64,000 nucleotides of DNA. Origin: Candidatus Krumholzibacteriota bacterium. Its GTDB lineage: Bacteria > Krumholzibacteriota > Krumholzibacteriia > Krumholzibacteriales > Krumholzibacteriaceae. Positions 1-64,000 of the stretch are shown here, in pieces (position 1 is the stretch's first letter; each line of letters starts with the position of its first letter). The translations under genes and the position numbers were made by a program. Location of the stretch: contig JAFGCX010000001.1 in NCBI GenBank assembly GCA_016932415.1, forward strand, positions 18,418 to 82,417, read 5' to 3'. The notes below the pieces were generated by a model, which was not told where the DNA came from, searched no databases, and saw only the letters and a list, made by a program, of their open reading frames with translations.

Positions 1-1043
1 ACCTCGATAGCCACGTCGTCATCAATACGATAAGCATTGGTCCCTTCTCTCGGGGAGTACTTGAAAGTAAAAGCCGAATCGAATCTTGCTTTCTCCACGA
101 TATCGAGTGTTTCCTTGAAATCGTCATCAGTCTCCGTCGGAAATCCGACGATAATGTCGGTCGTTATGGCAAGATCGGGTTTTATGTTTCGGGCATTACT
201 GATAATATTGATATAATGCGACCTCGAATAACCCCTGTTCATCATCCCCAATATCCTGTCGCTGCCCGATTGAAAAGGGAGATGGATATGTGGACACAAT
301 CTTTTGTTGGTTGCCATCAATTCAAATATTTTCATTTCGATATCACGCGGGTGGGTAGTCAGGAACCTTATTCTATCTATATCAGTCCCTGAAATTACCC
401 GCTCTATCAGGTCGGTGAACGCTACCCCGTCCGAGTTATACGCCATCACATTCTGGCCGAGTAGAGTAACTTCCCTTGCGCCTCGGGAATGGAGCATATT
501 TATCTCATCGATTATCTGTTCGAACCCCTTACTTCTGACTTTTCCCCTTAGATAAGGGACTATGCAATAGGAACAGAAATTCTCACAACCCCTCGTAATA
601 GAGAGGAATCTCGACACTCTCCTGTTTTCAACTTTTGGAAAGAGCGGATAGGTCACCGATCCGTCCATATCTGTCAGAGAACGCCTCTCTCCCGACTCAA
701 GGAGGTCTTTCACTGTCCCCGGCAGTGTCGCGTAATTATCCGGACCCGAAACGAGCGAGAGACCCTGAACAGCTTCGAGCAGGCTATCTCCCATCCTTTG
801 TGCCATACATCCGCATGCGACGATGAGCGCTTGTTTGTGCCTTGAAAGATCGTTCAGGCGACCCAGCGCTCTTGTCTCCGCGTTTTCCCTGACACTGCAA
901 GTATTGACAATTATTACGTCTGAGTCGGCAGGCGAATCGTTGCTCGAAAAGCCGGCCTCGAGCATCATCCCCTCGATCACCTCGGTGTCGAAAGCATTCA
1001 TCTGGCAGCCGAAACTTTCATAATACACGCTGTACTCTTTCAT
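1..1043 (-). CDS. miaB: MiaB, tRNA-2-methylthio-N6-isopentenyladenosine synthase (partial)
   Basis: Radical-SAM methylthiotransferase that adds a methylthio group to i6A37 of tRNAs reading UNN codons. The gene starts at an ATG ending at 1043, after a GGGAAAG-like ribosome site, and runs off the left edge, so its C-terminus (including the TRAM domain) is missing; about 347 residues are present. Visible are the N-terminal UPF0004 domain with a GCQMN motif and two further conserved Cys (NTCSVRE, CGCMAQR), and the radical-SAM triad CENFCSYC. It lies 40 nt downstream of a paralogue (mtaB) on the same strand, so the two are probably cotranscribed. The GCQMN and NTCSVRE signatures are typical of MiaB rather than RimO or MtaB. 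Confidence 0.93.
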   Translation of the reverse strand, partial: MKEYSVYYESFGCQMNAFDTEVIEGMMLEAGFSSNDSPADSDVIIVNTCSVRENAETRALGRLNDLSRHKQALIVACGCMAQRMGDSLLEAVQGLSLVSGPDNYATLPGTVKDLLESGERRSLTDMDGSVTYPLFPKVENRRVSRFLSITRGCENFCSYCIVPYLRGKVRSKGFEQIIDEINMLHSRGAREVTLLGQNVMAYNSDGVAFTDLIERVISGTDIDRIRFLTTHPRDIEMKIFELMATNKRLCPHIHLPFQSGSDRILGMMNRGYSRSHYINIISNARNIKPDLAITTDIIVGFPTETDDDFKETLDIVEKARFDSAFTFKYSPREGTNAYRIDDDVAIE

Positions 1044-1083
1044 ATTGTATTCTTTCCCGGAAGCTGTTGCGCCAATGTTATCT

Positions 1084-2382
1084 TCAACACAGCTTCCCGT
1101 AAAGCCTTCCTTTTGAATACCGTGATATTTCTATCTCCACAAGTTTTCCAGCCATTTCTGCCGGGGCTTCGACGGCGACTTCACAGTAATTCCCGGTCAA
1201 TGCGTTATATATCCCGGCATCTTCACTTTCCGGCCCCTGGATTAGAGCAAGATCCTGTCTTCCGACCATTTTTCGCATGAAATCCAATCTTTTTCTTCTG
1301 CCGAGTTCTATCAACTTCTGGCATCTGGATCTTATCACGCGTGGATCGAGATGTCCTTCCATCGATGCCGCAGGGGTGCCTGGTCTTTTAGAATATGAAA
1401 ATACATGAAAATAATCGACTTTCAGATCCGCCAGGTACGCATAGGTGTTTTCGAACTCCCTATCCGTCTCGCCCGGGAACCCGGTGATTATATCTGTACC
1501 TATGATCAGGCCGGAGGATCTGTCTTTGAGATCATCTGTAAGTATTCTGAATTGTTCTGTCGAATAGGGGCGGTTCATACTTCTTAGTATTTTGTCATCT
1601 CCGCTCTGGAGCGGGATGTGAAGGTGAGAAGCTACGCGCGGTGAATCGATTACAAGGGACGAGAGCTTTCTGCTGACTTCTACAGGTTCGATACTGCTTA
1701 GCCTTATCCTGATCCCGTCAATCGCGGAAATTATCTCTTCGATCAATCCGGCAAGATCGATACCGGAACCTGGATCCATCCCGTAGCGCCCGATATGTAT
1801 ACCTGTAAGAACGATTTCCATGTACGAATTGCCGGCCAGACGCCGGATTTTTCTTATCACGTCAGCTGGCGGGATGCTTCTGCTTCTGCCCCTCGCTTCT
1901 GGAATTATGCAGTAACTGCATTTCGAATCGCACCCATCCTGTACCTTCATAAAAGCTCTTGAGTGATTTGAAAAACTGTCAATATCGATATCGAAGCTTG
2001 ATACGCATTCATTTTGCCTGTCGAGATCATTTCCATTCTTGATGTATTTTTCAAGAAATTCTGCAATACGCCCTTTCTCCTCGTTATTAAAAACGAAATC
2101 CACTTCTTTCATCGATTCAAGTTTTTGAAATTGCGTCTGAGCAAGACATCCGGTCGCTATGATGACGGCATCAGGTGAATTCTTTCGGGCTCTTCTGATC
2201 GCGTTTCTGCACCTCGCGTCTGTTTTTGACGTCACCGTACATGTATTGATCACATAAAAATCAGCCGGCATATCGAAATCCCTTCGTTCCCATCCCCTTC
2301 CAGTGAGGTCATGGCGGATGCACTCGGATTCGTACTGGTTAAGTTTACATCCGAGAGTTGTGATTGCGAAATTTCTCTTCAT
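1084..2382 (-). CDS. mtaB: MtaB-like tRNA t6A37 methylthiotransferase
   Basis: Radical-SAM enzyme of the MtaB/e-MtaB group, expected to convert t6A37 to ms2t6A37 in ANN-decoding tRNAs. The start chosen is the ATG at 2382 (MKRNFAITTLGCKLNQ), preceded by GGAGAT; an upstream in-frame start would add 24 residues without similarity. The UPF0004 domain (LGCKLNQYESE, NTCTVTS, ATGCLAQ) is followed by a radical-SAM core with CDSKCSYC and a C-terminal region of TRAM type. The LGCKLNQ motif separates it from the adjacent miaB. It follows the rpsA terminator, so it either has its own promoter or depends on read-through. Confidence 0.9.
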   Translation of the reverse strand: MKRNFAITTLGCKLNQYESECIRHDLTGRGWERRDFDMPADFYVINTCTVTSKTDARCRNAIRRARKNSPDAVIIATGCLAQTQFQKLESMKEVDFVFNNEEKGRIAEFLEKYIKNGNDLDRQNECVSSFDIDIDSFSNHSRAFMKVQDGCDSKCSYCIIPEARGRSRSIPPADVIRKIRRLAGNSYMEIVLTGIHIGRYGMDPGSGIDLAGLIEEIISAIDGIRIRLSSIEPVEVSRKLSSLVIDSPRVASHLHIPLQSGDDKILRSMNRPYSTEQFRILTDDLKDRSSGLIIGTDIITGFPGETDREFENTYAYLADLKVDYFHVFSYSKRPGTPAASMEGHLDPRVIRSRCQKLIELGRRKRLDFMRKMVGRQDLALIQGPESEDAGIYNALTGNYCEVAVEAPAEMAGKLVEIEISRYSKGRLYGKLC

Positions 2383-2420
2383 GCCCCGATCATCTCCGGA
2401 ATATGCCGGTTTATTGAACC

Positions 2421-2455
2421 TGAAAAAGAAATGAGGGCGGTCAGCCGCCCTCATT
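2421..2455 (-). terminator. Intrinsic terminator downstream of rpsA
   Basis: A perfect 11-bp inverted repeat (2430-2440 with 2445-2455, stem AATGAGGGCGG, loop of 4) is followed on the minus strand by TCTTTTTCA. It sits 34 nt past the rpsA stop and 39 nt before the mtaB start, so it separates the ribosomal protein transcript from the methylthiotransferase genes. Confidence 0.8.
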
Positions 2456-2488
2456 CCACTGCTTTACTGTCAGAATACCGCCTGCAGG

Positions 2489-4564
2489 TTATTCTGAGGC
2501 GTCTTTCTTTTCTGGATCATCATCATCCGATGGCGATCCTTCCGCATTTTCAACGACAGGATCGATATTCTCGACGTTTTCATCGGATACTTTTTTCTCG
2601 GTATCTTTGACAACGTTCTCATCCTCGGAGGCAGATCCGCTTTCGGTCTCCCCGGAGTCTCCATCGTCCTGCTTCGTTTCTATTACCTCATCGATGATGT
2701 CATCGTCTGTATAATCCTCATAGGGTTCATCCATGTCATCATCCGAGTCACTCCGCGAAGACTCATCCGTGTCGACAGGCACATTTTCTCTTCTCGGGAA
2801 CTTCGCTTTGAACTCCTCGATTTCCTCGTTTGAACGGCCTTCGAGATAAGCATTGACGCTCAAGACGATTCTCTTGTTCTGAGGATCCATCTTGATGACT
2901 TTCAGAGGAAGTTCCATTCCTACATCAAAGTATTCCGAGGGTTTTTTCACTCCCTCGATACCGAGATGCGACAGGGGAACGAACCCCTCGACATCCATTC
3001 TCAACTCAACGACGGCTCCACGGTCGAGAATGCGCGAGACATTTCCACTTGTCTCGGTTCCGATGGTGAATTCGGCAGCGAGATCGGTCCATGGATTCTC
3101 CCTGGTCTGTTTCATTCCCAGGCTTATCCGTCTTTTTCCGCTATCGATCTCAAGGACGACGACTTCGACCTCATCCCCTTTTCTCACCATCTCTGAAGGA
3201 TGCCTTATCCTCTTTGCCCAGGACATATCGGATATATGCACAAGCCCGTCTATTCCATCCTCGATCTCGACAAACGCGCCAAAATTCGTGAGATTTCGGA
3301 CTTTGCCCTTCAATCTCGTGCCTGACGGGTATTTTGTCTCAAGCGCTTTCCATGGATCAGGCTCAAGCTGTTTAAGGCCAAGCGATATCTTTTCATGTTC
3401 CTTGTCTATATTCAGGATCACCGCTTCTACGGCATCTCCTATGGCGACTATCTTTGAAGGATGTTTGACATGCCTCGTCCAGGACATCTCGGAGATATGT
3501 ATGAGCCCTTCGATTCCCTTTTCAAGTTCGACGAAAGCACCGTAATCGGTTATCGAGACAACCTTGCCTCTTATCTTCTTCCCGGCAGGATACCTTTCCT
3601 CTACGCCCTCCCACGGGTACGGAGTCAATTGCTTCAATCCAAGAGAGATCCTCTCGCGTTCAGGATCGAAATCGAGGATCTTGACTTTCAGTTTGTCGCC
3701 GATAGCAACTGCTTCGGATGGATGGCTTACCCGGCCCCATGTGAGATCTGTAAGGTGCAGAAGTCCGTCTATCCCTCCAAGATCGACAAAAGCGCCGAAA
3801 TCGGTGATATTCTTGACAACACCTTCACGCTCTTCTCCGACCTGGATCTCGGAAAGAATAGTCTTCTTCTTCTCTTCTCTTTCCGCCTCAAGAACGACGC
3901 GTCTCGAAACGACGATATTGCGTCTTCTCTTGTTCAACTTGATGATCTTGCAATCAAGTTCCTGTCCGAGCAGTTCATCAAGATTTGGAACCTGCCTCAA
4001 AGCTATCTGGGAACCTGGCAGGAACGCGTCGACGCCCATAAGCTTGACGACAAGCCCACCCTTGATCCTTCTGTCCACGTTCGCCTTGACCACGTTGCTC
4101 GTATCGTATGCTTCCTTGATCTCATCCCATGCTTTCAGGAAATCGGCTTTCATCTTTGAAAGTACGATAAGTCCGTCCTGGTTCTCCATTTTTTCCAGGA
4201 AAACATCAAAGACGTCGCCTTTCTTCACTTCTTTGCAATTGGCGAACTCATTGATCGGGATTGTTCCTTCGCTTTTGAATCCGACATCGAGAATAATCTC
4301 TTTTTCGCTGACTGAATAGACAGTCCCGCGGACTACTCTCCCCTCTTTAAGGTTCTCGGATTCAGAACCGAAAGCGTTGACCATGTCCGACCATTCCTGG
4401 TCTTCTTCGATGACAGTATCGACTGATTCGTCTGATACCTTGTCAAACATGCTGAGGTAGGAATACTTTCTGGCAGATTTTTCAGTACCGACTGATACCT
4501 CTTTCTCTTCTGTCCCGGATATACCGGGGTCCTGCAAGGATTCCTCGAATTTTTCTTCGTGCAT
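2489..4564 (-). CDS. rpsA: 30S ribosomal protein S1, six S1 domains
   Basis: RNA-binding ribosomal protein that helps load mRNA on the 30S subunit. Six S1/OB-fold repeats can be followed; repeats 3 to 5 are the most canonical, each with an F/YGAFV core and an HPS motif. The last ~110 residues are a low-complexity tail rich in Asp, Glu and Ser, longer than in E. coli S1. The start is the ATG at 4564, because GGAAAGGGG lies 8-9 nt upstream; the in-frame ATG at 4585 contains that ribosome site and has none of its own. The order cmk-plsC, ispH, rpsA is familiar from several bacterial phyla. A separate promoter (4607-4635) suggests higher expression than ispH. Confidence 0.95.
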   Translation of the reverse strand: MHEEKFEESLQDPGISGTEEKEVSVGTEKSARKYSYLSMFDKVSDESVDTVIEEDQEWSDMVNAFGSESENLKEGRVVRGTVYSVSEKEIILDVGFKSEGTIPINEFANCKEVKKGDVFDVFLEKMENQDGLIVLSKMKADFLKAWDEIKEAYDTSNVVKANVDRRIKGGLVVKLMGVDAFLPGSQIALRQVPNLDELLGQELDCKIIKLNKRRRNIVVSRRVVLEAEREEKKKTILSEIQVGEEREGVVKNITDFGAFVDLGGIDGLLHLTDLTWGRVSHPSEAVAIGDKLKVKILDFDPERERISLGLKQLTPYPWEGVEERYPAGKKIRGKVVSITDYGAFVELEKGIEGLIHISEMSWTRHVKHPSKIVAIGDAVEAVILNIDKEHEKISLGLKQLEPDPWKALETKYPSGTRLKGKVRNLTNFGAFVEIEDGIDGLVHISDMSWAKRIRHPSEMVRKGDEVEVVVLEIDSGKRRISLGMKQTRENPWTDLAAEFTIGTETSGNVSRILDRGAVVELRMDVEGFVPLSHLGIEGVKKPSEYFDVGMELPLKVIKMDPQNKRIVLSVNAYLEGRSNEEIEEFKAKFPRRENVPVDTDESSRSDSDDDMDEPYEDYTDDDIIDEVIETKQDDGDSGETESGSASEDENVVKDTEKKVSDENVENIDPVVENAEGSPSDDDDPEKKDASE

Positions 4565-4606
4565 TAATAAATCGCCCCTTTCCAAATGGATTTTTTAACA
4601 GCTAGA

Positions 4607-4635
4607 ATGATATTAAGTCCGGAGCTCTTATGCAA
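4607..4635 (-). promoter_or_regulatory. Candidate sigma-70 promoter of rpsA
   Basis: On the minus strand TTGCAT (-35, 4630-4635) and TATCAT (-10, 4607-4612) are separated by 17 bp, in the gap between ispH and rpsA. A transcript would begin near 4600, giving a leader of about 36 nt. The -10 matches consensus at 5 of 6 positions, the -35 at 3 of 6. Confidence 0.5.
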
Positions 4636-4668
4636 GGGTTTTATTGCTATTATTGCAGGTCTTTAGGT

Positions 4669-5514
4669 CTACTGGATCTCTGATAATCTGGTAAGGACTT
4701 CCTCGATTACCCAGCCCGGTGTCGACGTCCCGGTCGTCAGTCCGACCTCGTCACAACCTTCAAACCATGAATCTTCGATTTCGCTGGCTGTTTCGATAAA
4801 TCTGGCCGGGATGTCCATGTCAAGGCACATCTGGTAAAGTCTTCTGGTATTTGAGCTTTCCTTTCCACCCACGACAAGGATCATGTCGACTTCCTCAGCC
4901 AGGCTGAGTGTCGCCTGACGCCTCATCGTCGTAGCTTCGCAGATAGTATCGTGGACCTGGAGATCGCCTATCCTTTTTTCAAGTTCTTCTATGATCATCC
5001 TCGACTTTTCTCTCGGAAAAGTCGTCTGGATCACTACCCCGGCTTTGTCGATCCCTTCGATGATTCTGGCAGATTCTATGGAATCCAGGATCAGAGCTTT
5101 TTCCCTCGCCCTCCCCGCTATTCCTTTGACTTCCGGGTGTCTTGCGTCTCCAAGGATTATGATCTCCCGTGAATCGGCGGACATCTCTTCGACGTAGTCA
5201 TGGATCCTTTTTACAAAGGGACAGGTCGTATCGATGAGTTCTATTCCCATCCTTTCGCATTTTTCGATCATTTCCGGGTCTACGCCATGCGCCCTGATAA
5301 TAAGCGTATCTCCACACTTCATCTCTTCAATGGAGGAAACGGGGATCACTCCCCGGGATTGAAGCCTCTCCACTGCCTGGGGATTATGGATCACGGCGCC
5401 GGTCGAATAAAGCCTGCAACTTTCCAGCCTCTCCTCGATCAGCCTCATAGCGCGCTTTACGCCAAAACAGTAACCGGTGTGTGGAGAAGTGATTATTTTA
5501 ATTTTCCGAGTCAT
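4669..5514 (-). CDS. ispH: IspH, 4-hydroxy-3-methylbut-2-enyl diphosphate reductase
   Basis: Last enzyme of the methylerythritol-phosphate pathway; it makes IPP and DMAPP from HMBPP with an iron-sulfur cluster. The three cluster cysteines are present: C16 (GYCFGVKRA), C98 (DTTCPFVKRIH) and C192 (ICEATTMRRQA). At 281 residues it is a normal single-domain IspH. The C-terminal motif reads GLTTGTSTP, a slight variant of the usual G-T-GASTP. It overlaps the end of the upstream cmk-plsC fusion by 17 nt, so translation is probably coupled. Confidence 0.95.
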   Translation of the reverse strand: MTRKIKIITSPHTGYCFGVKRAMRLIEERLESCRLYSTGAVIHNPQAVERLQSRGVIPVSSIEEMKCGDTLIIRAHGVDPEMIEKCERMGIELIDTTCPFVKRIHDYVEEMSADSREIIILGDARHPEVKGIAGRAREKALILDSIESARIIEGIDKAGVVIQTTFPREKSRMIIEELEKRIGDLQVHDTICEATTMRRQATLSLAEEVDMILVVGGKESSNTRRLYQMCLDMDIPARFIETASEIEDSWFEGCDEVGLTTGTSTPGWVIEEVLTRLSEIQ

Positions 5515-6862
5515 TTTTCATCATGACCATTTCTTCCATGGTCATCTGCGCGAGCATATTGTAATCCTCTTTTTTATCATCAGAATGATAATCCGGATCT
5601 ATCCTGACAGGTCTGCCTATGCGGACTTCCATCTTTTTTTTCCTCAGAAAACACGCCTTCAGATCATCAGCGCCGGATATAAATAATGGCACTATCGGCC
5701 TTCCCGTCTGGAGGGCGTAATACCCTATCCCTGATTTCAATTTCCTGATTTTGCCGTTCCTCGACCTTGTTCCTTCCGGGAACAGAAGGACAGAATCTCC
5801 CGCCATGAGTTTTTCGGTGATCGTCTTCACCGAAACCCTGTCCGCTTCACCCCTTTTGACGGGAATAGCGTTGAATTTTCTTATCAGCCAGCCGAAAAGA
5901 AAATTCTTGAACAGTTCTTTTTTGGCGAGAAACCATATTTTCCTTTTAAGGGAGGACCCTATGATCGGTGGGTCTGAATACGAGATGTGATTTGAGGCAA
6001 AAATATAATTTTCCCTGTAAGATATGTTTTCTAAACCATATCTTCTGAGGCCGAAGACGACACGGTAGAATAAATGGATTGCTGTCGAGACGATGGTCCA
6101 GTACACAGGCTTTTTTGACTGTTCATTCTTTTCTCCCGGCCATACTCGCAGATCCGCCAGCTCTTCAGCTTTTTTGATCACGATATCACTGATCAACCCG
6201 ACCTGGTCTTCGATAGATATGCCAGACGTGTCCACCAGGACTGATCCGGGCGGTTTTCTAAGCGGGCTGTGCTGGCGGGTGGAATCTATCTGATCCCGTT
6301 GTTCAAGGTTATTCTTTATCGATCCGACCTCACCATCAAGCCCCATCTCCTTTAGTTGCGACACTCTGCGCTTACTCCTCGATTCTATATCGGCAACAAG
6401 ATATATCTTTACGTCGGCGAACGGGAAAACTGTCGTTCCTGTGTCTCTCCCTTCGGCTACAACGCCTCCTTCTTCCGATATCGACCGCTGGATCCTGACA
6501 AGCGCTTCTCTTACTCCCCGATGCCTGCTTACAGGCGATACCGCAGAAGATACCCTCTGCGATCTGATCCTCTCACCAAGCTTTTCTCCGCCGAGGAAGA
6601 AGGACGGGACTCCCTCCACATATTTCATCTCAAGGTCGAGTTCCCTGGTCCTTGCCGTCACCATCTCCTCGTCTTCGGGATCTATTTTATTTTCCAGTAT
6701 ATCCCATGTCACCGCCCTGTACATAGCTCCCGTATCCAGGTATGTCAGGCCGAGTTTTTCAGCGAGCATGGACGCTGTGGTGCTTTTCCCCGAACCGGCC
6801 GGTCCGTCAATTGTCACTACCATCCTTGCCAGGATCAGTTTGGTTTTTTCATTCAGATCCAT
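5498..6862 (-). CDS. cmk: Cytidylate kinase fused to a PlsC-type acyltransferase
   Basis: Two enzymes in one 454-residue chain. Residues about 14-225 are a (d)CMP kinase: P-loop GPAGSGKS at 20-27, YLDTGAMYR, an AEGRDTGT motif and the R-rich lid (SRSKRRVSQ). Residues about 250-450 are a glycerolipid acyltransferase with the NHxSxxD motif (NHISYSD, 291-297) and FPEGTRS (361-367), as in 1-acylglycerol-3-phosphate acyltransferases. The hydrophobic stretch near 255-272 may help membrane association. The frame is uninterrupted across the junction. Separate cmk and plsC genes are adjacent in many bacteria, so this looks like fusion of neighbours. Start at 6862 has AGGGAT close upstream; M14 is an alternative. 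Confidence 0.92.
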   Translation of the reverse strand: MDLNEKTKLILARMVVTIDGPAGSGKSTTASMLAEKLGLTYLDTGAMYRAVTWDILENKIDPEDEEMVTARTRELDLEMKYVEGVPSFFLGGEKLGERIRSQRVSSAVSPVSRHRGVREALVRIQRSISEEGGVVAEGRDTGTTVFPFADVKIYLVADIESRSKRRVSQLKEMGLDGEVGSIKNNLEQRDQIDSTRQHSPLRKPPGSVLVDTSGISIEDQVGLISDIVIKKAEELADLRVWPGEKNEQSKKPVYWTIVSTAIHLFYRVVFGLRRYGLENISYRENYIFASNHISYSDPPIIGSSLKRKIWFLAKKELFKNFLFGWLIRKFNAIPVKRGEADRVSVKTITEKLMAGDSVLLFPEGTRSRNGKIRKLKSGIGYYALQTGRPIVPLFISGADDLKACFLRKKKMEVRIGRPVRIDPDYHSDDKKEDYNMLAQMTMEEMVMMKNDSEN

Positions 6863-6889
6863 AATATCCCTGGTTATTCTCTAGCCCGG

Positions 6890-7987
6890 TCACAATACCT
6901 TTTTCAGGGTATCAAGGAATCTTCTGTTTTCTTCAGGTTTTCCCACGGTGACGCGGAAAGATTCATCTCCCAGGCCGAATGGAGCCATTCCCCTGATGAT
7001 CACGCCAAGATCCATCATCTTTTCGACGATACCGCTGCACTCGAGTTCAGGAACGGCAAGAAGAAAATTCGTCTGAGACTCAGGAACGGTAAATCCCATA
7101 CCGATCAATTCATTTCTGACAAATTCCCGTTCTGAAGCGTTTTCTTTGATCCTGCCGCTGAGTTTGTCGATATGTTTCAGGGCTGTCCTTGCCGCGATCT
7201 GCGCGATCCGGTTTACGTTGAACGGCTGCCTTACCATGTGAAGACAGGTAGCCAGGTCGGGATGGGATATCGAATATCCTATCCTGAGGCCGGAAAGGGA
7301 ATGGACTTTTGAGAACGTCCTCAGGATGATTATGTTATCATAAGATTCAAGCAGTTTCTGAGAGTCGGGATAGTCATCGGCAGTCACATATTCGTAGTAC
7401 GCTTCATCCAGGACGATTATTATCTCCCTGGGTATCGAAGCCAGGAAGAGATCGAGTTCTTCACCGGTGACATATGTGGCGGTCGGGTTGTTCGGATTGC
7501 AAATGAAGACCATCTTTGTGTCGCGAGTAATCGCCTTGCTTACCGCTTCGAGATCTATCCGGTAATCATCGAGAGGGACTTTGATATCATTGACCCCCGC
7601 CTGTTGACAGATCAGCGGATAAGCTATAAAACTGGGAAATGGATAAACGATATCCTCACCCGGTCCTATAAAGGCTCTTACCAGCAGATCGAGTATCTCG
7701 TTCGATCCATTTCCGACAAATATCTGCCCCGGATCAAGCCTGTAATACTCTGCCAGTTCATGACATAGGTAGTGGCTTCCAGAATTGGGGTATCTTCCGA
7801 TCTGGTCCAGCTCCCTGATTATCGCCTCTTTGATCTCATCAAGCGCGGGATAAGGATTTTCATTCGAAGCGAGCTTTAATATCTCTCCCTTGATATTCTT
7901 TTCTCTTCTCAGTTCTTCGACCGGCTTTCCTGGCACATATGGTTTCACTTTTCTTAAATGCTGTTTCATCCGGTTTTTAATGTTCAT
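6890..7987 (-). CDS. hisC: HisC, histidinol-phosphate aminotransferase
   Basis: PLP-dependent fold-type I aminotransferase of the HisC subfamily, which transaminates imidazole-acetol phosphate in histidine synthesis; members may also act on aromatic amino acids. Recognisable are LASNENPYP near the N-terminus, CNPNNPT (163-169), the DEAYYEY segment and the PLP lysine K227 in RTFSKVHSLSGLRIG. The length (365) is typical. AGGAGA lies 8 nt before the ATG. No other his genes are nearby; it sits between rluB and cmk-plsC, so the genuine substrate could be broader than histidinol phosphate. Confidence 0.88.
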   Translation of the reverse strand: MNIKNRMKQHLRKVKPYVPGKPVEELRREKNIKGEILKLASNENPYPALDEIKEAIIRELDQIGRYPNSGSHYLCHELAEYYRLDPGQIFVGNGSNEILDLLVRAFIGPGEDIVYPFPSFIAYPLICQQAGVNDIKVPLDDYRIDLEAVSKAITRDTKMVFICNPNNPTATYVTGEELDLFLASIPREIIIVLDEAYYEYVTADDYPDSQKLLESYDNIIILRTFSKVHSLSGLRIGYSISHPDLATCLHMVRQPFNVNRIAQIAARTALKHIDKLSGRIKENASEREFVRNELIGMGFTVPESQTNFLLAVPELECSGIVEKMMDLGVIIRGMAPFGLGDESFRVTVGKPEENRRFLDTLKKVL

Positions 7988-8001
7988 TTTCGAGTCTCCT
8001 T

Positions 8002-8736
8002 CTACAACCCGACAAGTTCCTTTAAGTGCTTTTCTTCACCCTCTGTCAACCGGCGTATCCCTCCCGGATCAAGATCATTAAAGACCAGATCTCCTATCGC
8101 CGATCTATGCAGTGATATGACCTTGTGCCCGAAGGCGGAAAACATCCTCCTGATCTGTCTCTTTCTCCCTTCCCTCAATACGATCTCGACAGTAGTCTTT
8201 TCTCCATCTCCTTCCAGAATCCTCACCTCGCACGGTTTTGTCGTAAAGTCGTCGATCTGGACCCCTGAAGCCATTTCCCTGACAGTTTTTTTCGATACAT
8301 TTCCTTTTACCGTGACAATATACGTCTTTTCGATCTTGTACCTGGGGTGGGTCAGGCGAAAAGCCAGATCACCGTAATCCGTCAGAAAAATGATCCCCGA
8401 ACTGTTCAGGTCAAGCCTTCCAACGGGATACAATCTTTCATTATACCCTTTTTCCCTTGCCAGTTGCAGTACTGTTTTCCTGTTATGACTGTCGGTCACC
8501 GTGCTGAGGACACCCACCGGCTTGTTCATGACAAGCACCAGGGACCCAGGCGCGTTAATGATCTCTTCCCCGTCCAAAGTTACGATATCACGCTCAGGGT
8601 CCACCCTCGCCGACAGATCGCGGATCTCAAGTCCGTTCACAAAAACACTTCCCCGCTTTATCAGGTCCTCGACTTTCCTTCTGGAACCGAGGCCTGACGC
8701 GGCGAGAAAGCGGTTGATTCTAATCCTGGCAACCAT
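8002..8736 (-). CDS. rluB: RluB/RsuA-family rRNA pseudouridine synthase
   Basis: Isomerises a specific uridine in rRNA to pseudouridine; the RluB branch modifies helix 80 of 23S rRNA in E. coli. An N-terminal S4 RNA-binding domain (residues 4-60, RINRFLAASGLGSRRKVEDLI) precedes the catalytic domain with GRLDLNSSG (106-114, catalytic Asp D109) and EGRKRQIRRM. Its start overlaps the scpB stop as TAATG. The scpA-scpB-rluB order is conserved in many bacteria and supports RluB over RsuA. Confidence 0.9.
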   Translation of the reverse strand: MVARIRINRFLAASGLGSRRKVEDLIKRGSVFVNGLEIRDLSARVDPERDIVTLDGEEIINAPGSLVLVMNKPVGVLSTVTDSHNRKTVLQLAREKGYNERLYPVGRLDLNSSGIIFLTDYGDLAFRLTHPRYKIEKTYIVTVKGNVSKKTVREMASGVQIDDFTTKPCEVRILEGDGEKTTVEIVLREGRKRQIRRMFSAFGHKVISLHRSAIGDLVFNDLDPGGIRRLTEGEEKHLKELVGL

Positions 8737-9476
8737 TACCTGTCACTATCGATGCTGATCCCGCTATCCTCTTCCGGCTCTTCGCCAGGGGTAATCTCTG
8801 ATTCTTCTTCCCGGTCACACAGGTCATCCTTCTCATCGCTATCGGTATCACTTTCAGAGCGCTTTTCCGTTTCATTTTCGGATCGATCGTCCTGATCGAC
8901 AGGTTTTGGAATCAGGTCGATATCTTCAAGGCTTTTTTCAAGCTCTTCGATGCTGGGCAGATCGCGATAATCCTTGAGCCCCAGATATTCGAGGAACTTT
9001 GTCGTGGTAGAATAGAGATAAGGCTTTCCTATTCCCTCCCCTCGACCGGTAATCACTATCAGTTCTCTGTCGATAAGGGTCGAGAGCACCCCATCGCAAT
9101 TTACCCCGCGGATAGCTTCGACCTCCAGCCTGTTGATAGGCTGTTTATACGCTATGATCGCAAGAGTCTCCAGGGCAGCCTGAGACAGCCTTGCTTTCCT
9201 CCTGCTCTTGAAAAGAGAAGCGACAAGCCGCGCGTGTTCAGAACAGGTCGTGATCTGATATCCTCCGGCGATCTCCACGATGCCGAAACTTCTTTCATTC
9301 GTTCTGTAAAACTCTTCCAGTACCCTGATAGCGTCTTTTATCGTTTTTACCGAGGAAACACCCGTAAGGGATGCTATCCGGGCCGCTGACAGTGGTCCGT
9401 CAGACGCGAAAAGAAGCGCTTCTACCTCGCTCTCGGTCTTCTTCACGTCAGGTTCGGATTCATGCTGGTATTCCAT
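8736..9476 (-). CDS. scpB: ScpB, segregation and condensation protein B
   Basis: Winged-helix (kite) subunit that bridges SMC through ScpA in chromosome condensation. Residues about 13-180 match ScpB: EALLFASDGPLS near the start, ALETLAIIAYKQPI and IRGVNCDGVLSTL. The last ~60 residues are a highly acidic, probably disordered tail rich in Asp, Glu and Ser, longer than in most ScpB proteins; acidic tails are also seen on RpsA in this window. It overlaps scpA by 17 nt and rluB by 1 nt. Confidence 0.93.
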   Translation of the reverse strand: MEYQHESEPDVKKTESEVEALLFASDGPLSAARIASLTGVSSVKTIKDAIRVLEEFYRTNERSFGIVEIAGGYQITTCSEHARLVASLFKSRRKARLSQAALETLAIIAYKQPINRLEVEAIRGVNCDGVLSTLIDRELIVITGRGEGIGKPYLYSTTTKFLEYLGLKDYRDLPSIEELEKSLEDIDLIPKPVDQDDRSENETEKRSESDTDSDEKDDLCDREEESEITPGEEPEEDSGISIDSDR

Positions 9477-10218
9477 CTATTTTTCTCTCTTCATTTCCCG
9501 ATTTTCCGGTTTCCTGCCTGTATAACCATATATCATTCCCCTGGGACATCTGACGAGCCGCCAGAAAACCCGATTTCACAGTTTCAAGGACAGCCAGAAA
9601 TGTCACTATGACCTCAAGTTTGTCATATACCCCCGCGAAAAGTTCGGAGAAAAGGACCTCTGATCGTTTGCTCATACGGTCTCTGATCAGGTCAATCTTT
9701 TCTTCTATAGTATACTGTTCCTTCCTGATCCGGTAACTGACCTGGTTCTTGAGTTCTTCCATCACCTTTTTGAAGGCATCGACCAGGTCAAAGACTGAGA
9801 CTTCCATCCTGTCGTCTTCACTCTCTTCCTGTGTGACTGAATGTCTCTGGGTCGGCCTTGGAAAAATCTTTCGCCGGTCTATCTCCTTCTGCGCGAGACA
9901 GACAGCTGCTTCCTTGTATTTTCTGTATTCAAGAAGGTTTCTGACAAGTTCTTCCCTGGGATCTTCCTCCTCTTCATCAGATTCCTCTCTTCTCGGAAGA
10001 AGCATCTGGGCCTTGATCCTCATCAGGGTCGCTGCCATTACGAAGAACTCGCCTGCCACTTCAAGCCTCAACTCTTTCATTATATCGATATATGAAAGAT
10101 ATTCCTTCGTGATATGTGAGACGGGGATATCATAGATGTTGATCTTGTCCCTGCGGATGAGATGCAACAGCAGGTCCAGAGGCCCCTCAAATTGTGTCAA
10201 ACGGATCTGGTAAACCAT
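9460..10218 (-). CDS. scpA: ScpA, segregation and condensation protein A
   Basis: Kleisin subunit that closes the SMC ring together with ScpB. The N-terminus has the family signature FEGPLDLLLHLIRRDKINIYD, followed by an acidic linker (EESDEEEEDPRE) and a C-terminal winged helix (FLAVLETVKSGF). The 252-residue length is normal. It is the first gene after a strong candidate promoter (10288-10316) and probably heads the operon scpA-scpB-rluB-hisC-cmk/plsC-ispH. Confidence 0.94.
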   Translation of the reverse strand: MVYQIRLTQFEGPLDLLLHLIRRDKINIYDIPVSHITKEYLSYIDIMKELRLEVAGEFFVMAATLMRIKAQMLLPRREESDEEEEDPREELVRNLLEYRKYKEAAVCLAQKEIDRRKIFPRPTQRHSVTQEESEDDRMEVSVFDLVDAFKKVMEELKNQVSYRIRKEQYTIEEKIDLIRDRMSKRSEVLFSELFAGVYDKLEVIVTFLAVLETVKSGFLAARQMSQGNDIWLYRQETGKSGNEERKIDGIPA

Positions 10219-10287
10219 CCGGCGCCCTTCTTCGCAAATATATAGCGCGCTGGCCCAATATCACCGGCACGCACGAAAAGACACGTA

Positions 10288-10316
10288 ATGCTAAGAGAAA
10301 GTCCCATACCTGTCAA
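10288..10316 (-). promoter_or_regulatory. Candidate sigma-70 promoter of the scpA operon
   Basis: Minus strand: consensus -35 TTGACA (10311-10316), 17-bp spacer, -10 TAGCAT (10288-10293, 4 of 6). It lies in the 115-bp gap between the xerD stop and scpA, about 70 nt before the scpA ATG. Confidence 0.6.
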
Positions 10317-10333
10317 CTGATTATATTCGTTTC

Positions 10334-11206
10334 CTAACCCCTGGGATGAAATGTCCTGTGGACCTCGAGAAGGTAATCGATATCAAGCCTCGTGTATATC
10401 TGTGTCGTTGAAATACTTGAATGCCCAAGTAATTCCTGGACAGCTCGAAGGTCAGCCCCTCCCTCGACCAGATGAGTCGCGAAGGAATGGCGAAGGGTAT
10501 GCGGCGTGATTGTTGATGGAAGCCCGCTGATCTGAGCGTATTTCTTGATCATTTTCCAGAAACTGACCCTTGATATCGGTTTTCCACGATAGTTCAGAAA
10601 GAGATATTCGGATGTCCCGTTTTTCAACAGGAATGGCCTGCTCTCCTTTATATACATGTCGAGCGCTCTCGAGGCCTTTTTCCCATACGGTACGATCCTT
10701 TCCTTGCTCCCTTTTCCCCTTATTCTCGCTATCCTGGACCCGGCGTTCATCGATTCGAACTTCAGGCCGCAGGCTTCCGATGCCCTTAATCCGGCAGAGT
10801 AGGCCATCTCCATCAACGCGGTATCCCTTAACCCAAGGATATCGGGGTCCGGCGCTGACAGGAGTCTTTCGATTTCCGGCTGCGTCAGGACAAAAGGTAT
10901 CTTCCGAAGATATTTCGGAGCCGAGACTCTTTCCATCTCAAGGTCTCGGATCACACCCTCGCTGTACATAAACCTGTGAAAACCCTTGATCGCGCTCATT
11001 AGACGCGATTTTGAAGAAGCAGAGACATCCTTTGTACCGTCTGATACAAACGCAAGGCTGGAATCAAGGGTTATCTGAACGACCGAGGTCATGCCTCCAC
11101 TCTTTAAATACTTAATGTATTTTATCAAATCAGCCTTATATGCCATTATGGTATTTCTGCTTAAACCTTTTTCAACAATCAAATGATCGATATATCGTTC
11201 GGCCAT
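10334..11206 (-). CDS. xerD: XerD-like tyrosine recombinase
   Basis: Site-specific recombinase expected to resolve chromosome dimers at dif with XerC. It has an N-terminal SAM-like core-binding domain (KGLSRNTIMAYKADL) and a catalytic domain with the full residue set: R in AGLRASEACGL, K in RGKGSKERIVP, HxLRHSFATH, the second H in LLGHSSISTTQIY and the nucleophilic Tyr in that last motif. I chose the ATG at 11206 because residues before it do not fit the family; an in-frame TTG at 11266 would overlap uvrC by 38 nt. A second Xer recombinase lies at 24752-25687. Assignment of XerD against XerC is by position and resemblance only. Confidence 0.85.
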   Translation of the reverse strand: MAERYIDHLIVEKGLSRNTIMAYKADLIKYIKYLKSGGMTSVVQITLDSSLAFVSDGTKDVSASSKSRLMSAIKGFHRFMYSEGVIRDLEMERVSAPKYLRKIPFVLTQPEIERLLSAPDPDILGLRDTALMEMAYSAGLRASEACGLKFESMNAGSRIARIRGKGSKERIVPYGKKASRALDMYIKESRPFLLKNGTSEYLFLNYRGKPISRVSFWKMIKKYAQISGLPSTITPHTLRHSFATHLVEGGADLRAVQELLGHSSISTTQIYTRLDIDYLLEVHRTFHPRG

Positions 11207-11228
11207 CGTCTCAAGATTGAAGCTCTTT

Positions 11229-13046
11229 TTATGCGTCCCTGAAATGTTCGAATATCTTTCTGGCAACTTTCTTTCCTACTCCCTGTACAGTTTCGATCTC
11301 GGCAAGAGAGGCTTTCCTGACCTCTTCCAGGCTTCCAAATTCGATAAGAAGGGCAAGCTTTCGCTTTTCCCCTACCCCCTCTATATCGTCAAGCCCTGAA
11401 TGGCTGATCTTCCTGCTTCTTAATTTCCGGTGGTACTCGATGGCGAACCTGTGAGCCTCGTCCCGCATCCTCTGGAAAAGTTTCAAAACTTCGCTTCTTC
11501 TCGGCAGAACGACCGGGTCCGGCATACCGGCGAGGAATATCTCTTCGTTCTTCTTCGCGATACCAGCGAGCTCTATACCTGTTATCCCCGATTCGCTCAT
11601 CGCATCTAGAGAAGAAGAAACATGGCCCTTTCCTCCGTCTACAAGTATCATGTCGGGTTTTCGTGAGTGCCCGGTCTTCAGCGCTGCAAGCCTTCTTGTC
11701 AGCATTTCCTTCATCATCGAATAATCGTCCACACTATCGACATCCCTGATCCTGTAATGCCTGTATCCGGATTTGACAGGCGCGGCGTTTTGAAAAGTGA
11801 CCATCGATCCGACCGCTTCGGATCCCTGAATATTGGATATGTCAAAAGTCTCTATCCTGAAAGGCGTTTTATTCAACCCAAGGGTCCTTTTGACCTCTAC
11901 GAGCAGCTCGATCACCGGAGTCTTTCTTCCCGTCGAGGCGACAAGCTTCATCGCGGCGTTCTTTGCCGCAAGTCTCAGGAGATCGTTTCTGTGTCCGCGT
12001 TTCGGGACTCTTATCGATATCTTTTTCCCCGTCTTTTTCTTCAGCCACTCTTCAAGGACCGTTTTTTCAGAAGGCTCGACCTGCATGTAGAGAGAACGTG
12101 GTATATCGGTAGCAGAGACGTAGTAGAGACTCGAGAAAGAATTAAAAAGGTCAGGCCGGGGAATATCCTCCGTGTCGGAGAGGATAAAGTTTTCAATTCC
12201 GAGTATGCGTCCGTCGCGCACCCGCATGACCACGCCGCACGACTGTTTACCTTCAGTCGATACCGCTATATAATCCTCATCATATCCTTTTACCTCGACG
12301 GCGTTCTGTTTTTCGCTGATCTTCTCGATCGATCTGAGCTGGTCCCTTACGACAGATGCCTCCTCGTAACGTATTTTTTCAGAAAGGCGGTTCATTCTTT
12401 TTCTGAGAACCTCCTTCAACTTTCTGTTCTTTCCTTTCAAAAAAAGACTGACCTGGTCAACGATTTCGAGATATCCGTCCCGGTCAATATTGCCCGTGCA
12501 TGGCCCGAGGCATCTTCCTATCTGGTAATTGAGGCATTCCCGCCTGCTTTCATTCCTGAATCGCGGTCCGCCGCAATCACGCAACGGAAATATCGACTTG
12601 ATCAGCTTAAGAGTGCGCCGCACGGCGCCAACGTCGGTATACGGACCGAAATATTCCGAACCGTCATTCTCGATCTTTCTCGTTATCATCAGCCTTGGAT
12701 ATTTTTCTCTCCTGGTCAGTTTTAGAAAAGGGTATTTCTTGTCGTCTTTCAACCTCACGTTGTACTTCGGCCTGTATTCCTTGATCAGGTTGCATTCGAG
12801 GACGAGAGCTTCCACTTCGTTTTCGGTAGCCATATATTCCACGGAATCAACAGATTCGACGAGAACCGCCGTTTTCGCGTCAAGACTCTCCTTCGACTGG
12901 AAATAACTTCTGACCCTGTTTTTCAGGATCTTTGCCTTTCCCACGTAGATGATCCTGCCCATGGAGTCTTTCATCATGTAGACTCCTGGAGAATCAGGTA
13001 TCCCTCCGAGAATATCTTTAAGTTTTTCTTTATCGATACTTGACAA
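11229..13046 (-). CDS. uvrC: UvrC, excinuclease ABC subunit C
   Basis: Makes the dual incisions in nucleotide excision repair. In order: GIY-YIG nuclease (PGVYMMKDSMGRIIYVGKA, residues 18-36), a Cys-containing region (CLNYQIGRCLGPC), a UVR motif that binds UvrB (about 205-240), the RNase H-like 5' incision domain (MILVDGGKGH) and two helix-hairpin-helix motifs at the end (IEGVGEKRK, VQGVGKKVA). The start is a TTG at 13046 with AAGGAT upstream; the out-of-frame ATG nearby is not it. Length 605 is normal. The first codons overlap the divergent rpsT promoter. Confidence 0.95.
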   Translation of the reverse strand: MSSIDKEKLKDILGGIPDSPGVYMMKDSMGRIIYVGKAKILKNRVRSYFQSKESLDAKTAVLVESVDSVEYMATENEVEALVLECNLIKEYRPKYNVRLKDDKKYPFLKLTRREKYPRLMITRKIENDGSEYFGPYTDVGAVRRTLKLIKSIFPLRDCGGPRFRNESRRECLNYQIGRCLGPCTGNIDRDGYLEIVDQVSLFLKGKNRKLKEVLRKRMNRLSEKIRYEEASVVRDQLRSIEKISEKQNAVEVKGYDEDYIAVSTEGKQSCGVVMRVRDGRILGIENFILSDTEDIPRPDLFNSFSSLYYVSATDIPRSLYMQVEPSEKTVLEEWLKKKTGKKISIRVPKRGHRNDLLRLAAKNAAMKLVASTGRKTPVIELLVEVKRTLGLNKTPFRIETFDISNIQGSEAVGSMVTFQNAAPVKSGYRHYRIRDVDSVDDYSMMKEMLTRRLAALKTGHSRKPDMILVDGGKGHVSSSLDAMSESGITGIELAGIAKKNEEIFLAGMPDPVVLPRRSEVLKLFQRMRDEAHRFAIEYHRKLRSRKISHSGLDDIEGVGEKRKLALLIEFGSLEEVRKASLAEIETVQGVGKKVARKIFEHFRDA

Positions 13047-13068
13047 AAGCGCATCCTTGGTTTATGTT
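13040..13068 (+). promoter_or_regulatory. Candidate sigma-70 promoter of rpsT
   Basis: Plus strand: consensus TTGACA (13040-13045), 17-bp spacer, TATGTT (13063-13068). Transcription would start near 13075, leaving a leader of about 20 nt that consists mainly of the GGAGGTGAT ribosome site at 13079-13087. The -35 overlaps the divergent uvrC start codon. Confidence 0.6.
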
Positions 13069-13094
13069 ACCGGAACGTTGGAGGTGATAAAAAG

Positions 13095-13346
13095 ATGCCG
13101 AATCATAAGTCCGCATGGAAAAGCATACGTCAGGATGCCAAAAGGCGCGAAAGAAACAAAGATCACAAGTCTTTTCTGCGTAAGGCTGTAAAAGCTTTCA
13201 AAGCTGTCGAGAGTGCTGAGGAAGCGAAGGAAAAATTCCCAGGTATAGTATCGACGATCGACAAATCGGTCCAAAAAGGGATAATCCATCACAGAACAGC
13301 CGCCAGGATGAAATCCAGACTATCAAAAACAACTATGGGATCCTAG
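13095..13346 (+). CDS. rpsT: 30S ribosomal protein S20
   Basis: Primary 16S rRNA-binding protein of the small subunit. The 83-residue, Lys/Arg-rich sequence starts MPNHKSAWKSIRQ and carries the S20 signature IIHHRTAARMKSRL near the C-terminus. A strong ribosome site GGAGGTGAT lies 7 nt upstream. It is one of only three protein-coding genes on the plus strand here. Its TAG stop shares the four bases CTAG with the convergent proS stop, so no independent terminator lies between them. Confidence 0.96.
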   Translation: MPNHKSAWKSIRQDAKRRERNKDHKSFLRKAVKAFKAVESAEEAKEKFPGIVSTIDKSVQKGIIHHRTAARMKSRLSKTTMGS

Positions 13347-15046
13347 AGCTTTCGAAGCTCGACGATCTTTTCGAATATTTCCCCGACAGGGACCTCTTCA
13401 ACCTGTCGGGTTTTTCTATGGAATAATTCGACTATTCCGTCGGCGAGTTTTTTCCCGATCGTCACTCTCAGAGGCACACCTATCAATTCGGAATCCTTGA
13501 ACTTGACCCCCGGGCTCAGATCTCTGTCATCGAGAAGAACGCCGTACCCGTTTTCGGTGAATTCCCGCTCGAGCGCTTTCGCCGCATCGATGATCTCGCT
13601 GTTGGATACATTGACGGGGAGTATTATCAGGTCGAAAGGAGAGATCGAATCCGGCCATATGATACCATCCTTGTCATGATGCTGTTCGATCGCGGCCGCC
13701 ACCATCCGGCTCACTCCAAAACCGTAGCACCCCATTATAAAATTGTGGCTCTCTCCTTTTTCATCGAGGAAGGAGGCGTTCATGCTTTCCGAATACTTTG
13801 TGCCCAGCTTGAAAATATGCCCTACTTCGACTCCATTGCTTGATCTCAACTCCTTTTTACACAAAGGGCAAAGGTCTCCTTCCCGGGCCATGACGAAATC
13901 GTCGATCATATCTATTTTGAAATCCCTTCCCGCTTCGACACCGATAAGATGCTTCTCTTTCCTGTTTGCTCCGACAATCATGCCTGAATATTTTTCAATC
14001 AGCCTGTCGGCGCAAATGACAGTCCCTTCGGGAAGTCCGACAGGGCCGGAATACCCCACCGGTCCACCCGTCAATTCAAGGACTTCTTCAGGGAGCAGAA
14101 ACCGCGCTTCGGGATCATCCAGTATCCTGATCAGCTTTATATCGTTCACTTCCCTGTCTCCGGGGACGAGAAGCGCTATCATTTTTCCCATTGAATGATA
14201 GAGAAGGGTCTTTACTATTTCAGTCTCGCTTACATCAAGAAAACTAGATACATCTTCCACGGTCGAAGCCCCTGGCGTGTCTACTTCCCTGTACGCTTCC
14301 CCCGATCCTTTTCCCCTGTTGCCATCCTTTTCAATCGCTACTGCCCTTTCAAGATTTACCGCGTAGCCGCACTCGCAGCTCAATATCCTGTCCTCTCCGT
14401 TTTCAGCGAGGACCATGAATTCATGAGACTCGTTCCCCCCGATATAACCGGATTCCGCCTCGACAACCCTGAATTCCAGTCCGCATCGATCGATGATCCT
14501 CCTGTACGCTTTTTCGATCTTCCTGTATGTCTCGTCAAGAGATCTGTCATCCGCGTGGAAACTGTAGGCATCTTTCATTATGAATTCGCGGGCTCTCATC
14601 ACTCCGTACCTTGGACGGATCTCGTCCCTGAATTTGGTCAGTATCTGGTAGAGGCACTGTGGCAGATCGCGGTAGCTACGCATCTCATCGCGCGCCACCA
14701 TCGTGATTACCTCTTCGTGAGTCGGACCGAGAGCGAACGTCCTGTTTCTCCCGTCTTTCAGCTTGAAAAGTTCCGGCCCGAAGCTTTTAAGCCTGCCGCT
14801 TTCTTCGTATATCTCTTCCGGGTGAAGGATCGGCATCAATACTTCCTGGCATCCCGCCCTGTCCATTTCCTCCCGTATGATATTCTCGATTTTTTTCAGG
14901 ACCTTGAATCCGATCGGCAGGAACGTATATACACCGGAAGTAAGTTTCTTTATCAATCCTGCCCTGAGCATAAGGATGTGACTCGGTATCTCGGCATCTC
15001 TCGGTGTTTCTTTCAATGTCGGAATACAGCTTTCAGACCAGCGCAT
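13343..15046 (-). CDS. proS: ProS, prolyl-tRNA synthetase (bacterial type)
   Basis: Charges tRNA-Pro. Class II motifs are visible: motif 2 region FRDEIRPRYGVMRAREF and motif 3 GFGVSRMVAAAIEQ. Between them lies an INS editing domain (about residues 225-400), as in E. coli-type ProRS of about 570 residues, followed by the C-terminal anticodon-binding domain. A CxxC-like pair occurs in the INS-proximal segment (CECGYAV) and another near CPLCKKEL. Its last codon and stop overlap the end of rpsT. Confidence 0.95.
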   Translation of the reverse strand: MRWSESCIPTLKETPRDAEIPSHILMLRAGLIKKLTSGVYTFLPIGFKVLKKIENIIREEMDRAGCQEVLMPILHPEEIYEESGRLKSFGPELFKLKDGRNRTFALGPTHEEVITMVARDEMRSYRDLPQCLYQILTKFRDEIRPRYGVMRAREFIMKDAYSFHADDRSLDETYRKIEKAYRRIIDRCGLEFRVVEAESGYIGGNESHEFMVLAENGEDRILSCECGYAVNLERAVAIEKDGNRGKGSGEAYREVDTPGASTVEDVSSFLDVSETEIVKTLLYHSMGKMIALLVPGDREVNDIKLIRILDDPEARFLLPEEVLELTGGPVGYSGPVGLPEGTVICADRLIEKYSGMIVGANRKEKHLIGVEAGRDFKIDMIDDFVMAREGDLCPLCKKELRSSNGVEVGHIFKLGTKYSESMNASFLDEKGESHNFIMGCYGFGVSRMVAAAIEQHHDKDGIIWPDSISPFDLIILPVNVSNSEIIDAAKALEREFTENGYGVLLDDRDLSPGVKFKDSELIGVPLRVTIGKKLADGIVELFHRKTRQVEEVPVGEIFEKIVELRKL

Positions 15047-15196
15047 ATGTATCTTTTCCTCTTTTGTTATAGTGCTTCAAGCTAAAAATTACTGTAAATA
15101 TAACCATTTCCAGTATATACTACGTCAACCCGGGTCAATATGCAAGATTGAAGTATTTATACTCTTTTTGGTTCTTTTCAGAAAGGCGAGGATCCG
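15047..15196. promoter_or_regulatory. Divergent intergenic region proS / metF fusion
   Basis: This 150-bp AT-rich gap must hold promoters for both directions. Visible elements are TATACT boxes at two places and, on the minus strand, TTGACC followed after only 15 bp by TATACT. None forms a clean -35/-10 pair on both sides, so I do not assign exact promoters. On the plus strand AGGCGAGG precedes the ATG at 15197. Confidence 0.35.
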
Positions 15197-17041
15197 ATGA
15201 CCGGCGATTTCATGAGTTTGCTCAAAGAGGGCGTCGTCCTTTTCGACGGGGCGATGGGTACCGTTCTGTACGATCACGGGGTTTTCATCAACCGGTGTTT
15301 TGACGAGATAAACCTTTCCAACCCCACTCTGATCGAAAAGATCCATCGCCAGTACGTCGCCGCTGGCGCCGATGTCATCGAAACGAACACATTCGGAGCT
15401 AACCGCGTAAAACTTAAACTTCACGGTCTTGATTCAAAGATCGAGAAGATCAATATCGAGGGTACCCGTCTTGCCAGAAGAGCCGCTTCGGGAAAAGCTC
15501 TCGTTGCCGGTTCGATAGGCCCTCTCGGCATCAAGATCGAGCCCTGGGGCCCGACCTCCAACGAAGAGGCGGCAGGATTTTTCCAGGAACAGGGACTCGC
15601 TCTCCTCGAAGGCGGAGTAGACCTCTTCATACTCGAGACTTTCTCTGATCTGAACGAGTTGCACCAGGCGATGAACGGCGTGAAAAAGATATGCGATCTT
15701 CCGATCATCGCCCAGATGACCCTGCAGAAGGACGGATTGGGACTTTTCGGGACTGAACCTGAAGAATTTGCCATGAGGCTAAGCGAATGGGGAGCTGACG
15801 TCGTCGGAGTGAATTGCTCCGTGGGTCCGAGAATAACTCTCGAGGCGATAGAAAAAATGGCCCGGACTGTGGAGACACCCCTTTCAGCGCAACCGAACGC
15901 CGGTATCCCGCAGAATGTCGATGGAAGAAACATATATATGGCATCTCCCGAATATCTAGCCGAATATTCAAGACGCTTTGTCTCGGCCGGAGCGAGCGTG
16001 GTCGGAGGATGCTGCGGAACGACGCCGGAACATATCAAAGCGATGAGAAACGCTCTGAGTTCCGTAAAGCCCGCGAAACACCATGTGACGGTCACCATTA
16101 AGGACGAAACGCCAGATCCTATCGACAGGTCTGTCCCCATCGGCGACAAATCACTCCTCGCTTCAAAGATAACCTCAAAAGAATTCGTCAGGCTTGTCGA
16201 GCTTGTCCCCCCTCGCGGCTGTGAGCCGGACAAGGTGATCGCTTCGGCGGAAAGACTGAAAGAGAGCGGAATAGACGCCATCAATATCCCTGACAGCCCG
16301 CGCGCTTCATCGAGGATGAGCCCTCTCGCCATGGCCGTGCTCATTGAAAAGAAGTCGGGTATCGAATCGGTCCTTCACTACTGCTGCCGGGACAGGAATA
16401 TCATCGGAATGCAATCGGATCTTCTCGGAGCGCACGCCCTCGGCCTCAGGAACATCCTCATAATCACCGGAGACCCGGTCAAGGCGGGAGATTATCCTGA
16501 CGCTACGTCGGTCTTTGATATCGACTCTATAGGCCTGACAAATGTCTTATTCGGCCTCAACAGGGGCCTCGACATAGGTGGCCATGATTTCGGAAGCCCT
16601 ACTTCTTTTCTTGTCGGCGTGGGCGTGAATCCCGGAGCGGCTGATTTTGAACTGGAGATCGACAGGTTTCACTGGAAAGTGGAGGCTGGAGCTGAATTCG
16701 CAATCACTCAACCGGTATTCGATATTGAAATATTCGAAAAGTTCCGATCGAGGATCAAATCGATGGAAATACCCATTATCGCTGGGATCTGGCCACTGGT
16801 CAGTTATAAAAACGCCGAATTCATGAACAATGAGCTTCCCGGCGTCTCCGTCCCCGACATTATAATGAGAAGGATGAAAGAAGCGCCGACCGGTGAAGAA
16901 GCTTCAAGAGAAGGCGTGTCGATCGCAGCCGGACTTCTCTCTGAACTCGCTCCCCACATTGCCGGAGTTCAGCTCAGCGCCCCCTTTAACAGGTTCAATC
17001 TGGCCCTGGATGTGCTGAAAGCTTCCGAAACAGATCCCTGA
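15197..17041 (+). CDS. Homocysteine S-methyltransferase / methylene-THF reductase fusion
   Basis: Bifunctional protein of the YitJ type. Residues about 10-295 form a Zn-dependent homocysteine methyltransferase barrel (LFDGAMGTVLYDHG; Zn ligands C207 and the CC pair 272-273 in GGCCGTTPEH). Residues about 325-610 are a MetF-like 5,10-methylenetetrahydrofolate reductase (VPPRG, LIITGDPVKAGDYP, EFAITQPVFD). Together they can make methyl-THF and pass methyl groups to homocysteine; the direct methyl donor cannot be read from the sequence. A pterin-binding methyltransferase at 61395-62192 may act with it. The ATG has AGGCGAGG upstream. It converges with the next gene after 17 bp. Confidence 0.9.
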   Translation: MTGDFMSLLKEGVVLFDGAMGTVLYDHGVFINRCFDEINLSNPTLIEKIHRQYVAAGADVIETNTFGANRVKLKLHGLDSKIEKINIEGTRLARRAASGKALVAGSIGPLGIKIEPWGPTSNEEAAGFFQEQGLALLEGGVDLFILETFSDLNELHQAMNGVKKICDLPIIAQMTLQKDGLGLFGTEPEEFAMRLSEWGADVVGVNCSVGPRITLEAIEKMARTVETPLSAQPNAGIPQNVDGRNIYMASPEYLAEYSRRFVSAGASVVGGCCGTTPEHIKAMRNALSSVKPAKHHVTVTIKDETPDPIDRSVPIGDKSLLASKITSKEFVRLVELVPPRGCEPDKVIASAERLKESGIDAINIPDSPRASSRMSPLAMAVLIEKKSGIESVLHYCCRDRNIIGMQSDLLGAHALGLRNILIITGDPVKAGDYPDATSVFDIDSIGLTNVLFGLNRGLDIGGHDFGSPTSFLVGVGVNPGAADFELEIDRFHWKVEAGAEFAITQPVFDIEIFEKFRSRIKSMEIPIIAGIWPLVSYKNAEFMNNELPGVSVPDIIMRRMKEAPTGEEASREGVSIAAGLLSELAPHIAGVQLSAPFNRFNLALDVLKASETDP

Positions 17042-17058
17042 TCTTTCAGGGCCCTGTA

Positions 17059-19863
17059 TTAAAAATTGAAGCCGATGAAGAAATCAAAGTTCGTATCGGC
17101 GGCTATCGTCTTGAAATCGGTCTTCCTGACAAAATTGACCCGTATCACGGGCAGATATCCGAGATTCATCTCCACTCCAGTACCGATGCTTCCTATCCAG
17201 CCGGTATCATAGATGAACCCATCGACCTTGCCCGCATCAACAAAGACCGAACCCCTGAATACGGGAAACTCGATATGTCCGAAAGGGAACCTTATCAGAA
17301 GATCGTCGACAAGAGGAAACCTGAATTCGCTGTTAAGCAGGAAGATAGCCTTTCCGGCGTACTGCCTGAAATCATACCCCCTCAGGTCCCAGGCTCCACC
17401 GAGATAAAAAAGCTGGATATCGCTGCCCCATGCTTTACGCGTCACCAGCCTCTGCGCGAAGACGAACCTGGGGCCGAAATTTATATAATGCCTGAGATCG
17501 AACTGAAAGGTCGTGCTTTCGTATCTCGATCCATTGATGTCGAATGACCTTCCAAGGGATATATTCATCCTGTGTCCGTTGAGCGGCCCTCCCACCGTCC
17601 AGACGATATTATCCGAGGTAAAGGAAAGATGATTCGAGACGAGGGTCGTCTTGCCGACCTGCGTTCCCAGGTAGGTGATATCATCATCTCGTTCCATGTA
17701 TTTAAAGATAGTCTGAAAATCGACCCGCCTGAATCTTGATATCGGGTAGCTCAGGCCGGCCATGACTCCATATCGCCTTTCAAACCTTATCAATCCGTGG
17801 ACCGAACCGATATACCCGGCAAGATGAAATGCGCCGAAAGCGTAGTTCAGCCGCTCTTTTTCGTTTATGTAGGTGAACCCCAGGTTCGCGTTATCCCAGA
17901 AATCAGAAAAATCATCAGAAGCGCTGCCGAAAAGAAACACCAGATGATGATCGCTCATCACGTCGGTAAGAAAGATCTGGGCTCCGTTTCCCATGTACCC
18001 GTAATCAGGATCGACGGAAAAAGCGGCCGCGATCAGATCAAGTCCGAATCTGAGGTTGTAATCCTTGTTGAGGTACACCGATGTCGAATCACTCGGCCTG
18101 GGGTCCCAGGAAATATCGATTTTCCCCGGCATATTCCTGGCGCTGACGATATTATCGTATTCGATTATTTTCCTGTAGACGTGATAGGCTCCTTCGCTGT
18201 ATGCCGAGAGGAGAAAAGTATCGCCATCGTATTCGGGGACAGGTTCAAAGGCCCCTCCGAGGAGGTTTGTCTGCCTGTAGAGGACTCCATCTTTTTGAAG
18301 GTATATGTCAAAGACCCCGTCTCTGTCCGATGAAAAGAGGATCCCGTTCCCGTCAGGCATGTACCTGGGATCGATATCCCTCTGGTGCCCGGCCGTCAGT
18401 CTTGTGATCCGCCTGGTCGCTAGGTCGATTGAGAAAATCGCCTTCTCGTCTCCAGGTTCCCCGCCTGTCCTGTCGGAACTGAATATGATCGTTTTTCCGT
18501 CAGGATGCCAGTCGGGGCTCAGGTCTTCATAATAGTCGTCGGTGATCCTCTCAAGCGTCCCGTCATCGAGATCCTTTATATACAGATCTGTCTTTCCTTT
18601 GTTATCCAGAGCGGAAAATACGACTGATTTTCCATCGCGCGAGATGACGGGAGAATTTATCATCCTGACCTCATCACACCTGACCGATGATATTATCTTT
18701 TCTTCATCCGCGCGGTAGAGGTATATCACATCCCTCTTTCCGGATTTTGAAACGAATACAAGAGTATCATTCCTTGACGATATGCGGCTTCTCAGGAGTG
18801 GTATCGATTCAAACCTGTCACTCCTTCCTCCTTCTATGATTGTCCTTTTTTTCTGCCTCCCCCTCTTGTCTTTTTCAAGTTCGAATATATCGATACTTCC
18901 CAGCCCGAATCCGGTGCAGAACGTTCTATCCTTCGAATCAGAACCCCTTATTGAAGCGGGATGATTTTCAAAAGACCTTTCTTCCGGCGAAAGCCTTTCG
19001 AGTATTTCAAAAGCCTGTCTTCGTGTCATCACGGACGGATAATATCTTTTCTTGAGGTATTCCCGGTAATCCCTGTCGAGGCGGTTCTGGCCGATGCCTA
19101 TCGTGCTGAGCAGGATCAGGTCGAATTTGTCCGATTTCCACCAGTTCTCATGGATCATCCTTATTGCATCATCACCGAACCTCGTCGCGATATAGTGAAG
19201 TACCGATTCTCCATGTTTGTACATCATATAAGTTCCCATTATCCGCCACAGGTCGTCGAGGTAGTATAACCTGTCTGTAATGACCGCGTCGCGCATGAAC
19301 ATCTCGGCTTCGCTGTCCATCCCGCGAAGGGCGAGGAATTCCGCGAGACCTTCAGTAAACCAGAGAGGCGGATGCATGTATGTGTATCTTCGTTGCCTGT
19401 GCATCACGACACGAAGTTTTTCAAGCATGAATACGTGTACCATTTCGTGCCTGAATACTCTCTTGAGCTTCCCATAAGATCCCATGAAAGGGATCGCGAC
19501 CCGTCCCTTGATGAATTCAGTGAACCCTCCCGTTCCTTCAGATATGGTGTAAGGTATTATATTCGTCTCCTTGAAATCGTGATGCGTTCCATAAAGAATT
19601 ATGGGGACGCGCCTCTCGATTTCCAGGTCGAAGAAAGCAGAATATTCCTCATAGACTTCTTCGGCCATACCGGCGATGAACTCGGCGATAGCCAGCTCGT
19701 CGGGATAGTAATAGATATCCATGTGCTCGGTCTCAATAACCCGCCATCCTTTTGGGTAGTATTGTACTTTGTTTTTTCCGAATGGATACTGGGCATTTGA
19801 CGGGGCGGGATTCAGAATGGCGAGAACAGTGATGAAATACAGAATTACTCGGACTCTCCGCAT
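17059..19863 (-). CDS. Outer-membrane protein: metalloprotease, beta-propeller and BamA-like barrel
   Basis: Predicted secreted outer-membrane protein of 934 residues, function unknown. The ATG at 19863 follows AGGAGG and opens a signal peptide (about 1-24, ending SNA/Q). Residues 40-260 contain a gluzincin zinc site, HEMVH at 139-143, with WFTEGLAEF about 28 residues later supplying the third ligand. Residues about 330-600 hold TolB/DPP-like propeller repeats (SRDGKSVVFSA, HPDGKTIIFSSDR, MPDGNGILFSSDRDG). From about 610 the chain is beta-rich and ends like an Omp85-type barrel (WDLRGYDFRQY, NSEFRFPL, GSVFVDAGKV, terminal FIGFNF). No POTRA repeats are evident. It could cleave exported proteins at the cell surface or periplasmic face. 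It lies 57 nt after dapF. Confidence 0.75.
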   Translation of the reverse strand: MRRVRVILYFITVLAILNPAPSNAQYPFGKNKVQYYPKGWRVIETEHMDIYYYPDELAIAEFIAGMAEEVYEEYSAFFDLEIERRVPIILYGTHHDFKETNIIPYTISEGTGGFTEFIKGRVAIPFMGSYGKLKRVFRHEMVHVFMLEKLRVVMHRQRRYTYMHPPLWFTEGLAEFLALRGMDSEAEMFMRDAVITDRLYYLDDLWRIMGTYMMYKHGESVLHYIATRFGDDAIRMIHENWWKSDKFDLILLSTIGIGQNRLDRDYREYLKKRYYPSVMTRRQAFEILERLSPEERSFENHPASIRGSDSKDRTFCTGFGLGSIDIFELEKDKRGRQKKRTIIEGGRSDRFESIPLLRSRISSRNDTLVFVSKSGKRDVIYLYRADEEKIISSVRCDEVRMINSPVISRDGKSVVFSALDNKGKTDLYIKDLDDGTLERITDDYYEDLSPDWHPDGKTIIFSSDRTGGEPGDEKAIFSIDLATRRITRLTAGHQRDIDPRYMPDGNGILFSSDRDGVFDIYLQKDGVLYRQTNLLGGAFEPVPEYDGDTFLLSAYSEGAYHVYRKIIEYDNIVSARNMPGKIDISWDPRPSDSTSVYLNKDYNLRFGLDLIAAAFSVDPDYGYMGNGAQIFLTDVMSDHHLVFLFGSASDDFSDFWDNANLGFTYINEKERLNYAFGAFHLAGYIGSVHGLIRFERRYGVMAGLSYPISRFRRVDFQTIFKYMERDDDITYLGTQVGKTTLVSNHLSFTSDNIVWTVGGPLNGHRMNISLGRSFDINGSRYESTTFQFDLRHYINFGPRFVFAQRLVTRKAWGSDIQLFYLGGAWDLRGYDFRQYAGKAIFLLNSEFRFPLVDDLLIRFPFGHIEFPVFRGSVFVDAGKVDGFIYDTGWIGSIGTGVEMNLGYLPVIRVNFVRKTDFKTIAADTNFDFFIGFNF

Positions 19864-19920
19864 ATATCCTCCTGGCAGGTCACAATCAAATCTGTGAGAA
19901 TCCGCAGAAGATATCAAGAC

Positions 19921-20748
19921 TTATCGTTCGTATCCCGTTACCGGTATCGTTCCGGTGAAAGATACGACTGCCGGGCCGGACAGGTGACAATCGGTCGCAC
20001 CCGTATCGTCAAGAGTGAATTCAACCTGCAGGATATCCCCGCCCGAAGTCTCGCAGCTTACCGGAGATGACGTCAGGCCCATTTTTGATGTGATCACCGA
20101 GATAGCGACGGCTCCCGTACCGCAAGCCAGGGTCTCATCTTCCACTCCTCTTTCATATGTCCTGTACGAGAGCGAATGCCTGCCGCGCACCGTTACGAGG
20201 TTGAAGTTCGTTCCTTCCGGAGCGAAAGCCCGATCGTTGCGTATCAACCTCGCGAGAGCGAGGAACCGCTCACCGCCTATCTTCCGGACGTCTTCGTCAA
20301 GAAGCATCGCGTGAGGGACCCCGCAAATGGCGAACCACGGTTTTAGATCCGATCCTTCAAGCTTCAATGAGCCTGAAACCCGATCGACTCTTCCGATCAG
20401 TATCTTTACGCCATCATCGAGTATCTCCGCCCTGATATCACCTGAACCGGTCGCGAACGACATCCTTTTTCCCGCGATTTTCCTGTTGTAGGCGAATAAA
20501 GCGGCGCATCTTGCCCCGTTACCGCACATCTGAGCTTCTCCGCCGTCGCGGTTGAAATACCGCATGCGAAAATCACGGTGGTCGTCAGGCTGTATCAGGA
20601 TCAGGCCGTCAGCTCCTATGCCGGTATGAAGTCTGCAGAGAGATTCGATGAGCCTGGGTGAGATATCAGGACGGCGTTCAGGATCGTCGATCATGATAAA
20701 ATCGTTACCTGCTCCATGCATCTTTTCGAAATATATATTATCGCTCAT
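19921..20748 (-). CDS. dapF: DapF, diaminopimelate epimerase
   Basis: Converts LL- to meso-diaminopimelate for lysine and peptidoglycan synthesis. Both catalytic cysteines are present, C75 in MCGNGARC and C209 in LACGTGAVA, along with the HGAGNDF N-terminal motif. The length (275) is normal. GGAGAAGG precedes the ATG. The gene overlaps the upstream lipoprotein gene by 11 nt. Confidence 0.95.
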   Translation of the reverse strand: MSDNIYFEKMHGAGNDFIMIDDPERRPDISPRLIESLCRLHTGIGADGLILIQPDDHRDFRMRYFNRDGGEAQMCGNGARCAALFAYNRKIAGKRMSFATGSGDIRAEILDDGVKILIGRVDRVSGSLKLEGSDLKPWFAICGVPHAMLLDEDVRKIGGERFLALARLIRNDRAFAPEGTNFNLVTVRGRHSLSYRTYERGVEDETLACGTGAVAISVITSKMGLTSSPVSCETSGGDILQVEFTLDDTGATDCHLSGPAVVSFTGTIPVTGYER

Positions 20749-21808
20749 CCTTCTCCCACGTTGTCAGTTCAACGGTAGCGAGGACCCTGGCTTCACCCGG
20801 GTCTATCTTAAGCGTATCGGCACTGATGACAAACGGCTCAGCGAGGACTTTTGTTGAATCCTCAGGATCAGTATATTCACCGGGGATGGAATCGGGTTTC
20901 AAATCTATGAAAGATATCCACTGATATATACCGGGAACTGCCTTTCTTACGAAATAACTGCCCGTCGTATCCGCCTGCGCGTAGTAAAAGATATCTTCCT
21001 TTTCCAGGTTGTTGAATCTTACCGCTCCCTGACCCGGAAACGCCGTCATGTTCCGGATCACTCCCTTTATTGTGCCCGGTTCGTCAGGATCGATTATATT
21101 CATATCGACACTCCCGATCGACCGATCGAGGGAAGAGAGAAGAATAGTATCAGGGTATGCTGTCGCGAATTCTTTTCCAGCCGAATACCTGCCATCAGAA
21201 TCCTTGTCGATAAAAGACCATACAAGGTATCTGTTTCCTCCGGCCGGCAGCGCTCGGAACCGGTAATCACCGAATTTGTCAGCAAAAGCGGTCCTTGATT
21301 CCTTTTCCCTGTAAAGATCCGATATCGTGTCCTCGCTGATTCTCACGAGGCGCGCCACGCCACTGGAATCAGGTCTCTGCTTGAAAAGTATCTTTCCGGA
21401 TATCTCTCCCGATTCAAGAGAATCTGAAGTGGAAAAAAAGAAGATGTGATTCTTCCTGCTGACGACAAGGTGATCATCCTTGAACCCTGATTTGATAAGC
21501 ACGCAGATCGTCGTTTCCGGAAGTTCCTCGCGGAAATTGATGACCAGGTCGGTCCCCCTTGTGTATATCTTCTCAAAATCAAGGGCCGGATATGTCTCGA
21601 TCCGGCTCTTGAAACTCTCGCCATCGACTTTTTCGGAGAAGGAAATAACGACATCGGATTCCCTTCCCACTCCGGTCGAATCTGCAGTAGGGGATGTCGA
21701 GATGACAGATGGAGGAGTCTTGTCCTCAGGCCCCCCCGTCGGCGGTTTCACGACCGCGCAGGCGGTCATCAACAAGAATACGGCCGAAAATATAAATCGT
21801 GTCCTCAA
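20738..21808 (-). CDS. Ig-like domain lipoprotein of FCB type
   Basis: Predicted envelope lipoprotein. A signal peptide ends in a lipobox (FLLMTAC, Cys17), and the mature start VVKPPTGGPEDKTPP closely resembles Ig-like (Big_5) lipoproteins common in Bacteroidota. An Ig-like domain covers about 30-130 (STSPTADSTGV, VVISFSEKVD); the rest is beta-rich with carboxypeptidase-regulatory-like segments (GDYRFRALPAGGNRYLVWSFIDKDSDG). The start is a TTG with GGAG upstream, 3 nt after the argF stop. Role unknown; probably an outer-membrane-anchored structural or binding protein. Confidence 0.8.
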   Translation of the reverse strand: MRTRFIFSAVFLLMTACAVVKPPTGGPEDKTPPSVISTSPTADSTGVGRESDVVISFSEKVDGESFKSRIETYPALDFEKIYTRGTDLVINFREELPETTICVLIKSGFKDDHLVVSRKNHIFFFSTSDSLESGEISGKILFKQRPDSSGVARLVRISEDTISDLYREKESRTAFADKFGDYRFRALPAGGNRYLVWSFIDKDSDGRYSAGKEFATAYPDTILLSSLDRSIGSVDMNIIDPDEPGTIKGVIRNMTAFPGQGAVRFNNLEKEDIFYYAQADTTGSYFVRKAVPGIYQWISFIDLKPDSIPGEYTDPEDSTKVLAEPFVISADTLKIDPGEARVLATVELTTWEKDER

Positions 21809-21811
21809 ACT

Positions 21812-22750
21812 CTATAACTCCCTGTCCGTCGGCATAAGCAGGGCTATGATCGCCCTCTGGATATGAAGCCTGTTTTCTGCCTCATCGTAGACGACCGAAT
21901 TCGCGCTGTCGATAACGGAATCTGTCACTTCTTCGCCTCTGTGAGCTGGCAGGCAATGCATGAAGAGGGCATCGCTTTTAGCCATACCCATCAGGCGGTC
22001 ATTCACCTGGTATTCTTTGAATTTTTCAAGCCTCTGAGCTTTCTCCGCCTCCTGCCCCATACTGGTCCACACGTCTGCGTAGACGACATCGGCGTCTTTG
22101 ACTGCTTCTGCCGGATCTTCTATCCATTCATAATCGGGATTGCCGTCGTTGGCCACCTCTTTGACGAATGAATCGTCGATCTGATATCCGGCGGGAGATG
22201 TCAGGACGAATTTGAATGGAAATCTCGCCGCGGCGTTCAACCAGCTTCTAGATACGTTGTTTCCATCTCCAATGAATACTATCTTCTGCCCCTCGATCGA
22301 ACCGCGATGCTCGATCACCGTCATTATGTCACCCATTATCTGACAAGGGTGCAGCAGGTCTGTCAATCCGTTGATCACCGGAACAGTCGAGTTCGCGGCA
22401 AGTTCTTCGACCATCTTCTGATCGAACGTCCTGATCATGATACCGTCGATGAATCTTGAGAGCACTTCGCCGACATCTTTGGGAGCTTCCCTCGTTCCGA
22501 TTCCTATCTCCTTGTCCGTAATATAAAGGCTGGTACCTCCCAGCTGGGTTATCGCCACTTCGAAACTGATCCTCGTCCTGAGACTCGGTTTATGGAAGAT
22601 ACACCCGAGGACCCTTCCCGGATGAGTAGGAGGAAGGGTGAAATTCCTGGCCAGCGGCTTCTGCTTTTTGCACAAGGCAAATATCTTTTCAAGCTCTTCC
22701 GTTGAGAAATCCCTGATTGATAGAAAATCCTTTTTGCTTAATTTCGACAT
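21812..22750 (-). CDS. argF: ArgF, ornithine carbamoyltransferase
   Basis: Makes citrulline from ornithine and carbamoyl phosphate. The carbamoyl-phosphate motif reads FHKPSLRTRISFE, HPCQ is present (LLHPCQIMGD), and the ornithine-side motif HCLPAHRGEEVT is intact, which favours ornithine over aspartate carbamoyltransferase. Of two adjacent ATGs I take the second (22750), which has better spacing from AGGAGG. The gene follows hslU by 8 nt, an unusual place for an arginine gene. Confidence 0.9.
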   Translation of the reverse strand: MSKLSKKDFLSIRDFSTEELEKIFALCKKQKPLARNFTLPPTHPGRVLGCIFHKPSLRTRISFEVAITQLGGTSLYITDKEIGIGTREAPKDVGEVLSRFIDGIMIRTFDQKMVEELAANSTVPVINGLTDLLHPCQIMGDIMTVIEHRGSIEGQKIVFIGDGNNVSRSWLNAAARFPFKFVLTSPAGYQIDDSFVKEVANDGNPDYEWIEDPAEAVKDADVVYADVWTSMGQEAEKAQRLEKFKEYQVNDRLMGMAKSDALFMHCLPAHRGEEVTDSVIDSANSVVYDEAENRLHIQRAIIALLMPTDREL

Positions 22751-22758
22751 CATCCCTC

Positions 22759-24099
22759 CTAAAGAATGTAGTTAGCAAGATCGTCATCTTCAGCGATCTT
22801 TTCGAGTTTATCCCTCACTGTCTTTTCGTTTATAGTGACCTTACTCTTCCCTTCATCCGGCAGGTCGTAGAGAAGATCCTCGAGAAGGCTGCTCAGGATC
22901 GTGTGCAGTCTCCTCGCCCCGATATTCTGCATCTTCTGATTGACCCTGAAAGCAAGGGAAGCTATCTCTTTTATAGCTCCGCGTGTGAATCTGATCGAAC
23001 AACCCTCCGTCTCGATCAAAGCGGTATACTGCTTGATCAGGGCGTTCTCAGGCTCAAGAAGTATCCTTTCGAAATCGGCCGCGCTGAGAGCCTTGAGTTC
23101 CACCCTTATCGGAAATCTACCCTGCAGTTCCGGCACGAGGTCGGAAGGTTTCGACATGTGAAAAGCACCCGCCGCCATGAAGAGGATATGATCTGTTTTC
23201 ACCGTTCCATGCTTGGTGTTTACACTGGACCCCTCGATTATTGGAAGAATATCCCTCTGCACTCCCTCCCTGGAGACATCCGGACCATGACTGCTTCCCG
23301 TCCTGGCGATCTTGTCTATCTCGTCTATAAATACGATCCCTGACTCTTCAACCGCCCTGACAGCCCTTGAAACGATCGTATCGATATCGACAAGATTCTC
23401 CTTTTCTTCCTGAACAAGAATCTTTCTCGCCTCCAGCACCGATACCCGCCGACCCTTTTTTTTCTTTGGGATTATCCTGTCCATACCTTCGGGGAATTTT
23501 ACTCCCATCTCTTCGAATCCGGCTCCGGTAAATATCTCGATCATCGGGTTTGACCTGTCAACGATCTCAATTGTGACCTCTCGCGCGTCTAGGTCTCCCT
23601 GCCGGAGTTTTACTTTCAACTTTTCTTTGGTGCGGGCCCTTCTTTCGTCGGCTTCAGGGTCGTCTTTCAGCACGGAGACGGATCTTGCCGGCAGGAGCAG
23701 TTCCAGGATCTTTTCTTCTGCTATTTCCAGAGCTCTTTCCTCGACCTCGACAAAAAGGCTTTCCTTCTCCATGTTAATGCTTATCTCTACCAGGTCCCTG
23801 ATCATCGATTCGACGTCTCTGCCGACATATCCGACTTCGGTGAATTTCGTCGCCTCGACCTTTATGAAGGGAGCCTGGGCAAGTTTAGCCAGCCTTCTTG
23901 CGATCTCGGTCTTTCCGACTCCCGTCGGCCCTATCATTATGATATTGTTCGGAAGTATCTCCTCCTTGAGGCCCTCCCCGACTCTCTTCCTTCTCCAACG
24001 GTTCCGTAGCGCGATAGCTACGGACTTTTTAGCTTCATCCTGCCCGATAATATATTTATCCAGCTCCTGTACGATCTCGCGTGGAGTGAATTCCTTCAT
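22759..24099 (-). CDS. hslU: HslU, ATPase subunit of the HslUV protease
   Basis: AAA+ unfoldase that feeds proteins into HslV. Walker A is GPTGVGKTE, Walker B IVFIDEIDKI; the N-terminal TPREIVQELDKYIIGQ and the I-domain insertion are typical, and the tail ends in the ANYIL motif that docks on HslV. Length 446 is normal. GAGGT precedes the ATG; 10 nt separate it from hslV. Confidence 0.96.
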   Translation of the reverse strand: MKEFTPREIVQELDKYIIGQDEAKKSVAIALRNRWRRKRVGEGLKEEILPNNIIMIGPTGVGKTEIARRLAKLAQAPFIKVEATKFTEVGYVGRDVESMIRDLVEISINMEKESLFVEVEERALEIAEEKILELLLPARSVSVLKDDPEADERRARTKEKLKVKLRQGDLDAREVTIEIVDRSNPMIEIFTGAGFEEMGVKFPEGMDRIIPKKKKGRRVSVLEARKILVQEEKENLVDIDTIVSRAVRAVEESGIVFIDEIDKIARTGSSHGPDVSREGVQRDILPIIEGSSVNTKHGTVKTDHILFMAAGAFHMSKPSDLVPELQGRFPIRVELKALSAADFERILLEPENALIKQYTALIETEGCSIRFTRGAIKEIASLAFRVNQKMQNIGARRLHTILSSLLEDLLYDLPDEGKSKVTINEKTVRDKLEKIAEDDDLANYIL

Positions 24100-24109
24100 C
24101 TCGACTACC

Positions 24110-24637
24110 TCATATCGTTTCGATGGTGATGTTGTCGTTGGTGTATATACAGATCTCCGAAGCGATTCTAAGTGCCTCGGCCACGATCTCCGCGGCCGGC
24201 AGTTTCGAGTGTTTTCTCAATGCCCTTGCCGCCGCCAGGGCGAAGGGACCTCCCGAGCCTATCGCGAGGATACCGTCATCCGGCTCGACGACATCCCCCC
24301 TTCCCGAGATTATAAGTGAATGTTTTGAATCTATCACTGCGAGGAGAGCTTCGAGATTTCGAAGCACCTTGTCGCTTCTCCATTCCTTTGCCGTCTCGAC
24401 GGCGGCTTTCATAAGATTATTATTGTACTGTTCGAGTTTTCCCTCAAACTTGGAAAAAAGGGTCATCGCGTCGGCGGTGCTTCCGGCAAATCCGGCAAGG
24501 ACCTGGCCATTGCCAAGGCTTCTGATCTTCTTAGCTCCGTGCTTGACTACCGTGGCTCCGAAAGTGACCTGTCCGTCTCCTCCGATGGCGACGTTTTTTC
24601 CTTCTCTCATGCCAAGAATCGTCGTTCCTTTAAACAT
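24110..24637 (-). CDS. hslV: HslV, proteolytic subunit of the HslUV protease
   Basis: Threonine peptidase with a proteasome-like fold. I place the start at the ATG at 24637 (MFKGTTILG): GGAGG lies just upstream and an upstream in-frame GTG is inside that site. Cleavage after a 4-residue propeptide would expose the catalytic Thr5, as in other HslV proteins with short propeptides. GDGQVTFG and the [14 protein letters not shown] segment are diagnostic. It forms a two-gene unit with hslU next to xerC, as in many bacteria. Confidence 0.96.
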
Positions 24638-24751
24638 TTCACCCTCCACACTGGGACTTCCGAATTAATATATTCAAATAGCCCGTACAATCAACCGATT
24701 ATTTCCCAAAGCCTTGACGCGATCCTGACAACTGGCGGTCTTACCATGATC

Positions 24752-25687
24752 TCAGGCTCTCGGATGCGCCTTGTCATATATCTCCCGAAGCCTTTCAGTG
24801 GTGACATGCGTGTAGATCTGCGTCGTAGAGAGATTCGCGTGCCCGAGAAGGTCCTGGACCGCTCTGAGGTCAGCCCCCGCGTCTAGAAGATGCGTAGCGA
24901 ACGTATGCCGCAGCACATGCGGGCTCATCTTTGACATCGTTCCGACCTGCTGCAGATATTTCTTCACGATCCTCTGTATCGTTCTCCTGCTGATCCTCTT
25001 TCCGCCGGGGCCGGAGATAAGAGGCCGGTTGTTCTCTCCTCCAAGAAACTCTATACTCCGGGACCTGTCGTTGAAGACCGACCGCGGGACCCCGTATTCA
25101 TTCTCAATATACCTTTTAAGGGATATCGCCGCTTCTCCTGATAGCGGAAGAAGCCTTTCCTTGTTTCGCTTGCCGAGGACCCTTATCACGCAACTGCTGA
25201 AATCGCAGTCTCCGGTATCACACCCTGTCAATTCGGCGAGCCTCATCCCTGTTCCATAGAGAAGTTCCAGGACCGCCCTGTCGCGAATTCCCTTTTTGCT
25301 TGTAAGATCAGGTATATCCATCATCTTCTGCATTATCTCCCTCGCGGCGAATACCGGAAGATCCCTCCCTCTCTTCGGATTGGACATACCCGAGACGGGA
25401 TTTTTCTCAAGGACTCCTTCTTTTACGCAGAAAGAGAAGAAAGATTTAAGTGAAGCTATCTTTCTTGAGACGCTTCTCGCCGAATATCCGTTTCTTGACA
25501 ATGATCCAAGAAAAGATCTGACACAGAAGGAGTCTATCTCTTTGAATCGCGGCCTCGACCCCGTCTGGTCCCTGACATGATCGAGGAACTGCAGAAGGTC
25601 CCCTTCATAAGCTCTCAGAGTAGCTTCAGAGACCCTTCGTTCGATCCCCAGATAAATGATGTATTTCTTTAAAAGATCGATCATCAT
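24752..25687 (-). CDS. xerC: XerC-like tyrosine recombinase
   Basis: Second tyrosine recombinase of the window, 311 residues. Catalytic residues: R in GTGMRLAELTG, K in LGKRNKERLLP, HVLRHTFATH, and LLGHANLSTTQIYTH with H and nucleophilic Tyr. The N-terminal domain resembles XerC (RRVSEATLRAYEGDL). Its place between trmFO and hslV matches the gid-codV-clpQ-clpY order of Firmicutes, which supports XerC/CodV. The 114-nt gap before hslV shows no convincing terminator. Confidence 0.88.
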   Translation of the reverse strand: MMIDLLKKYIIYLGIERRVSEATLRAYEGDLLQFLDHVRDQTGSRPRFKEIDSFCVRSFLGSLSRNGYSARSVSRKIASLKSFFSFCVKEGVLEKNPVSGMSNPKRGRDLPVFAAREIMQKMMDIPDLTSKKGIRDRAVLELLYGTGMRLAELTGCDTGDCDFSSCVIRVLGKRNKERLLPLSGEAAISLKRYIENEYGVPRSVFNDRSRSIEFLGGENNRPLISGPGGKRISRRTIQRIVKKYLQQVGTMSKMSPHVLRHTFATHLLDAGADLRAVQDLLGHANLSTTQIYTHVTTERLREIYDKAHPRA

Positions 25688-25736
25688 CCGGTGAATATAT
25701 CACAGTGATAATCATGCTTACAAGATATTACGGGAA

Positions 25737-27029
25737 TCACACTTTACCCAGAAATCCGGCGATCGCCGAGAGAGATCTTTCGTATTTTAGTGATTTCCTG
25801 TCTGTTCTCTTTCCCTGGACCGGAGGAAGGATCCCGAAGTTGGCGTTCATCGGCTGGAAAGGAGCCGGCGCGTTCGCCAGGTGACGCTGAAGAGCTCCGA
25901 GGATCGTCTCTTGTGGAAAGATCTCCTCTTTTTTACCCCTGCTCCTGTTGAAAAGATTCCTCGCCGTAAGCAATCCGTGAGCTATGGATTCGACATACCC
26001 TTCGACGCCGGTCATCTGGCCCGAAAAATAGATCCCGTCGTGCTGTCTTGACATCTGAACGCTATCGAGCAGCCTGGGCGAATCGATATATGTATTCCGG
26101 TGGATCGATCCCCAGCGCAGTATTTCCGCATTTTCCAGACCTGGTATTATTTTCATGAGTTCTTTCTGGCCCTGTCTCGTCATTCTTGTCTGAAAACCGA
26201 CAAGCCCGGCCATTGTACCGCTATGAGTCTCCTGTCTCAGTTGCAGGACGGCGTATGGTTCCTTTCCGGTGCGGGGATCTGTCAGGCCCTTTGGCTTGAG
26301 AGGCCCGTACCTTAGGGTCTCCTTTCCCCTTTCAGCCAGTACCTCTATCGGAAGACACGCGTCGAAATATTTCTTTTCCTCAAATTCATGTACTGGCGCG
26401 AGAGAAGCGCCGGAGAGAAACCTGATCAATTCATCGTATTGTTCCTTTTCGAAGGGGACATTCCAGTAATCAGCCGTTCCCTTGTCATACCTTGAAGCTT
26501 TGAAGACGCGCGAGTGATCGATGCTCTCCACATTGACCGATATCGATATGGCGTCGTAGAAGAACAGCGTTTCACTGGAATATCTTTCAATAATGGAATC
26601 GGAAAGGTCTTTTGATGTCAACGGTCCGGTGGCGATTATCGCTGGCCCCTCGATATCAAGATTCTTTTGTTCTTTACGGATGATATCGATATTTTCGTGA
26701 TTTTCGATAGCGGAAGTGACGCTGGAACCGAACGCATCCCTGTCGACAGCCAGAGCGTGCCCGGCAGGGATCATATTCTTTCTTGCCAGATCAAGAAGCC
26801 TGCAGCCGAGGATATCCAGTTCTTTTTTCAAAAGTCCGGAAGCAGTCTGAGGCGATTCGGATTTAAGGGAATTGGAGCATACCAGCTCGGCCAGAAAGGC
26901 CGTTTTGTGAGCGGGAGTATTTGACACAGGCCGCATTTCCAGAAGACGGACTCTCATTCCCCTGTCGGCCAGCTGGAGGGCGGCTTCAGAACCAGCAAGA
27001 CCCCCGCCGACGACAGTCGCGTCGTACAT
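25737..27029 (-). CDS. trmFO: TrmFO, folate-dependent tRNA m5U54 methyltransferase
   Basis: Flavoprotein that methylates U54 of the T-loop using methylene-THF and FADH2. The FAD-binding motif GGGLAGSEAALQLADRG follows the start directly, so the ATG at 27029 is correct and the longer upstream reading (30 extra residues inside topA) is not. Further motifs: ELVCSNSLKSE, FQTRMTRQGQKE and YFSGQMTGVEGYVES. Length 430 is usual. The start overlaps the topA stop by one base (TGATG). Confidence 0.94.
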   Translation of the reverse strand: MYDATVVGGGLAGSEAALQLADRGMRVRLLEMRPVSNTPAHKTAFLAELVCSNSLKSESPQTASGLLKKELDILGCRLLDLARKNMIPAGHALAVDRDAFGSSVTSAIENHENIDIIRKEQKNLDIEGPAIIATGPLTSKDLSDSIIERYSSETLFFYDAISISVNVESIDHSRVFKASRYDKGTADYWNVPFEKEQYDELIRFLSGASLAPVHEFEEKKYFDACLPIEVLAERGKETLRYGPLKPKGLTDPRTGKEPYAVLQLRQETHSGTMAGLVGFQTRMTRQGQKELMKIIPGLENAEILRWGSIHRNTYIDSPRLLDSVQMSRQHDGIYFSGQMTGVEGYVESIAHGLLTARNLFNRSRGKKEEIFPQETILGALQRHLANAPAPFQPMNANFGILPPVQGKRTDRKSLKYERSLSAIAGFLGKV

Positions 27030-29224
27030 CAGATGTCGACCTCGCTCTTGCAGGCGGGGCATTTGAGGTACTCTCCCTTTTTCTTTGACGTCTTCTGCAC
27101 AAGGAATGCTTCGCCGCATTCAGGACATTTTTTGTCGGTCGGTTTGTCCCAGCTCGCGAATTTGCAATCAGGATATCTGCTACACCCGTAGAATACCTTT
27201 CCGCGTCGGGTCTTCTTTTCAGCGATCTTGCCATCGCATCCATCCTCCGGACACGGAATACCGAGAGTCACTGTTTCGGTATATTTGCATTCCGGATAAT
27301 TGGAACAGGCGATAAACCTTCCGAATCTCCCTGATTTGTATTTAAGTTCGCCGCCGCATTTCGGGCACTGCTTATCGAGCTTTTCTTCCTCTTCTACCGA
27401 TTTCGCGAACTTGCATTCCGGATATCCTGGACAGGCCAGGAATATCCCGTTACGGCTCCATTTTCTTATCAGTTTCTTACCGCATTTTTCACATTTCTCT
27501 TCAGTTTCTTCCTGGAACATCTTTTTATATTCAGCCTGTTTACCCTTGAATTGTTCAAGATCGGCCGAAAGCGGTTCGTAGAAATATCTGACCGCGTCCT
27601 GCCACTTGTCCAGTGATTCCTCGACCTTGTCGAGTTCGTCTTCCATCCTCGCGGTGAAATCGATTTCGAAAATATCGTTGAAGATCGCGGAAAGGGACCG
27701 CCAGACAACTTCCCCGAGTTCGGTGGGTTTCAGGGACTTACCCTCCCTTACGGCGTAATCCCGGGACAGAATGATGCTGATAATGCTCGCGTATGTACTC
27801 GGCCTTCCAATACCCTTGTCTTCGAGTTCCTTTATAAGGGAAGCTTCGGTAAATCTCGCTGGAGCCTCGGTGAATTTTTGAGTACCGTCGAAATCCTTGA
27901 TGAACAGTTCCTCCCCGCTTTCCATGTCGGGGATCCACGAGTCTTCCTCTTTTTTCCTGTCGGGAAAGATCGCCAGGAATCCTTCCGATTTTATCTTTCT
28001 TCCGTTTGCCCTGAGAAGATATCTCTCGCCCGATTTTATGTCGGCTTCCCGTGTGCTGTAAACAGCCGGAGCGGCTATTGATGCGAGAAATCTCATCCAG
28101 ATAAGACTGTACAGCGCAAGCTGGTCTTTTTCGAGATATGGCGCGACATTTTCGGGAGTCTTGAACGAATCAGTGGGCCTGATAGCTTCGTGAGCGTCCT
28201 GGCTCCCTTTCAGCTTTTTATATCCCCTTTTGCCTTGAAAGACAAATGAGCTTCCGTATTTTTCCTCTATGAACGCCTTTCCCTGCTGAAAAGCGTCGGT
28301 ACTGATCCTGGTCGAATCGGTCCTCATATAACTGATCAGTCCGACAGAACCCTCTTCGCCGATCGTCAGCCCCTCATAAAGCTGTTGCGCCACTACCATC
28401 GTTTTTTTCGCGGAGAATCCGAGACGGCTTGCCGCCTCTCTCTGCAAAGTGCTGGTGATGAACGGCGGCTGGGGATTCCTGTTTTTATCCTTTTCGACTA
28501 CTTTATCTACGAAGAGCTTTCCGGTCCTGATATCGGAGAGTATCTGCTCAGCTATCTCACCAGATGGTATTTCTGGCGTATTTCCATCGATCTTGAAGAG
28601 ACGGGCTGGAAACTCCGCGCCTTCAGCCGTCTTGAGGACTCCATCGACTGTCCAGTATTCCTGTGGCTTGAAATCCCGTATCAGGTTTTCCCGCTCGCAA
28701 AGCAGGCGAAGTCCGACTGACTGGACTCTACCCGCCGACAACCCGCGGTAAAAGACTTTCCACAACGCCGGACTGACGAGATACCCGACCAGCCTGTCGA
28801 GGATCCTTCTCGCCTGCTGGGCGTTCACCTTGTTCATATCCAGATCACGCGGATTTTCAACAGCTTCCTTGATAGCGTTTGCCGTTATCTCGTTGAATAT
28901 TATTCTTTTCGATGGCACACCGGTCTTTTTAAGTATTTCGTTCAGATGCCACGCTATCGCTTCTCCTTCACGGTCCATATCAGTCGCCAGCAGGATCTCG
29001 GAACTTTTACCGGCAGTGTCCCTGAGTTCCTTGATTATTTTGCTCTTGCTGCGGTCATTGACATACTTCGGCTCAAAATCCTTATCGAGGTCTATTCCAA
29101 GTTCCTTTTTAGGCAGATCCCGGATATGGCCTACGGAAGCTTTCACCTTGTATCCCTTGCCAAGGTATTTTTTTATTGTCTTTGCCTTGGCCGGCGACTC
29201 GACTATGACGAGTATCTGGTCCAA
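27029..29224 (-). CDS. topA: TopA, DNA topoisomerase I
   Basis: Type IA topoisomerase that relaxes negative supercoils. The TOPRIM domain (residues 3-140, VIVESPAKAKTI, TDMDREGEAIAWH) is followed by the core with the nucleophilic Tyr Y299 in ISYMRTDSTR. The C-terminus carries four Cys4 zinc ribbons (beginning CEKCGKK, CPKCGGE, CPEDGCDG and CPECGEA). The start is a TTG with GGGAGAT 5-6 nt upstream. It stands 13 nt after the Smg-like gene and is coupled to trmFO. Confidence 0.96.
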   Translation of the reverse strand: MDQILVIVESPAKAKTIKKYLGKGYKVKASVGHIRDLPKKELGIDLDKDFEPKYVNDRSKSKIIKELRDTAGKSSEILLATDMDREGEAIAWHLNEILKKTGVPSKRIIFNEITANAIKEAVENPRDLDMNKVNAQQARRILDRLVGYLVSPALWKVFYRGLSAGRVQSVGLRLLCERENLIRDFKPQEYWTVDGVLKTAEGAEFPARLFKIDGNTPEIPSGEIAEQILSDIRTGKLFVDKVVEKDKNRNPQPPFITSTLQREAASRLGFSAKKTMVVAQQLYEGLTIGEEGSVGLISYMRTDSTRISTDAFQQGKAFIEEKYGSSFVFQGKRGYKKLKGSQDAHEAIRPTDSFKTPENVAPYLEKDQLALYSLIWMRFLASIAAPAVYSTREADIKSGERYLLRANGRKIKSEGFLAIFPDRKKEEDSWIPDMESGEELFIKDFDGTQKFTEAPARFTEASLIKELEDKGIGRPSTYASIISIILSRDYAVREGKSLKPTELGEVVWRSLSAIFNDIFEIDFTARMEDELDKVEESLDKWQDAVRYFYEPLSADLEQFKGKQAEYKKMFQEETEEKCEKCGKKLIRKWSRNGIFLACPGYPECKFAKSVEEEEKLDKQCPKCGGELKYKSGRFGRFIACSNYPECKYTETVTLGIPCPEDGCDGKIAEKKTRRGKVFYGCSRYPDCKFASWDKPTDKKCPECGEAFLVQKTSKKKGEYLKCPACKSEVDI

Positions 29225-29237
29225 TATGATCTCCCAT

Positions 29238-29678
29238 TCAATTAAGATTCTTCAACGAATCGCCTGAGCCCTCTACTATTTCTCCCGGCACTTCAGGGGC
29301 GAACCTCATCACAAGTTCTTTTATTTCATTGACCGACACGGGAAGACTGAATTCCATACCCGCGTTTTCTATGATTATGCTGAGCTGTGCTTCACTGAGC
29401 CAGCCTGCCATCTGCAGCTTTATCAGGTAACCCTGGGCATCCGTTGAAAGAAGGATCTTTTCTCCCTCTCCAAGGACCCTGTTCTTCGTGTACAGCGCCG
29501 ATCCTGATCCGAAGTCTTCTTCAAGTATCCCGAAATCGAGAATTGTAATCGCCTGATCGATCTCATCCCTTGAATAACCCATCTTTTCGAGCTCGTTGTT
29601 CATTCCATCGGGATCAATCAAATCGCTGGACTCAAAATCCATGATGTATTCGATGATCTCCTTGATGCGCTTGTTCAT
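29238..29678 (-). CDS. Smg/DUF494-like protein
   Basis: A 146-residue, acidic, probably all-helical protein. The N-terminal segment IKEIIEYIMDF, the pattern LEKMGYSRDEIDQAITIL and a weaker C-terminal half resemble the Smg (DUF494) family, whose gene often stands near topA and dprA in Proteobacteria; that neighbourhood is the second argument. No enzyme motif is visible, and the family's molecular role is not settled. It is 52 nt downstream of secA and 13 nt upstream of topA. Confidence 0.6.
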   Translation of the reverse strand: MNKRIKEIIEYIMDFESSDLIDPDGMNNELEKMGYSRDEIDQAITILDFGILEEDFGSGSALYTKNRVLGEGEKILLSTDAQGYLIKLQMAGWLSEAQLSIIIENAGMEFSLPVSVNEIKELVMRFAPEVPGEIVEGSGDSLKNLN

Positions 29679-29730
29679 CCTTCTCCCTGCCCGGTACCAG
29701 ATCCATTACGTTTTGAAAAACGAATAATGC

Positions 29731-32700
29731 CTATACAGCTTCCTTTCCGCAACACTTTTTATACTTTTTCCCGCTACCGCAGGGACACGGATCGTTTCTT
29801 CCTACTTTCGGCATATCGCGCTGTACAGGCTCCGCGATCTTCTGCGGCGGCGGGATCTGCCCGCCCTTAACCTGCCTGGATCCAGTGGTTTCAGGAGCCG
29901 CGCTACTCTTCGCGCTGCCGTAGGCATCGGTCACCTGGTGGATCGCCACTCCGGAACTTGCCACTTTATTCCTTTCATTCCTCGGGTCCCTGTCAAACCT
30001 GGCGTGAAAAAGTCCCCATAATATCGATCGGTCGATATCGTCCAGCATGTCAGAGAATAACTGGAATGCTTCCTGTTTATATTCGACAAGGGGATCCTTC
30101 TGGGCGTACGACCTGAAATGGATCCCTTCCTTGAGGTTGTCCAGTTCGCGAAGGTGATCCATCCATTTCTCATCTATACTCTGAAGCATGATCAATCGGC
30201 CCAGCTGACCGAGGATCTCGGCAGGTATCGCAGATTTCCTGATCTCATAAGCGGCTATCGCCGTGTCACGCAGATGATCGAGCAAGACCTGCTGGTCCTT
30301 GATCGAATTTTCCGAAAGCGATTCCACCTCGAACGGCACAAGAAACGTATTTTCAAGATCAGCCGTGGCGCCGGAAATATCCCATTCTTCAGGGCTGAGA
30401 TTTTCGGGAAGGAATCTCTCGGCGATATATCCTATGACGCTTTCCACAAGGTTCTTCACCATTTCATCTATATCTTCGACTTCTAGCATCTCGTTTCTTC
30501 TGCCGTATATGACCTCGCGCTGCTTGTTCATCACGTCGTCATACTCGAGAAGTCTCTTTCGGATCCCGAAGTTGTACATTTCGACGCGTTTCTGCGATTT
30601 CTCTATCGCCCGCGTTATAAAGGGGTGAGTTATGACCTCTCCCTCTTCGATCCCGAGCTTGTCCATCACCGTCGATATCCGTTCAGAACCGAAAAGCCTC
30701 ATAAGATCGTCTTCCAGGGATGTGAAGAACCTTGAAGATCCAGGATCTCCCTGCCTTCCGGCGCGTCCTCTGAGCTGACGGTCTATGCGTCTCGATTCGT
30801 GCCTCTCTGTCCCTATTATTTGCAGGCCGCAGGGCACATCCTCGGCGCAATCAGTTTTTTTGCCCGTATTCGGACATTCATCGCAGGCGCTGGGAGTCTC
30901 ACAGAGAATGCAGCATCTCTCGCATTGGACAATCTCCCTGTCGAGCTTTATATCGGTTCCTCTTCCAGCCATGTTGGTGGCTATAGTGACAGCTCCTTTT
31001 TTCCCGGCCAACGACACGATCTCGGCTTCACTCTGATGCTGTTTCGCGTTCAGCACGTTATGCGCGATGCCTTCTCTTTTAAGCATCCTGCTCAGCGTCT
31101 CAGAGACTTCCACGGTTACCGTTCCTACAAGTACGGGGAGCCCCTTTTCATTGAATCTTTTTATTTCCTCAAGAATAGCTTTGTATTTCTCTCTTTTTGT
31201 CCGGAATATGACGTCATCGTAATCAATTCTGCGAACAGGCTTGTTTGTCGGTATGACATTGACGTCAAGTTTATATATCTTGTGGAACTCCTCTTCCTCT
31301 GTTTCGGCCGTACCAGTCATTCCGGCGAGTTTCTCGTACATCCTGAAATAGTTCTGAAGGGTTATAGTCGCGAATGTCTGCGTCTCCCCCTCGATCCTGA
31401 CCTTCTCCTTCGCTTCCAGGGCCTGGTGAAGTCCGTCGCTGAATCTTCTGCCCGGCATCAATCTGCCTGTGAATTCATCGACGATCAACACCCGTCCGTC
31501 CTGAACGACGTACTCGACATCTTTTTCGAAGAGGGTGTAGGCTTTGAATAACTGCGAAAAACTGTGAAGTATCTCGCTTTTTTGAGCATAACTCCTGTAG
31601 GCAAGATCCTTTTTCCGGATACGTTCCTTTATATCGATCGACTCGTCAGATTCTATTTCCTTGATAATCAGGCTGAGATCGGGAAGGACGAACAACTCCT
31701 GATCCTCTACCGAAAGGACAGCCCGACCCTTGTCGGTAAGGTCTATAGTGTTCGATTTCTCGTCTATTACGAAATAGAGTTCCTCATCGAGCTCATGCAA
31801 TCTCTTCTCTCTCATGAAATCCGCTTCTGCCCTGAGCATCAGTTTTTCATACCCTGGTATTTTCCGCAGTTTCATGAATTTCTTGTTTTTCGGGTCTCCC
31901 CTCCTGGCCAGCAGAAGCTTCACTCCGATATCGTCGTCTTCCTCCCCTTCTACATCTTCCTGGATTTTTTCCAGATCGTTCATGAAATCATTTACCAGTC
32001 GCTTCTGCATGCGCACCAGGTTATCGACCTTGTTCCTTAGAAAAGCGAAATTCTCGTTTTTTGACGAGCCCTGGACAGGTCCCGATATGATCAGCGGCGT
32101 CCTTGCCTCATCGACCAGCACGCTGTCCACCTCGTCTACTATCGCGTAATAGTGATAAAGCTGGACCTGGTGCTCCTTCTGCATCTTCATGTTATCCCTG
32201 AGATAGTCAAAGCCGAATTCGTTGTTGGTACCGTAGATTATATCGCAACTGTAAACAGCTTTCTTCTCCTCTGGCGGCATATCGTTCTGAAGACATCCGA
32301 CTGTCAATCCGAGGAACCTGTATATCTCCCCCATCCACTCGGAATCCCTTTTCGCCAGATAATCGTTGACCGTGACCAGGTGAACGCCTTTTTTCACAAG
32401 AGCGTTGAGGTAGAGCGGCATGACCGCGACAAGGGTTTTGCCTTCCCCTGTCGCCATCTCCGATATCGAACCCTCGTGCAGGACGATCGCTCCGCCTATC
32501 TGAACGTCAAAAGGGACCATTTCCCAGGTGATATCATGCCCAACGACCTTCCAACTCTTGCCCAGATGCCTTCTGCACGCTTCATAGACCAGCCCGAAAG
32601 CCTCAGGCATTAACTCGTCAGTCGTCTCGCCCCCGGCAATCCTCTTTATGAATTCCCCGGTTTTTTCCGGAAACTTCTCGTCTGGAAGATCGGAGTATTT

Positions 32701-32799
32701 TTCAGCCCATTCCCTGACGGCTGCTATACCAGGTTCGAGCCTTTTCATCAGACGCGTCTTGCGATCTCCTACAAACTTGTTAAGAATATTTTTCAGCAA
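29731..32799 (-). CDS. secA: SecA, preprotein translocase ATPase, with Cys-rich insertion
   Basis: Motor of the general secretion pathway, 1022 residues. Walker A is [12 protein letters not shown], the DEAD-like motif is [20 protein letters not shown], and NMAGRGTDI and [23 protein letters not shown] are intact. The C-terminus ends in a SecB/ribosome-binding zinc motif ([14 protein letters not shown]). Unusual is a 32-residue insertion (626-657) with eight cysteines between NMAGRGTDI and [12 protein letters not shown] second long acidic insertion occurs near 280-300. The start is a TTG 8 nt after GGAGGT. It may head a long transcript reaching to 17 kb. Confidence 0.96.
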
Positions 32800-32823
32800 T
32801 ATAATAACCTCCAGTCAATCTGG

Positions 32824-32852
32824 AACATAGTACACTCTCCGGCCATAATCAA
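32824..32852 (-). promoter_or_regulatory. Candidate sigma-70 promoter of secA
   Basis: Minus strand: TTGATT (32847-32852), 17-bp spacer, TATGTT (32824-32829). Transcription would begin near 32817, just before the GGAGGT ribosome site. The -10 is the same hexamer as at the rpsT promoter. Confidence 0.45.
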
Positions 32853-32924
32853 GCACGCTGAAAACTTATCAGTAATCCGTTTTTTCGGGAATTGTCTGCT
32901 GTCATCCATCCTGACGTATGGTCA

Positions 32925-34862
32925 TCAGAGTTCTCCCTTGACAGAGACGGCATGCAGATATCCCTGATTTGACCCGAAAAATATCCTGTCGCCGTCCGTG
33001 GCCGGGGAGGAATAAACAGGAGATTCGATCTTGTACTCGCCCAAGAGACTGCCGGTCTTGATATCAATCGCATATACTTTTGAGTTATAAACTGTTACAA
33101 TGATCATATCATCCATTATCAGAGGCTTCGATCTTACTGCCCCTCCCAGATCAGCCTTCCAGGCGAGCCGGCCGTTGTATGTTATCGCGTAGAAGACTCC
33201 GTCTTCCGACCCTATATAAAGGTTTACCCCGTCAGTCTCTGGTTTTCCGCGCATCTTGCTGCCACCGGGGAACCTCCACATCAGGTGGCCGTTCGAGATG
33301 GAATAGGCATAGACGTACTTGTCGTCAGACCCGAAGAACACCAGGTCCTTATCGACAGCCATCAAGGGATTTGAATATATCCCTCCACCCGGTTTTACCC
33401 TCCATTCGATCCTTCCCGCCTGACTGAGCCTGACAAGCGATCCGTCAGTAGTCGCCGCTATGATGCAATCTTCCGATACTGCCGGGGACGCCCATATTCC
33501 GCTGCCCAGCTTTTCGATCCAGTTGCGCTTGCCGCCCGCAAGGTCAAGAGAGATAAGGTTCCCTTCCATCGTCCCTAGCACGACAGTCCCGCCCGTGATC
33601 CTCGGTGTCGTAATTATCTTTTCCTGCGAATCATAATTCCATAGCCTCTCGCCTGTCGAACGGTCGAGACGAAATATGTTGCCGGTATAATCAGCCCCAA
33701 TACACAGGGGGCCGCTGAAGAACGGTGAAGAGCCGACACCCTCCTCAGCTTTATATTTCCATCTTAACGTCCCGTCTGTTCCGTAAGAATATATATACGC
33801 GTCCCTGCATCCGAATACGATCTGCCCGTCGTCGACCGATGGAGATGATGTCACTGGAGCGTCGAATTTCCTTTTCCAGGATTCGACGAACTCCCCGGGG
33901 CGCATTACCCGGCCAGTATCCTTTACCGTGGGCTGATCCGCGACACTGTCACTTCCATCCTGATTACGCGTCTCGCTGCCTGCTGGCCCGGCAATATTTG
34001 TTTCCTCTTCAGGAGCTACAGTATTTTCATCCTGGACCGACAGGAGCGGTTCATCCCGCAATGTGTCCGACGTACGATACCTGTCGAACGGTTTAAATAT
34101 GAAAAGTATTGCGACTATTATTGCCAACCCACCCGTAATATAAGGTGCCTTGCTCCTGATCATGCTTCTACTCCTTGAATCTTTCGCGGTTGTTTTCGGG
34201 TCTCTTTCATCACCATCCCAGTGCATAACGGGGAAGGTCGTTTCCGAACCTGTTGAAATGATCTCCGGGTCAGTGAACTTTACAGAGGGGAAAAAAAGGT
34301 TGTCTCTGATCGACACGATATTCTGCCCTATGAATTCCTGGGACGGAGCAAAAACGAGAGTATGTCTCCCTTTTGCGATCCTGAACCTGTAAAGGCGAAA
34401 ATAATCATCGACGCTTTTCTCGAAGAGTTCTGCCTGAAAACGCTCTTTACCCACGGCGCTTTCTTTCAATCCGGGCAACGTCTTTACAGGTCCCTCGAAC
34501 TTTCTGGCAGAATCATAATAAAGTATCTCCGTGGCTTTACTGCAGAGAAGGCTGACCTCACGCCCTCTTCGAATCATGATGACGACCAACGATCCGGAAA
34601 GAGATTCTTCGCTGAACTCAAGGTTATCGACGGAAGCCGAGAAACTCTCGATCACCTTCTGAAAATATCGGGAAGGATCCCCCAGCCTTGAATTTGAAAG
34701 GGAAAGCCGGAAAAGCCTCTGGATCGCCTGTTCCGATTCCCTCTCCGGAGTGGAGAAAAAGACAAAAAACTCCTCACCGCGGGAATTGGTAGGGTTTTCA
34801 TGATATACGAACGATTCCCTGTCCTTATCGCTACCCTGGCAGATAAAACACGTATTTCTCAT
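32925..34862 (-). CDS. Membrane protein with N-terminal PP2C-like fold and PQQ beta-propeller
   Basis: Unrecognised 645-residue protein. The ATG at 34862 has GAGGTGG 6 nt upstream. Residues 1-200 are probably cytoplasmic; strand patterns such as GSLVVIMIRRGREVSLLCS and GRHTLVFAPSQEFIG resemble a PPM/PP2C phosphatase fold, but the metal-binding Asp motifs are absent, so it would be inactive. One membrane helix lies at about 239-257 (ITGGLAIIVAILFIF). A charged linker of ~55 residues leads to a C-terminal PQQ/BamB-like propeller (about 310-645) with repeats such as RLDRSTGERLWNYDS, YSISNGHLMWRFPG and AIDIKTGSLLGEYKI. The propeller would face the periplasm. It probably belongs with the J-domain and TPR genes upstream. 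Confidence 0.65.
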   Translation of the reverse strand: MRNTCFICQGSDKDRESFVYHENPTNSRGEEFFVFFSTPERESEQAIQRLFRLSLSNSRLGDPSRYFQKVIESFSASVDNLEFSEESLSGSLVVIMIRRGREVSLLCSKATEILYYDSARKFEGPVKTLPGLKESAVGKERFQAELFEKSVDDYFRLYRFRIAKGRHTLVFAPSQEFIGQNIVSIRDNLFFPSVKFTDPEIISTGSETTFPVMHWDGDERDPKTTAKDSRSRSMIRSKAPYITGGLAIIVAILFIFKPFDRYRTSDTLRDEPLLSVQDENTVAPEEETNIAGPAGSETRNQDGSDSVADQPTVKDTGRVMRPGEFVESWKRKFDAPVTSSPSVDDGQIVFGCRDAYIYSYGTDGTLRWKYKAEEGVGSSPFFSGPLCIGADYTGNIFRLDRSTGERLWNYDSQEKIITTPRITGGTVVLGTMEGNLISLDLAGGKRNWIEKLGSGIWASPAVSEDCIIAATTDGSLVRLSQAGRIEWRVKPGGGIYSNPLMAVDKDLVFFGSDDKYVYAYSISNGHLMWRFPGGSKMRGKPETDGVNLYIGSEDGVFYAITYNGRLAWKADLGGAVRSKPLIMDDMIIVTVYNSKVYAIDIKTGSLLGEYKIESPVYSSPATDGDRIFFGSNQGYLHAVSVKGEL

Positions 34863-34954
34863 ATTCAACCACCTCACGACGTGACCCTAGCCGTAAAATG
34901 GCAAAAAATCAATACAAAACAACGGGATTTCCATTACTCTCGGGCGAGGAGATC

Positions 34955-35638
34955 TCAGGAATGACTGAAGATGTTCTTAAAGGCAGAGAAAGCTTTGGTG
35001 ATCGGCCCAGTCTCCACTTCTCCGGAATCTGACAGTTTTGAAAGGAATTTCTTCGCTATGGGGTTCTGCGGATCCCATTTCAGGGCATCCCTGAAATACT
35101 TGACAGCCTGGTTTTTCAGTCCCGCCTTAAAATAGACGAATCCAAGGTTGGCGTGATAGTCCGCGTTATAGAACTCCATCTGAATCGCTTTTTTGCAGTA
35201 ATCGCGCGCTTCATGAAGATTTGAATTCGTCATCGCCAGGCAGAATCCATACCAGCTCTGATATGAAGGATTGCCCGGGATGAATTTCAGGGCCGATTTC
35301 AGCAGAAGCGTGGCTTTTTCGTAATTTCCGCTTCTCATCGCTTCTTTTGCCTGTACAAAGGCGAGCGACGCGGATTTCAGATCCTTTTCCTTGATCGCGG
35401 CAGTATCGCTGGAACTGACCTTCTGTTTTCGCAGGGTCTCGTTATATTCGCTTCTTTTTTTCTTGTCGCTCAGTACTGAGTAAGCTTCGTTGATAAGCTG
35501 GAAGATCTTTTTCTTGTCGGGATCGTTATCATTTACGTCAGGATGGCACAGCTTTGCCAGCCTGAAATAGTTCTTCTTGATCTCATCGTCAGTCGAAGTC
35601 GGTTGTGATTCCAAAACCCTGTAATAATCTTTCACCAC
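34955..35638 (-). CDS. J-domain protein with TPR repeats
   Basis: A 227-residue protein. Residues 3-66 form a J domain with HPD at 32-34 (LCHPDVNDND), which should stimulate a DnaK-type Hsp70. About 90-205 hold TPR repeats (AMRSGNYEKATLLLKSAL, YHANLGFVYFKAGLKNQAVKYFRDALKWDP). There is no G/F or zinc region, so it is not DnaJ itself but a specialised co-chaperone. The start is GTG, with AGAGGT upstream, 6 nt after the preceding TPR gene; the two are surely cotranscribed. The client is unknown. Confidence 0.8.
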   Translation of the reverse strand: MVKDYYRVLESQPTSTDDEIKKNYFRLAKLCHPDVNDNDPDKKKIFQLINEAYSVLSDKKKRSEYNETLRKQKVSSSDTAAIKEKDLKSASLAFVQAKEAMRSGNYEKATLLLKSALKFIPGNPSYQSWYGFCLAMTNSNLHEARDYCKKAIQMEFYNADYHANLGFVYFKAGLKNQAVKYFRDALKWDPQNPIAKKFLSKLSDSGEVETGPITKAFSAFKNIFSHS

Positions 35639-35644
35639 TGTGAT

Positions 35645-36586
35645 CTACCTCTTGCTCGGTTCAGGCTGAAGTTCGTCGTAAAGATTAATCGCCAGTTCAT
35701 TCGCCGGATCAGCTTTAAGGATCAACTTCAGATGTTTTATCGCTTCTTCCGCGGAACCCTTTTCATACAATGTCAAAGCTATATTCATCCGGGCTTTTAA
35801 ATATTCCGGGTTGATCTTCAGCGCCGTTTCGAATTCCATCATCGCGTCATCTATCATCCCGGCGTTCGCGTAGGCGATGCCGAGGAGATTGTGAAGGTCG
35901 GGATAGTCGGGATTAAGCGAGAGCGCCTTCTTCATCTCAGCCATAGCCGATTCGTAATCGCCGGACTGGATCGATTCCAGCGCGATCTGCTTGCTTATCT
36001 GCGAGGATGACGGCCTTTCCTCAAGCAATCTGTCAAAGAGGTTCAGGATCTCGTCCTCTTCCTCGTCCGCCTTGACTTTTAGAATCAGGGTATTAAGATG
36101 GGACTTGAAAAAATTCGGTACCGAGGACAGGCTTTCTCTTAGCTGTTCGATCGTTCTGTTGAAATTACCATCCGAATAGTAGCTCCTGGCGAGCATTATC
36201 CTGGCTTTGAAGTAATTCGGGTTTATCGCCAGAGCCCTTTTAATGCTTTCCCGGGCATTTATCCTGTTTCCACCCGTCTCGTACATCATTCCAAGCCGGT
36301 AATGGACATCGGCGTACCGAGGCTGGAGCTCTATCGCTTTTTCCAGCTCCCTGGCCGATTCATTGAACTTTCCATCTTTTTCCAGTTCGATCGAATACTC
36401 CATGTACGCTTCGACGATATACATCCTGAGAAGTTCCTGGTCTTTACCTCCGACCTCGCCGTCTTTTCTTGAGAGATGGCTTTCGAATTCCCTGCAGGCC
36501 TTTTTGTATTCACCCTTGTTCAGATATGCAAGTGCTTTTTTAAGATGACTTTTGGGCATAAAACCGGCGAATCCGTCTATAAACAT
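35645..36586 (-). CDS. TPR repeat protein
   Basis: A 313-residue tetratricopeptide protein without signal peptide or membrane segment. At least six TPR units can be followed, for example SARELEKAIELQPRYADVHY, ARESIKRALAINPNYFKARI, AMAEMKKALSLNPDYPDLHN and DAMMEFETALKINPEYLKAR. The ATG at 36586 has GAGGT 8 nt upstream; an upstream in-frame start would cross the candidate promoter region. It is the first gene of the TPR/J-domain/PQQ set and follows a candidate sigma-54 promoter (36648-36665). It is probably a scaffold; the partner is not evident. Confidence 0.8.
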   Translation of the reverse strand: MFIDGFAGFMPKSHLKKALAYLNKGEYKKACREFESHLSRKDGEVGGKDQELLRMYIVEAYMEYSIELEKDGKFNESARELEKAIELQPRYADVHYRLGMMYETGGNRINARESIKRALAINPNYFKARIMLARSYYSDGNFNRTIEQLRESLSSVPNFFKSHLNTLILKVKADEEEDEILNLFDRLLEERPSSSQISKQIALESIQSGDYESAMAEMKKALSLNPDYPDLHNLLGIAYANAGMIDDAMMEFETALKINPEYLKARMNIALTLYEKGSAEEAIKHLKLILKADPANELAINLYDELQPEPSKR

Positions 36587-36647
36587 ACTGTTGACCTCTC
36601 GTTGTCTATCCGGCGAGAATGTAATTCCACAAACCCAAAGCCGGTAC

Positions 36648-36665
36648 AAGCAAGTCGCAGGCCAA
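36648..36665 (-). promoter_or_regulatory. Candidate sigma-54 (-24/-12) promoter
   Basis: On the minus strand TTGGC, a 7-nt spacer and TTGCTT give the exact TGGC-N7-TTGC geometry of RpoN promoters. Start of transcription would be near 36636, some 50 nt before the TPR gene ATG. The window encodes three sigma-54 activators, so RpoN must be in the genome. Such an 8-base pattern is expected about twice by chance in 128 kb of strand, so position and the dyad upstream matter. Confidence 0.5.
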
Positions 36666-36719
36666 TCATTGAATATCGCTTAAGTTATTTATCCAGTGGA
36701 GAATAGGTGGTGGAATCAT

Positions 36720-36736
36720 CATCCTGAATCAGGATG
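36720..36736. promoter_or_regulatory. Enhancer-like dyad upstream of the sigma-54 promoter
   Basis: A perfect 17-bp palindrome (arms CATCCTGA and TCAGGATG around a central A) is centred about 90 bp upstream of the predicted sigma-54 start, where bacterial enhancer-binding proteins usually bind. It is not followed by a T-run and its loop is too short for a terminator of the upstream guaA gene. Confidence 0.45.
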
Positions 36737-36808
36737 TTATGCTGGTCTGTATGCGGGTCTCGCAATCAAACTGTTCAAGGCAGTCGCATTTTGCGATCTG
36801 TTCAGGTA

Positions 36809-38362
36809 TCACTCCCATTCAATAGTACTTGGAGGTTTTGAACTTATATCGTATACGACCCTGTTTACGCCGTCTACCTTGTTGATTATCTCGTTCGAGA
36901 CGCTCTGCAGAAATTCATGCGGCAACTTTGCCCAGTCCGCAGTCATTCCGTCCGTGCTCGTGACGGCTCTTAAAGCGACGGCATTCTGGTAAGTCCTTTC
37001 ATCCCCCATGACGCCGACGCTCTTTACCGGAAGAAATACCGCGAAAGCCTGCCAGACCTCATCGTACAGGCCATCTCGCTTCAGACCGTCAATGAATATC
37101 CTGTCGACCTGCCGAAGGGTCGCGAGATCTTCTCTCCTGATCTCGCCGGGAATCCTCACTGCCAGTCCCGGGCCGGGAAAGGGATGCCTCTTGATCTGGC
37201 CGTCAGGAAGCCCAAGGTATCTTCCCACTTCCCTTACCTCGTCTTTGAAAAGCATCGAAAGCGGTTCTATCAGTTCAAACTCCATATCATCCGGCAACCC
37301 TCCGACATTATGGTGCGACTTGATCGTCTCGGATGGACCCACGGTCGAACGACTCTCGATCACATCGGGATATAAAGTGCCCTGGGCAAGGAATTTGAAT
37401 GGGCCGTGTATTTTACTCTGCTGGTCGAAGATATCGATAAAGCAGTTGCCGATGATCTTCCTTTTTTTCTCAGCGTCAGTTATTCCTTCCAGCCTGCTTA
37501 AAAATTCGTCAGAGGCATCGACGAAGACAAGGTCCGCCGTCAGGTATCCTGAGAGCAGTTTCTGAACTTCCTCGGCTTCCCTGTCCCTCAGCAGACCGTT
37601 GTCTACAAAGACCGGGCAAAGCTGCCTGCCTATCGCCCTGTCGACGAGGGCTGCCATGACCGAACTGTCGACGCCACCGCTTACCGCGCAAAGCACTCTC
37701 GAATCGCCGACTTTTTCACGGATTTTCGTTATCTCGTAGTCGACATATGATTCAGAGCCCCAGTTCGGGGAACAATGGCATATCCTGAAAAGAAAGTTCC
37801 TTATGATCTCCTGTCCGAAATCGGTATGATAGACTTCCGGATGGAACTGAAGCCCGAATATCATCCCCGATTCATCCTCCATCGCGGCGATCGGGCATCC
37901 TTCTGATGAAGCAGTCGGGGAAAAACCCTCCGGAAGCGTATTTACCCTTACGCCGTGGCTCATCCATACCTTCTGGCTTTCAGGCGTCCCCTGAAAAAGG
38001 CTTGACCCGGCTCGGACATCTATGACGACAGGCCCGAATTCCCTGTGATCCGATTTTTCAACGACAGCGCCTCTCTCGAGCGATATCAGCTGCATCCCGT
38101 AACAGACGCCAAGGACGGGGATATTGAGAGAATAAATATCAGCTTTCAGTCCTGGAGCGTCTTTGTCGGCAACGTTGGCAGGCCCCCCCGACAGGATTAT
38201 TCCCGCCGGTTTTTCCGACCTGATCTCATCAATCGTCGCCGAGTTCGGCAGAATCCTCGAAAAGACATTCTCAGACCGGATCTTCCTTGCGATCAGCTGA
38301 GTATACTGCGAACCGAAATCAAGTATGACGATCGATTCTCCGCTCCAGTCCGTTTTGTCCAA
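36809..38362 (-). CDS. guaA: GuaA, GMP synthase (glutamine-hydrolysing)
   Basis: Aminates XMP to GMP. Residues 10-195 are a class I glutamine amidotransferase (GVCYGMQL with the nucleophilic Cys; GLQFHPEV with His). Residues 210-400 are the ATP-pyrophosphatase domain with SGGVDSS, followed by the dimerisation domain ending PPSTIEWE, as in most GuaA. The start is TTG at 38362, with GGAG 6 nt upstream, 9 nt after purH. Last gene of the purine operon. Confidence 0.96.
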   Translation of the reverse strand: MDKTDWSGESIVILDFGSQYTQLIARKIRSENVFSRILPNSATIDEIRSEKPAGIILSGGPANVADKDAPGLKADIYSLNIPVLGVCYGMQLISLERGAVVEKSDHREFGPVVIDVRAGSSLFQGTPESQKVWMSHGVRVNTLPEGFSPTASSEGCPIAAMEDESGMIFGLQFHPEVYHTDFGQEIIRNFLFRICHCSPNWGSESYVDYEITKIREKVGDSRVLCAVSGGVDSSVMAALVDRAIGRQLCPVFVDNGLLRDREAEEVQKLLSGYLTADLVFVDASDEFLSRLEGITDAEKKRKIIGNCFIDIFDQQSKIHGPFKFLAQGTLYPDVIESRSTVGPSETIKSHHNVGGLPDDMEFELIEPLSMLFKDEVREVGRYLGLPDGQIKRHPFPGPGLAVRIPGEIRREDLATLRQVDRIFIDGLKRDGLYDEVWQAFAVFLPVKSVGVMGDERTYQNAVALRAVTSTDGMTADWAKLPHEFLQSVSNEIINKVDGVNRVVYDISSKPPSTIEWE

Positions 38363-38371
38363 ATCATGCTC

Positions 38372-39934
38372 CTAATGTCTGAAATGTCTTCTTCCGGTAA
38401 TGACCATAGCTATACCGAGTTTCTCGGCAGCCTTGATCACTTCATCATCCCTTATCGATCCACCCGGTTGAATGATCGATGTCACTCCCGCTTCGGCAAG
38501 CTGCTCTACTCCATCCGGAAAGGGGAAAAAGGCGTCCGACCCGGCTGATGTACCCGCAATCTCCATCCCTTCCCTTCGGGCCTTGTCAACCGCGATCCTG
38601 CACGAATCTATCCTGCTCATCTGCCCGGCGCCGACCCCGACAGTCCCTTCCCTGTCGCAGATAACTATCCCGTTGGATTTCAGGTGCTTGACTATCTTCC
38701 ATGAGAGGATCAGTGCCTTTTTCTCGTTGTCAGTGGGTTTTCTTGATGTAACGTATTTCATGTCATCGAGTTCGGGAAAACCAGAGTCGCTTCTCTGGAC
38801 AAGCAACATATCTCCCGCTTCCCGGCTTGTCCATCCGCCGGTTTCTCTCTCCCACTCAGGCTCGGGAACCGTTATGAGACGCAGGTTTTTCTTCTTTTTC
38901 AATCCCTCAAGAGCGCTGTCGGTGAACCCCTTGGCAAGTATCACTTCGACAAAACCGTCTTTTGACGCGGCAGCGAGATCTTCGTCTACAACTCCGTTGA
39001 CCGATACGATCGAACCAAAAGCTGAAAGGGGATCGGTCTTTCTCGCCCTGATAAAACTTTCGTAAACGGAATCGCAGACGGCGGCGCCGCATGGATTCAT
39101 ATGTTTCAGGACGGCGCAGGAGTTTATTCCAAGGTCGACGCTGAGCAGAAAGGCGGCCCACATATCCTGGATGTTGTTAAAGGATAGTTCCTTTCCCTGA
39201 TGCTGGACAAAGCGGTGAAACTCTCCCTTCGGGTTGTCCGACAGATATAATCCGGCAGGCTGGTGCGGATTCTCTCCATACCTCAGATCGTTTATCTTTG
39301 TGTACACGGAGGTTATCTGCCCGGGAAGCGACCCTTCAGGTTCCAGACCATCGAAGAATGCAGATATTGCCGCGTCGTACGAAGCGGTATGGTGAAAAGC
39401 CTTCGAGGCGAGGCCTCTTCGCAGGTCAAGAGGCAAGGTGCCGTCATTTTTATCAAGCTGTCGGAGGATCTCACCATAGTCGGACGGATCGACGACGACC
39501 GCGACTGAATGGTAGTTCTTTCCCGCCGAACGTATCAGCGTAGGTCCCCCTATGTCGATCTGTTCGACGATCTCCTTTTCGCCAAGAGCGGGGTCGGAAA
39601 CCGCCTCCCTGAACCGGTAGAGATTCACCACTACGAGATCTATAAGTGATATCTCAAGCTCCTTCGCCTGGCTGAGATGTGCATCCTTTTCCCGGTCGGC
39701 AAGGATCCCTCCGTGGATCTTCGGATGAAGAGTCTTGACACGGCCATCCATGCATTCGGGAAATCCCGTCAGATCGCTGACCCCAACTACATCTATACCT
39801 GCTTTCCTGATGATCCCGGCAGTTCCTCCCGACGCGATTATTTCGATCCCCCTGTCGCTCAGACTCTTCGCGAACGATTCGATTCCAGTCTTGTCGGTAA
39901 CGCTGATCAGTGCCCGTCTGATTTTTCCGGTCAT
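38372..39934 (-). CDS. purH: PurH, AICAR formyltransferase / IMP cyclohydrolase
   Basis: Bifunctional enzyme for the last two steps to IMP. The N-terminal MGS-like cyclohydrolase domain (residues 1-190, SVTDKTGIESFAKSL, DGRVKTLHPKIHGG) is followed by the AICAR transformylase domain with the conserved KHMNPCGAAV and a C-terminal PGGSIRDDEVI motif. Length 520 is normal. The ATG overlaps the purC stop (TAATG). Confidence 0.96.
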   Translation of the reverse strand: MTGKIRRALISVTDKTGIESFAKSLSDRGIEIIASGGTAGIIRKAGIDVVGVSDLTGFPECMDGRVKTLHPKIHGGILADREKDAHLSQAKELEISLIDLVVVNLYRFREAVSDPALGEKEIVEQIDIGGPTLIRSAGKNYHSVAVVVDPSDYGEILRQLDKNDGTLPLDLRRGLASKAFHHTASYDAAISAFFDGLEPEGSLPGQITSVYTKINDLRYGENPHQPAGLYLSDNPKGEFHRFVQHQGKELSFNNIQDMWAAFLLSVDLGINSCAVLKHMNPCGAAVCDSVYESFIRARKTDPLSAFGSIVSVNGVVDEDLAAASKDGFVEVILAKGFTDSALEGLKKKKNLRLITVPEPEWERETGGWTSREAGDMLLVQRSDSGFPELDDMKYVTSRKPTDNEKKALILSWKIVKHLKSNGIVICDREGTVGVGAGQMSRIDSCRIAVDKARREGMEIAGTSAGSDAFFPFPDGVEQLAEAGVTSIIQPGGSIRDDEVIKAAEKLGIAMVITGRRHFRH

Positions 39935-40842
39935 TAGAAATACCTTTCGATATTCATGTCGGGAAAGAGATTCTTGACAGCCATTTTGTAACGTTCTGAA
40001 GTCTTTTGTACTATATCGACAGGCAGTTCCGGAGCAGGCGGTTCATGATCCCATCCGCTCTCGTCGAGCCAGTCCCTGACGAACTGCTTGTCCAGGCTTC
40101 TCTGCTGCCTCCCGGGCTCATATTCTTCTTTCAGCCAGAACCTCGAAGAATCGGGAGTAAGTACTTCATCGATTATCACGATCTGGTTCCCTACATATCC
40201 GAATTCAAATTTTGTGTCGGCGATTATTATCCCGTTTTCGGCGGCGAAAGCGCTTGCCTTTTTGTAGATATCGAGGCTTAAATCTTTAAGCTTGATGACA
40301 GCTTCCTCTCCGACTATCGCGGCGGCCTTTTCGATGGAGATATTCTCGTCGTGGCCTGAGTCAGCTTTGGTCGATGGGGTAAAGATTGGTTCGGGAAGCT
40401 TCTCTGAAAGCTTTAATCCATCAGGCAGCCTGATTCCGCAGACCTCGCCTGTAGCTGAATATTCCTTCCAGCCGGAACCTGATATATATCCCCGCACTAT
40501 ACATTCGAGGTCTATCCTTTTTGCTTTTTTCACGAGCATCGAGCGGCCTCCGAGCTCACTCTCGAATCGATTGAATGGATCAGGATATTCTGACACGTCG
40601 ACTGATATCATGTGGTTTGGAAGGTCCCTGAACCAGTCGAACCACGCCGCCGATATCATGTTCAGCACGGCTCCCTTTCCCGGGATCGGCGTCGGCAGGA
40701 TCGAGTCGTACGCCGATATCCTGTCCGATGCTACTATGATAAGCCTGTCGCCGAGATCGAATATATCACGGACTTTCCCCCTGTATTCAGGCTCGATTTC
40801 GTGGAACTCCACCTTTTTACCTTTGTATTTTTCGTCATTCAT
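39934..40842 (-). CDS. purC: PurC, SAICAR synthetase
   Basis: Adds aspartate to CAIR in purine synthesis. Signatures: GKVRDIFDLGDRLIIVASDRISAYD near the N-terminus, and LSLDIYKKA and IIADTKFEFG. The 302-residue length is of the longer form found in yeast and many bacteria, against about 237 in E. coli. It overlaps purN by 8 nt and purH by 1 nt. Confidence 0.95.
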   Translation of the reverse strand: MNDEKYKGKKVEFHEIEPEYRGKVRDIFDLGDRLIIVASDRISAYDSILPTPIPGKGAVLNMISAAWFDWFRDLPNHMISVDVSEYPDPFNRFESELGGRSMLVKKAKRIDLECIVRGYISGSGWKEYSATGEVCGIRLPDGLKLSEKLPEPIFTPSTKADSGHDENISIEKAAAIVGEEAVIKLKDLSLDIYKKASAFAAENGIIIADTKFEFGYVGNQIVIIDEVLTPDSSRFWLKEEYEPGRQQRSLDKQFVRDWLDESGWDHEPPAPELPVDIVQKTSERYKMAVKNLFPDMNIERYF

Positions 40843-41458
40843 CTTTGATTATCACTTTCCTTCCATCGATTCTGATCCTGCCCTCAGCGAATGCTTTGAC
40901 CGCTTCCGAATAGGCTAAGTGTTCCTGCGCGAGGATCCTTTCGCTCAGGGATTCACCTGTATCGCTTTCAAGTACCGGAACAGTCTTCTGAAAAATTATA
41001 GGTCCGGTATCGACACCCTTGTCGACAAAATGGACCGTACAGCCGCTTACCTTAACCCCATATTCGATCGCCTGCTTTTGTCCATCGAGACCTTTGAAAC
41101 TGGGCAATATCGAAGGATGGATATTGAGCATCCTGCCGGAGTATTCATCTAGCAGCTTCCCCTTGACGATCCTCATGAATCCCGCGAGGCAGATCAGTCC
41201 AACTCCACGTTCATCGCAGAGCCTGAAGATCGTCTCGCTGCTTTCCCGGCTCATTGATCCCCTGCTACTCCCGCAATTGACAGTTTCAGAGTCGATTGCG
41301 AACCTTTCAGCAATCGCCATAGCTCCGGCATCGGCATTGTCCACAATCAGCAGAGCTATCACCGCTGGAAAATCCGGTGACTGGCATGAAGTCGCCAGGG
41401 CTTCGAAATTGCTTCCTCTTCCCGATGCCATCACTGCTATCTTCAATTTTTCAGCCAT
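40835..41458 (-). CDS. purN: PurN, phosphoribosylglycinamide formyltransferase
   Basis: Formyl-THF-dependent GAR transformylase. The motifs ASGRGSNFEAL, LAGFMRIV and NIHPSILPSFKG (catalytic Asn and His) and the later GVDTGPII are intact. Length 207 is normal. GGTGG precedes the ATG. It is the first gene of the operon purN-purC-purH-guaA; the other early purine genes are not here. Confidence 0.95.
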   Translation of the reverse strand: MAEKLKIAVMASGRGSNFEALATSCQSPDFPAVIALLIVDNADAGAMAIAERFAIDSETVNCGSSRGSMSRESSETIFRLCDERGVGLICLAGFMRIVKGKLLDEYSGRMLNIHPSILPSFKGLDGQKQAIEYGVKVSGCTVHFVDKGVDTGPIIFQKTVPVLESDTGESLSERILAQEHLAYSEAVKAFAEGRIRIDGRKVIIKDE

Positions 41459-41504
41459 ATTCCCACCTTCGGCATCCGCGGAATAAGCGATCGGGACGTC
41501 ATAA

Positions 41505-41530
41505 ATTTAAAAAAAGGCCAGCTGGCCGGT
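41505..41530 (-). terminator. Hairpin with T7 tract between comEC and purN
   Basis: The palindrome GGCCAGCTGGCC (41516-41527) is followed on the minus strand by seven T (41515-41509). It can end the comEC transcript, but because a promoter-like pair lies just upstream (41544-41572) it could also act within a purN leader. Confidence 0.55.
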
Positions 41531-41543
41531 TAAACACAGTTGC

Positions 41544-41572
41544 ATATTATCCCGCCTTCCATTTCAAGTCAA
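41544..41572 (-). promoter_or_regulatory. Candidate sigma-70 promoter upstream of purN
   Basis: Minus strand: TTGACT (41567-41572), 17-bp spacer, TAATAT (41544-41549). A transcript would start near 41537 and meet the hairpin-T7 element only about 10 nt later. The surrounding 100 bp is the most AT-rich non-coding stretch I noticed in the window. Confidence 0.45.
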
Positions 41573-41674
41573 GAATCTATATTTTAATTATTCGGCGAGT
41601 ATCATTCAGAACAGCTTAATATAATAGTTTATGTTATTACTTTAATATCTTGTCATAAATAATATTATAAGGTT

Positions 41675-43486
41675 TTATTGTTTAATGCTGAACGATATCC
41701 CCGAATCCTCTACTGAAAGCCTCTCTCCTTTTTTCAGTGGAAACAAAGAAGGCGGCGCTATCTCGATCATGGCGTTATTCCCCCTTAGAACAATGAAAGA
41801 ATCGACTGCGGAGACCTTCAGGTCTTCTTTCGACCCCTTTCGCGTCATAGGCCTGATCGTCCCTTCCAAATATGGACTGCAGAATATCTCCCGAACCTTC
41901 ATCCTGCGAAGAAGCAGATCCAATCCCCGCGGATCTGCCAGTGATCCGGGTGTATATATTACGATATCAATCGCCGGCACCCCCCTTTTCCATAGATCTG
42001 TCATATAGCGCTCGGCTGAGCGGAATGTGATCTTTTTTTCAATGATGATCATCCTCTTTTCTCCGAAACACTCGATCACTCCATCATCTGCTTTGACCAG
42101 CGAGGATCCTCCATGGGATGATGAGAGCGGGTTTATGGCCCTGCCTCCCATCGCTCCGGCTGCCACAGAGAAAGTGAAAGAGAAGATCGAGAGGATAACG
42201 ATCCCCTTTTTTCCGCCTGATCTCTTTTTCAATGAAAGGATCAGAAAAATCACTCCCGCGGCAAAGGTGGAGGGCTCGATGCTTCCTCTGATAATCGCGT
42301 GGCGCCCAACGCTGGATAGAAAAGAGGGCGTCTCGGTCATTATCCTGGAAAGGTATCCGATCAGAGGCACAACCGTATACCGGGAAAGGGCCGGAGGCAG
42401 AATTATGAGAAGAAGCCCCAGGTGCAATATTGCCGTTACGGGAAGGATTAGGAGAAGATTCGCCGCGACGGATATCAAGGGGATTCTTCCGAAATATTCA
42501 AGTATCAATGGAAGGGTAAATATCTGTATCGAAATCGTGATCGTCACTGCCGAAAACAGATATTTTATACAGTTCTTTTTCATTACCGCGGGAAGATATC
42601 TTTCAGTGATCTGCAGCGCCGGAAAAGCGATAAATGCTATAGCCGATACGGCCATAAAGGAAAGCTGGTATCCCGTGCTCAGTATCAATTCCGGTTTTAC
42701 CGTTAAAAGCAGAAAAGACCCTGTTATCAGGGCATCGTCGAGAGTGCATTTGATCCCTGAATATCTGAATATCCTGAAAGAAGCGAACAGCGAGAAGGCT
42801 CTGAGAAGCGAATGCGGACAGCCAGCAAGGACAACGTAAGCGGCCAGAGCGGTGAAAAGGGCAATTTCCCTGGCCGGCCTCGACCTGAGACAGATCCTCA
42901 GGATAAATGAGAAGGAGATCGTGATGATACCGAGATGCAGTCCACTCAAAGCGAGAAAATGCGATATCCCGATGAACCGGTATTCCTCCAGCAGACTGTA
43001 TTCGACAGCTCTTCTCTCAGCAAGAAGAAGGGTTCTCAGCAACTGCCTCGCTTTTGTGTCCAGGTGAGGATGATCGATCCTTCCGCTTAAAATTTTTCTT
43101 GCGCGGGATATCGATCGCTCGATCCCGCTGAGTGTTCCGGCATTCTCCAACCATCCATCGGTATCTTTCGATCCCGCTGCCTCAATGACTTTATCGGCCC
43201 TGAATGTTTCTTCCGGTCTCGTATGCCCCGCGGCGGAAAAGAGCGATATGGTATCAGAAGCTGAAAAGACTATCAGTGATGTGGATGATATGATTATAAA
43301 ATCTCTCGCGAGCCTCGTCCTGATACCGACTGGTCCCGCCGCCGCGTCGATGGCAAAGAGGATATCTGTAAAAGGCTTTTTCCTGAATTGATCGATTACT
43401 AGTAAAACTGAAAAGTAAAATGCTGATAACGCGCTGCCGGAAAAAAAGATACCGGCAATAAAAAATACGGCCCACCACCTTACCAT
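41675..43486 (-). CDS. ComEC/Rec2-family membrane protein
   Basis: Polytopic inner-membrane protein related to the DNA-uptake channel ComEC. The competence domain carries the family motif HFLALSGLHLGII near residue 180 and about eight to ten membrane helices. The N-terminal OB-fold is short. The C-terminal ~130 residues fall where ComEC has a metallo-beta-lactamase domain but show no HxHxDH, so nuclease activity looks lost. The ATG at 43486 has GGGGAGG at good spacing. No comEA or other competence genes are near. It may still transport DNA, or be a derived paralogue. Confidence 0.75.
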   Translation of the reverse strand: MVRWWAVFFIAGIFFSGSALSAFYFSVLLVIDQFRKKPFTDILFAIDAAAGPVGIRTRLARDFIIISSTSLIVFSASDTISLFSAAGHTRPEETFRADKVIEAAGSKDTDGWLENAGTLSGIERSISRARKILSGRIDHPHLDTKARQLLRTLLLAERRAVEYSLLEEYRFIGISHFLALSGLHLGIITISFSFILRICLRSRPAREIALFTALAAYVVLAGCPHSLLRAFSLFASFRIFRYSGIKCTLDDALITGSFLLLTVKPELILSTGYQLSFMAVSAIAFIAFPALQITERYLPAVMKKNCIKYLFSAVTITISIQIFTLPLILEYFGRIPLISVAANLLLILPVTAILHLGLLLIILPPALSRYTVVPLIGYLSRIMTETPSFLSSVGRHAIIRGSIEPSTFAAGVIFLILSLKKRSGGKKGIVILSIFSFTFSVAAGAMGGRAINPLSSSHGGSSLVKADDGVIECFGEKRMIIIEKKITFRSAERYMTDLWKRGVPAIDIVIYTPGSLADPRGLDLLLRRMKVREIFCSPYLEGTIRPMTRKGSKEDLKVSAVDSFIVLRGNNAMIEIAPPSLFPLKKGERLSVEDSGISFSIKQ

Positions 43487-43536
43487 CTTCATCCTCCCCG
43501 GCCATATCCAGACAGTTTTTTGTTCTTAAGATTCTT

Positions 43537-44853
43537 CTAGTCCCTTTCCGTGTCTCCCCTGTAAAACCTTATCATATTCTTACCCAGTTGCTTTGCTTCA
43601 AGAAGCATCTGATCGGCTTTCCTGAAGAGTTCTTTCTCGTTTTCGGCATCCCTGGGATATACGCAACCGCCTATCGAAAGAGTTATCTTTACGGCTGATC
43701 CGTCTTCAAGCTTCATCCTCGTCTTTTCGATGACCTCCCTTATCCTTTCAGCGGTCCTTTCCGCGGCTTCCATGTCAGCGCCAGGAAGAAGGGCGACAAA
43801 CTCTTCTCCGCCGAATCTGAAGAAAAGGTCGATTTTTCTAAGATGCCCTCGAACCGTCGTGGCGACTGTCTTCAATACCCGGTCTCCGATATCGTGCCCG
43901 TATAGATCGTTGAAACGCTTGAAATCATCAATATCCATGATAAGGAATCCGAGTGATTTTCTGTTTCGGGACGCTCTTTCCATCTCGAGCGAGAGCTGCG
44001 ACTCATAGAAATTGCGGTTATATACTCCTGTCAGCCTGTCTATCGAGACTCTTTCCTCAAGATGATTGTTGTTTTCGATCAATTTTACTATACTCCGGCC
44101 AAGGAGGTAGCAGTTATACAGGCTTTCATTTCCGGGATATTCCCTTCCATGGACATCCAGCTGCATCAGGCCGAATCTTCTTCCGCCCCTCTGGAGGGGG
44201 ATCAGTACGATATAGATCGATTGGGGATCGGTCTTGAAAAGGTTCTTTTCAGGAGTGATCTCCTCCTTTTTTACTTCCGTGTGTATCCTTCCATTATTCA
44301 CCGCTCTTCTGTACGGTGAATCGGATACCAGTTTGTTCCATGATACCAGCCGGATACTGTCGCTTTCCCGGAGACCTGATTTGGATGATTGATCGAATAT
44401 GGCGATGCGGGCGTTCAGATCGCTTCTTATGCCTTTTACCATATCGAGAAGGCTTTCCACCCGTTCACTGAGGGTACCGCCTGATTCATCAAGTGACATG
44501 GAGGATATTATACCCTCAAAGACTGAAGAGACTATGCCCTTTTCCGGTTTTTCGGCCACCGCGTCGAGCGAGACCCATTCAGTCTCAGCCATTTCAAGAG
44601 TATACCTTGCTTTCCCGTCTTTCCGGATATACGACAGGGTTACTCTGCCGCTATCGTGATGAGGCCTGTCTCTCGAGAAATCACCGAGAAGGACAAGCTC
44701 TTCCATCGCGAGGAAAGCCTCCTTTATCATCTTTGACCTGTCATTGCTGGTCAGGGCGTCGAGTATCCCTTCTATCCTGTTCGAGGACAGAAGATACCTC
44801 GGGATAAGACTGGCAAGAAGATACTGATAATCTTTTTCAAAACGAGGATGCAT
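43537..44853 (-). CDS. Diguanylate cyclase with GGDEF domain
   Basis: Makes c-di-GMP from two GTP. The C-terminal GGDEF domain begins DRLTGVYNRNFYESQL and has an active-site RFGGEEF and, five residues upstream, an RKID I-site for product inhibition. The N-terminal ~270 residues lack membrane segments; residues about 130-270 look GAF-like (IYIVLIPLQRGGRRFGLMQLDV). It is therefore a soluble sensor cyclase. Start chosen at the ATG at 44853; an in-frame GTG at 44871 is possible. It is transcribed divergently from mltD and could feed the PilZ protein at 60 kb. Confidence 0.88.
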   Translation of the reverse strand: MHPRFEKDYQYLLASLIPRYLLSSNRIEGILDALTSNDRSKMIKEAFLAMEELVLLGDFSRDRPHHDSGRVTLSYIRKDGKARYTLEMAETEWVSLDAVAEKPEKGIVSSVFEGIISSMSLDESGGTLSERVESLLDMVKGIRSDLNARIAIFDQSSKSGLRESDSIRLVSWNKLVSDSPYRRAVNNGRIHTEVKKEEITPEKNLFKTDPQSIYIVLIPLQRGGRRFGLMQLDVHGREYPGNESLYNCYLLGRSIVKLIENNNHLEERVSIDRLTGVYNRNFYESQLSLEMERASRNRKSLGFLIMDIDDFKRFNDLYGHDIGDRVLKTVATTVRGHLRKIDLFFRFGGEEFVALLPGADMEAAERTAERIREVIEKTRMKLEDGSAVKITLSIGGCVYPRDAENEKELFRKADQMLLEAKQLGKNMIRFYRGDTERD

Positions 44854-44900
44854 TATTCTACTCGCAAGCACTGATGTTTTAGCTAACGTATCCTTTGTTT

Positions 44901-44930
44901 ATTATATCATTAAATCTGACGTTTTTCCAA
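44901..44930 (-). promoter_or_regulatory. Candidate promoter of the diguanylate cyclase gene
   Basis: Minus strand: TTGGAA (44925-44930), 18-bp spacer, perfect TATAAT (44901-44906) preceded by TGA, an extended -10. Start of transcription near 44895. Confidence 0.6.
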
Positions 44931-44949
44931 GAATATCGAAGACCTTTAC

Positions 44950-44978
44950 TTGAATAATACCGGGATATTGGATATATT
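44950..44978 (+). promoter_or_regulatory. Candidate promoter of mltD
   Basis: Plus strand: TTGAAT (44950-44955), 17-bp spacer, TATATT (44973-44978). The predicted start near 44985 excludes any coding start upstream of it and supports the ATG at 45004. Confidence 0.6.
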
Positions 44979-45003
44979 CCCCAATAAAGGTGAGGAATCT
45001 ATT

Positions 45004-46809
45004 ATGAGAATTTCGATATTTTTACTGATTTCAATCTCGGTGATCACGCTTTCGGGCTGTTTCTGGTCGAAAAATGTTGACAATATACAGGTTACGGATT
45101 ATCCAACAGCTCTTACAGGGGAAGACCTGTATCTTCTCTACCCCCGCCTGATCCTTCTCCACGAACAACTTGATGAGGCTAACGCCTACTATTATCTGGG
45201 CGATATTGAAAACGCGGTCATACAGAGCGATTTTCTGCTGGATAAGATCGACGCGATGAAAGCCGAATCGCCTGTCCCGTTCTTGTGCAGCCACCTCGAT
45301 TCACTGGAAACAATAATTTACTACCTGAAGGAAAAGATAATAGAGGAAGATGATATCAGGGAGTGGCAATCTCATATCTCATCCGCTTTTGATTCAATAG
45401 GAGAAAATCATGTTGTCGAGGAAGAAATCGAGATCGTCTATAACTGGAGGACTGATCACTGGATAAAATATTTCACCGGAAAGGGACGCAAACATTACAA
45501 AAAATGGCTCGATCGCTCGGAAAAATACAGGGATATTATCGAGCCGATCCTTGTAAAAAATGAAGTGCCCCGTGATCTGCTCTTCCTTGCGATTATCGAA
45601 AGCGGGCTTAATCTCGACGCGAGATCGAATGTAAAAGCGACAGGCCCGTGGCAGTTTATGGCTGGAACCGGAAGATTATTCAATCTGAGGATCAACTGGT
45701 GGATCGATGAGAGAAAAGATATCGTCGCTTCTACTTACGCGGCTGCTCATTATCTCAAATACCTTCACAATCTGTTCGGAAACTGGCAGCTCGCTCTGGC
45801 GGCCTACAACTCTGGCGAATACAGGGTCGCGCACGCGATCTCAAGCCAGAAGACCCGCGACTACTGGCAACTGAGGTTACCCAGCCAGACAAAATGGTTC
45901 GTACCGAAGTTTATGGCCGCCCTGGCTATCGGACGAAATCCTGAAAATTTCGGTTTCGATAAGCCTCAATCGGCACCCCTCGAGTTTGACATGATCACCC
46001 TGGACAGGTCGACCGATCTCAGGATCATAGCTTCAGCTGCCGGCAGTACTTTGACCGCCATCAAGAATCTTAACCCCGCGCTAAAACGCTGGGCGACTCC
46101 ACCAGGGATGACTATTGAACTCAAGGTCCCTCCCGGAACCGGTGACAGAGTCCTTGAAAAGATAAATTCGATCCCTCCGGAAGAGAGGGTCTCCTGGTTG
46201 AGGCACAAGATAAAAAGCGGGGAGACACTTTCATATATCGCTTCGAAATACGAGATATCGCAGAAAGAGCTTAAAAGGATAAACGGAATAGAGAATGTCC
46301 ACAAAATCAGGGTGGGACAGATGCTGATGATACCGACGCGCGATGACGATCCAGCCGTCTCCGACTCGTCGGATCCAAAATATATGGATCCACCAGATCT
46401 GCCTTCGAAGATCAGGATGAAAAGATATGAACCTCCCGCCGGAAAGACAAAGATCGTCTATACGGTAAAAGACAGGGATACTCTCAGTGAGATCGCTGAA
46501 AAATACAACGTCGGGCTGAGCAGGATCAGAAGATGGAATAACCTTCAGTACAGATCGATGATCCACCCCGGCGATAACCTCGTCATCTATGTCGACCCTG
46601 ATTCCGGGTTTGACAGTTTTGCTGCCAACACGACAGATACGAACGGAAAAAGAGAACATATTCATATCGTTAAAAGGGGAGAGACACTCTCTTCTATCTG
46701 CAATGTCTACAAGATCCGTCTTTCCGATATTCTTTCGTGGAATCACATGATAAACAAGGACAGGCTGTATCCGGGGGAAAAGATCAGGATGTGGCTGCCG
46801 GCTGAATGA
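45004..46809 (+). CDS. mltD: MltD-type lytic transglycosylase lipoprotein with LysM repeats
   Basis: Membrane-bound murein hydrolase that cleaves the MurNAc-GlcNAc bond. The ATG at 45004 has AAAGGTGAGG upstream; a signal peptide ends in the lipobox LSGC (Cys19). The SLT domain has the catalytic Glu in AIIESGLNLDARS, then GPWQFMAGTGR and ALAAYNSGEYRV. Three LysM domains follow (beginning HKIKSGETLSYIASKYEI, YTVKDRDTLSEIAEKYNV and HIVKRGETLSSICNVYKI), with a weaker LysM-like segment before them. Length 601. It ends exactly against the convergent glgC-like gene, TGA next to TCA. Confidence 0.93.
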   Translation: MRISIFLLISISVITLSGCFWSKNVDNIQVTDYPTALTGEDLYLLYPRLILLHEQLDEANAYYYLGDIENAVIQSDFLLDKIDAMKAESPVPFLCSHLDSLETIIYYLKEKIIEEDDIREWQSHISSAFDSIGENHVVEEEIEIVYNWRTDHWIKYFTGKGRKHYKKWLDRSEKYRDIIEPILVKNEVPRDLLFLAIIESGLNLDARSNVKATGPWQFMAGTGRLFNLRINWWIDERKDIVASTYAAAHYLKYLHNLFGNWQLALAAYNSGEYRVAHAISSQKTRDYWQLRLPSQTKWFVPKFMAALAIGRNPENFGFDKPQSAPLEFDMITLDRSTDLRIIASAAGSTLTAIKNLNPALKRWATPPGMTIELKVPPGTGDRVLEKINSIPPEERVSWLRHKIKSGETLSYIASKYEISQKELKRINGIENVHKIRVGQMLMIPTRDDDPAVSDSSDPKYMDPPDLPSKIRMKRYEPPAGKTKIVYTVKDRDTLSEIAEKYNVGLSRIRRWNNLQYRSMIHPGDNLVIYVDPDSGFDSFAANTTDTNGKREHIHIVKRGETLSSICNVYKIRLSDILSWNHMINKDRLYPGEKIRMWLPAE

Positions 46810-48081
46810 TCAGATCCCAAGGTCCGGGGATATCTCCACTCCTCCGTCTGCTATATCGATATCCTGTATTCTCGTTTCTTTTTTTCCTCCGGCGATCAGG
46901 CAGTTGGTGCCTATCCTTATCCCTGGCGGGATCTCGGTATTCATCCCTACAAGGGTGATACCGAAATCGAGATATCCCGGCTGCATGACGTTGGGAACCG
47001 AGCTGTCTCCGAAACCGATCTGCGCTCCCTTTCCTATGAGGCATGATTCATCGAGGATAGCGTCTTTTACCCTGGCACCGCTTTTTATCACACAATCGTG
47101 AAGAATGATCGAATTTTCCACCGACGCTCCCCGCTCGATAGATACGCGTGGAGAGAGAACGGAGTTTGTTACTGATCCCTTTATGACGCATCCATCGCAT
47201 ATCAGCGATCTCCTTACCGAACATTCCTTCGCCATCATTATAGGTGGATCATCATACGGGACAGTCAGCACCGATCCCCTTTCCCCTTCAAGCTTCAATC
47301 TTGATCTTTCACTGAGTAGGGAAAGGCTCGCGTTGTAGTAACTCCTCAACGTACCGATATCGAGCCAGAAGTCTTCGTACCGGAAGGCTGAGACCTCACC
47401 GACACTTACAAGCCTGGGTATTATATGCTTTCCGAAATCGAGATCATCATGATCCTTTTTCATTTCTCTCAGGATCGAAATAAGGTATTCCCGGCTGAAA
47501 ATATAGATCCCCATCGAAGCGAGGTTGGATCTTGAGGTTTTCGGTTTTTCCCTGAAACTCGTGACTTTACCCCTCCTGTCCACGGTAGCGATACCGAATT
47601 CGACGGTAAGCTCACTCGGTACTTCTACAACGGCAAGTGACGCGGGACGGCCGCTCTCAACGTGAAAATCAAGAAATTCCCTGTAATCCATATTATATAC
47701 ATGATCACCGGAGAGGATAAGGATATACTCTTCGGTCAGTTTTTTCAGGACTGGTATATTCTGATATATCGCGTCGGCAGTACCTTTATACCAGTCGGCT
47801 CCTTCAAATCCCAGCCTTGGATGAAGAATATGCAGTCCGCCGTTCAGCCTGTCGAGGTCCCATGGTTTGCCGATCCCCAGATGCCTGTTCAGAGAGCGCG
47901 AGCTGTATTGAGTCAGGACGTGGACCAGAGATATCTCTGATCTTACGCAATTGGTAAGAGTAAAATCTATTATCCTGTAACGCCCGGCGAATGGCACTGC
48001 CGGTTTTGCCCTGTATCCGGTCAGGAGGCTTAACCTCGTTCCCGCGCCGCCAGCCAGAATGAATGCTGCCATTCTTCCCAT
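46810..48081 (-). CDS. glgC: GlgC-like glucose-1-phosphate adenylyltransferase (first copy)
   Basis: Nucleotidyltransferase expected to form ADP-glucose from ATP and glucose 1-phosphate for glycogen. N-terminal LAGGAGTRLSLLT is canonical; KPAVPFAGRYRIIDF, GTADAIYQN, SGDHVYNMDY and the FREKP motif are typical of GlgC. The C-terminus is a left-handed beta-helix of hexapeptides. The ATG at 48081 overlaps the stop of the second copy as TAATG, so the two subunits are made together, perhaps as a mixed tetramer. Length 423. Confidence 0.88.
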   Translation of the reverse strand: MGRMAAFILAGGAGTRLSLLTGYRAKPAVPFAGRYRIIDFTLTNCVRSEISLVHVLTQYSSRSLNRHLGIGKPWDLDRLNGGLHILHPRLGFEGADWYKGTADAIYQNIPVLKKLTEEYILILSGDHVYNMDYREFLDFHVESGRPASLAVVEVPSELTVEFGIATVDRRGKVTSFREKPKTSRSNLASMGIYIFSREYLISILREMKKDHDDLDFGKHIIPRLVSVGEVSAFRYEDFWLDIGTLRSYYNASLSLLSERSRLKLEGERGSVLTVPYDDPPIMMAKECSVRRSLICDGCVIKGSVTNSVLSPRVSIERGASVENSIILHDCVIKSGARVKDAILDESCLIGKGAQIGFGDSSVPNVMQPGYLDFGITLVGMNTEIPPGIRIGTNCLIAGGKKETRIQDIDIADGGVEISPDLGI

Positions 48082-49292
48082 TATCTGATACTCGCTTTCG
48101 AGCCTGGCTCTATCACCGATCCACCGGGGAGCTCGCATCCCGGACCGATCCTGGTCCCCTTGCCGAGAACGGTTATTCCTCTTGTCCTGATTCCACTGTC
48201 ATTATCCGAGATATTTTCAATATCGGATATGTTGCCCTTCAGATCCGGACCGATCCTCACATCCTGCGAGATCCTCACTTCCTTGTCTAATATCGCCTTT
48301 TGGATTCTTGATCCGGACCCGATCCGTGCGAAGGAGAAAACGATACTGTCTTCCACTACGGCGCCGGGTTCAATTATCGCTCCGGGGAAAAGAACAGATC
48401 CGCTCACTTTTCCCCTTATCACGCATCCTCCTCCGATTATCGAATCTTCGACTGAGGAGCTTTCTGATATCCTGGCTGGTTGAAGGCCCTCTCCCCTCGT
48501 GTATACCGGCCATTTCCTGTCCGTGATGATCGATGAATCTTTCAGTAACCTCAACGATGCCCTGTAATAGCTGGGAATTGAGCCTATATCCTCCCAGTAA
48601 CCGGAATAGCGGAAACCTGCCACGTTATTTTTCGCGATCTCCGGTATGACAATATCAAAGACAATATCGACCCTGCTGCTGTCAAGCATCTCCAGAAGAT
48701 AATCTGTCTTGAATACGTAGATCCCCATCGACGCGAACTGGAAGGTAGATGATCGCGGTTTTTCCCTGAACTCCGTCACCATCCCTTCCTGTGAGATCCG
48801 GACCATTCCAAACCTGCTCCTCTGTACCGCCTTGACCTTGCTGCAGGCTATCGTCACGGGCTTGTCCATGCCGCGGTGGTAATCGATCAGTTCGCTATAG
48901 TCCATCGCGTATACCTGGTCCCCGGAGAGGACAACGGTGTTTTCAGATCCTGAATTTCGTATCAGGTCGATATTCTGATAAAGGGCATCGGCGGTTCCAA
49001 GATACCATTTTGATTTCTCACCCTGGTAGACCGGCTGCAGGATGTAGACGCCGCCAGTTTTTCTGTCAAGGTCCCAAGGTTTACCCATCCTTATATGTTC
49101 GATCAGCGATTTTGGGCTGTATTGCGCGAGGATCGCGATGTCTGTGAGTCCCGCGTGAACGCAGTTGCTCAGGCAAAAATCGATTATCCTGTATTTTCCT
49201 CCGAAGGGAACTGCCGTTTTCGCGCGATGCCTTGTCAGAGCGGAAAGTTCTCTTCCGGTACCTCCCGCAAGGATCATTGTCAGGGTCTTCAA
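48081..49292 (-). CDS. GlgC-like protein with altered nucleotide-binding motif (second copy)
   Basis: Paralogue of its neighbour, 403 residues, with GTADALYQN, SGDQVYAMDY, FREKP and a hexapeptide C-terminus. The N-terminal loop reads LAGGTGRELSALT: the usual Thr-Arg-Leu (or Ser-Arg-Leu) is Arg-Glu-Leu. That loop contacts the triphosphate, so this copy may be a less active or regulatory subunit, comparable in idea to GlgD. The start is a TTG after GAGGTGG. It lies 42 nt after the PorV-like gene. Confidence 0.82.
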   Translation of the reverse strand: MKTLTMILAGGTGRELSALTRHRAKTAVPFGGKYRIIDFCLSNCVHAGLTDIAILAQYSPKSLIEHIRMGKPWDLDRKTGGVYILQPVYQGEKSKWYLGTADALYQNIDLIRNSGSENTVVLSGDQVYAMDYSELIDYHRGMDKPVTIACSKVKAVQRSRFGMVRISQEGMVTEFREKPRSSTFQFASMGIYVFKTDYLLEMLDSSRVDIVFDIVIPEIAKNNVAGFRYSGYWEDIGSIPSYYRASLRLLKDSSIITDRKWPVYTRGEGLQPARISESSSVEDSIIGGGCVIRGKVSGSVLFPGAIIEPGAVVEDSIVFSFARIGSGSRIQKAILDKEVRISQDVRIGPDLKGNISDIENISDNDSGIRTRGITVLGKGTRIGPGCELPGGSVIEPGSKASIR

Positions 49293-49334
49293 AAACCACC
49301 TCGTGTTATCACATTAAACCGGCAGGGATCCTGA

Positions 49335-50378
49335 TCAGTGAGCAATCATAAGCGATACTCGATGAGTCGTATCGAGCCAGTCATGAAGAAGAAGGGCGTA
49401 GTCTATCCCCATCGAAATATTCCATGGGCCGAAATCATTAAGCAGTACGCCGATTCCCGCTGTAGGCCTTCCCATATCATATCCGCCGCGAAGCGAGACA
49501 AGGTCCCTTATCATCAGTTCTCCCCCAAGATGGAAATCGGCACTTGCCCTGCCGATCCAGAACTGGGATACGCCTTTCATGTTCTCATACCTGAAATCAC
49601 CATCGACGGAAAACAGCAGAACGCTTCCCATTCCCTGAAGATGGATCGGATATCCCATTCCGACCTTGAGGGCCGGATATATAAATTCTCTTTTTCCCGT
49701 ACTCCAGCTTATATAAGTCCCTGTCGCGTCCTGTAATTTTGCTCCCACCGAAAGGTTTCTCCACAGATCCCTCTTGATGATCCCCAGATCGACCCCTATA
49801 CCAAAACTCGAGACACCGGTGACCTGGTCGTTTCTGATGATCTTTACCGAACCTCCAATATCGCCGAAACTCATCTTCTGTCCATAAGAGAGAAAGAAAG
49901 CGAAATCATTGACGCTTTCCAGGGGAAAATCGGCATAGTTGCGAGTCAGGTTTTCGCCAAGCCATGGTTCGAAACGATCGTCTCCGTCAGAGTTCCCTAT
50001 CATCCCCTCGATCGGAATGATCCTGATATCATCGATCCCCATGTGGATCACGCTCACACCCCAGGAAGATTCGCCTGCCTTTAAAGGAAAGACTGCTGAA
50101 AAAAAGTTATAATCGATTATGCTTCCGAATCTTTCCGAATGCATGAATGACATCGTGTAGTCGTTCGGCGTCATCATAAGGGAACTGAATCCGGCTATAC
50201 CCGCTGGATTCCAGAAAACCGCCGTTGCGTCATCAGCTATCGAGGTAAAAGCTCCACCCATCGCCATTGCCCTTGCCCCTCCCCCAAGAGCCATGAATTC
50301 TCCGGCATACTTGTCCGCCCTGGCTCCGGCTGAAAATACAAAAAGCAACGCGCATGCGATCACTGTTGTCCTTTTCAT
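49335..50378 (-). CDS. PorV/PorQ-family outer-membrane protein
   Basis: Predicted outer-membrane beta-barrel of 347 residues. The ATG at 50378 has GGAG 6 nt upstream. A signal peptide ends near GARA/D. The family signature LGGGARAMAMGGAFTSIADDATAVFWNPAGIA is clear; the rest alternates amphipathic strands and ends in an amphipathic SLMIAH strand. In FCB bacteria relatives serve type IX secretion (PorV) or related surface functions, but no other type IX genes are visible here, so the role is open. Confidence 0.8.
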   Translation of the reverse strand: MKRTTVIACALLFVFSAGARADKYAGEFMALGGGARAMAMGGAFTSIADDATAVFWNPAGIAGFSSLMMTPNDYTMSFMHSERFGSIIDYNFFSAVFPLKAGESSWGVSVIHMGIDDIRIIPIEGMIGNSDGDDRFEPWLGENLTRNYADFPLESVNDFAFFLSYGQKMSFGDIGGSVKIIRNDQVTGVSSFGIGVDLGIIKRDLWRNLSVGAKLQDATGTYISWSTGKREFIYPALKVGMGYPIHLQGMGSVLLFSVDGDFRYENMKGVSQFWIGRASADFHLGGELMIRDLVSLRGGYDMGRPTAGIGVLLNDFGPWNISMGIDYALLLHDWLDTTHRVSLMIAH

Positions 50379-50466
50379 CAATTACTCCGTTTTCCCAGGG
50401 GGTTCACGCATCTGACGCTTCGAGACAAGTTTGATAAAGCTTTTTTCATATCTTCTTCTACTGTTG

Positions 50467-50495
50467 ATTATAACAGATTTATCCTTGACGGACAA
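50467..50495 (-). promoter_or_regulatory. Candidate promoter of the PorV-like gene
   Basis: Minus strand: TTGTCC (50490-50495), 17-bp spacer, perfect TATAAT (50467-50472) with an extended TG one base upstream. The predicted leader is about 80 nt. Confidence 0.6.
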
Positions 50496-50522
50496 ATGCA
50501 TTCATCCCATTTGACCTGAAGA

Positions 50523-52001
50523 TCATCCAAGTCCGTATTCCTTCAATCGGCGATACAGAGTCCTTTCCGAAAGCCCCAGCTGTCTTGCAGTCATCTTCCT
50601 GTTGCCGTTATATCGAATAAGCGCTTCCCTGATAGCTTCCTTTTCGATCTCGTCGAGATCCTTTCCTTTTTCACTTCCCGCTTCCTCGACTTCATACCAG
50701 TTGCGCAGCCTGCCGCTTACCGAGACCCCATTGTCTTTAAGGATGCCCAGGATCTCCTTTACATCGGTGTGAAGCGAAAGAAGGGAGTTGAGTATGATCT
50801 CTCTTTCCATCTCTTCCCTTGTCCTCTGAACATGGATGGGAAGGTCGGGGAAACTCTGGGCTGGCCTTTTCTCATCAAGCCTTTTTCCAAGGTCAGCGTA
50901 GGTGATCATCCCCGTTCTGCTCAGGACCACCATATTATCCATAATATTGGCAAGTTCACGGATATTACCGGGCCATGTATAATTCTGAAGAAGTTTCACG
51001 CACCCCTTTTCCATACCCCTTATCTCTTTGCCATGCTTTTTCATCGAGATCTTTATAAAATGCCTCGCCAGAAGGTCGATGTCATCCTGCCTCGCCCTCA
51101 ATGGAGGGATTGTGATCTGCACGACCTTCAACCTGTAATAAAGGTCTTTTCTGAATTCTCCCGATCCCACGTCCGATTCGAGTTCCCTGTTGGTCGCCGC
51201 GATCACTCTCAGATCGGTATTAAGCCTCTCATTTCCGCCGACCCTGTAATATTCTCCCGTCTCCAGCACTCTGAGAAACTTCACCTGCATCCTAAGGCTC
51301 ATCTCTCCGACTTCGTCGAGAAACAGAGTCCCCTTGTCTGCCCTTTCGAACAGACCCTGCCTTTTAGCCATCGCTCCCGTAAATGAACCTTTTTCATGAC
51401 CAAACAGTTCGCTTTCCAGAAGAGTCTCGGCCATCGCTCCGCAGTTGATCGCTTCGAAGTTCTTTGATCTCCTGTTACTCCTCAGATGAAGAGCCTTCGC
51501 GATCAATTCCTTGCCTGAACCGCTCTCTCCCATTATAAGAACGGAGACTTCAGTCGGAGCAACCTGAAGGACAGTCTCTATTACTTCGTTCAGCGGCCTC
51601 GATCTTCCCACCATCCCTGAACTGCTTTTGATCCTTCTCAAAGCCACCAGGTGCGAAGCTCGCAGCAGGAATTCCTCGGTACTTTCCGGTGGTTGGGATA
51701 TGTACAGATCGACTCCTGAATCTATATCGGCCTCGATCTCGTCGATGGTTTTTTCCCTGCCGAAAACGATGACCTCGTAGTTTATGAAATTCTTGTCGAA
51801 TCTTCTCAGGACGGTAAGATAATTCTCGTATTTTTCTGAAGAATCAATGGCGAGAATGACCCCGCCTTCGGGTTCCGTAAAATTAAGGGCAGCGGAGAGA
51901 TCAACGCAGTGTATCAGTCGCAGTCCCTCCTCGATCGCCAGAGACTGCAGCAATCCCTTTATTTCCTCATTGTCTACAAGCGTCCAGATTTCCGGGTTCA
52001 T
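50523..52001 (-). CDS. Sigma-54-dependent transcriptional activator with degenerate receiver
   Basis: Enhancer-binding protein of 492 residues. Residues 1-120 look like a response-regulator fold but lack the usual acidic pair, and the conserved Lys-Pro is Gln-Pro (YISQPPES), so phosphorylation is doubtful; an Asp remains in VILAIDSSE. The AAA+ domain has Walker A GESGSGKE, the sigma-54 loop GSFTGA (about 205-210) and Walker B TLFLDEVGEM. A Fis-type helix-turn-helix closes the chain (KMTARQLGLSERTLYRRLKEYGL). The ATG at 52001 follows AGGTGAT. It is downstream of fliA and a receiver gene; a FleQ/FlrA-like role is plausible. Confidence 0.88.
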   Translation of the reverse strand: MNPEIWTLVDNEEIKGLLQSLAIEEGLRLIHCVDLSAALNFTEPEGGVILAIDSSEKYENYLTVLRRFDKNFINYEVIVFGREKTIDEIEADIDSGVDLYISQPPESTEEFLLRASHLVALRRIKSSSGMVGRSRPLNEVIETVLQVAPTEVSVLIMGESGSGKELIAKALHLRSNRRSKNFEAINCGAMAETLLESELFGHEKGSFTGAMAKRQGLFERADKGTLFLDEVGEMSLRMQVKFLRVLETGEYYRVGGNERLNTDLRVIAATNRELESDVGSGEFRKDLYYRLKVVQITIPPLRARQDDIDLLARHFIKISMKKHGKEIRGMEKGCVKLLQNYTWPGNIRELANIMDNMVVLSRTGMITYADLGKRLDEKRPAQSFPDLPIHVQRTREEMEREIILNSLLSLHTDVKEILGILKDNGVSVSGRLRNWYEVEEAGSEKGKDLDEIEKEAIREALIRYNGNRKMTARQLGLSERTLYRRLKEYGLG

Positions 52002-52019
52002 AACCATCACCTGTACAGC

Positions 52020-52049
52020 AATTTACACCTCTGCATATCAACTTGTCAA
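52020..52049 (-). promoter_or_regulatory. Candidate promoter of the activator gene at 50.5-52.0 kb
   Basis: Minus strand: consensus TTGACA (52044-52049), 18-bp spacer, TAAATT (52020-52025). The leader would be very short, about 12 nt, but includes the AGGTGAT ribosome site. Confidence 0.45.
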
Positions 52050-52110
52050 CATACGATTATCCCGTAATGCCAAGCTTTTTTCATTTATTCCGGAAAATAT
52101 CGAGCGGATA

Positions 52111-52482
52111 TCACGTCTGGCAGTTATTCGCGCCGCTACCTGCCACGAATTCCAGTACATCGTCGATCTGGAAAGGTTTGATCAGGCATCTCAACGCGCC
52201 GGCATTTATACCTTCATCGATCCTCTCCTCGCAACAGGCTCCCGTCATGAGGATATATCTGGCGTCAGGAACGATCTCCATAAGGCTGGTCATCGTTTCT
52301 ACGCCATCAATGCCGGGAAGGCATATATCGATAAAGGCGATATCAAAACTGTTTTTTCTTGCAAGGTCAATGGCATCCTCTCCCCTGAGAGCGGAAAAAA
52401 CCCTGCATCTGTTAAGTTCCAGCAGATCAGTCATGAATTCAGTAATTTCGGATTCATCGTCTACAACGAGGACATCTATCAA
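52111..52482 (-). CDS. Single-domain response regulator
   Basis: CheY-like receiver of 123 residues with the acidic pair VVDDE (residues 6-10), the phosphoacceptor Asp in IAFIDICLPGIDG and the conserved Lys in LIKPF. There is no output domain. The start is TTG and overlaps the fliA stop as TTGA, with GGGGGT upstream, so it is translationally coupled to the sigma factor. It may act on the kinases nearby or on the flagellar motor. Confidence 0.88.
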   Translation of the reverse strand: MIDVLVVDDESEITEFMTDLLELNRCRVFSALRGEDAIDLARKNSFDIAFIDICLPGIDGVETMTSLMEIVPDARYILMTGACCEERIDEGINAGALRCLIKPFQIDDVLEFVAGSGANNCQT

Positions 52483-53366
52483 CTACCGACCCCCATTTTT
52501 TTCAGCTTTGCCACCGGAATCTTCCGCGGCACCTCATCGCGGGAAACAGCTCGATTGTTGGCCACCTGGGCAGGTACTCCGTTCATCAGCCTGCTGATCC
52601 TTCCCTTGAGCCTGAGCATCGCTTTCGTGTGGATCTGACATATCCTCGATTCGGATACTTCGAGCACCCTGCCGATCTCCTTCAGAGTCAATTCCTCATA
52701 GTAATAAAGAGTAAGGACTATCCGTTCCTTCTCGGGAAGCTGATCGAGAGTCTCCCTTACGATACCGAACAGTTCCTTTTCCTCGAGTCTCTCGTATGGA
52801 TTTATCGCGTTGGCGTGAGGTAAGGTGCTTTTCACTACAGAATAGAGGCCTTCGTGATTCGAAGCTATTCCCTGATCAAGACTGATGAGACAGGTAAGCG
52901 AGACATCATCGAGCATCTTGTAATATTCATCCATTGATATCTTCAGATATCCGGCGACGTCGGTATCGCTCGCCGTTCTTCCGAGTTTCATCTCCAGATC
53001 GGCAAGGACCGTCTCAAGCAATTTCGCCTTGTGCCTTATCGACCTTGGAAACCAGTCCTGCGCCCTCAGTTCATCAAGCATCGCTCCTCTTATCCTGGGA
53101 ATAGCGTATGTCTCGAACTTGACGCACCTTTCCGTATCGAATTTTTCAACCGCCTGGATCAATCCGAGCAGCCCCGCCGAAAAAAGATCGTCGATCTCGA
53201 TATAGTTCGGAAGGCTTACCGAGACCCTGCCGACGGCGTATTTGACAAGGTGGAGATACTCTATTATCAGAGTCTCTCTCGCTTTCTCGCTTTTATTGTC
53301 CCTGTAGGTCTCCCAGAGCTCTGAGCGATCTACACTTTTATCTTTCTTTGCCGTATTCAATTTCAT
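52479..53366 (-). CDS. fliA: FliA/WhiG-type sigma-28 factor
   Basis: RNA polymerase sigma factor for late flagellar genes. Region 2 includes YIEIDDLFSAGLLGLIQAVEKFD and KFETYAIPRIRGAMLDELRAQDW, the last being diagnostic for the FliA group. Region 3 and region 4 follow (LPEKERIVLTLYYYEELTLKEIGRVLEVSESRICQIH). A basic tail of ~35 residues extends past region 4. I give the ATG at 53366; in-frame starts at 53381 and 53396 cannot be excluded because none has a clear ribosome site. Confidence 0.93.
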   Translation of the reverse strand: MKLNTAKKDKSVDRSELWETYRDNKSEKARETLIIEYLHLVKYAVGRVSVSLPNYIEIDDLFSAGLLGLIQAVEKFDTERCVKFETYAIPRIRGAMLDELRAQDWFPRSIRHKAKLLETVLADLEMKLGRTASDTDVAGYLKISMDEYYKMLDDVSLTCLISLDQGIASNHEGLYSVVKSTLPHANAINPYERLEEKELFGIVRETLDQLPEKERIVLTLYYYEELTLKEIGRVLEVSESRICQIHTKAMLRLKGRISRLMNGVPAQVANNRAVSRDEVPRKIPVAKLKKMGVGS

Positions 53367-53496
53367 ACTTGTGCCCGTTTGCATGATCCATGCCACAGAT
53401 AGCCATTCATAACACGTTACACCGCAACATATTAAGCCGTCGTTTCTGGATGTGTCCCGATTTAATTCGGATCATCAGGAAAATAATTCCCCGTGA

Positions 53497-54870
53497 CTAA
53501 ACTGAAATTGCAGTCTCAAATGAATCCTCTTCCTTGTACAATTTCAGTTTATTCCTAAGGGTTCTGACACTGATTCCGAGTTCCATAGCCGCTCTTGTCC
53601 TGTTGCTGCTGAATTTTTTCAATCTTTCCTCTATCATTAGACGTTCAGCTGCGGCAATCGTGCAGCTTTTCAGTATCGCCTCGACTTTTGAAGTCTCGAT
53701 AGAGTTGCTGTTGTTGAACATGAATGAGTCCTCATTGATCATATCTTCCTGACATAGTATGACTGCTCTTTCGATCCAGTTCTCAAGTTCGCGGATATTT
53801 CCCCGCCATGGACAATTCTCAAGCTTCTTGAGAGCTCCCTTGCTCATTTTTTTAATTTCCTTGTCGTTTTCCGCGCAATATATCCGGATGAAATGTTCAG
53901 CAAGAAGAGCTATGTCATCTCTTCGTTCGCGCAAGGGGGGAACTTCGATATTCACCACGTTCAGCCTGTAATAAAGATCTTCCCGGAACCTTTTCTCCCT
54001 TATCTCGGTCAGCAGGTTTTTATTTGTCGTGGAGATGATCCTCACGTTTACAGGTATCGACTGCTTCCCGCCTACCCTGTCGATCTCTCTTTCCTGGAGG
54101 ACTCGCAAAAGTTTCGCCTGGATATGTGGCGGGATTTCCCCGATCTCATCGAGAAGCAGCGTTCCTGTGTCTGCCTGTTCGAACTTTCCCGGATGCACCT
54201 TATGCGCCGATGTAAATGAGCCTTTTTCATGTCCGAACAGTTCGCTTTCGAGAGTACCTTCCGGAATGGCGGCGCAATTTATCTTTACAAAAGGTTTGTC
54301 CTTACGGCCGCTCATCGAATGGATCCTTCGCGCGACCAGTTCCTTACCCGTCCCGTTTTCTCCCGTTATCAACACTGTCGCTCTTGTATCGGCTATCATG
54401 TCGACCGTGTCGAGTATCTTTTCGAGTTTCTCCGATTTCCCGATTATCCCACCGCCGGAGGGTTTATTGTCGAGTTTCCTCTTGAGATCCCTGTTTTCCG
54501 TTCTCATTGAAGAAAAATTGAAGGCGTTCTTGATCTTTATGTTCAGTTCGTCGATGGTGAACGGTTTCTGAATATAATCATACGCTCCGAGCCGTATGGA
54601 TTCCGTCGCTTCTTCGACTGATCCAAACCCCGTCATGATTATCACGATAGTATCAGGGCAGCGGTTCTTGATGATCTTCAGCAATTCGACTCCCTCACCC
54701 TTCTCGGGAAGCCTTACATCCGAAATTACCAGGTCGTACTCGGTGTTTTCGATCTGCTTCAACGCCGATTTCACGTTCGATACGGCGTCCACCTTGTACT
54801 CCGAGAGCACGTCAATCAGGAACTCTCGCGTCATGTCCATATCTTCTACCACAAGAATCTTCTTTTCCAT
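53497..54870 (-). CDS. NtrC-family response regulator (FlgR-like)
   Basis: Sigma-54 activator with an intact receiver (VVED, phosphoacceptor D51, QKPF), AAA+ domain (Walker A GENGTGKE, Walker B TLLLDEIGEI) and a Fis-type helix-turn-helix (TRAAMELGISVRTLRNKLKLY). The sigma-54 contact loop is GSFTSA at 217-222 instead of GAFTGA. It lies 24 nt after a cytoplasmic kinase gene and just before fliA, the arrangement of flagellar FlgS/FlgR or FlrB/FlrC systems. The pairing with the kinase is inferred from position. Confidence 0.88.
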   Translation of the reverse strand: MEKKILVVEDMDMTREFLIDVLSEYKVDAVSNVKSALKQIENTEYDLVISDVRLPEKGEGVELLKIIKNRCPDTIVIIMTGFGSVEEATESIRLGAYDYIQKPFTIDELNIKIKNAFNFSSMRTENRDLKRKLDNKPSGGGIIGKSEKLEKILDTVDMIADTRATVLITGENGTGKELVARRIHSMSGRKDKPFVKINCAAIPEGTLESELFGHEKGSFTSAHKVHPGKFEQADTGTLLLDEIGEIPPHIQAKLLRVLQEREIDRVGGKQSIPVNVRIISTTNKNLLTEIREKRFREDLYYRLNVVNIEVPPLRERRDDIALLAEHFIRIYCAENDKEIKKMSKGALKKLENCPWRGNIRELENWIERAVILCQEDMINEDSFMFNNSNSIETSKVEAILKSCTIAAAERLMIEERLKKFSSNRTRAAMELGISVRTLRNKLKLYKEEDSFETAISV

Positions 54871-54894
54871 TTTCCAAAACCCCCGACTTCCTTG

Positions 54895-55677
54895 TTATTC
54901 TGTTATGACTGACTTTTCTTTTATTCTTACCAGGCTTCCAACACCCTTTTCGGAGCGTACTTCGACGATGGCATTCATTCTCGACGCTACCGCGGCTACA
55001 AGATTGAGCCCGCAACCGATATGCGACGTCTTGGTGCTGTAAAGTATTTCTCCCGCCTTCATCACTTCACCGCGGTCCATACCGCACCCATCATCCTGAA
55101 TCTCTATGATCCATCCATTATTCCCCGCATTTTCCGGATCCTGCGGCCCGACAAAGACCTTTACTCTTCCAGTCCCATCCATCGATTCGATAGAGTTCCT
55201 GAAAATGTGAAGCATCATCTTCCTGAAATCATGCCTGTCTCCATCGATCTCCGTTCCCTCGATAATATTGATTTCGAGTTCAGGAGCGATGATGTCGATC
55301 CCGAACATCTCAATAGCGCTCTTCCAGGCGTTCCTGACAAGCAGATTGAGATCAAGTCTTTCAAGTGTGAATTTCTTTGCCATCCGGTATGTCTCGAAAA
55401 CGCTGAGAAACCCTTCAAGGCTTCCTATTCCTCTGCTGATATTGCTGATCCACTTTTTTCCCTTTGTGCTTACGTCATCTTCATAGTTCAGGAGTGATGC
55501 ATACCCCTTGATGCTCATACAATGGTTCCTGATCTGATGGATCATCAGCGAAAGAAGCCTGTCAAGATCTTCAAGCTTTCCAGCTCTGGTTATATCGATG
55601 CTGTCACCGGGATCTTTGCTGTGAATGGTAATTTCTGCCATTCCCCCCGTTTGCGCATCCTGACAGCTTAAAGGCAT
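54895..55677 (-). CDS. Cytoplasmic histidine kinase (FlgS-like)
   Basis: A 260-residue soluble kinase without membrane helix or obvious sensor domain. The H-box reads MIHQIRNHCMSIKGY: His is present but the usual Glu and Pro of HEIRNPL are Gln and His. The ATPase domain has the N-box HIFRNSIESMD, DDGCGMD and GCGLNLV. The ATG at 55677 has AGGAGGG upstream; a longer reading upstream would run through a terminator hairpin. Its likely partner is the NtrC-type regulator 24 nt downstream. Kinases of this build (FlgS, FlrB) sense flagellar assembly. Confidence 0.82.
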   Translation of the reverse strand: MPLSCQDAQTGGMAEITIHSKDPGDSIDITRAGKLEDLDRLLSLMIHQIRNHCMSIKGYASLLNYEDDVSTKGKKWISNISRGIGSLEGFLSVFETYRMAKKFTLERLDLNLLVRNAWKSAIEMFGIDIIAPELEINIIEGTEIDGDRHDFRKMMLHIFRNSIESMDGTGRVKVFVGPQDPENAGNNGWIIEIQDDGCGMDRGEVMKAGEILYSTKTSHIGCGLNLVAAVASRMNAIVEVRSEKGVGSLVRIKEKSVITE

Positions 55678-55710
55678 GTTGCTTCCCTCCTTACGATTCC
55701 AGATCACCGA

Positions 55711-55750
55711 TAAAAACATGGAAAGAGGAAATTTTTTCTCTCTTTCCATG
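55711..55750 (-). terminator. Intrinsic terminator upstream of the flagellar-type kinase gene
   Basis: A perfect 11-bp inverted repeat (CATGGAAAGAG at 55717-55727 with CTCTTTCCATG at 55740-55750) is followed on the minus strand by TTTTTA. It stands 34 nt before the kinase start and 243 nt past the preceding gene's stop, so it may be an attenuator or the end of a short RNA. Confidence 0.75.
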
Positions 55751-55830
55751 AACGGCAGAGGGCAATTAATATGCCTTTTCCGGATCTCTCGGACTGCTGG
55801 CAGGCAATATTTTCCTAATTTGATGTCTGA
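55711..55830 (-). ncRNA. Possible short leader RNA ended by the terminator
   Basis: Between a promoter (55837-55866) and the terminator a transcript of about 120 nt is predicted. It can form a closing stem (AATATtGCCT with AGGCATATT, one bulge) around a small TCCG/CGGA hairpin, followed by the terminator stem. No open reading frame of note lies in it. It may be an attenuation leader of the kinase operon or a free small RNA. It matches no riboswitch class that I recognise. Confidence 0.35.
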
Positions 55831-55836
55831 TAATTA

Positions 55837-55866
55837 ATTATAGGACTGTTTCCGTAGTGATTTCAC
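55837..55866 (-). promoter_or_regulatory. Candidate promoter upstream of the leader
   Basis: Minus strand: GTGAAA (55861-55866), 18-bp spacer, perfect TATAAT (55837-55842), in the 316-bp gap between the regulator at 55994 and the kinase at 55677. Two TCAGGAT-type elements at about 55922-55929 and 55963-55970 lie upstream and resemble half of the dyad at 36720-36736; nothing else is recognised in this gap. Confidence 0.5.
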
Positions 55867-55993
55867 CGTGATTTTCCTCAGGGGATGGACTTTTCTGATC
55901 GTTGGCATATCCTGCCGGGACTCAGGATGAAAGAATATCATCCATCTGTCGGTATGGTTTTTATTCAGGATCATCTTCGACGCCGCGGGCATA

Positions 55994-57361
55994 TCAATCG
56001 TATCCGTACATCTTTGTCTTTTCGCGCAAAGTCTGCCTGCTTATTCCGAGTATCCTGGCAGCTTTTGATTTGTTCCCGTCCGTCTCATCAAGGGTCTTGC
56101 AGATGAGAATCTTTTCCATATCTTTTATGCTTATCGGGTACAATCTGTCTATACCTTCCGGGCCTGGACCATCGGTACCTTCTTCGAGCGCCATTATCTC
56201 CGACGGGATATGTTCGGGAAGGATCTCCTTTTCAGCTTCGAGCAATATCGCCCGTTCGATCACATTTTTCAGTTCGCGTACGTTACCAGGCCAGGAGTAT
56301 CGCATCAGATGTTCCTCGACTTCCGGGTTGATCTTGTCGATCTTCTTCTTGAACTCCTTGCTGAAGACCTCGATAAAATGGTTTGCTAAAAGGGCAATAT
56401 CTTCTTTCCTCTCCCTGAGGGGGGGCAGGTATATCGGGATGACCTGCAACCTGTAGTAGAGGTCATTGCGGAAATCTCCAGCCTGAATAGCCTTGAGAAG
56501 GTCCCTGTTCGTGGCGGCGATTATCCTCGTGTTCACCTTCATGTCCTTGACGCCGCCGACTCTTCTGAAAGTCTTGTTTTCCAGGACCCTGAGCAGCCTG
56601 CTTTGAAGAGTGATACCCATTTCACCTATCTCGTCGAGAAATATCGTTCCTCCTTCGGCGAGCTCGAAAAGTCCCTTTTTCCTCGTTTTGGCGTCAGTAA
56701 ATGCCCCCTTTTCGTGGCCGAAAAGCTCGCTCTCAAGAAGAGATTCGGGAAGAGCGGCGCAGTTTATCTCCAGGAAAGGCATACCTTCGCCTTTACTGCT
56801 TTCATGTATCGCCCTGGCGACAAGTTCCTTCCCCGTTCCGCTCTCTCCCTGTATCAGGATCGTGCTTGCCCTGCTTTCTCCAATCTTTATCACCGTCTCG
56901 AATACAGATCTCATCACCTTGCTTGTCCCTAGAAAATTATTAAAATTATACTCTTCCTTCTCTTTTTTCTTGATCCCGTCGAGCTCTTCCCGGAGCCGCC
57001 TGTTCTCGAGGGCATGCCTTATCGCTATTTTCATCTTTTCAAGCTGAAACGGCTTCAGAAGGAAATCATAGGCGCCATTCTTGATCGCTTCGACCGCCGT
57101 CTCCACCTCTCCGTACGCCGTCATCATTATTACGGGGATCTCTTCATCTTCTTCCCGCAGCTTCTTGAGTACCTCTATCCCGTCAGTATCGGGCAACTTA
57201 AGGTCAAGGATCACGAGATCTGCCGGTTCTTCCCTGAAAAGGTCGATACCCTTCTCGCCATTATCAGCTTCTGACACTTCATATCCCTGGTTTTTAAGCG
57301 CTTCTCCGAGCGACCATCTTATAGCTTTCTCATCATCGACGATCAGTATTCTACCTGGCAT
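55994..57361 (-). CDS. NtrC-family response regulator with GAFTDA loop
   Basis: Sigma-54 activator of 455 residues. Receiver: VDDE, phosphoacceptor D53, LKPF. A short coiled linker leads to the AAA+ domain (Walker A GESGTGKE, Walker B TIFLDEIGEM) and a Fis-type helix-turn-helix (NKSKAARILGISRQTLREKTKMYGYD). The sigma-54 contact loop is GAFTDA at 219-224; the fifth residue, normally Gly, is Asp. The gene begins 11 nt after the hybrid kinase at 57373, its probable partner. Confidence 0.9.
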   Translation of the reverse strand: MPGRILIVDDEKAIRWSLGEALKNQGYEVSEADNGEKGIDLFREEPADLVILDLKLPDTDGIEVLKKLREEDEEIPVIMMTAYGEVETAVEAIKNGAYDFLLKPFQLEKMKIAIRHALENRRLREELDGIKKKEKEEYNFNNFLGTSKVMRSVFETVIKIGESRASTILIQGESGTGKELVARAIHESSKGEGMPFLEINCAALPESLLESELFGHEKGAFTDAKTRKKGLFELAEGGTIFLDEIGEMGITLQSRLLRVLENKTFRRVGGVKDMKVNTRIIAATNRDLLKAIQAGDFRNDLYYRLQVIPIYLPPLRERKEDIALLANHFIEVFSKEFKKKIDKINPEVEEHLMRYSWPGNVRELKNVIERAILLEAEKEILPEHIPSEIMALEEGTDGPGPEGIDRLYPISIKDMEKILICKTLDETDGNKSKAARILGISRQTLREKTKMYGYD

Positions 57362-57372
57362 CTTTTACCCTT

Positions 57373-59451
57373 TCAGGAGACCCTCTCTGCTTTGTACGGT
57401 CCCGCCGCGGACATCAGCCTGCGCGGGATCTCCACGATAAAGACAGTTCCCGTCTCTTCTCCATTCTGATGAAATATCCTGCCTCCATGGCTCTCTATTA
57501 TCTTTCTACTTATAGCGAGTCCCAATCCTGTCCCTTCTGACCTTGTCGTGAAAAAAGGGTTATAAAGTTTATCGGCTATATCCTCCGGTATTCCTTTTCC
57601 TGAATCGGATATCTCCATTCGAATGAATACCGGGTCATCAGATTCCTTAAGGGAAACTGTTAGATATCCCCCTTCGCCGCATGCCTGGATCCCGTTCATC
57701 ATGATATTAAGCATGACCTGTTTGATCTGGTTCGCGTCAATGAAACAAATATCGTCATCCAGGCCTCTTTCGAATCTGGTCTCGACCCTTCTCTCTTTCG
57801 CCTGGTCGGAGACCAGCATCATCGCGTCATCGACAAGATCGCATATCGATTGTTCCGCCGGCCTCGGTATATCAGGCCTTGCGAAATGAAGAAGGTTCTT
57901 GATAATATCATCCAGTCTTTTTATCTCATCAAGGATCACGGTGAGATATTTTATCTTGCTCGTTTCACCCTGCAGCTGTTCTTTCAGCACCTGTGCCGTC
58001 GTCGCTATTCCGGTCAGGGGATTTCGTATCTCATGGGCGACTCCGGCCGAGAGTTCTCCAAGCGACCTGAGCCTGTCAGATCTTCTCAGTTCTTCCTCCA
58101 TCAATTTCTGTACGGTAAGGTCCTCAAAGACAGATACGATCGCCGTACCGTGATAATCATCGATCACTTTTGTCGAGTTAAGCCTCACCGGGACAGGTTC
58201 TCTTCCTTCGATTTGAAAATGGGCTTCCATCGAGGAACTCTTGTTGTCATCCTTCACCAGGTATTCGAAAAGGCTTTCGCTACCGAAGGGGTTCCTGAAG
58301 AGATCGTCGAAGCAGCATTCTTTATCGCGGATCTTTCCCATCAGCTCTTTAGCCCTCGCGTTCTTGAATACCACCTTTCCCGTCTTGTCCGTCTTGATCA
58401 CTCCGCTGTTGATATTGTCAAGTATCGTCTCGTTGAAGTGGGTCAGGTCTCTCAATCTGCTGATCGTGATAGCGTTAGCTACTTCTTCAGAAAGGATCGT
58501 CTGGATCGTATTGATGAAATGATAATCGTTGAGATAGGCCTGCCTTGTCGCGTATGCTTTCTTGATCAGCAGAAACCCTACCCAGCGTCCCTTGTAAATT
58601 AGAGGAACGACCGTATCGTTCCAGGGAGATCTCATTCCCAGGCAGGTCGTCACATTGCCCTCCCTGCATCCGTCCAGGGAGAATATCTCGGGCTGAATCA
58701 TATCCCGATCCTGGGCGTCGAGCAGAACCCCTTCGACCTCGGAAAGCAGATCAGTCTCTATACCGTAGGAAGTCCTGACCTTCAGGGTCTTCCCGGAATT
58801 GCTGAACATCAGTAGGGCCGTGCCTTCGGCATCGAGATACCTGCAGAGAGCCATAAGGAACCTGTCGAGCGAATCGCTCCAGTCCTCGTTGGAACTTATA
58901 TCCCTTCCCATCTGGTAGATCATTTTCAGGCGCGTTACATGTTTTTTTAACGCCTCGTTGGCTTCGGCCAGTTCTTCGTTAGTTCTCAGAATTCTTTTCC
59001 CGAGTTCGCTTTTGCTTTCTTCCAGTTTTTTATTCGCGGTCTCGAGTTTTTTTATAATGCTGGCGTTTTCCCTTATCATGAGAAGATTGCCGTAGGCGGC
59101 GTCCACTACTTCAGCGATCTTAACCAGATCGAAAGGCTTGAGCAGATAATCGAAGGTATTGAGCCTGAGAGCTTCAATCGTCGAATCGAGAGAGGCGAAC
59201 CCCGTCATGATTATGCATCTGGTCTCAAAATGATCCTTCTTGATCCGGGCGATCAGTTCAAGCCCGTCAAGATCGGGAAGTTTCAAATCGATAAGGGCGA
59301 CATCGAATCCTTTTTCCGACAGCAGTTCCAGCGCTTCAGCGCCCGATCCGGCCGAAAAGGTCTCGTATCCCCTTTCCGTGAGGAATTGCTCGAGTATTTC
59401 CAGGACCGATTTTTCATCATCGACGATGAGTACTGTGCCTTTTTCCGCCAA
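57373..59451 (-). CDS. Hybrid sensor histidine kinase (REC-GAF-PAS-HisKA-HATPase)
   Basis: Soluble kinase of about 692 residues. In order: N-terminal receiver (VDDEK, FDVALIDLKLPDLDG, LKPF), a coiled coil (about 130-180), a GAF domain, a PAS domain (ILDNINSGVIKTDKTGKVV), HisKA with HEIRNPLTG, and the ATPase domain (NIMMNGIQA, DSGKGIPED, GTGLGLAIS). The start is set at a TTG (59451) with AAGGATG upstream, because the in-frame GTG at 59502 lies upstream of the -10 of a very good promoter. Its receiver may take input from another kinase; output probably goes to the regulator just downstream. Confidence 0.85.
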   Translation of the reverse strand: MAEKGTVLIVDDEKSVLEILEQFLTERGYETFSAGSGAEALELLSEKGFDVALIDLKLPDLDGLELIARIKKDHFETRCIIMTGFASLDSTIEALRLNTFDYLLKPFDLVKIAEVVDAAYGNLLMIRENASIIKKLETANKKLEESKSELGKRILRTNEELAEANEALKKHVTRLKMIYQMGRDISSNEDWSDSLDRFLMALCRYLDAEGTALLMFSNSGKTLKVRTSYGIETDLLSEVEGVLLDAQDRDMIQPEIFSLDGCREGNVTTCLGMRSPWNDTVVPLIYKGRWVGFLLIKKAYATRQAYLNDYHFINTIQTILSEEVANAITISRLRDLTHFNETILDNINSGVIKTDKTGKVVFKNARAKELMGKIRDKECCFDDLFRNPFGSESLFEYLVKDDNKSSSMEAHFQIEGREPVPVRLNSTKVIDDYHGTAIVSVFEDLTVQKLMEEELRRSDRLRSLGELSAGVAHEIRNPLTGIATTAQVLKEQLQGETSKIKYLTVILDEIKRLDDIIKNLLHFARPDIPRPAEQSICDLVDDAMMLVSDQAKERRVETRFERGLDDDICFIDANQIKQVMLNIMMNGIQACGEGGYLTVSLKESDDPVFIRMEISDSGKGIPEDIADKLYNPFFTTRSEGTGLGLAISRKIIESHGGRIFHQNGEETGTVFIVEIPRRLMSAAGPYKAERVS

Positions 59452-59491
59452 AACCACATCCTTAAATGAGGAAAGTACGTTTTCGGTGGCA

Positions 59492-59521
59492 ATTATACGC
59501 ACAGGATATTCTATATTTCAA
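59492..59521 (-). promoter_or_regulatory. Candidate sigma-70 promoter of the hybrid kinase-regulator pair
   Basis: Minus strand: TTGAAA (59516-59521), 18-bp spacer, perfect TATAAT (59492-59497). Start of transcription near 59485, about 34 nt before the TTG start of the kinase. Confidence 0.65.
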
Positions 59522-59523
59522 GT

Positions 59524-59569
59524 CAAAAGGCATTGAATGATAAGTGGTTTCGCGCGATCGATATCATTC
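59524..59569 (-). terminator. Possible terminator after the FliT/FlgN-like gene
   Basis: An 8-bp inverted repeat (GAATGATA 59535-59542, TATCATTC 59562-59569) with an inner TCGCGCGA is followed on the minus strand by CCTTTTG. It includes the stop codon of the upstream gene. The long loop and short T-run make it weak. Confidence 0.35.
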
Positions 59570-59863
59570 GACGAGCTTTATGCGGGAGAGTTCTTCTGTC
59601 CTTGTGAAGAGTTCCTCAAGCAGGATATCTTTGATCTCTTCATCTATATCGAAAATCTGATGCGTTATTTCCCTTGCCTTGCTCTGAAACAGGCTGTCGG
59701 TCAAACCTTCATCCTGCAGGTCGAGTATTGAACATATCTGCGCCGTAAGAGTTTCACGTTCGGCAGTGAGGTTTTCCATAAGATCGTAGTTCTTCTCTTT
59801 CAGTGCTCTGAGCTGTCTGCCGCAGATATCCAGAAGCCTGTTATATAAAAATATTACTTCCAA
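59564..59863 (-). CDS. Small helical protein, FliT/FlgN-like
   Basis: A 99-residue, almost wholly helical, acidic protein with heptad-like spacing. The pattern of a first helix (YNRLLDICGRQLRALKEKNYD), then LMENLTAERETLTAQI, resembles the FliT/FlgN class of flagellar export chaperones, which vary greatly in sequence. The start is a TTG with GGAG 4 nt upstream. Supporting context is a sigma-28-like promoter just upstream and flagellar-type regulators downstream. Assignment rests on resemblance and context only. Confidence 0.5.
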   Translation of the reverse strand: MEVIFLYNRLLDICGRQLRALKEKNYDLMENLTAERETLTAQICSILDLQDEGLTDSLFQSKAREITHQIFDIDEEIKDILLEELFTRTEELSRIKLVE

Positions 59864-59906
59864 CTCGCTCCACCCGATTTAACTGAACATTTCGAAGACG
59901 TACAGT

Positions 59907-59933
59907 TATTCGGATGAATCCGGGAAAGCTTTA
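59907..59933 (-). promoter_or_regulatory. Candidate sigma-28 (FliA) promoter
   Basis: Minus strand: TAAAGCTT (59926-59933), exactly 11 bp, then TCCGAATA (59907-59914). The FliA consensus is TAAAGTTT-N11-GCCGATAA; the match is 7 of 8 and 5 of 8. It lies in the 109-bp gap before the FliT/FlgN-like gene and the window encodes FliA. Confidence 0.5.
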
Positions 59934-59972
59934 CGGAATTCGTATTTTTGAGTGAGAACCACTAGCGGGAGG

Positions 59973-60332
59973 TCATTTCAGAGTCCTGTTGATATATGTT
60001 GCCAGTATATCTCTCGATGATTCAGGGATAGCGGTGAAAAAGACGGCGATCCTGTATTTCACAGGCTGAGGAGCCTCATTTTCCGGTTCGATACGCACGA
60101 CGACGCCATCGAACGAAACGATACTCTCCCCTTTCCCGTCGTCTCCCGCGGCAGGAATAGCAAGCCCCATGCGAACTCTCGTCATCAGTTCCATATAATG
60201 AGGTATCTCGAAATAGACGCCATTGGAACTGATATTCAGCGTTCTGCCGCTGACTTCGCCCTCTGACCCTTCGATTACGACCGGAAGGTCAATATCGACG
60301 CGCGGCGCTTTCCTTCTGTCTTTGACACTCAT
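59973..60332 (-). CDS. PilZ-domain c-di-GMP receptor
   Basis: A 119-residue single-domain PilZ protein. The c-di-GMP binding elements are both present: RRKAPR near residue 6 (RxxxR) and NISSNGVYFE (D/NxSxxG). There is no membrane segment or partner domain. Situated beside flagellar-type genes, it may be a motility brake or an adaptor of the YcgR/DgrA kind; the GGDEF protein at 43.5 kb is a candidate source of its ligand. Confidence 0.88.
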   Translation of the reverse strand: MSVKDRRKAPRVDIDLPVVIEGSEGEVSGRTLNISSNGVYFEIPHYMELMTRVRMGLAIPAAGDDGKGESIVSFDGVVVRIEPENEAPQPVKYRIAVFFTAIPESSRDILATYINRTLK

Positions 60333-60434
60333 TCAGATAACCCTGACTTTTTGGTTCCTGATCGATCATGGAGCATTTCAACTCTAAAAAAGAAAAGAAT
60401 CTGCGGAATACATCACTGCACTCCGTTTATTCGC

Positions 60435-60530
60435 CTAGCGTTTCTTTTTCTTATGACGATCCTTGCGAAGTCTTTTCTTCCTCTTATGAGTGGCTATTTT
60501 CTTTCTTTTTCTCTTCTTACCACTTGGCAT
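60435..60530 (-). CDS. 31-residue AURKAIP1/COX24-type ribosomal protein
   Basis: A micro-gene of 31 codons starting MPSGKKRKRKKIATHKRK; 19 of 31 residues are Lys or Arg. This closely resembles the AURKAIP1/COX24-domain proteins of Bacteroidota, relatives of mitochondrial mS38 and mycobacterial bS22, which bind the decoding region of the small subunit. It lies downstream of hup and its terminator. The ribosome site is poor (GGAT). It is easily missed by gene finders because of its size. Confidence 0.8.
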   Translation of the reverse strand: MPSGKKRKRKKIATHKRKKRLRKDRHKKKKR

Positions 60531-60584
60531 ATTGCATCCAATCCATTAAACGGCCAATATCGGGATCTTAGTTATCCTAATATA

Positions 60585-60615
60585 AAAATCCGTTCACAAA
60601 TTGCAAACGGATTTT
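60585..60615 (-). terminator. Intrinsic terminator of the HU gene
   Basis: A perfect 10-bp inverted repeat (AAAATCCGTT 60585-60594, AACGGATTTT 60606-60615) reads on the minus strand as a hairpin running into TTTTTATATT. It starts 33 nt after the HU stop and precedes the 31-residue gene. Confidence 0.75.
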
Positions 60616-60647
60616 ACATGAAAAACTGTTTCATTTTCCTTTCGAGC

Positions 60648-60923
60648 CTATCCGTTGACCCTGACCTTCAACTCATTTGAAGCCTTGAAAAACGGGACAA
60701 GCTTGGCCGGGACATCCACGGACGAGCCGGTACGCGGATTCCTTGCTTTTCTCGGGTTACGGCTTTTGACCTTGAAACTGCCAAAACCCCGCAGTTCCAC
60801 CTTGTCACCCTCAGCCAGGGCTTTACAGACATTTTCTATTATAAGATTAACGACGACGCTAGTGTCCTTTTTGCTTAGCCCTGTATCCTTTGCTATTTCC
60901 TCGACAAGATCTGCCTTAGTCAT
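60648..60923 (-). CDS. hup: HU-family DNA-binding protein
   Basis: Nucleoid protein of 91 residues. It starts MTKADLVEEIAKDTGLSKKD, contains the GFGSFKVKSRNPRKARNPRTG segment that includes the DNA-binding beta-arm with its Pro in RNPRTG, and ends in KASNELKVRV. GAGGGAGA precedes the ATG. HU and IHF cannot be separated securely; the sequence looks closer to HU. IHF/HU bending would also be relevant at sigma-54 promoters here. Confidence 0.95.
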   Translation of the reverse strand: MTKADLVEEIAKDTGLSKKDTSVVVNLIIENVCKALAEGDKVELRGFGSFKVKSRNPRKARNPRTGSSVDVPAKLVPFFKASNELKVRVNG

Positions 60924-61004
60924 TTTGTTTCTCCCTCATAGAAACGAATGTCCCACAATCGAGCCGACAACATGGAAAGACATCTACCTTCCACCTTGTT
61001 ATAT

Positions 61005-61033
61005 CTTCTATCACAGGGGCAACTTGTTGTCAA
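61005..61033 (-). promoter_or_regulatory. Candidate sigma-70 promoter of hup
   Basis: Minus strand: consensus TTGACA (61028-61033), 17-bp spacer, TAGAAG (61005-61010) preceded by TGA as an extended -10. Leader of about 75 nt. Confidence 0.55.
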
Positions 61034-61075
61034 AAGAAAAATTACTAAATCGTAATTTTATTTTTATGCCATGAT

Positions 61076-61285
61076 CAGGCGATCTTGGTGAGGCCCTGGC
61101 GGGAACAGATGAAAAAGTAAAGTTCCCCGCCGGAGAACGTGTACCCTTTAATGTGATAATCTGCAACACGTGAGGATGAGAAACACATCAAGGACAATCC
61201 ACGGACCCGCAGGGAACTTTCCGCGTGCAGTTTCCTGCAAGTTCAAGAGTTATGCCATTTCAGGATCGAATGGCATGCCTTTTTA
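61076..61285 (+). ncRNA. Possible structured RNA of unknown class
   Basis: On the plus strand four hairpins occur in a row: GGCGGGAAC/GTTCCCCGCC (61098-61106, 61122-61131), ACGTGT/ACACGT (61137-61142, 61166-61171), GATG/CATC near 61174-61190 and GCAGGGAAC/GTTTCCTGC (61209-61217, 61230-61238). They end in a terminator at 61252-61285. The first and last hairpins share GGGAAC, so GTTCCC at 61122 could also pair with GGGAAC at 61212, an alternative fold. No tmRNA, SRP or RNase P signature is present, nor a clear plus-strand promoter. A 6S-like RNA is possible but unproven. Confidence 0.4.
61252..61285 (+). terminator. Intrinsic terminator on the plus strand
   Basis: A perfect 8-bp stem (ATGCCATT 61252-61259, AATGGCAT 61269-61276) is followed by GCCTTTTTA on the plus strand. 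No plus-strand protein gene precedes it within 10 kb, so it probably ends a non-coding transcript. Confidence 0.6.
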
Positions 61286-61394
61286 ACTTCATATGTATAA
61301 TGGGGTTATATGATCGCGTCAGCTTCGGATCGAATGTCGGGATCGCTATTCATCCGCAAAATGAACTGCTTCCCGATTTGTTGCAACGAAGAGA

Positions 61395-62192
61395 TCACTC
61401 TTTGCTTGCCCTGTAATATCGAAGATATTCCCTGCATCCCTTGTCGGATCCCGCGATCGCCTCAGCGCTTTTCAGTATTCCCATAAGCTTTTTATCTGTG
61501 GGATCGCATATCAAAGCTGTAATGCCCTTTGCGACAGCCATCGCCAGGAAGGTCCTGTTCAGGAGCCTGCGCATCGGAAGTCCATAAGATATATTGGATA
61601 ATCCTCCTACCCTCCCGAAAGAAGGCAGCTCGATCGAGAGTTTTTCGAGTGTCGCAAGGGTGACTGAACTCCCGGCAAGCCCGGTAGCGACCGGCGTAAA
61701 GACCGGATCAAGCATTACCCGATTATCTGGGATATCCATCTTCTCGATCATCTTAAGGGCCATCCGTGCGAGTGATATCCTGCCCTCTGCATCCGAAGGG
61801 ATCCCTTTCCGGTTTTTCATAAGAAGGATAAATGATGAGCCCGACGCGCGTAACACAGGGAGGGCCTGAGCCAGTATATCGTCATCACAGGTAAGGGAAT
61901 TGATGATCGATCTTTCACCGTATCTTTCAGCCGCCTCGGTAAGAAGCGCCAGATTCGGACTGTCGATCGAGAGCTTCGTATCATACCTTTCGAGTATCGC
62001 GTCCCCCGCCCAGAAAAGAGCTTCCTTTTCACCTTCCATCAGCATCGAACTGTTAATATCGATATAATCCGCTCCCCCGCCGAGTTGCCCGCCGGCCGAC
62101 AGAAGAAGAGAGTCCTCGTCTCTCGACTCGAAGATATCCCTGATCTTTCTGTTGCTGCTATTGAGTTTTTCTCCGATTATAACTGTCTTCAT
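61395..62192 (-). CDS. Pterin-binding (methyl-THF:corrinoid) methyltransferase
   Basis: A 265-residue TIM barrel of the DHPS/pterin-binding family. GEKLN at the start, ADYIDIN, INSLTCDD, MLDPVFTP and GLSNISYGLPMRRLLNRTFLAMA match methyltetrahydrofolate:corrinoid methyltransferases (AcsE, MetH pterin module) rather than folate-making FolP. It would pass the methyl of methyl-THF to a corrinoid protein, which is not encoded nearby. It may supply methyl groups to methionine synthesis with the fusion protein at 15.2 kb, or serve a one-carbon pathway. Start taken as the ATG at 62192. It lies 14 nt after the GlmU-like gene. Confidence 0.82.
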   Translation of the reverse strand: MKTVIIGEKLNSSNRKIRDIFESRDEDSLLLSAGGQLGGGADYIDINSSMLMEGEKEALFWAGDAILERYDTKLSIDSPNLALLTEAAERYGERSIINSLTCDDDILAQALPVLRASGSSFILLMKNRKGIPSDAEGRISLARMALKMIEKMDIPDNRVMLDPVFTPVATGLAGSSVTLATLEKLSIELPSFGRVGGLSNISYGLPMRRLLNRTFLAMAVAKGITALICDPTDKKLMGILKSAEAIAGSDKGCREYLRYYRASKE

Positions 62193-62206
62193 CACTCGCG
62201 GAGGAA

Positions 62207-63607
62207 TCAGGCGTTGAATCCAGCCTGCCGGCAGAATCTGTTCAGAATCTTGAAAAGTTCCGCTCCAGCCGTTGTTAATTCAATATTTCTTCTATCCATC
62301 ATTATTTCCGCAGTTTTTACAGCCTTGTCCAGCGAATATGGTTCGAATTCGGGTTCGCTGCTCCATGTGAAACTTGGAGTGAATTTAGGGAGGAACCCTA
62401 TCGCAAGAACGTTCGCGCAGAAACCGACGACAGATCCCGTGTTGACTCTGGTGTTGATCGCTATCTTCGTGTGGTCTCCGGCGATCAACCCGAGAAATCT
62501 CCTTCCGGTCTCCCTGATCCTGCCCGAACTCCATGTCCTTATCTTTCCGTAATTATTTTTCAGGTCACTGTTACACGCTCCCGCACCAATATTGACCCAT
62601 GAACCGATGTAGGAATGCCCCAGAAACCCTTCGTGTTGTTTGTTAGTATAGGAAGATATTATCGACTCGCCAACCTCTCCACCGATCCTGCACTGGGTCC
62701 CTATGGAACTCCCCTTGCCTACCCTTGCTCCACCCCTGATAATCGTTCCTTCGCCTATATAGCACGGGCCCTCGATTATCGCGTTCGGTTCGATCTTGAC
62801 TCCATCAGCGATCATGACAGGTCCTTTTGTAGCATCGAGTACGGCGCCGGACCTTACTTCAACTCCCGCTCCTATGACTATATCATCCTCATTTATAAGA
62901 TTTACCCCTTTAAAAAGCTCGGATTCAGGGGCAGCTCCACGCATCGGAAATTTCTGAAAATCATCAAGGAGACACTGGCTGTTCTCCGCGATAAACTGCC
63001 AGTAGAACGAAATCAGCTTCAACCCGGTCTTTTTCCTTTTCGCCCCGTTCGCTTTTACCCAGGCAGCCAGTCCGGCTTCTTTCAGTTCCATCTGCTCTTC
63101 GATTCCAGGCAGGTCCTTGTCTTCCTTTTCCTTCTTCAGCTCATTGAGTTTTTCAAATACCTTTTCGACTTCGCCGTCCTCGATCGGGTCCTTAAGGAAT
63201 TTTAAAAACGAGGAAGCCTTATCGCCCTCGAATGAGGCGATTACCGGAATACCGTTCTTATCTATAACAGTGTCGTCTTCCAGTTCTCCCCTGAGGAGTT
63301 CGAGTTCATCCTCGTAAGCAAGCAGTCTTCCGTTTATAAAGAGGATCTTTCCCTCATCTATACTGTTTACCCGTATCTCCCGTTCGGGAAATCTCGCCTT
63401 GAGCGTCTCGTTCAGGGTGTCCTCCAGATAGGGCCTGCAGATCAGATTCAAGCGCTCGGAGATAACCTCTCCCGATATCCTTTCCCAGATGGGACTTGTC
63501 CCTATCATAAGTTCAAAAACCGGTTTATTCAGTGAGAGTGGGAATAAATTGAGGTAGCGGTCGTCTTCAAAGATGCAAAGTGCCCCGGGGCTAGTGGTAT
63601 CTTCCAT
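62207..63607 (-). CDS. GlmU-like sugar nucleotidyltransferase/acetyltransferase (FCB type)
   Basis: A 466-residue protein of the alternative GlmU group found in FCB bacteria. The N-terminal part (FEDDRYLNLFPLSLNKPVFEL) replaces the usual LAGGxGTR nucleotidyltransferase start, and residues from about 245 form a left-handed beta-helix (GVEVRSGAVLDATKGPVMIADGV, GPCYIGEGTIIRGG) with GHSYIGSWVNIGAGACNSDLKNNYGK near the acetyl-CoA site. Expected product is UDP-GlcNAc. A ~60-residue charged stretch (about 160-220) separates the halves. The start is uncertain: ATGs at 63607 and 63640 and a GTG at 63616 are possible. Confidence 0.82.
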   Translation of the reverse strand: MEDTTSPGALCIFEDDRYLNLFPLSLNKPVFELMIGTSPIWERISGEVISERLNLICRPYLEDTLNETLKARFPEREIRVNSIDEGKILFINGRLLAYEDELELLRGELEDDTVIDKNGIPVIASFEGDKASSFLKFLKDPIEDGEVEKVFEKLNELKKEKEDKDLPGIEEQMELKEAGLAAWVKANGAKRKKTGLKLISFYWQFIAENSQCLLDDFQKFPMRGAAPESELFKGVNLINEDDIVIGAGVEVRSGAVLDATKGPVMIADGVKIEPNAIIEGPCYIGEGTIIRGGARVGKGSSIGTQCRIGGEVGESIISSYTNKQHEGFLGHSYIGSWVNIGAGACNSDLKNNYGKIRTWSSGRIRETGRRFLGLIAGDHTKIAINTRVNTGSVVGFCANVLAIGFLPKFTPSFTWSSEPEFEPYSLDKAVKTAEIMMDRRNIELTTAGAELFKILNRFCRQAGFNA

Positions 63608-63679
63608 GGCTTTCACGCATCCTCGATCTGATTTCGACATTCCAGCTTGCGTTGGCATCGATGCCGAATATAAAAAAAG

Positions 63680-63752
63680 TGGAGTTGACGGGGATCGAAC
63701 CCGTGACCTCTTGTCTGCCAGACAAGTGCTCTCCCAGCTGAGCTACAACCCC
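63680..63752 (-). tRNA. tRNA-Ala (anticodon GGC)
   Basis: A 73-nt cloverleaf on the minus strand with acceptor GGGGTTG/CAACTCC, including the G3-U70 pair that identifies tRNA-Ala, TTCGATC in the T loop, and an anticodon loop CTGGCAG giving GGC. The 3' CCA is not encoded. A T7 run follows one base later. Confidence 0.96.
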
Positions 63753-63762
63753 AACTGGATAG

Positions 63763-63790
63763 ATATTATCAAATTATACATCCGCGTCAA
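63763..63790 (-). promoter_or_regulatory. Candidate promoter of tRNA-Ala
   Basis: Minus strand: TTGACG (63785-63790), 16-bp spacer, TAATAT (63763-63768), placing the transcript start a few bases before the tRNA. Confidence 0.55.
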
Positions 63791-63843
63791 GAACAAAATA
63801 TTTCAATGTCTTCCCGCGGCGGCGATAGCCTGGGAGATAACCC

Positions 63844-63872
63844 TTGACATATCATCCGATTCAAAATATTTT
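63844..63872 (+). promoter_or_regulatory. Candidate promoter of tRNA-Leu
   Basis: Plus strand: consensus TTGACA (63844-63849), 17-bp spacer, TATTTT (63867-63872), 10 bp before the tRNA gene. Confidence 0.6.
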
Positions 63873-63881
63873 TCCGCGTGT

Positions 63882-63969
63882 GCCGGAGTGGTGAAATTGG
63901 TAGACGCAGGGGACTCAAAATCCCCCGGTACTTGGTACCATGAGGGTTCGATTCCCTCCTCCGGCACCA
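63882..63969 (+). tRNA. tRNA-Leu (anticodon CAA)
   Basis: A class II tRNA with acceptor GCCGGAG/CTCCGGC, a long variable arm (GGTACTTGGTACC), TTCGATTC in the T arm and anticodon loop CTCAAAA giving CAA, which reads UUG. CCA is encoded at 63967-63969. It is divergent from tRNA-Ala; the 129 bp between them hold both promoters. Confidence 0.96.
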
Positions 63970-64000
63970 TTATTATCAATGAGTTAGACGGATCGGTTGA

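Follow-up and report, generated by a model that had tools for sequence, protein, structure and literature searches.

Gene Set and Domain Architecture

The window analysed here, a 64,000-nt stretch of a Candidatus Krumholzibacteriota genome, carries three adjacent genes encoding a TPR protein, a J-domain protein with TPRs (J-TPR) and a membrane protein with a PQQ-type propeller (the PQQ protein), with secA as the constant downstream neighbour (Table 1). The phylum, which is uncultured, is one that we take to lie within the FCB group, where the sequence-only reading had also looked for relatives of the set. The sequence-only reading had described three genes on one strand with a 92-nt gap ahead of the PQQ gene; the open reading frames agree, the gap is exact, and Pfam bears out the identities given to all three proteins.

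Table 1. Features of the three-gene set and its surroundings (positions in the window).
Feature	Position	Strand	Basis
Three-gene set: TPR, J-TPR, PQQ	32925-36586	minus	ORF calls
TPR protein gene, 313 aa	35645..36586	minus	Pfam TPR_2 E 3.2e-31
J-TPR protein gene, 227 aa, GTG start	34955..35638	minus	DnaJ (PF00226) E 4.9e-22 plus TPR (Pfam)
PQQ protein gene, 645 aa, ATG start	32925..34862	minus	PQQ_2 E 3.1e-37 (Pfam)
Cytoplasmic pseudo-PP2C domain (predicted), residues 1-219	34206..34862	minus	Search of PDB structures with the AlphaFold model
Single transmembrane segment, residues 241-259	34086..34142	minus	Hydropathy maximum
Periplasmic PQQ-type propeller, residues 326-645	32928..33887	minus	PQQ_2 and Beta-prop_ACSF4 (Pfam)
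Putative sigma-54 (-24/-12) promoter element before TPR gene, TGGCCTGCGACTTGC	36650..36664	minus	TGGC-N7-TTGC
Sigma-70-like promoter of PQQ gene, TTGATT-N17-TAGGGT	34884..34912	minus	In J-TPR/PQQ gap
Sigma-70-like promoter of secA, TTGATT-N17-TATGTT	32824..32852	minus	Promoter pattern
secA (context, outside the claimed set)	29731..32799	minus	Constant downstream neighbour of the set

No signal peptide was seen in the TPR protein. Its N-terminus, which is both hydrophobic and basic in almost every copy, holds a conserved MF(I/L)xRFxxx(L/I)PK segment that may form a membrane-binding helix (hydrophobic moment 0.34–0.60, with modest z-scores, mostly 1–3 and one below 0). J-TPR consists of a J domain, ∼3.5 TPRs and a separate C-terminal amphipathic helix, and amphipathic ends are present on both soluble proteins. 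The HPD motif (residues 32–34) is invariant in 22 copies of J-TPR, and in the structural model (pLDDT 87) helix 212–224 stands apart from the TPRs, with low confidence in that part. The DnaJ equivalog test gave 66.8 bits against a cut-off of 377, with only the J domain matching. The G/F region, zinc finger and C-terminal domains of class A and B DnaJ were not found in J-TPR, which has TPRs in their place and is thus a class C J protein. It is the sole J protein found in this genome besides DnaJ, alongside two full-length DnaK genes.

The PQQ protein spans the membrane once, with an N-terminal pseudo-PP2C domain, the transmembrane segment, an acidic linker and a propeller with eight W-motif repeats, as judged by visual inspection of the sequence. 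In the relatives listed, as in the window protein, hydropathy peaks at the transmembrane segment. The AlphaFold model of residues 1–219 (pLDDT 82, pTM 0.80) had its top structural match by VIA-align to 2pk0 (Z 11.8, rmsd 3.7, 185 residues), and all of the best 50 structure entries listed are PP2C-fold proteins, including the pseudophosphatase TAB1 (Z 11.3). The PP2C-like fold that had been proposed for this region, and set by the sequence-only reading as a test, is therefore borne out by the model. Its degeneracy also appears to hold: the metal-binding acids look to be lost, with DG replaced by S37 T38, GDS by CSK, SDG by S172 Q173 and no DN, where the motif positions were assigned by topology (strand order) without superposed coordinates. 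The PQQ proteins of families f7 and f8 retain one D at the first motif, and the f1 and f7 versions of the domain are homologous (E 3e-10). Sequence profiles fail at every level, and the predicted PP2C identity is visible from the fold only: no PP2C match was found in Pfam for any of the 24 members or among PDB sequences for the N-terminal domain, and hhalign against PP2Cs of the same clade gave probabilities under 1%. The PDB sequence matches that this domain did return (E 0.8–1) are unrelated proteins and were rejected as chance.

Conservation and Transcription

The sequence-only reading had set co-occurrence of the three genes in other genomes as a test, and they do co-occur; four families of the class keep the order TPR, J-TPR, PQQ before secA, and this recurrence indicates that the gene set is not a product of chance. 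The TPR protein was found in f1, f2, f3, f6, f7 and f8, and the PQQ protein in the same families except f6. The parts are separable in evolution: f6 keeps TPR and J-TPR and has no PQQ gene at this locus, whilst f3 keeps TPR and PQQ and has lost the J domain or the entire J-TPR (genome G029 retains TPR, PQQ and a J-less J-TPR; in G025 J-TPR is absent). As the J domain is dispensable in these genomes and PQQ in f6, the three proteins need not act together. All 58 genomes have secA, which lies downstream of the set in every set-bearing genome whose contig extends that far.

In one genome (G004, L102 3240-5852), a single MAG that is 61% complete, J-TPR and PQQ are fused in frame and the intergenic gap is gone. 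An apparent 875-aa fusion in G019 was rejected, its upstream extension being in another frame, which leaves G004 as the only true in-frame case.

The TPR and J-TPR genes are separated by 5–22 nt in 32/33 loci and by 41 nt in one, and are predicted to form one tight operon behind a conserved putative sigma-54 promoter element, an arrangement that is new here. The TGGC-N7-TTGC pattern lies between -58 and -97 relative to the TPR start in 27/27 genomes of f1, f2 and f6, and the strict pattern has only two occurrences in the whole genome. Over all loci it was matched in 30/35 against 0.13 expected over the 35, a count that includes coding coincidences in f7. In f7 genomes with an intact copy of a dolichol-kinase-like gene the matches are LGLIIA codons of that gene, those in the remaining f7 genomes resemble its remnants, and both were left uncounted as promoter elements. 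Two f3 matches to the pattern lie ∼490–580 nt upstream of TPR. All 58 genomes encode rpoN. Strong sigma-54 sites are also found in the clade ahead of SPFH/Band-7 (YdjI-like), pilM and divIVA genes, and of lipid A acyltransferase, lptC and lipoprotein genes, which suggests a shared envelope theme of the kind often seen in sigma-54 regulons (PMC4641369). An envelope-linked sigma factor appears to activate the main operon.

Whether the PQQ gene is cotranscribed had been left open by the sequence-only reading. The TPR and J-TPR genes do share a predicted operon and the sigma-54 element, but the PQQ gene is preceded by a sigma-70-like promoter of its own, matched in 16/16 genomes of f1 and f2 against 2.3 expected and at the same place near -49/-26 in 15 of the 16; TTGACA-N17/18-TTA-type sites occupy this place in f7. 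The set is therefore best described as a two-gene operon and a further gene with its own transcription start, and a single operon as the sole arrangement was rejected, with read-through being possible.

Comparison With Known Systems

No named system joining TPR, J-TPR and PQQ proteins was found in the literature searched, in agreement with what had been supposed from the sequence, and a reading as a defence system was rejected, since PADLOC returned spurious matches only. Sequence matches of the PQQ protein in the PDB included designed PQQ-like propellers, AfsK/MASPK and BamB. AfsK/MASPK-type kinases (7eq5, 7dxn) are likewise one-pass proteins that pair a PQQ-type propeller outside the cytoplasm with a signalling fold inside it, but theirs is a Ser/Thr kinase where the PQQ protein has a degenerate PP2C, and the AfsK test gave 84.9 bits (cut-off 1300), over the propeller only. 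BamB also has an eight-repeat PQQ-type propeller facing the periplasm, but it is a lipoprotein, whereas the PQQ protein spans the membrane through an internal segment after a 240-residue N-terminal part (BamB equivalog test, 147.2 bits against 285.2). A full-length match to PQQ-dependent dehydrogenases was not found, partial matches reaching 65.9 bits against a cut-off of 480.

TAB1 is a PP2C pseudophosphatase that acts as a binding platform. Its PP2C fold without catalytic acids resembles the domain described here, although the two have no detectable sequence relation and the PQQ protein adds the transmembrane segment and propeller. J-TPR resembles class C J-domain proteins with TPRs such as DNAJC3/P58IPK in its HPD-bearing J domain and TPRs; in DNAJC3 the TPRs come first. 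It is 24–35% identical to J-TPR proteins of Acidobacteria, Myxococcota and Nitrospirae, which unlike it mostly carry a long N-terminal extension, and no TPR, PQQ or secA neighbours were found beside those compared. The eukaryotic unfolded-protein sensors IRE1 and PERK share with the PQQ protein a PQQ-propeller-related sensor beyond the membrane and a cytoplasmic signalling domain, the luminal domain of IRE1 being derived from a PQQ propeller (PMC3797127), and a weak match to PERK was returned among PDB sequences (E 0.002). This is an analogy of layout only, as the PQQ protein has no kinase or nuclease domain and Hsp70 is not expected in the bacterial periplasm.

Proposed Function

The anatomy of the gene set is well supported, and from it we infer a mechanism, including any direction of signalling. 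The explanation that we tentatively prefer, at somewhat less than even confidence, is an adaptor at the membrane that would recruit Hsp70 and, together with a pseudophosphatase/propeller receptor, serve the cell envelope. Sigma-54 would direct the synthesis of the two cytoplasmic partners, TPR and J-TPR, which would probably sit on the inner membrane through their short amphipathic ends, where the J domain would bring DnaK. The PQQ protein, transcribed separately, would join them as a partner that spans the membrane: its PP2C domain, presumably dead as an enzyme, would offer a docking platform on the cytoplasmic side, and in the periplasm the propeller may bind a ligand or a client from the envelope. 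The earlier suggestion of an envelope sensor that recruits DnaK through the J-domain protein is plausible and gains some indirect support.

The adaptor reading is favoured by the conserved gene order with secA, the tight TPR/J-TPR spacing, the invariant HPD, the J-TPR/PQQ fusion, the 27/27 sigma-54 element and the envelope-themed sites elsewhere, the amphipathic ends, and a PP2C fold with a transmembrane segment and propeller beyond it. DnaK counts also favour it, with two matches in 25/35 genomes that have J-TPR and a single match in 22/22 genomes of families without an intact J-TPR. Against it stand the dispensable J domain, the lack of PQQ in f6, the different class of the PQQ promoter, regional synteny, the modest z-scores, the origin of the fusion in one MAG, and a DnaK link that is clade-structured, perhaps reflecting one to three events. 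A strict rule that J-TPR goes with a second DnaK, as the families suggest, was rejected because G007 and G020 break it.

That the genes are neighbours by inherited order only, with TPR and J-TPR as one unit and PQQ and secA doing unrelated jobs, is somewhat doubtful. The entire chromosomal stretch is syntenic (guaA, purH, purC, topA and others as well as secA), which weakens adjacency as evidence, and this explanation would also suit the promoters of PQQ and secA (the latter site found in 21/23 genomes against 3.1 expected) and the losses in f6 and part of f3. It does not, however, fit easily with the in-frame fusion, the nearly constant intergenic distances, or the state of f4 and f5, where the gap before secA contains none of the three genes and the flanking genes are kept.

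The constant position before secA, which in f6 has J-TPR as the gene immediately preceding it, could instead point to an export chaperone in which J-TPR, TPR and DnaK feed presecretory or membrane proteins to SecA/SecYEG in place of SecB, with the PQQ protein marking or monitoring the translocon. SecB is absent in 29/30 genomes tested, but most phyla have no SecB, which leaves this observation with little weight; the f4 and f5 genomes tested also lack it (one weak match) and yet have no set, and secA has its own promoter. This role is distinctly unlikely. Quite improbable is a bacterial transmembrane proteostasis receptor in which a PQQ-propeller sensor outside would control, by way of a pseudo-PP2C platform inside, the site at which a dedicated membrane J protein places DnaK. 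Such a layout would be analogous to IRE1/PERK but made up of other signalling components, and one of the two DnaK paralogs would be dedicated to it. A co-chaperone for membrane remodelling, by which J-TPR and DnaK would assemble and disassemble a PspA/Vipp1-like ESCRT-III coat with the SPFH YdjI-like protein, is very unlikely: CDJ2-HSP70B acting on VIPP1 in chloroplasts is a precedent (PMC13051332), B. subtilis YdjI links PspA to the membrane (PMC8581546), and a YdjI-like SPFH gene is among the clade's recurrent sigma-54-site genes, but the SPFH genes are at other genomic locations and are linked by regulation only. An active signalling phosphatase that dephosphorylates targets in response to the propeller is hardly credible despite the PP2C fold, given Ser, Thr, Gln or other residues at the metal-binding acidic positions of the window protein, the absent sequence signature (PDB sequences, Pfam, hhalign) and the ordinary PP2Cs encoded elsewhere in the genome.

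Returning to the adaptor, the set would represent a system undescribed in the literature searched, with a predicted dead phosphatase domain on the cytoplasmic side of the membrane, a propeller on the outer side and a putative chaperone-recruiting pair. To our knowledge, envelope-dedicated J proteins and pseudophosphatases are both few in bacteria, and this set unites a J protein and a predicted pseudophosphatase with a periplasmic propeller and putative sigma-54 control, in a phylum whose envelope biology is hardly studied. It yields predictions on membrane localisation, on the choice of DnaK between two paralogs and on docking to the pseudo-PP2C domain, and the families that have lost PQQ, the J domain or everything provide natural partial experiments.

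Organisation and conservation of the gene set

The three ORFs picked out by the sequence-only reading were borne out, with their positions, minus strand, 92-nt gap and Pfam domains all agreeing (see table). They encode a TPR-repeat protein (TPR), a J-domain protein with TPRs (J-TPR) and a membrane protein with a PQQ propeller (PQQ), are flanked by guaA and secA, and are separated by 6 nt (TPR/J-TPR) and 92 nt (J-TPR/PQQ). Of the readings considered, the best, held tentatively, is a possible membrane-associated, Hsp70-recruiting adaptor whose production sigma-54 would control and whose transmembrane partner would be the PQQ protein. What has been observed is the anatomy of the set, its fold and conservation, the promoter elements, the separability of the parts and a single fusion.

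Coordinates of the gene set and of related features (L, locus taken from a genome; G000, window genome)
Feature	Location	Strand	Remark
TPR	window 35645-36586	minus	Pfam TPR repeats
J-TPR	window 34955-35638	minus	Pfam J domain with TPRs
PQQ	window 32925-34862	minus	Pfam PQQ-type propeller
Second TGGC-N7-TTGC match	window 24495-24509	minus	near hslV; possibly chance
J-TPR without J domain, f3 (G029)	L172:8136-8630		165 residues
J-TPR/PQQ fusion (G004)	L102:3240-5852		871 aa
Lytic transglycosylase and NHL-repeat genes (example)	L027:6551-10119		between guaA and TPR
Dolichol/phytol-kinase-like gene (example)	L174:12436-13008		before TPR in some f7 genomes, before secA in f4
Two DnaK paralogs	L296 and L297 (G000:C20:43780-45558, G000:C23:12774-14558)		separate lineages
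Other recurrent sigma-54 sites	L223, L236, L244, L252, L258, L264		

Close relatives bear the names Candidatus Krumholzibacteriota and, in some cases, Latescibacterota. Among the families of the class (f1-f8, f1 being that of the window genome), the order TPR, J-TPR, PQQ, secA is retained in f1, f2, f7 and f8. All four f6 genomes (4/4) have TPR, J-TPR and secA, with PQQ missing at this place; one f3 genome (G029) has TPR, a J-TPR that lacks the J domain but keeps its TPRs, and then PQQ, while another (G025) has TPR and PQQ and no J-TPR; in f4 and f5 the entire set is absent before secA. The components are thus separable: TPR is the one kept most consistently, and the J domain can disappear by itself. 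In a single genome, J-TPR and PQQ are fused in frame, and the usual intergenic gap and promoter are gone. That the genes merely share an inherited neighbourhood, without joint function, is the strongest rival and is regarded as rather doubtful.

In most or many relatives, the genes between guaA and TPR include one for a lytic transglycosylase carrying TPRs and one for an NHL-repeat protein. Neither gene is present at this place in the window genome (36587-36808), unlike its genus mate, which has the transglycosylase there. A dolichol/phytol-kinase-like membrane protein gene, recognised by eye and without a Pfam match, lies before secA in f4 and directly 5' of TPR in some f7 genomes, as at L082. 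Acidobacteria, Myxococcota and Nitrospirae widely encode J-TPR proteins that are extended at length at the N-terminus (L122-L171), but their genes lack the neighbours found here.

Transcriptional control

The gap between TPR and J-TPR measures 5-22 nt in 32/33 loci and 41 nt in the remaining one. Of 35 loci, 30 carry a -24/-12 element, TGGC-N7-TTGC, upstream of TPR; the expected number is 0.13. The f7 matches were discounted, as they are codons of the dolichol-kinase-like gene or resemble its remnants. After their removal the element is found in 27/27 f1, f2 and f6 genomes, at -58 to -97 of TPR, and such conservation with a variable spacer is the profile expected of a true sigma-54 promoter. 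Its consensus fits the one in the literature, tGGcacg/tTGCt (PMC4641369), and rpoN is present in 58/58 genomes. The strict pattern has two matches in the entire window genome, one of them the TPR site, which is also among the few strict matches in 9/10 genomes. Other recurrent sites of the clade precede SPFH/Band-7 (YdjI-like), pilM, divIVA, lipid A acyltransferase, lptC and lipoprotein genes (the lipoprotein being of Cys type with an Ig-like look), and what these genes have in common is a link to the envelope.

The PQQ gene has a promoter-like site, TTGATT-N17-TAGGGT; matches occur in all 16 of the f1/f2 genomes tested (2.3 expected), 15/16 at the same place, near -49/-26. This partly settles the question of its cotranscription, which had been left open: PQQ can be transcribed independently from its conserved promoter-like site, and read-through from TPR/J-TPR may also occur. 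A promoter-like site of its own also precedes secA in 21/23 genomes, and an export role for the set together with SecA is unlikely.

Chaperone and membrane features

The HPD motif of J-TPR is invariant (22/22 copies). The window genome shows just two J-domain genes, J-TPR and a dnaJ adjoining one dnaK, and two full-length dnaK genes. Two DnaK matches are found in 25 of the 35 J-TPR genomes, and one in 22/22 genomes of f3, f4 and f5; two genomes (G007 and G020) are exceptions, with J-TPR and one DnaK. The DnaK tree sets a lineage without adjoining dnaJ, which occurs in nearly all families, apart from dnaJ-linked copies, which occur in the J-TPR families f1, f2, f6, f7 and f8; the single dnaJ-linked dnaK of f3 is on a separate branch. 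An association of the second DnaK with J-TPR may be taken as a lead only, as it perhaps reflects one to three events and some MAGs are incomplete.

Amphipathic, mostly basic segments lie at the N-terminus of TPR (MF(I/L)xRFxxx(L/I)PK type) and the C-terminus of J-TPR (G(P/G)(I/L)xx(L/F)xxx(K/R)xx(F/L) type), with hydrophobic moments of 0.34-0.74; compared with shuffled sequences, most of the z-scores are modest. The C-terminal helix of the J-TPR model (212-224) stands apart, with low confidence. We infer that both proteins bind membrane through these ends. PspA/Vipp1 remodelling, conceived by analogy with CDJ2-HSP70-VIPP1, would be a decidedly improbable role.

The PQQ protein

A single transmembrane segment (residues 241-259) precedes the propeller, as in the relatives examined. 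For the N-terminal domain, none of 24 members had a credible Pfam family, and searches with sequence profiles of the PDB gave chance matches only. An AlphaFold model built from 24 relatives (pLDDT 82, pTM 0.80) has the PP2C fold by Foldseek and VIA-align (best match 2pk0, Z 11.8 over 185 residues at 3.7 A), so that the degenerate PP2C-like domain suggested earlier holds as a fold. All 50 listed matches (50/50) have the PP2C fold, the pseudophosphatase TAB1 (Z 11.3) among them, and the strands and helices follow the same order, element by element, as in an ordinary PP2C from the same clade. The metal-acid positions, matched by topology of the model and not by superposed coordinates, are S37-T38, CSK and S172-Q173 in the window protein, with DN absent; f7 and f8 proteins keep one aspartate at the first metal-binding motif. 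The f1 and f7 domains are homologous (hhalign 97%, E 3e-10), and YxE and QxxLF are invariant. An active phosphatase is very unlikely indeed.

Every single fold of the set is already known. Neither the pseudo-PP2C/TM/PQQ propeller architecture nor its combination with TPR, J-TPR and sigma-54 control had a match in the profile libraries or papers searched. Nearest in layout to the PQQ protein are the AfsK/MASPK kinases, and IRE1/PERK may be considered near by analogy.

Proposed role

In the adaptor reading, protein contacts, DnaK recruitment, membrane binding and a signal are proposed. Sigma-54 control would lead to a membrane-associated, Hsp70-recruiting adaptor being made, the dead PP2C domain of the PQQ protein would dock the soluble TPR and J-TPR proteins, and its propeller may bind some periplasmic partner.
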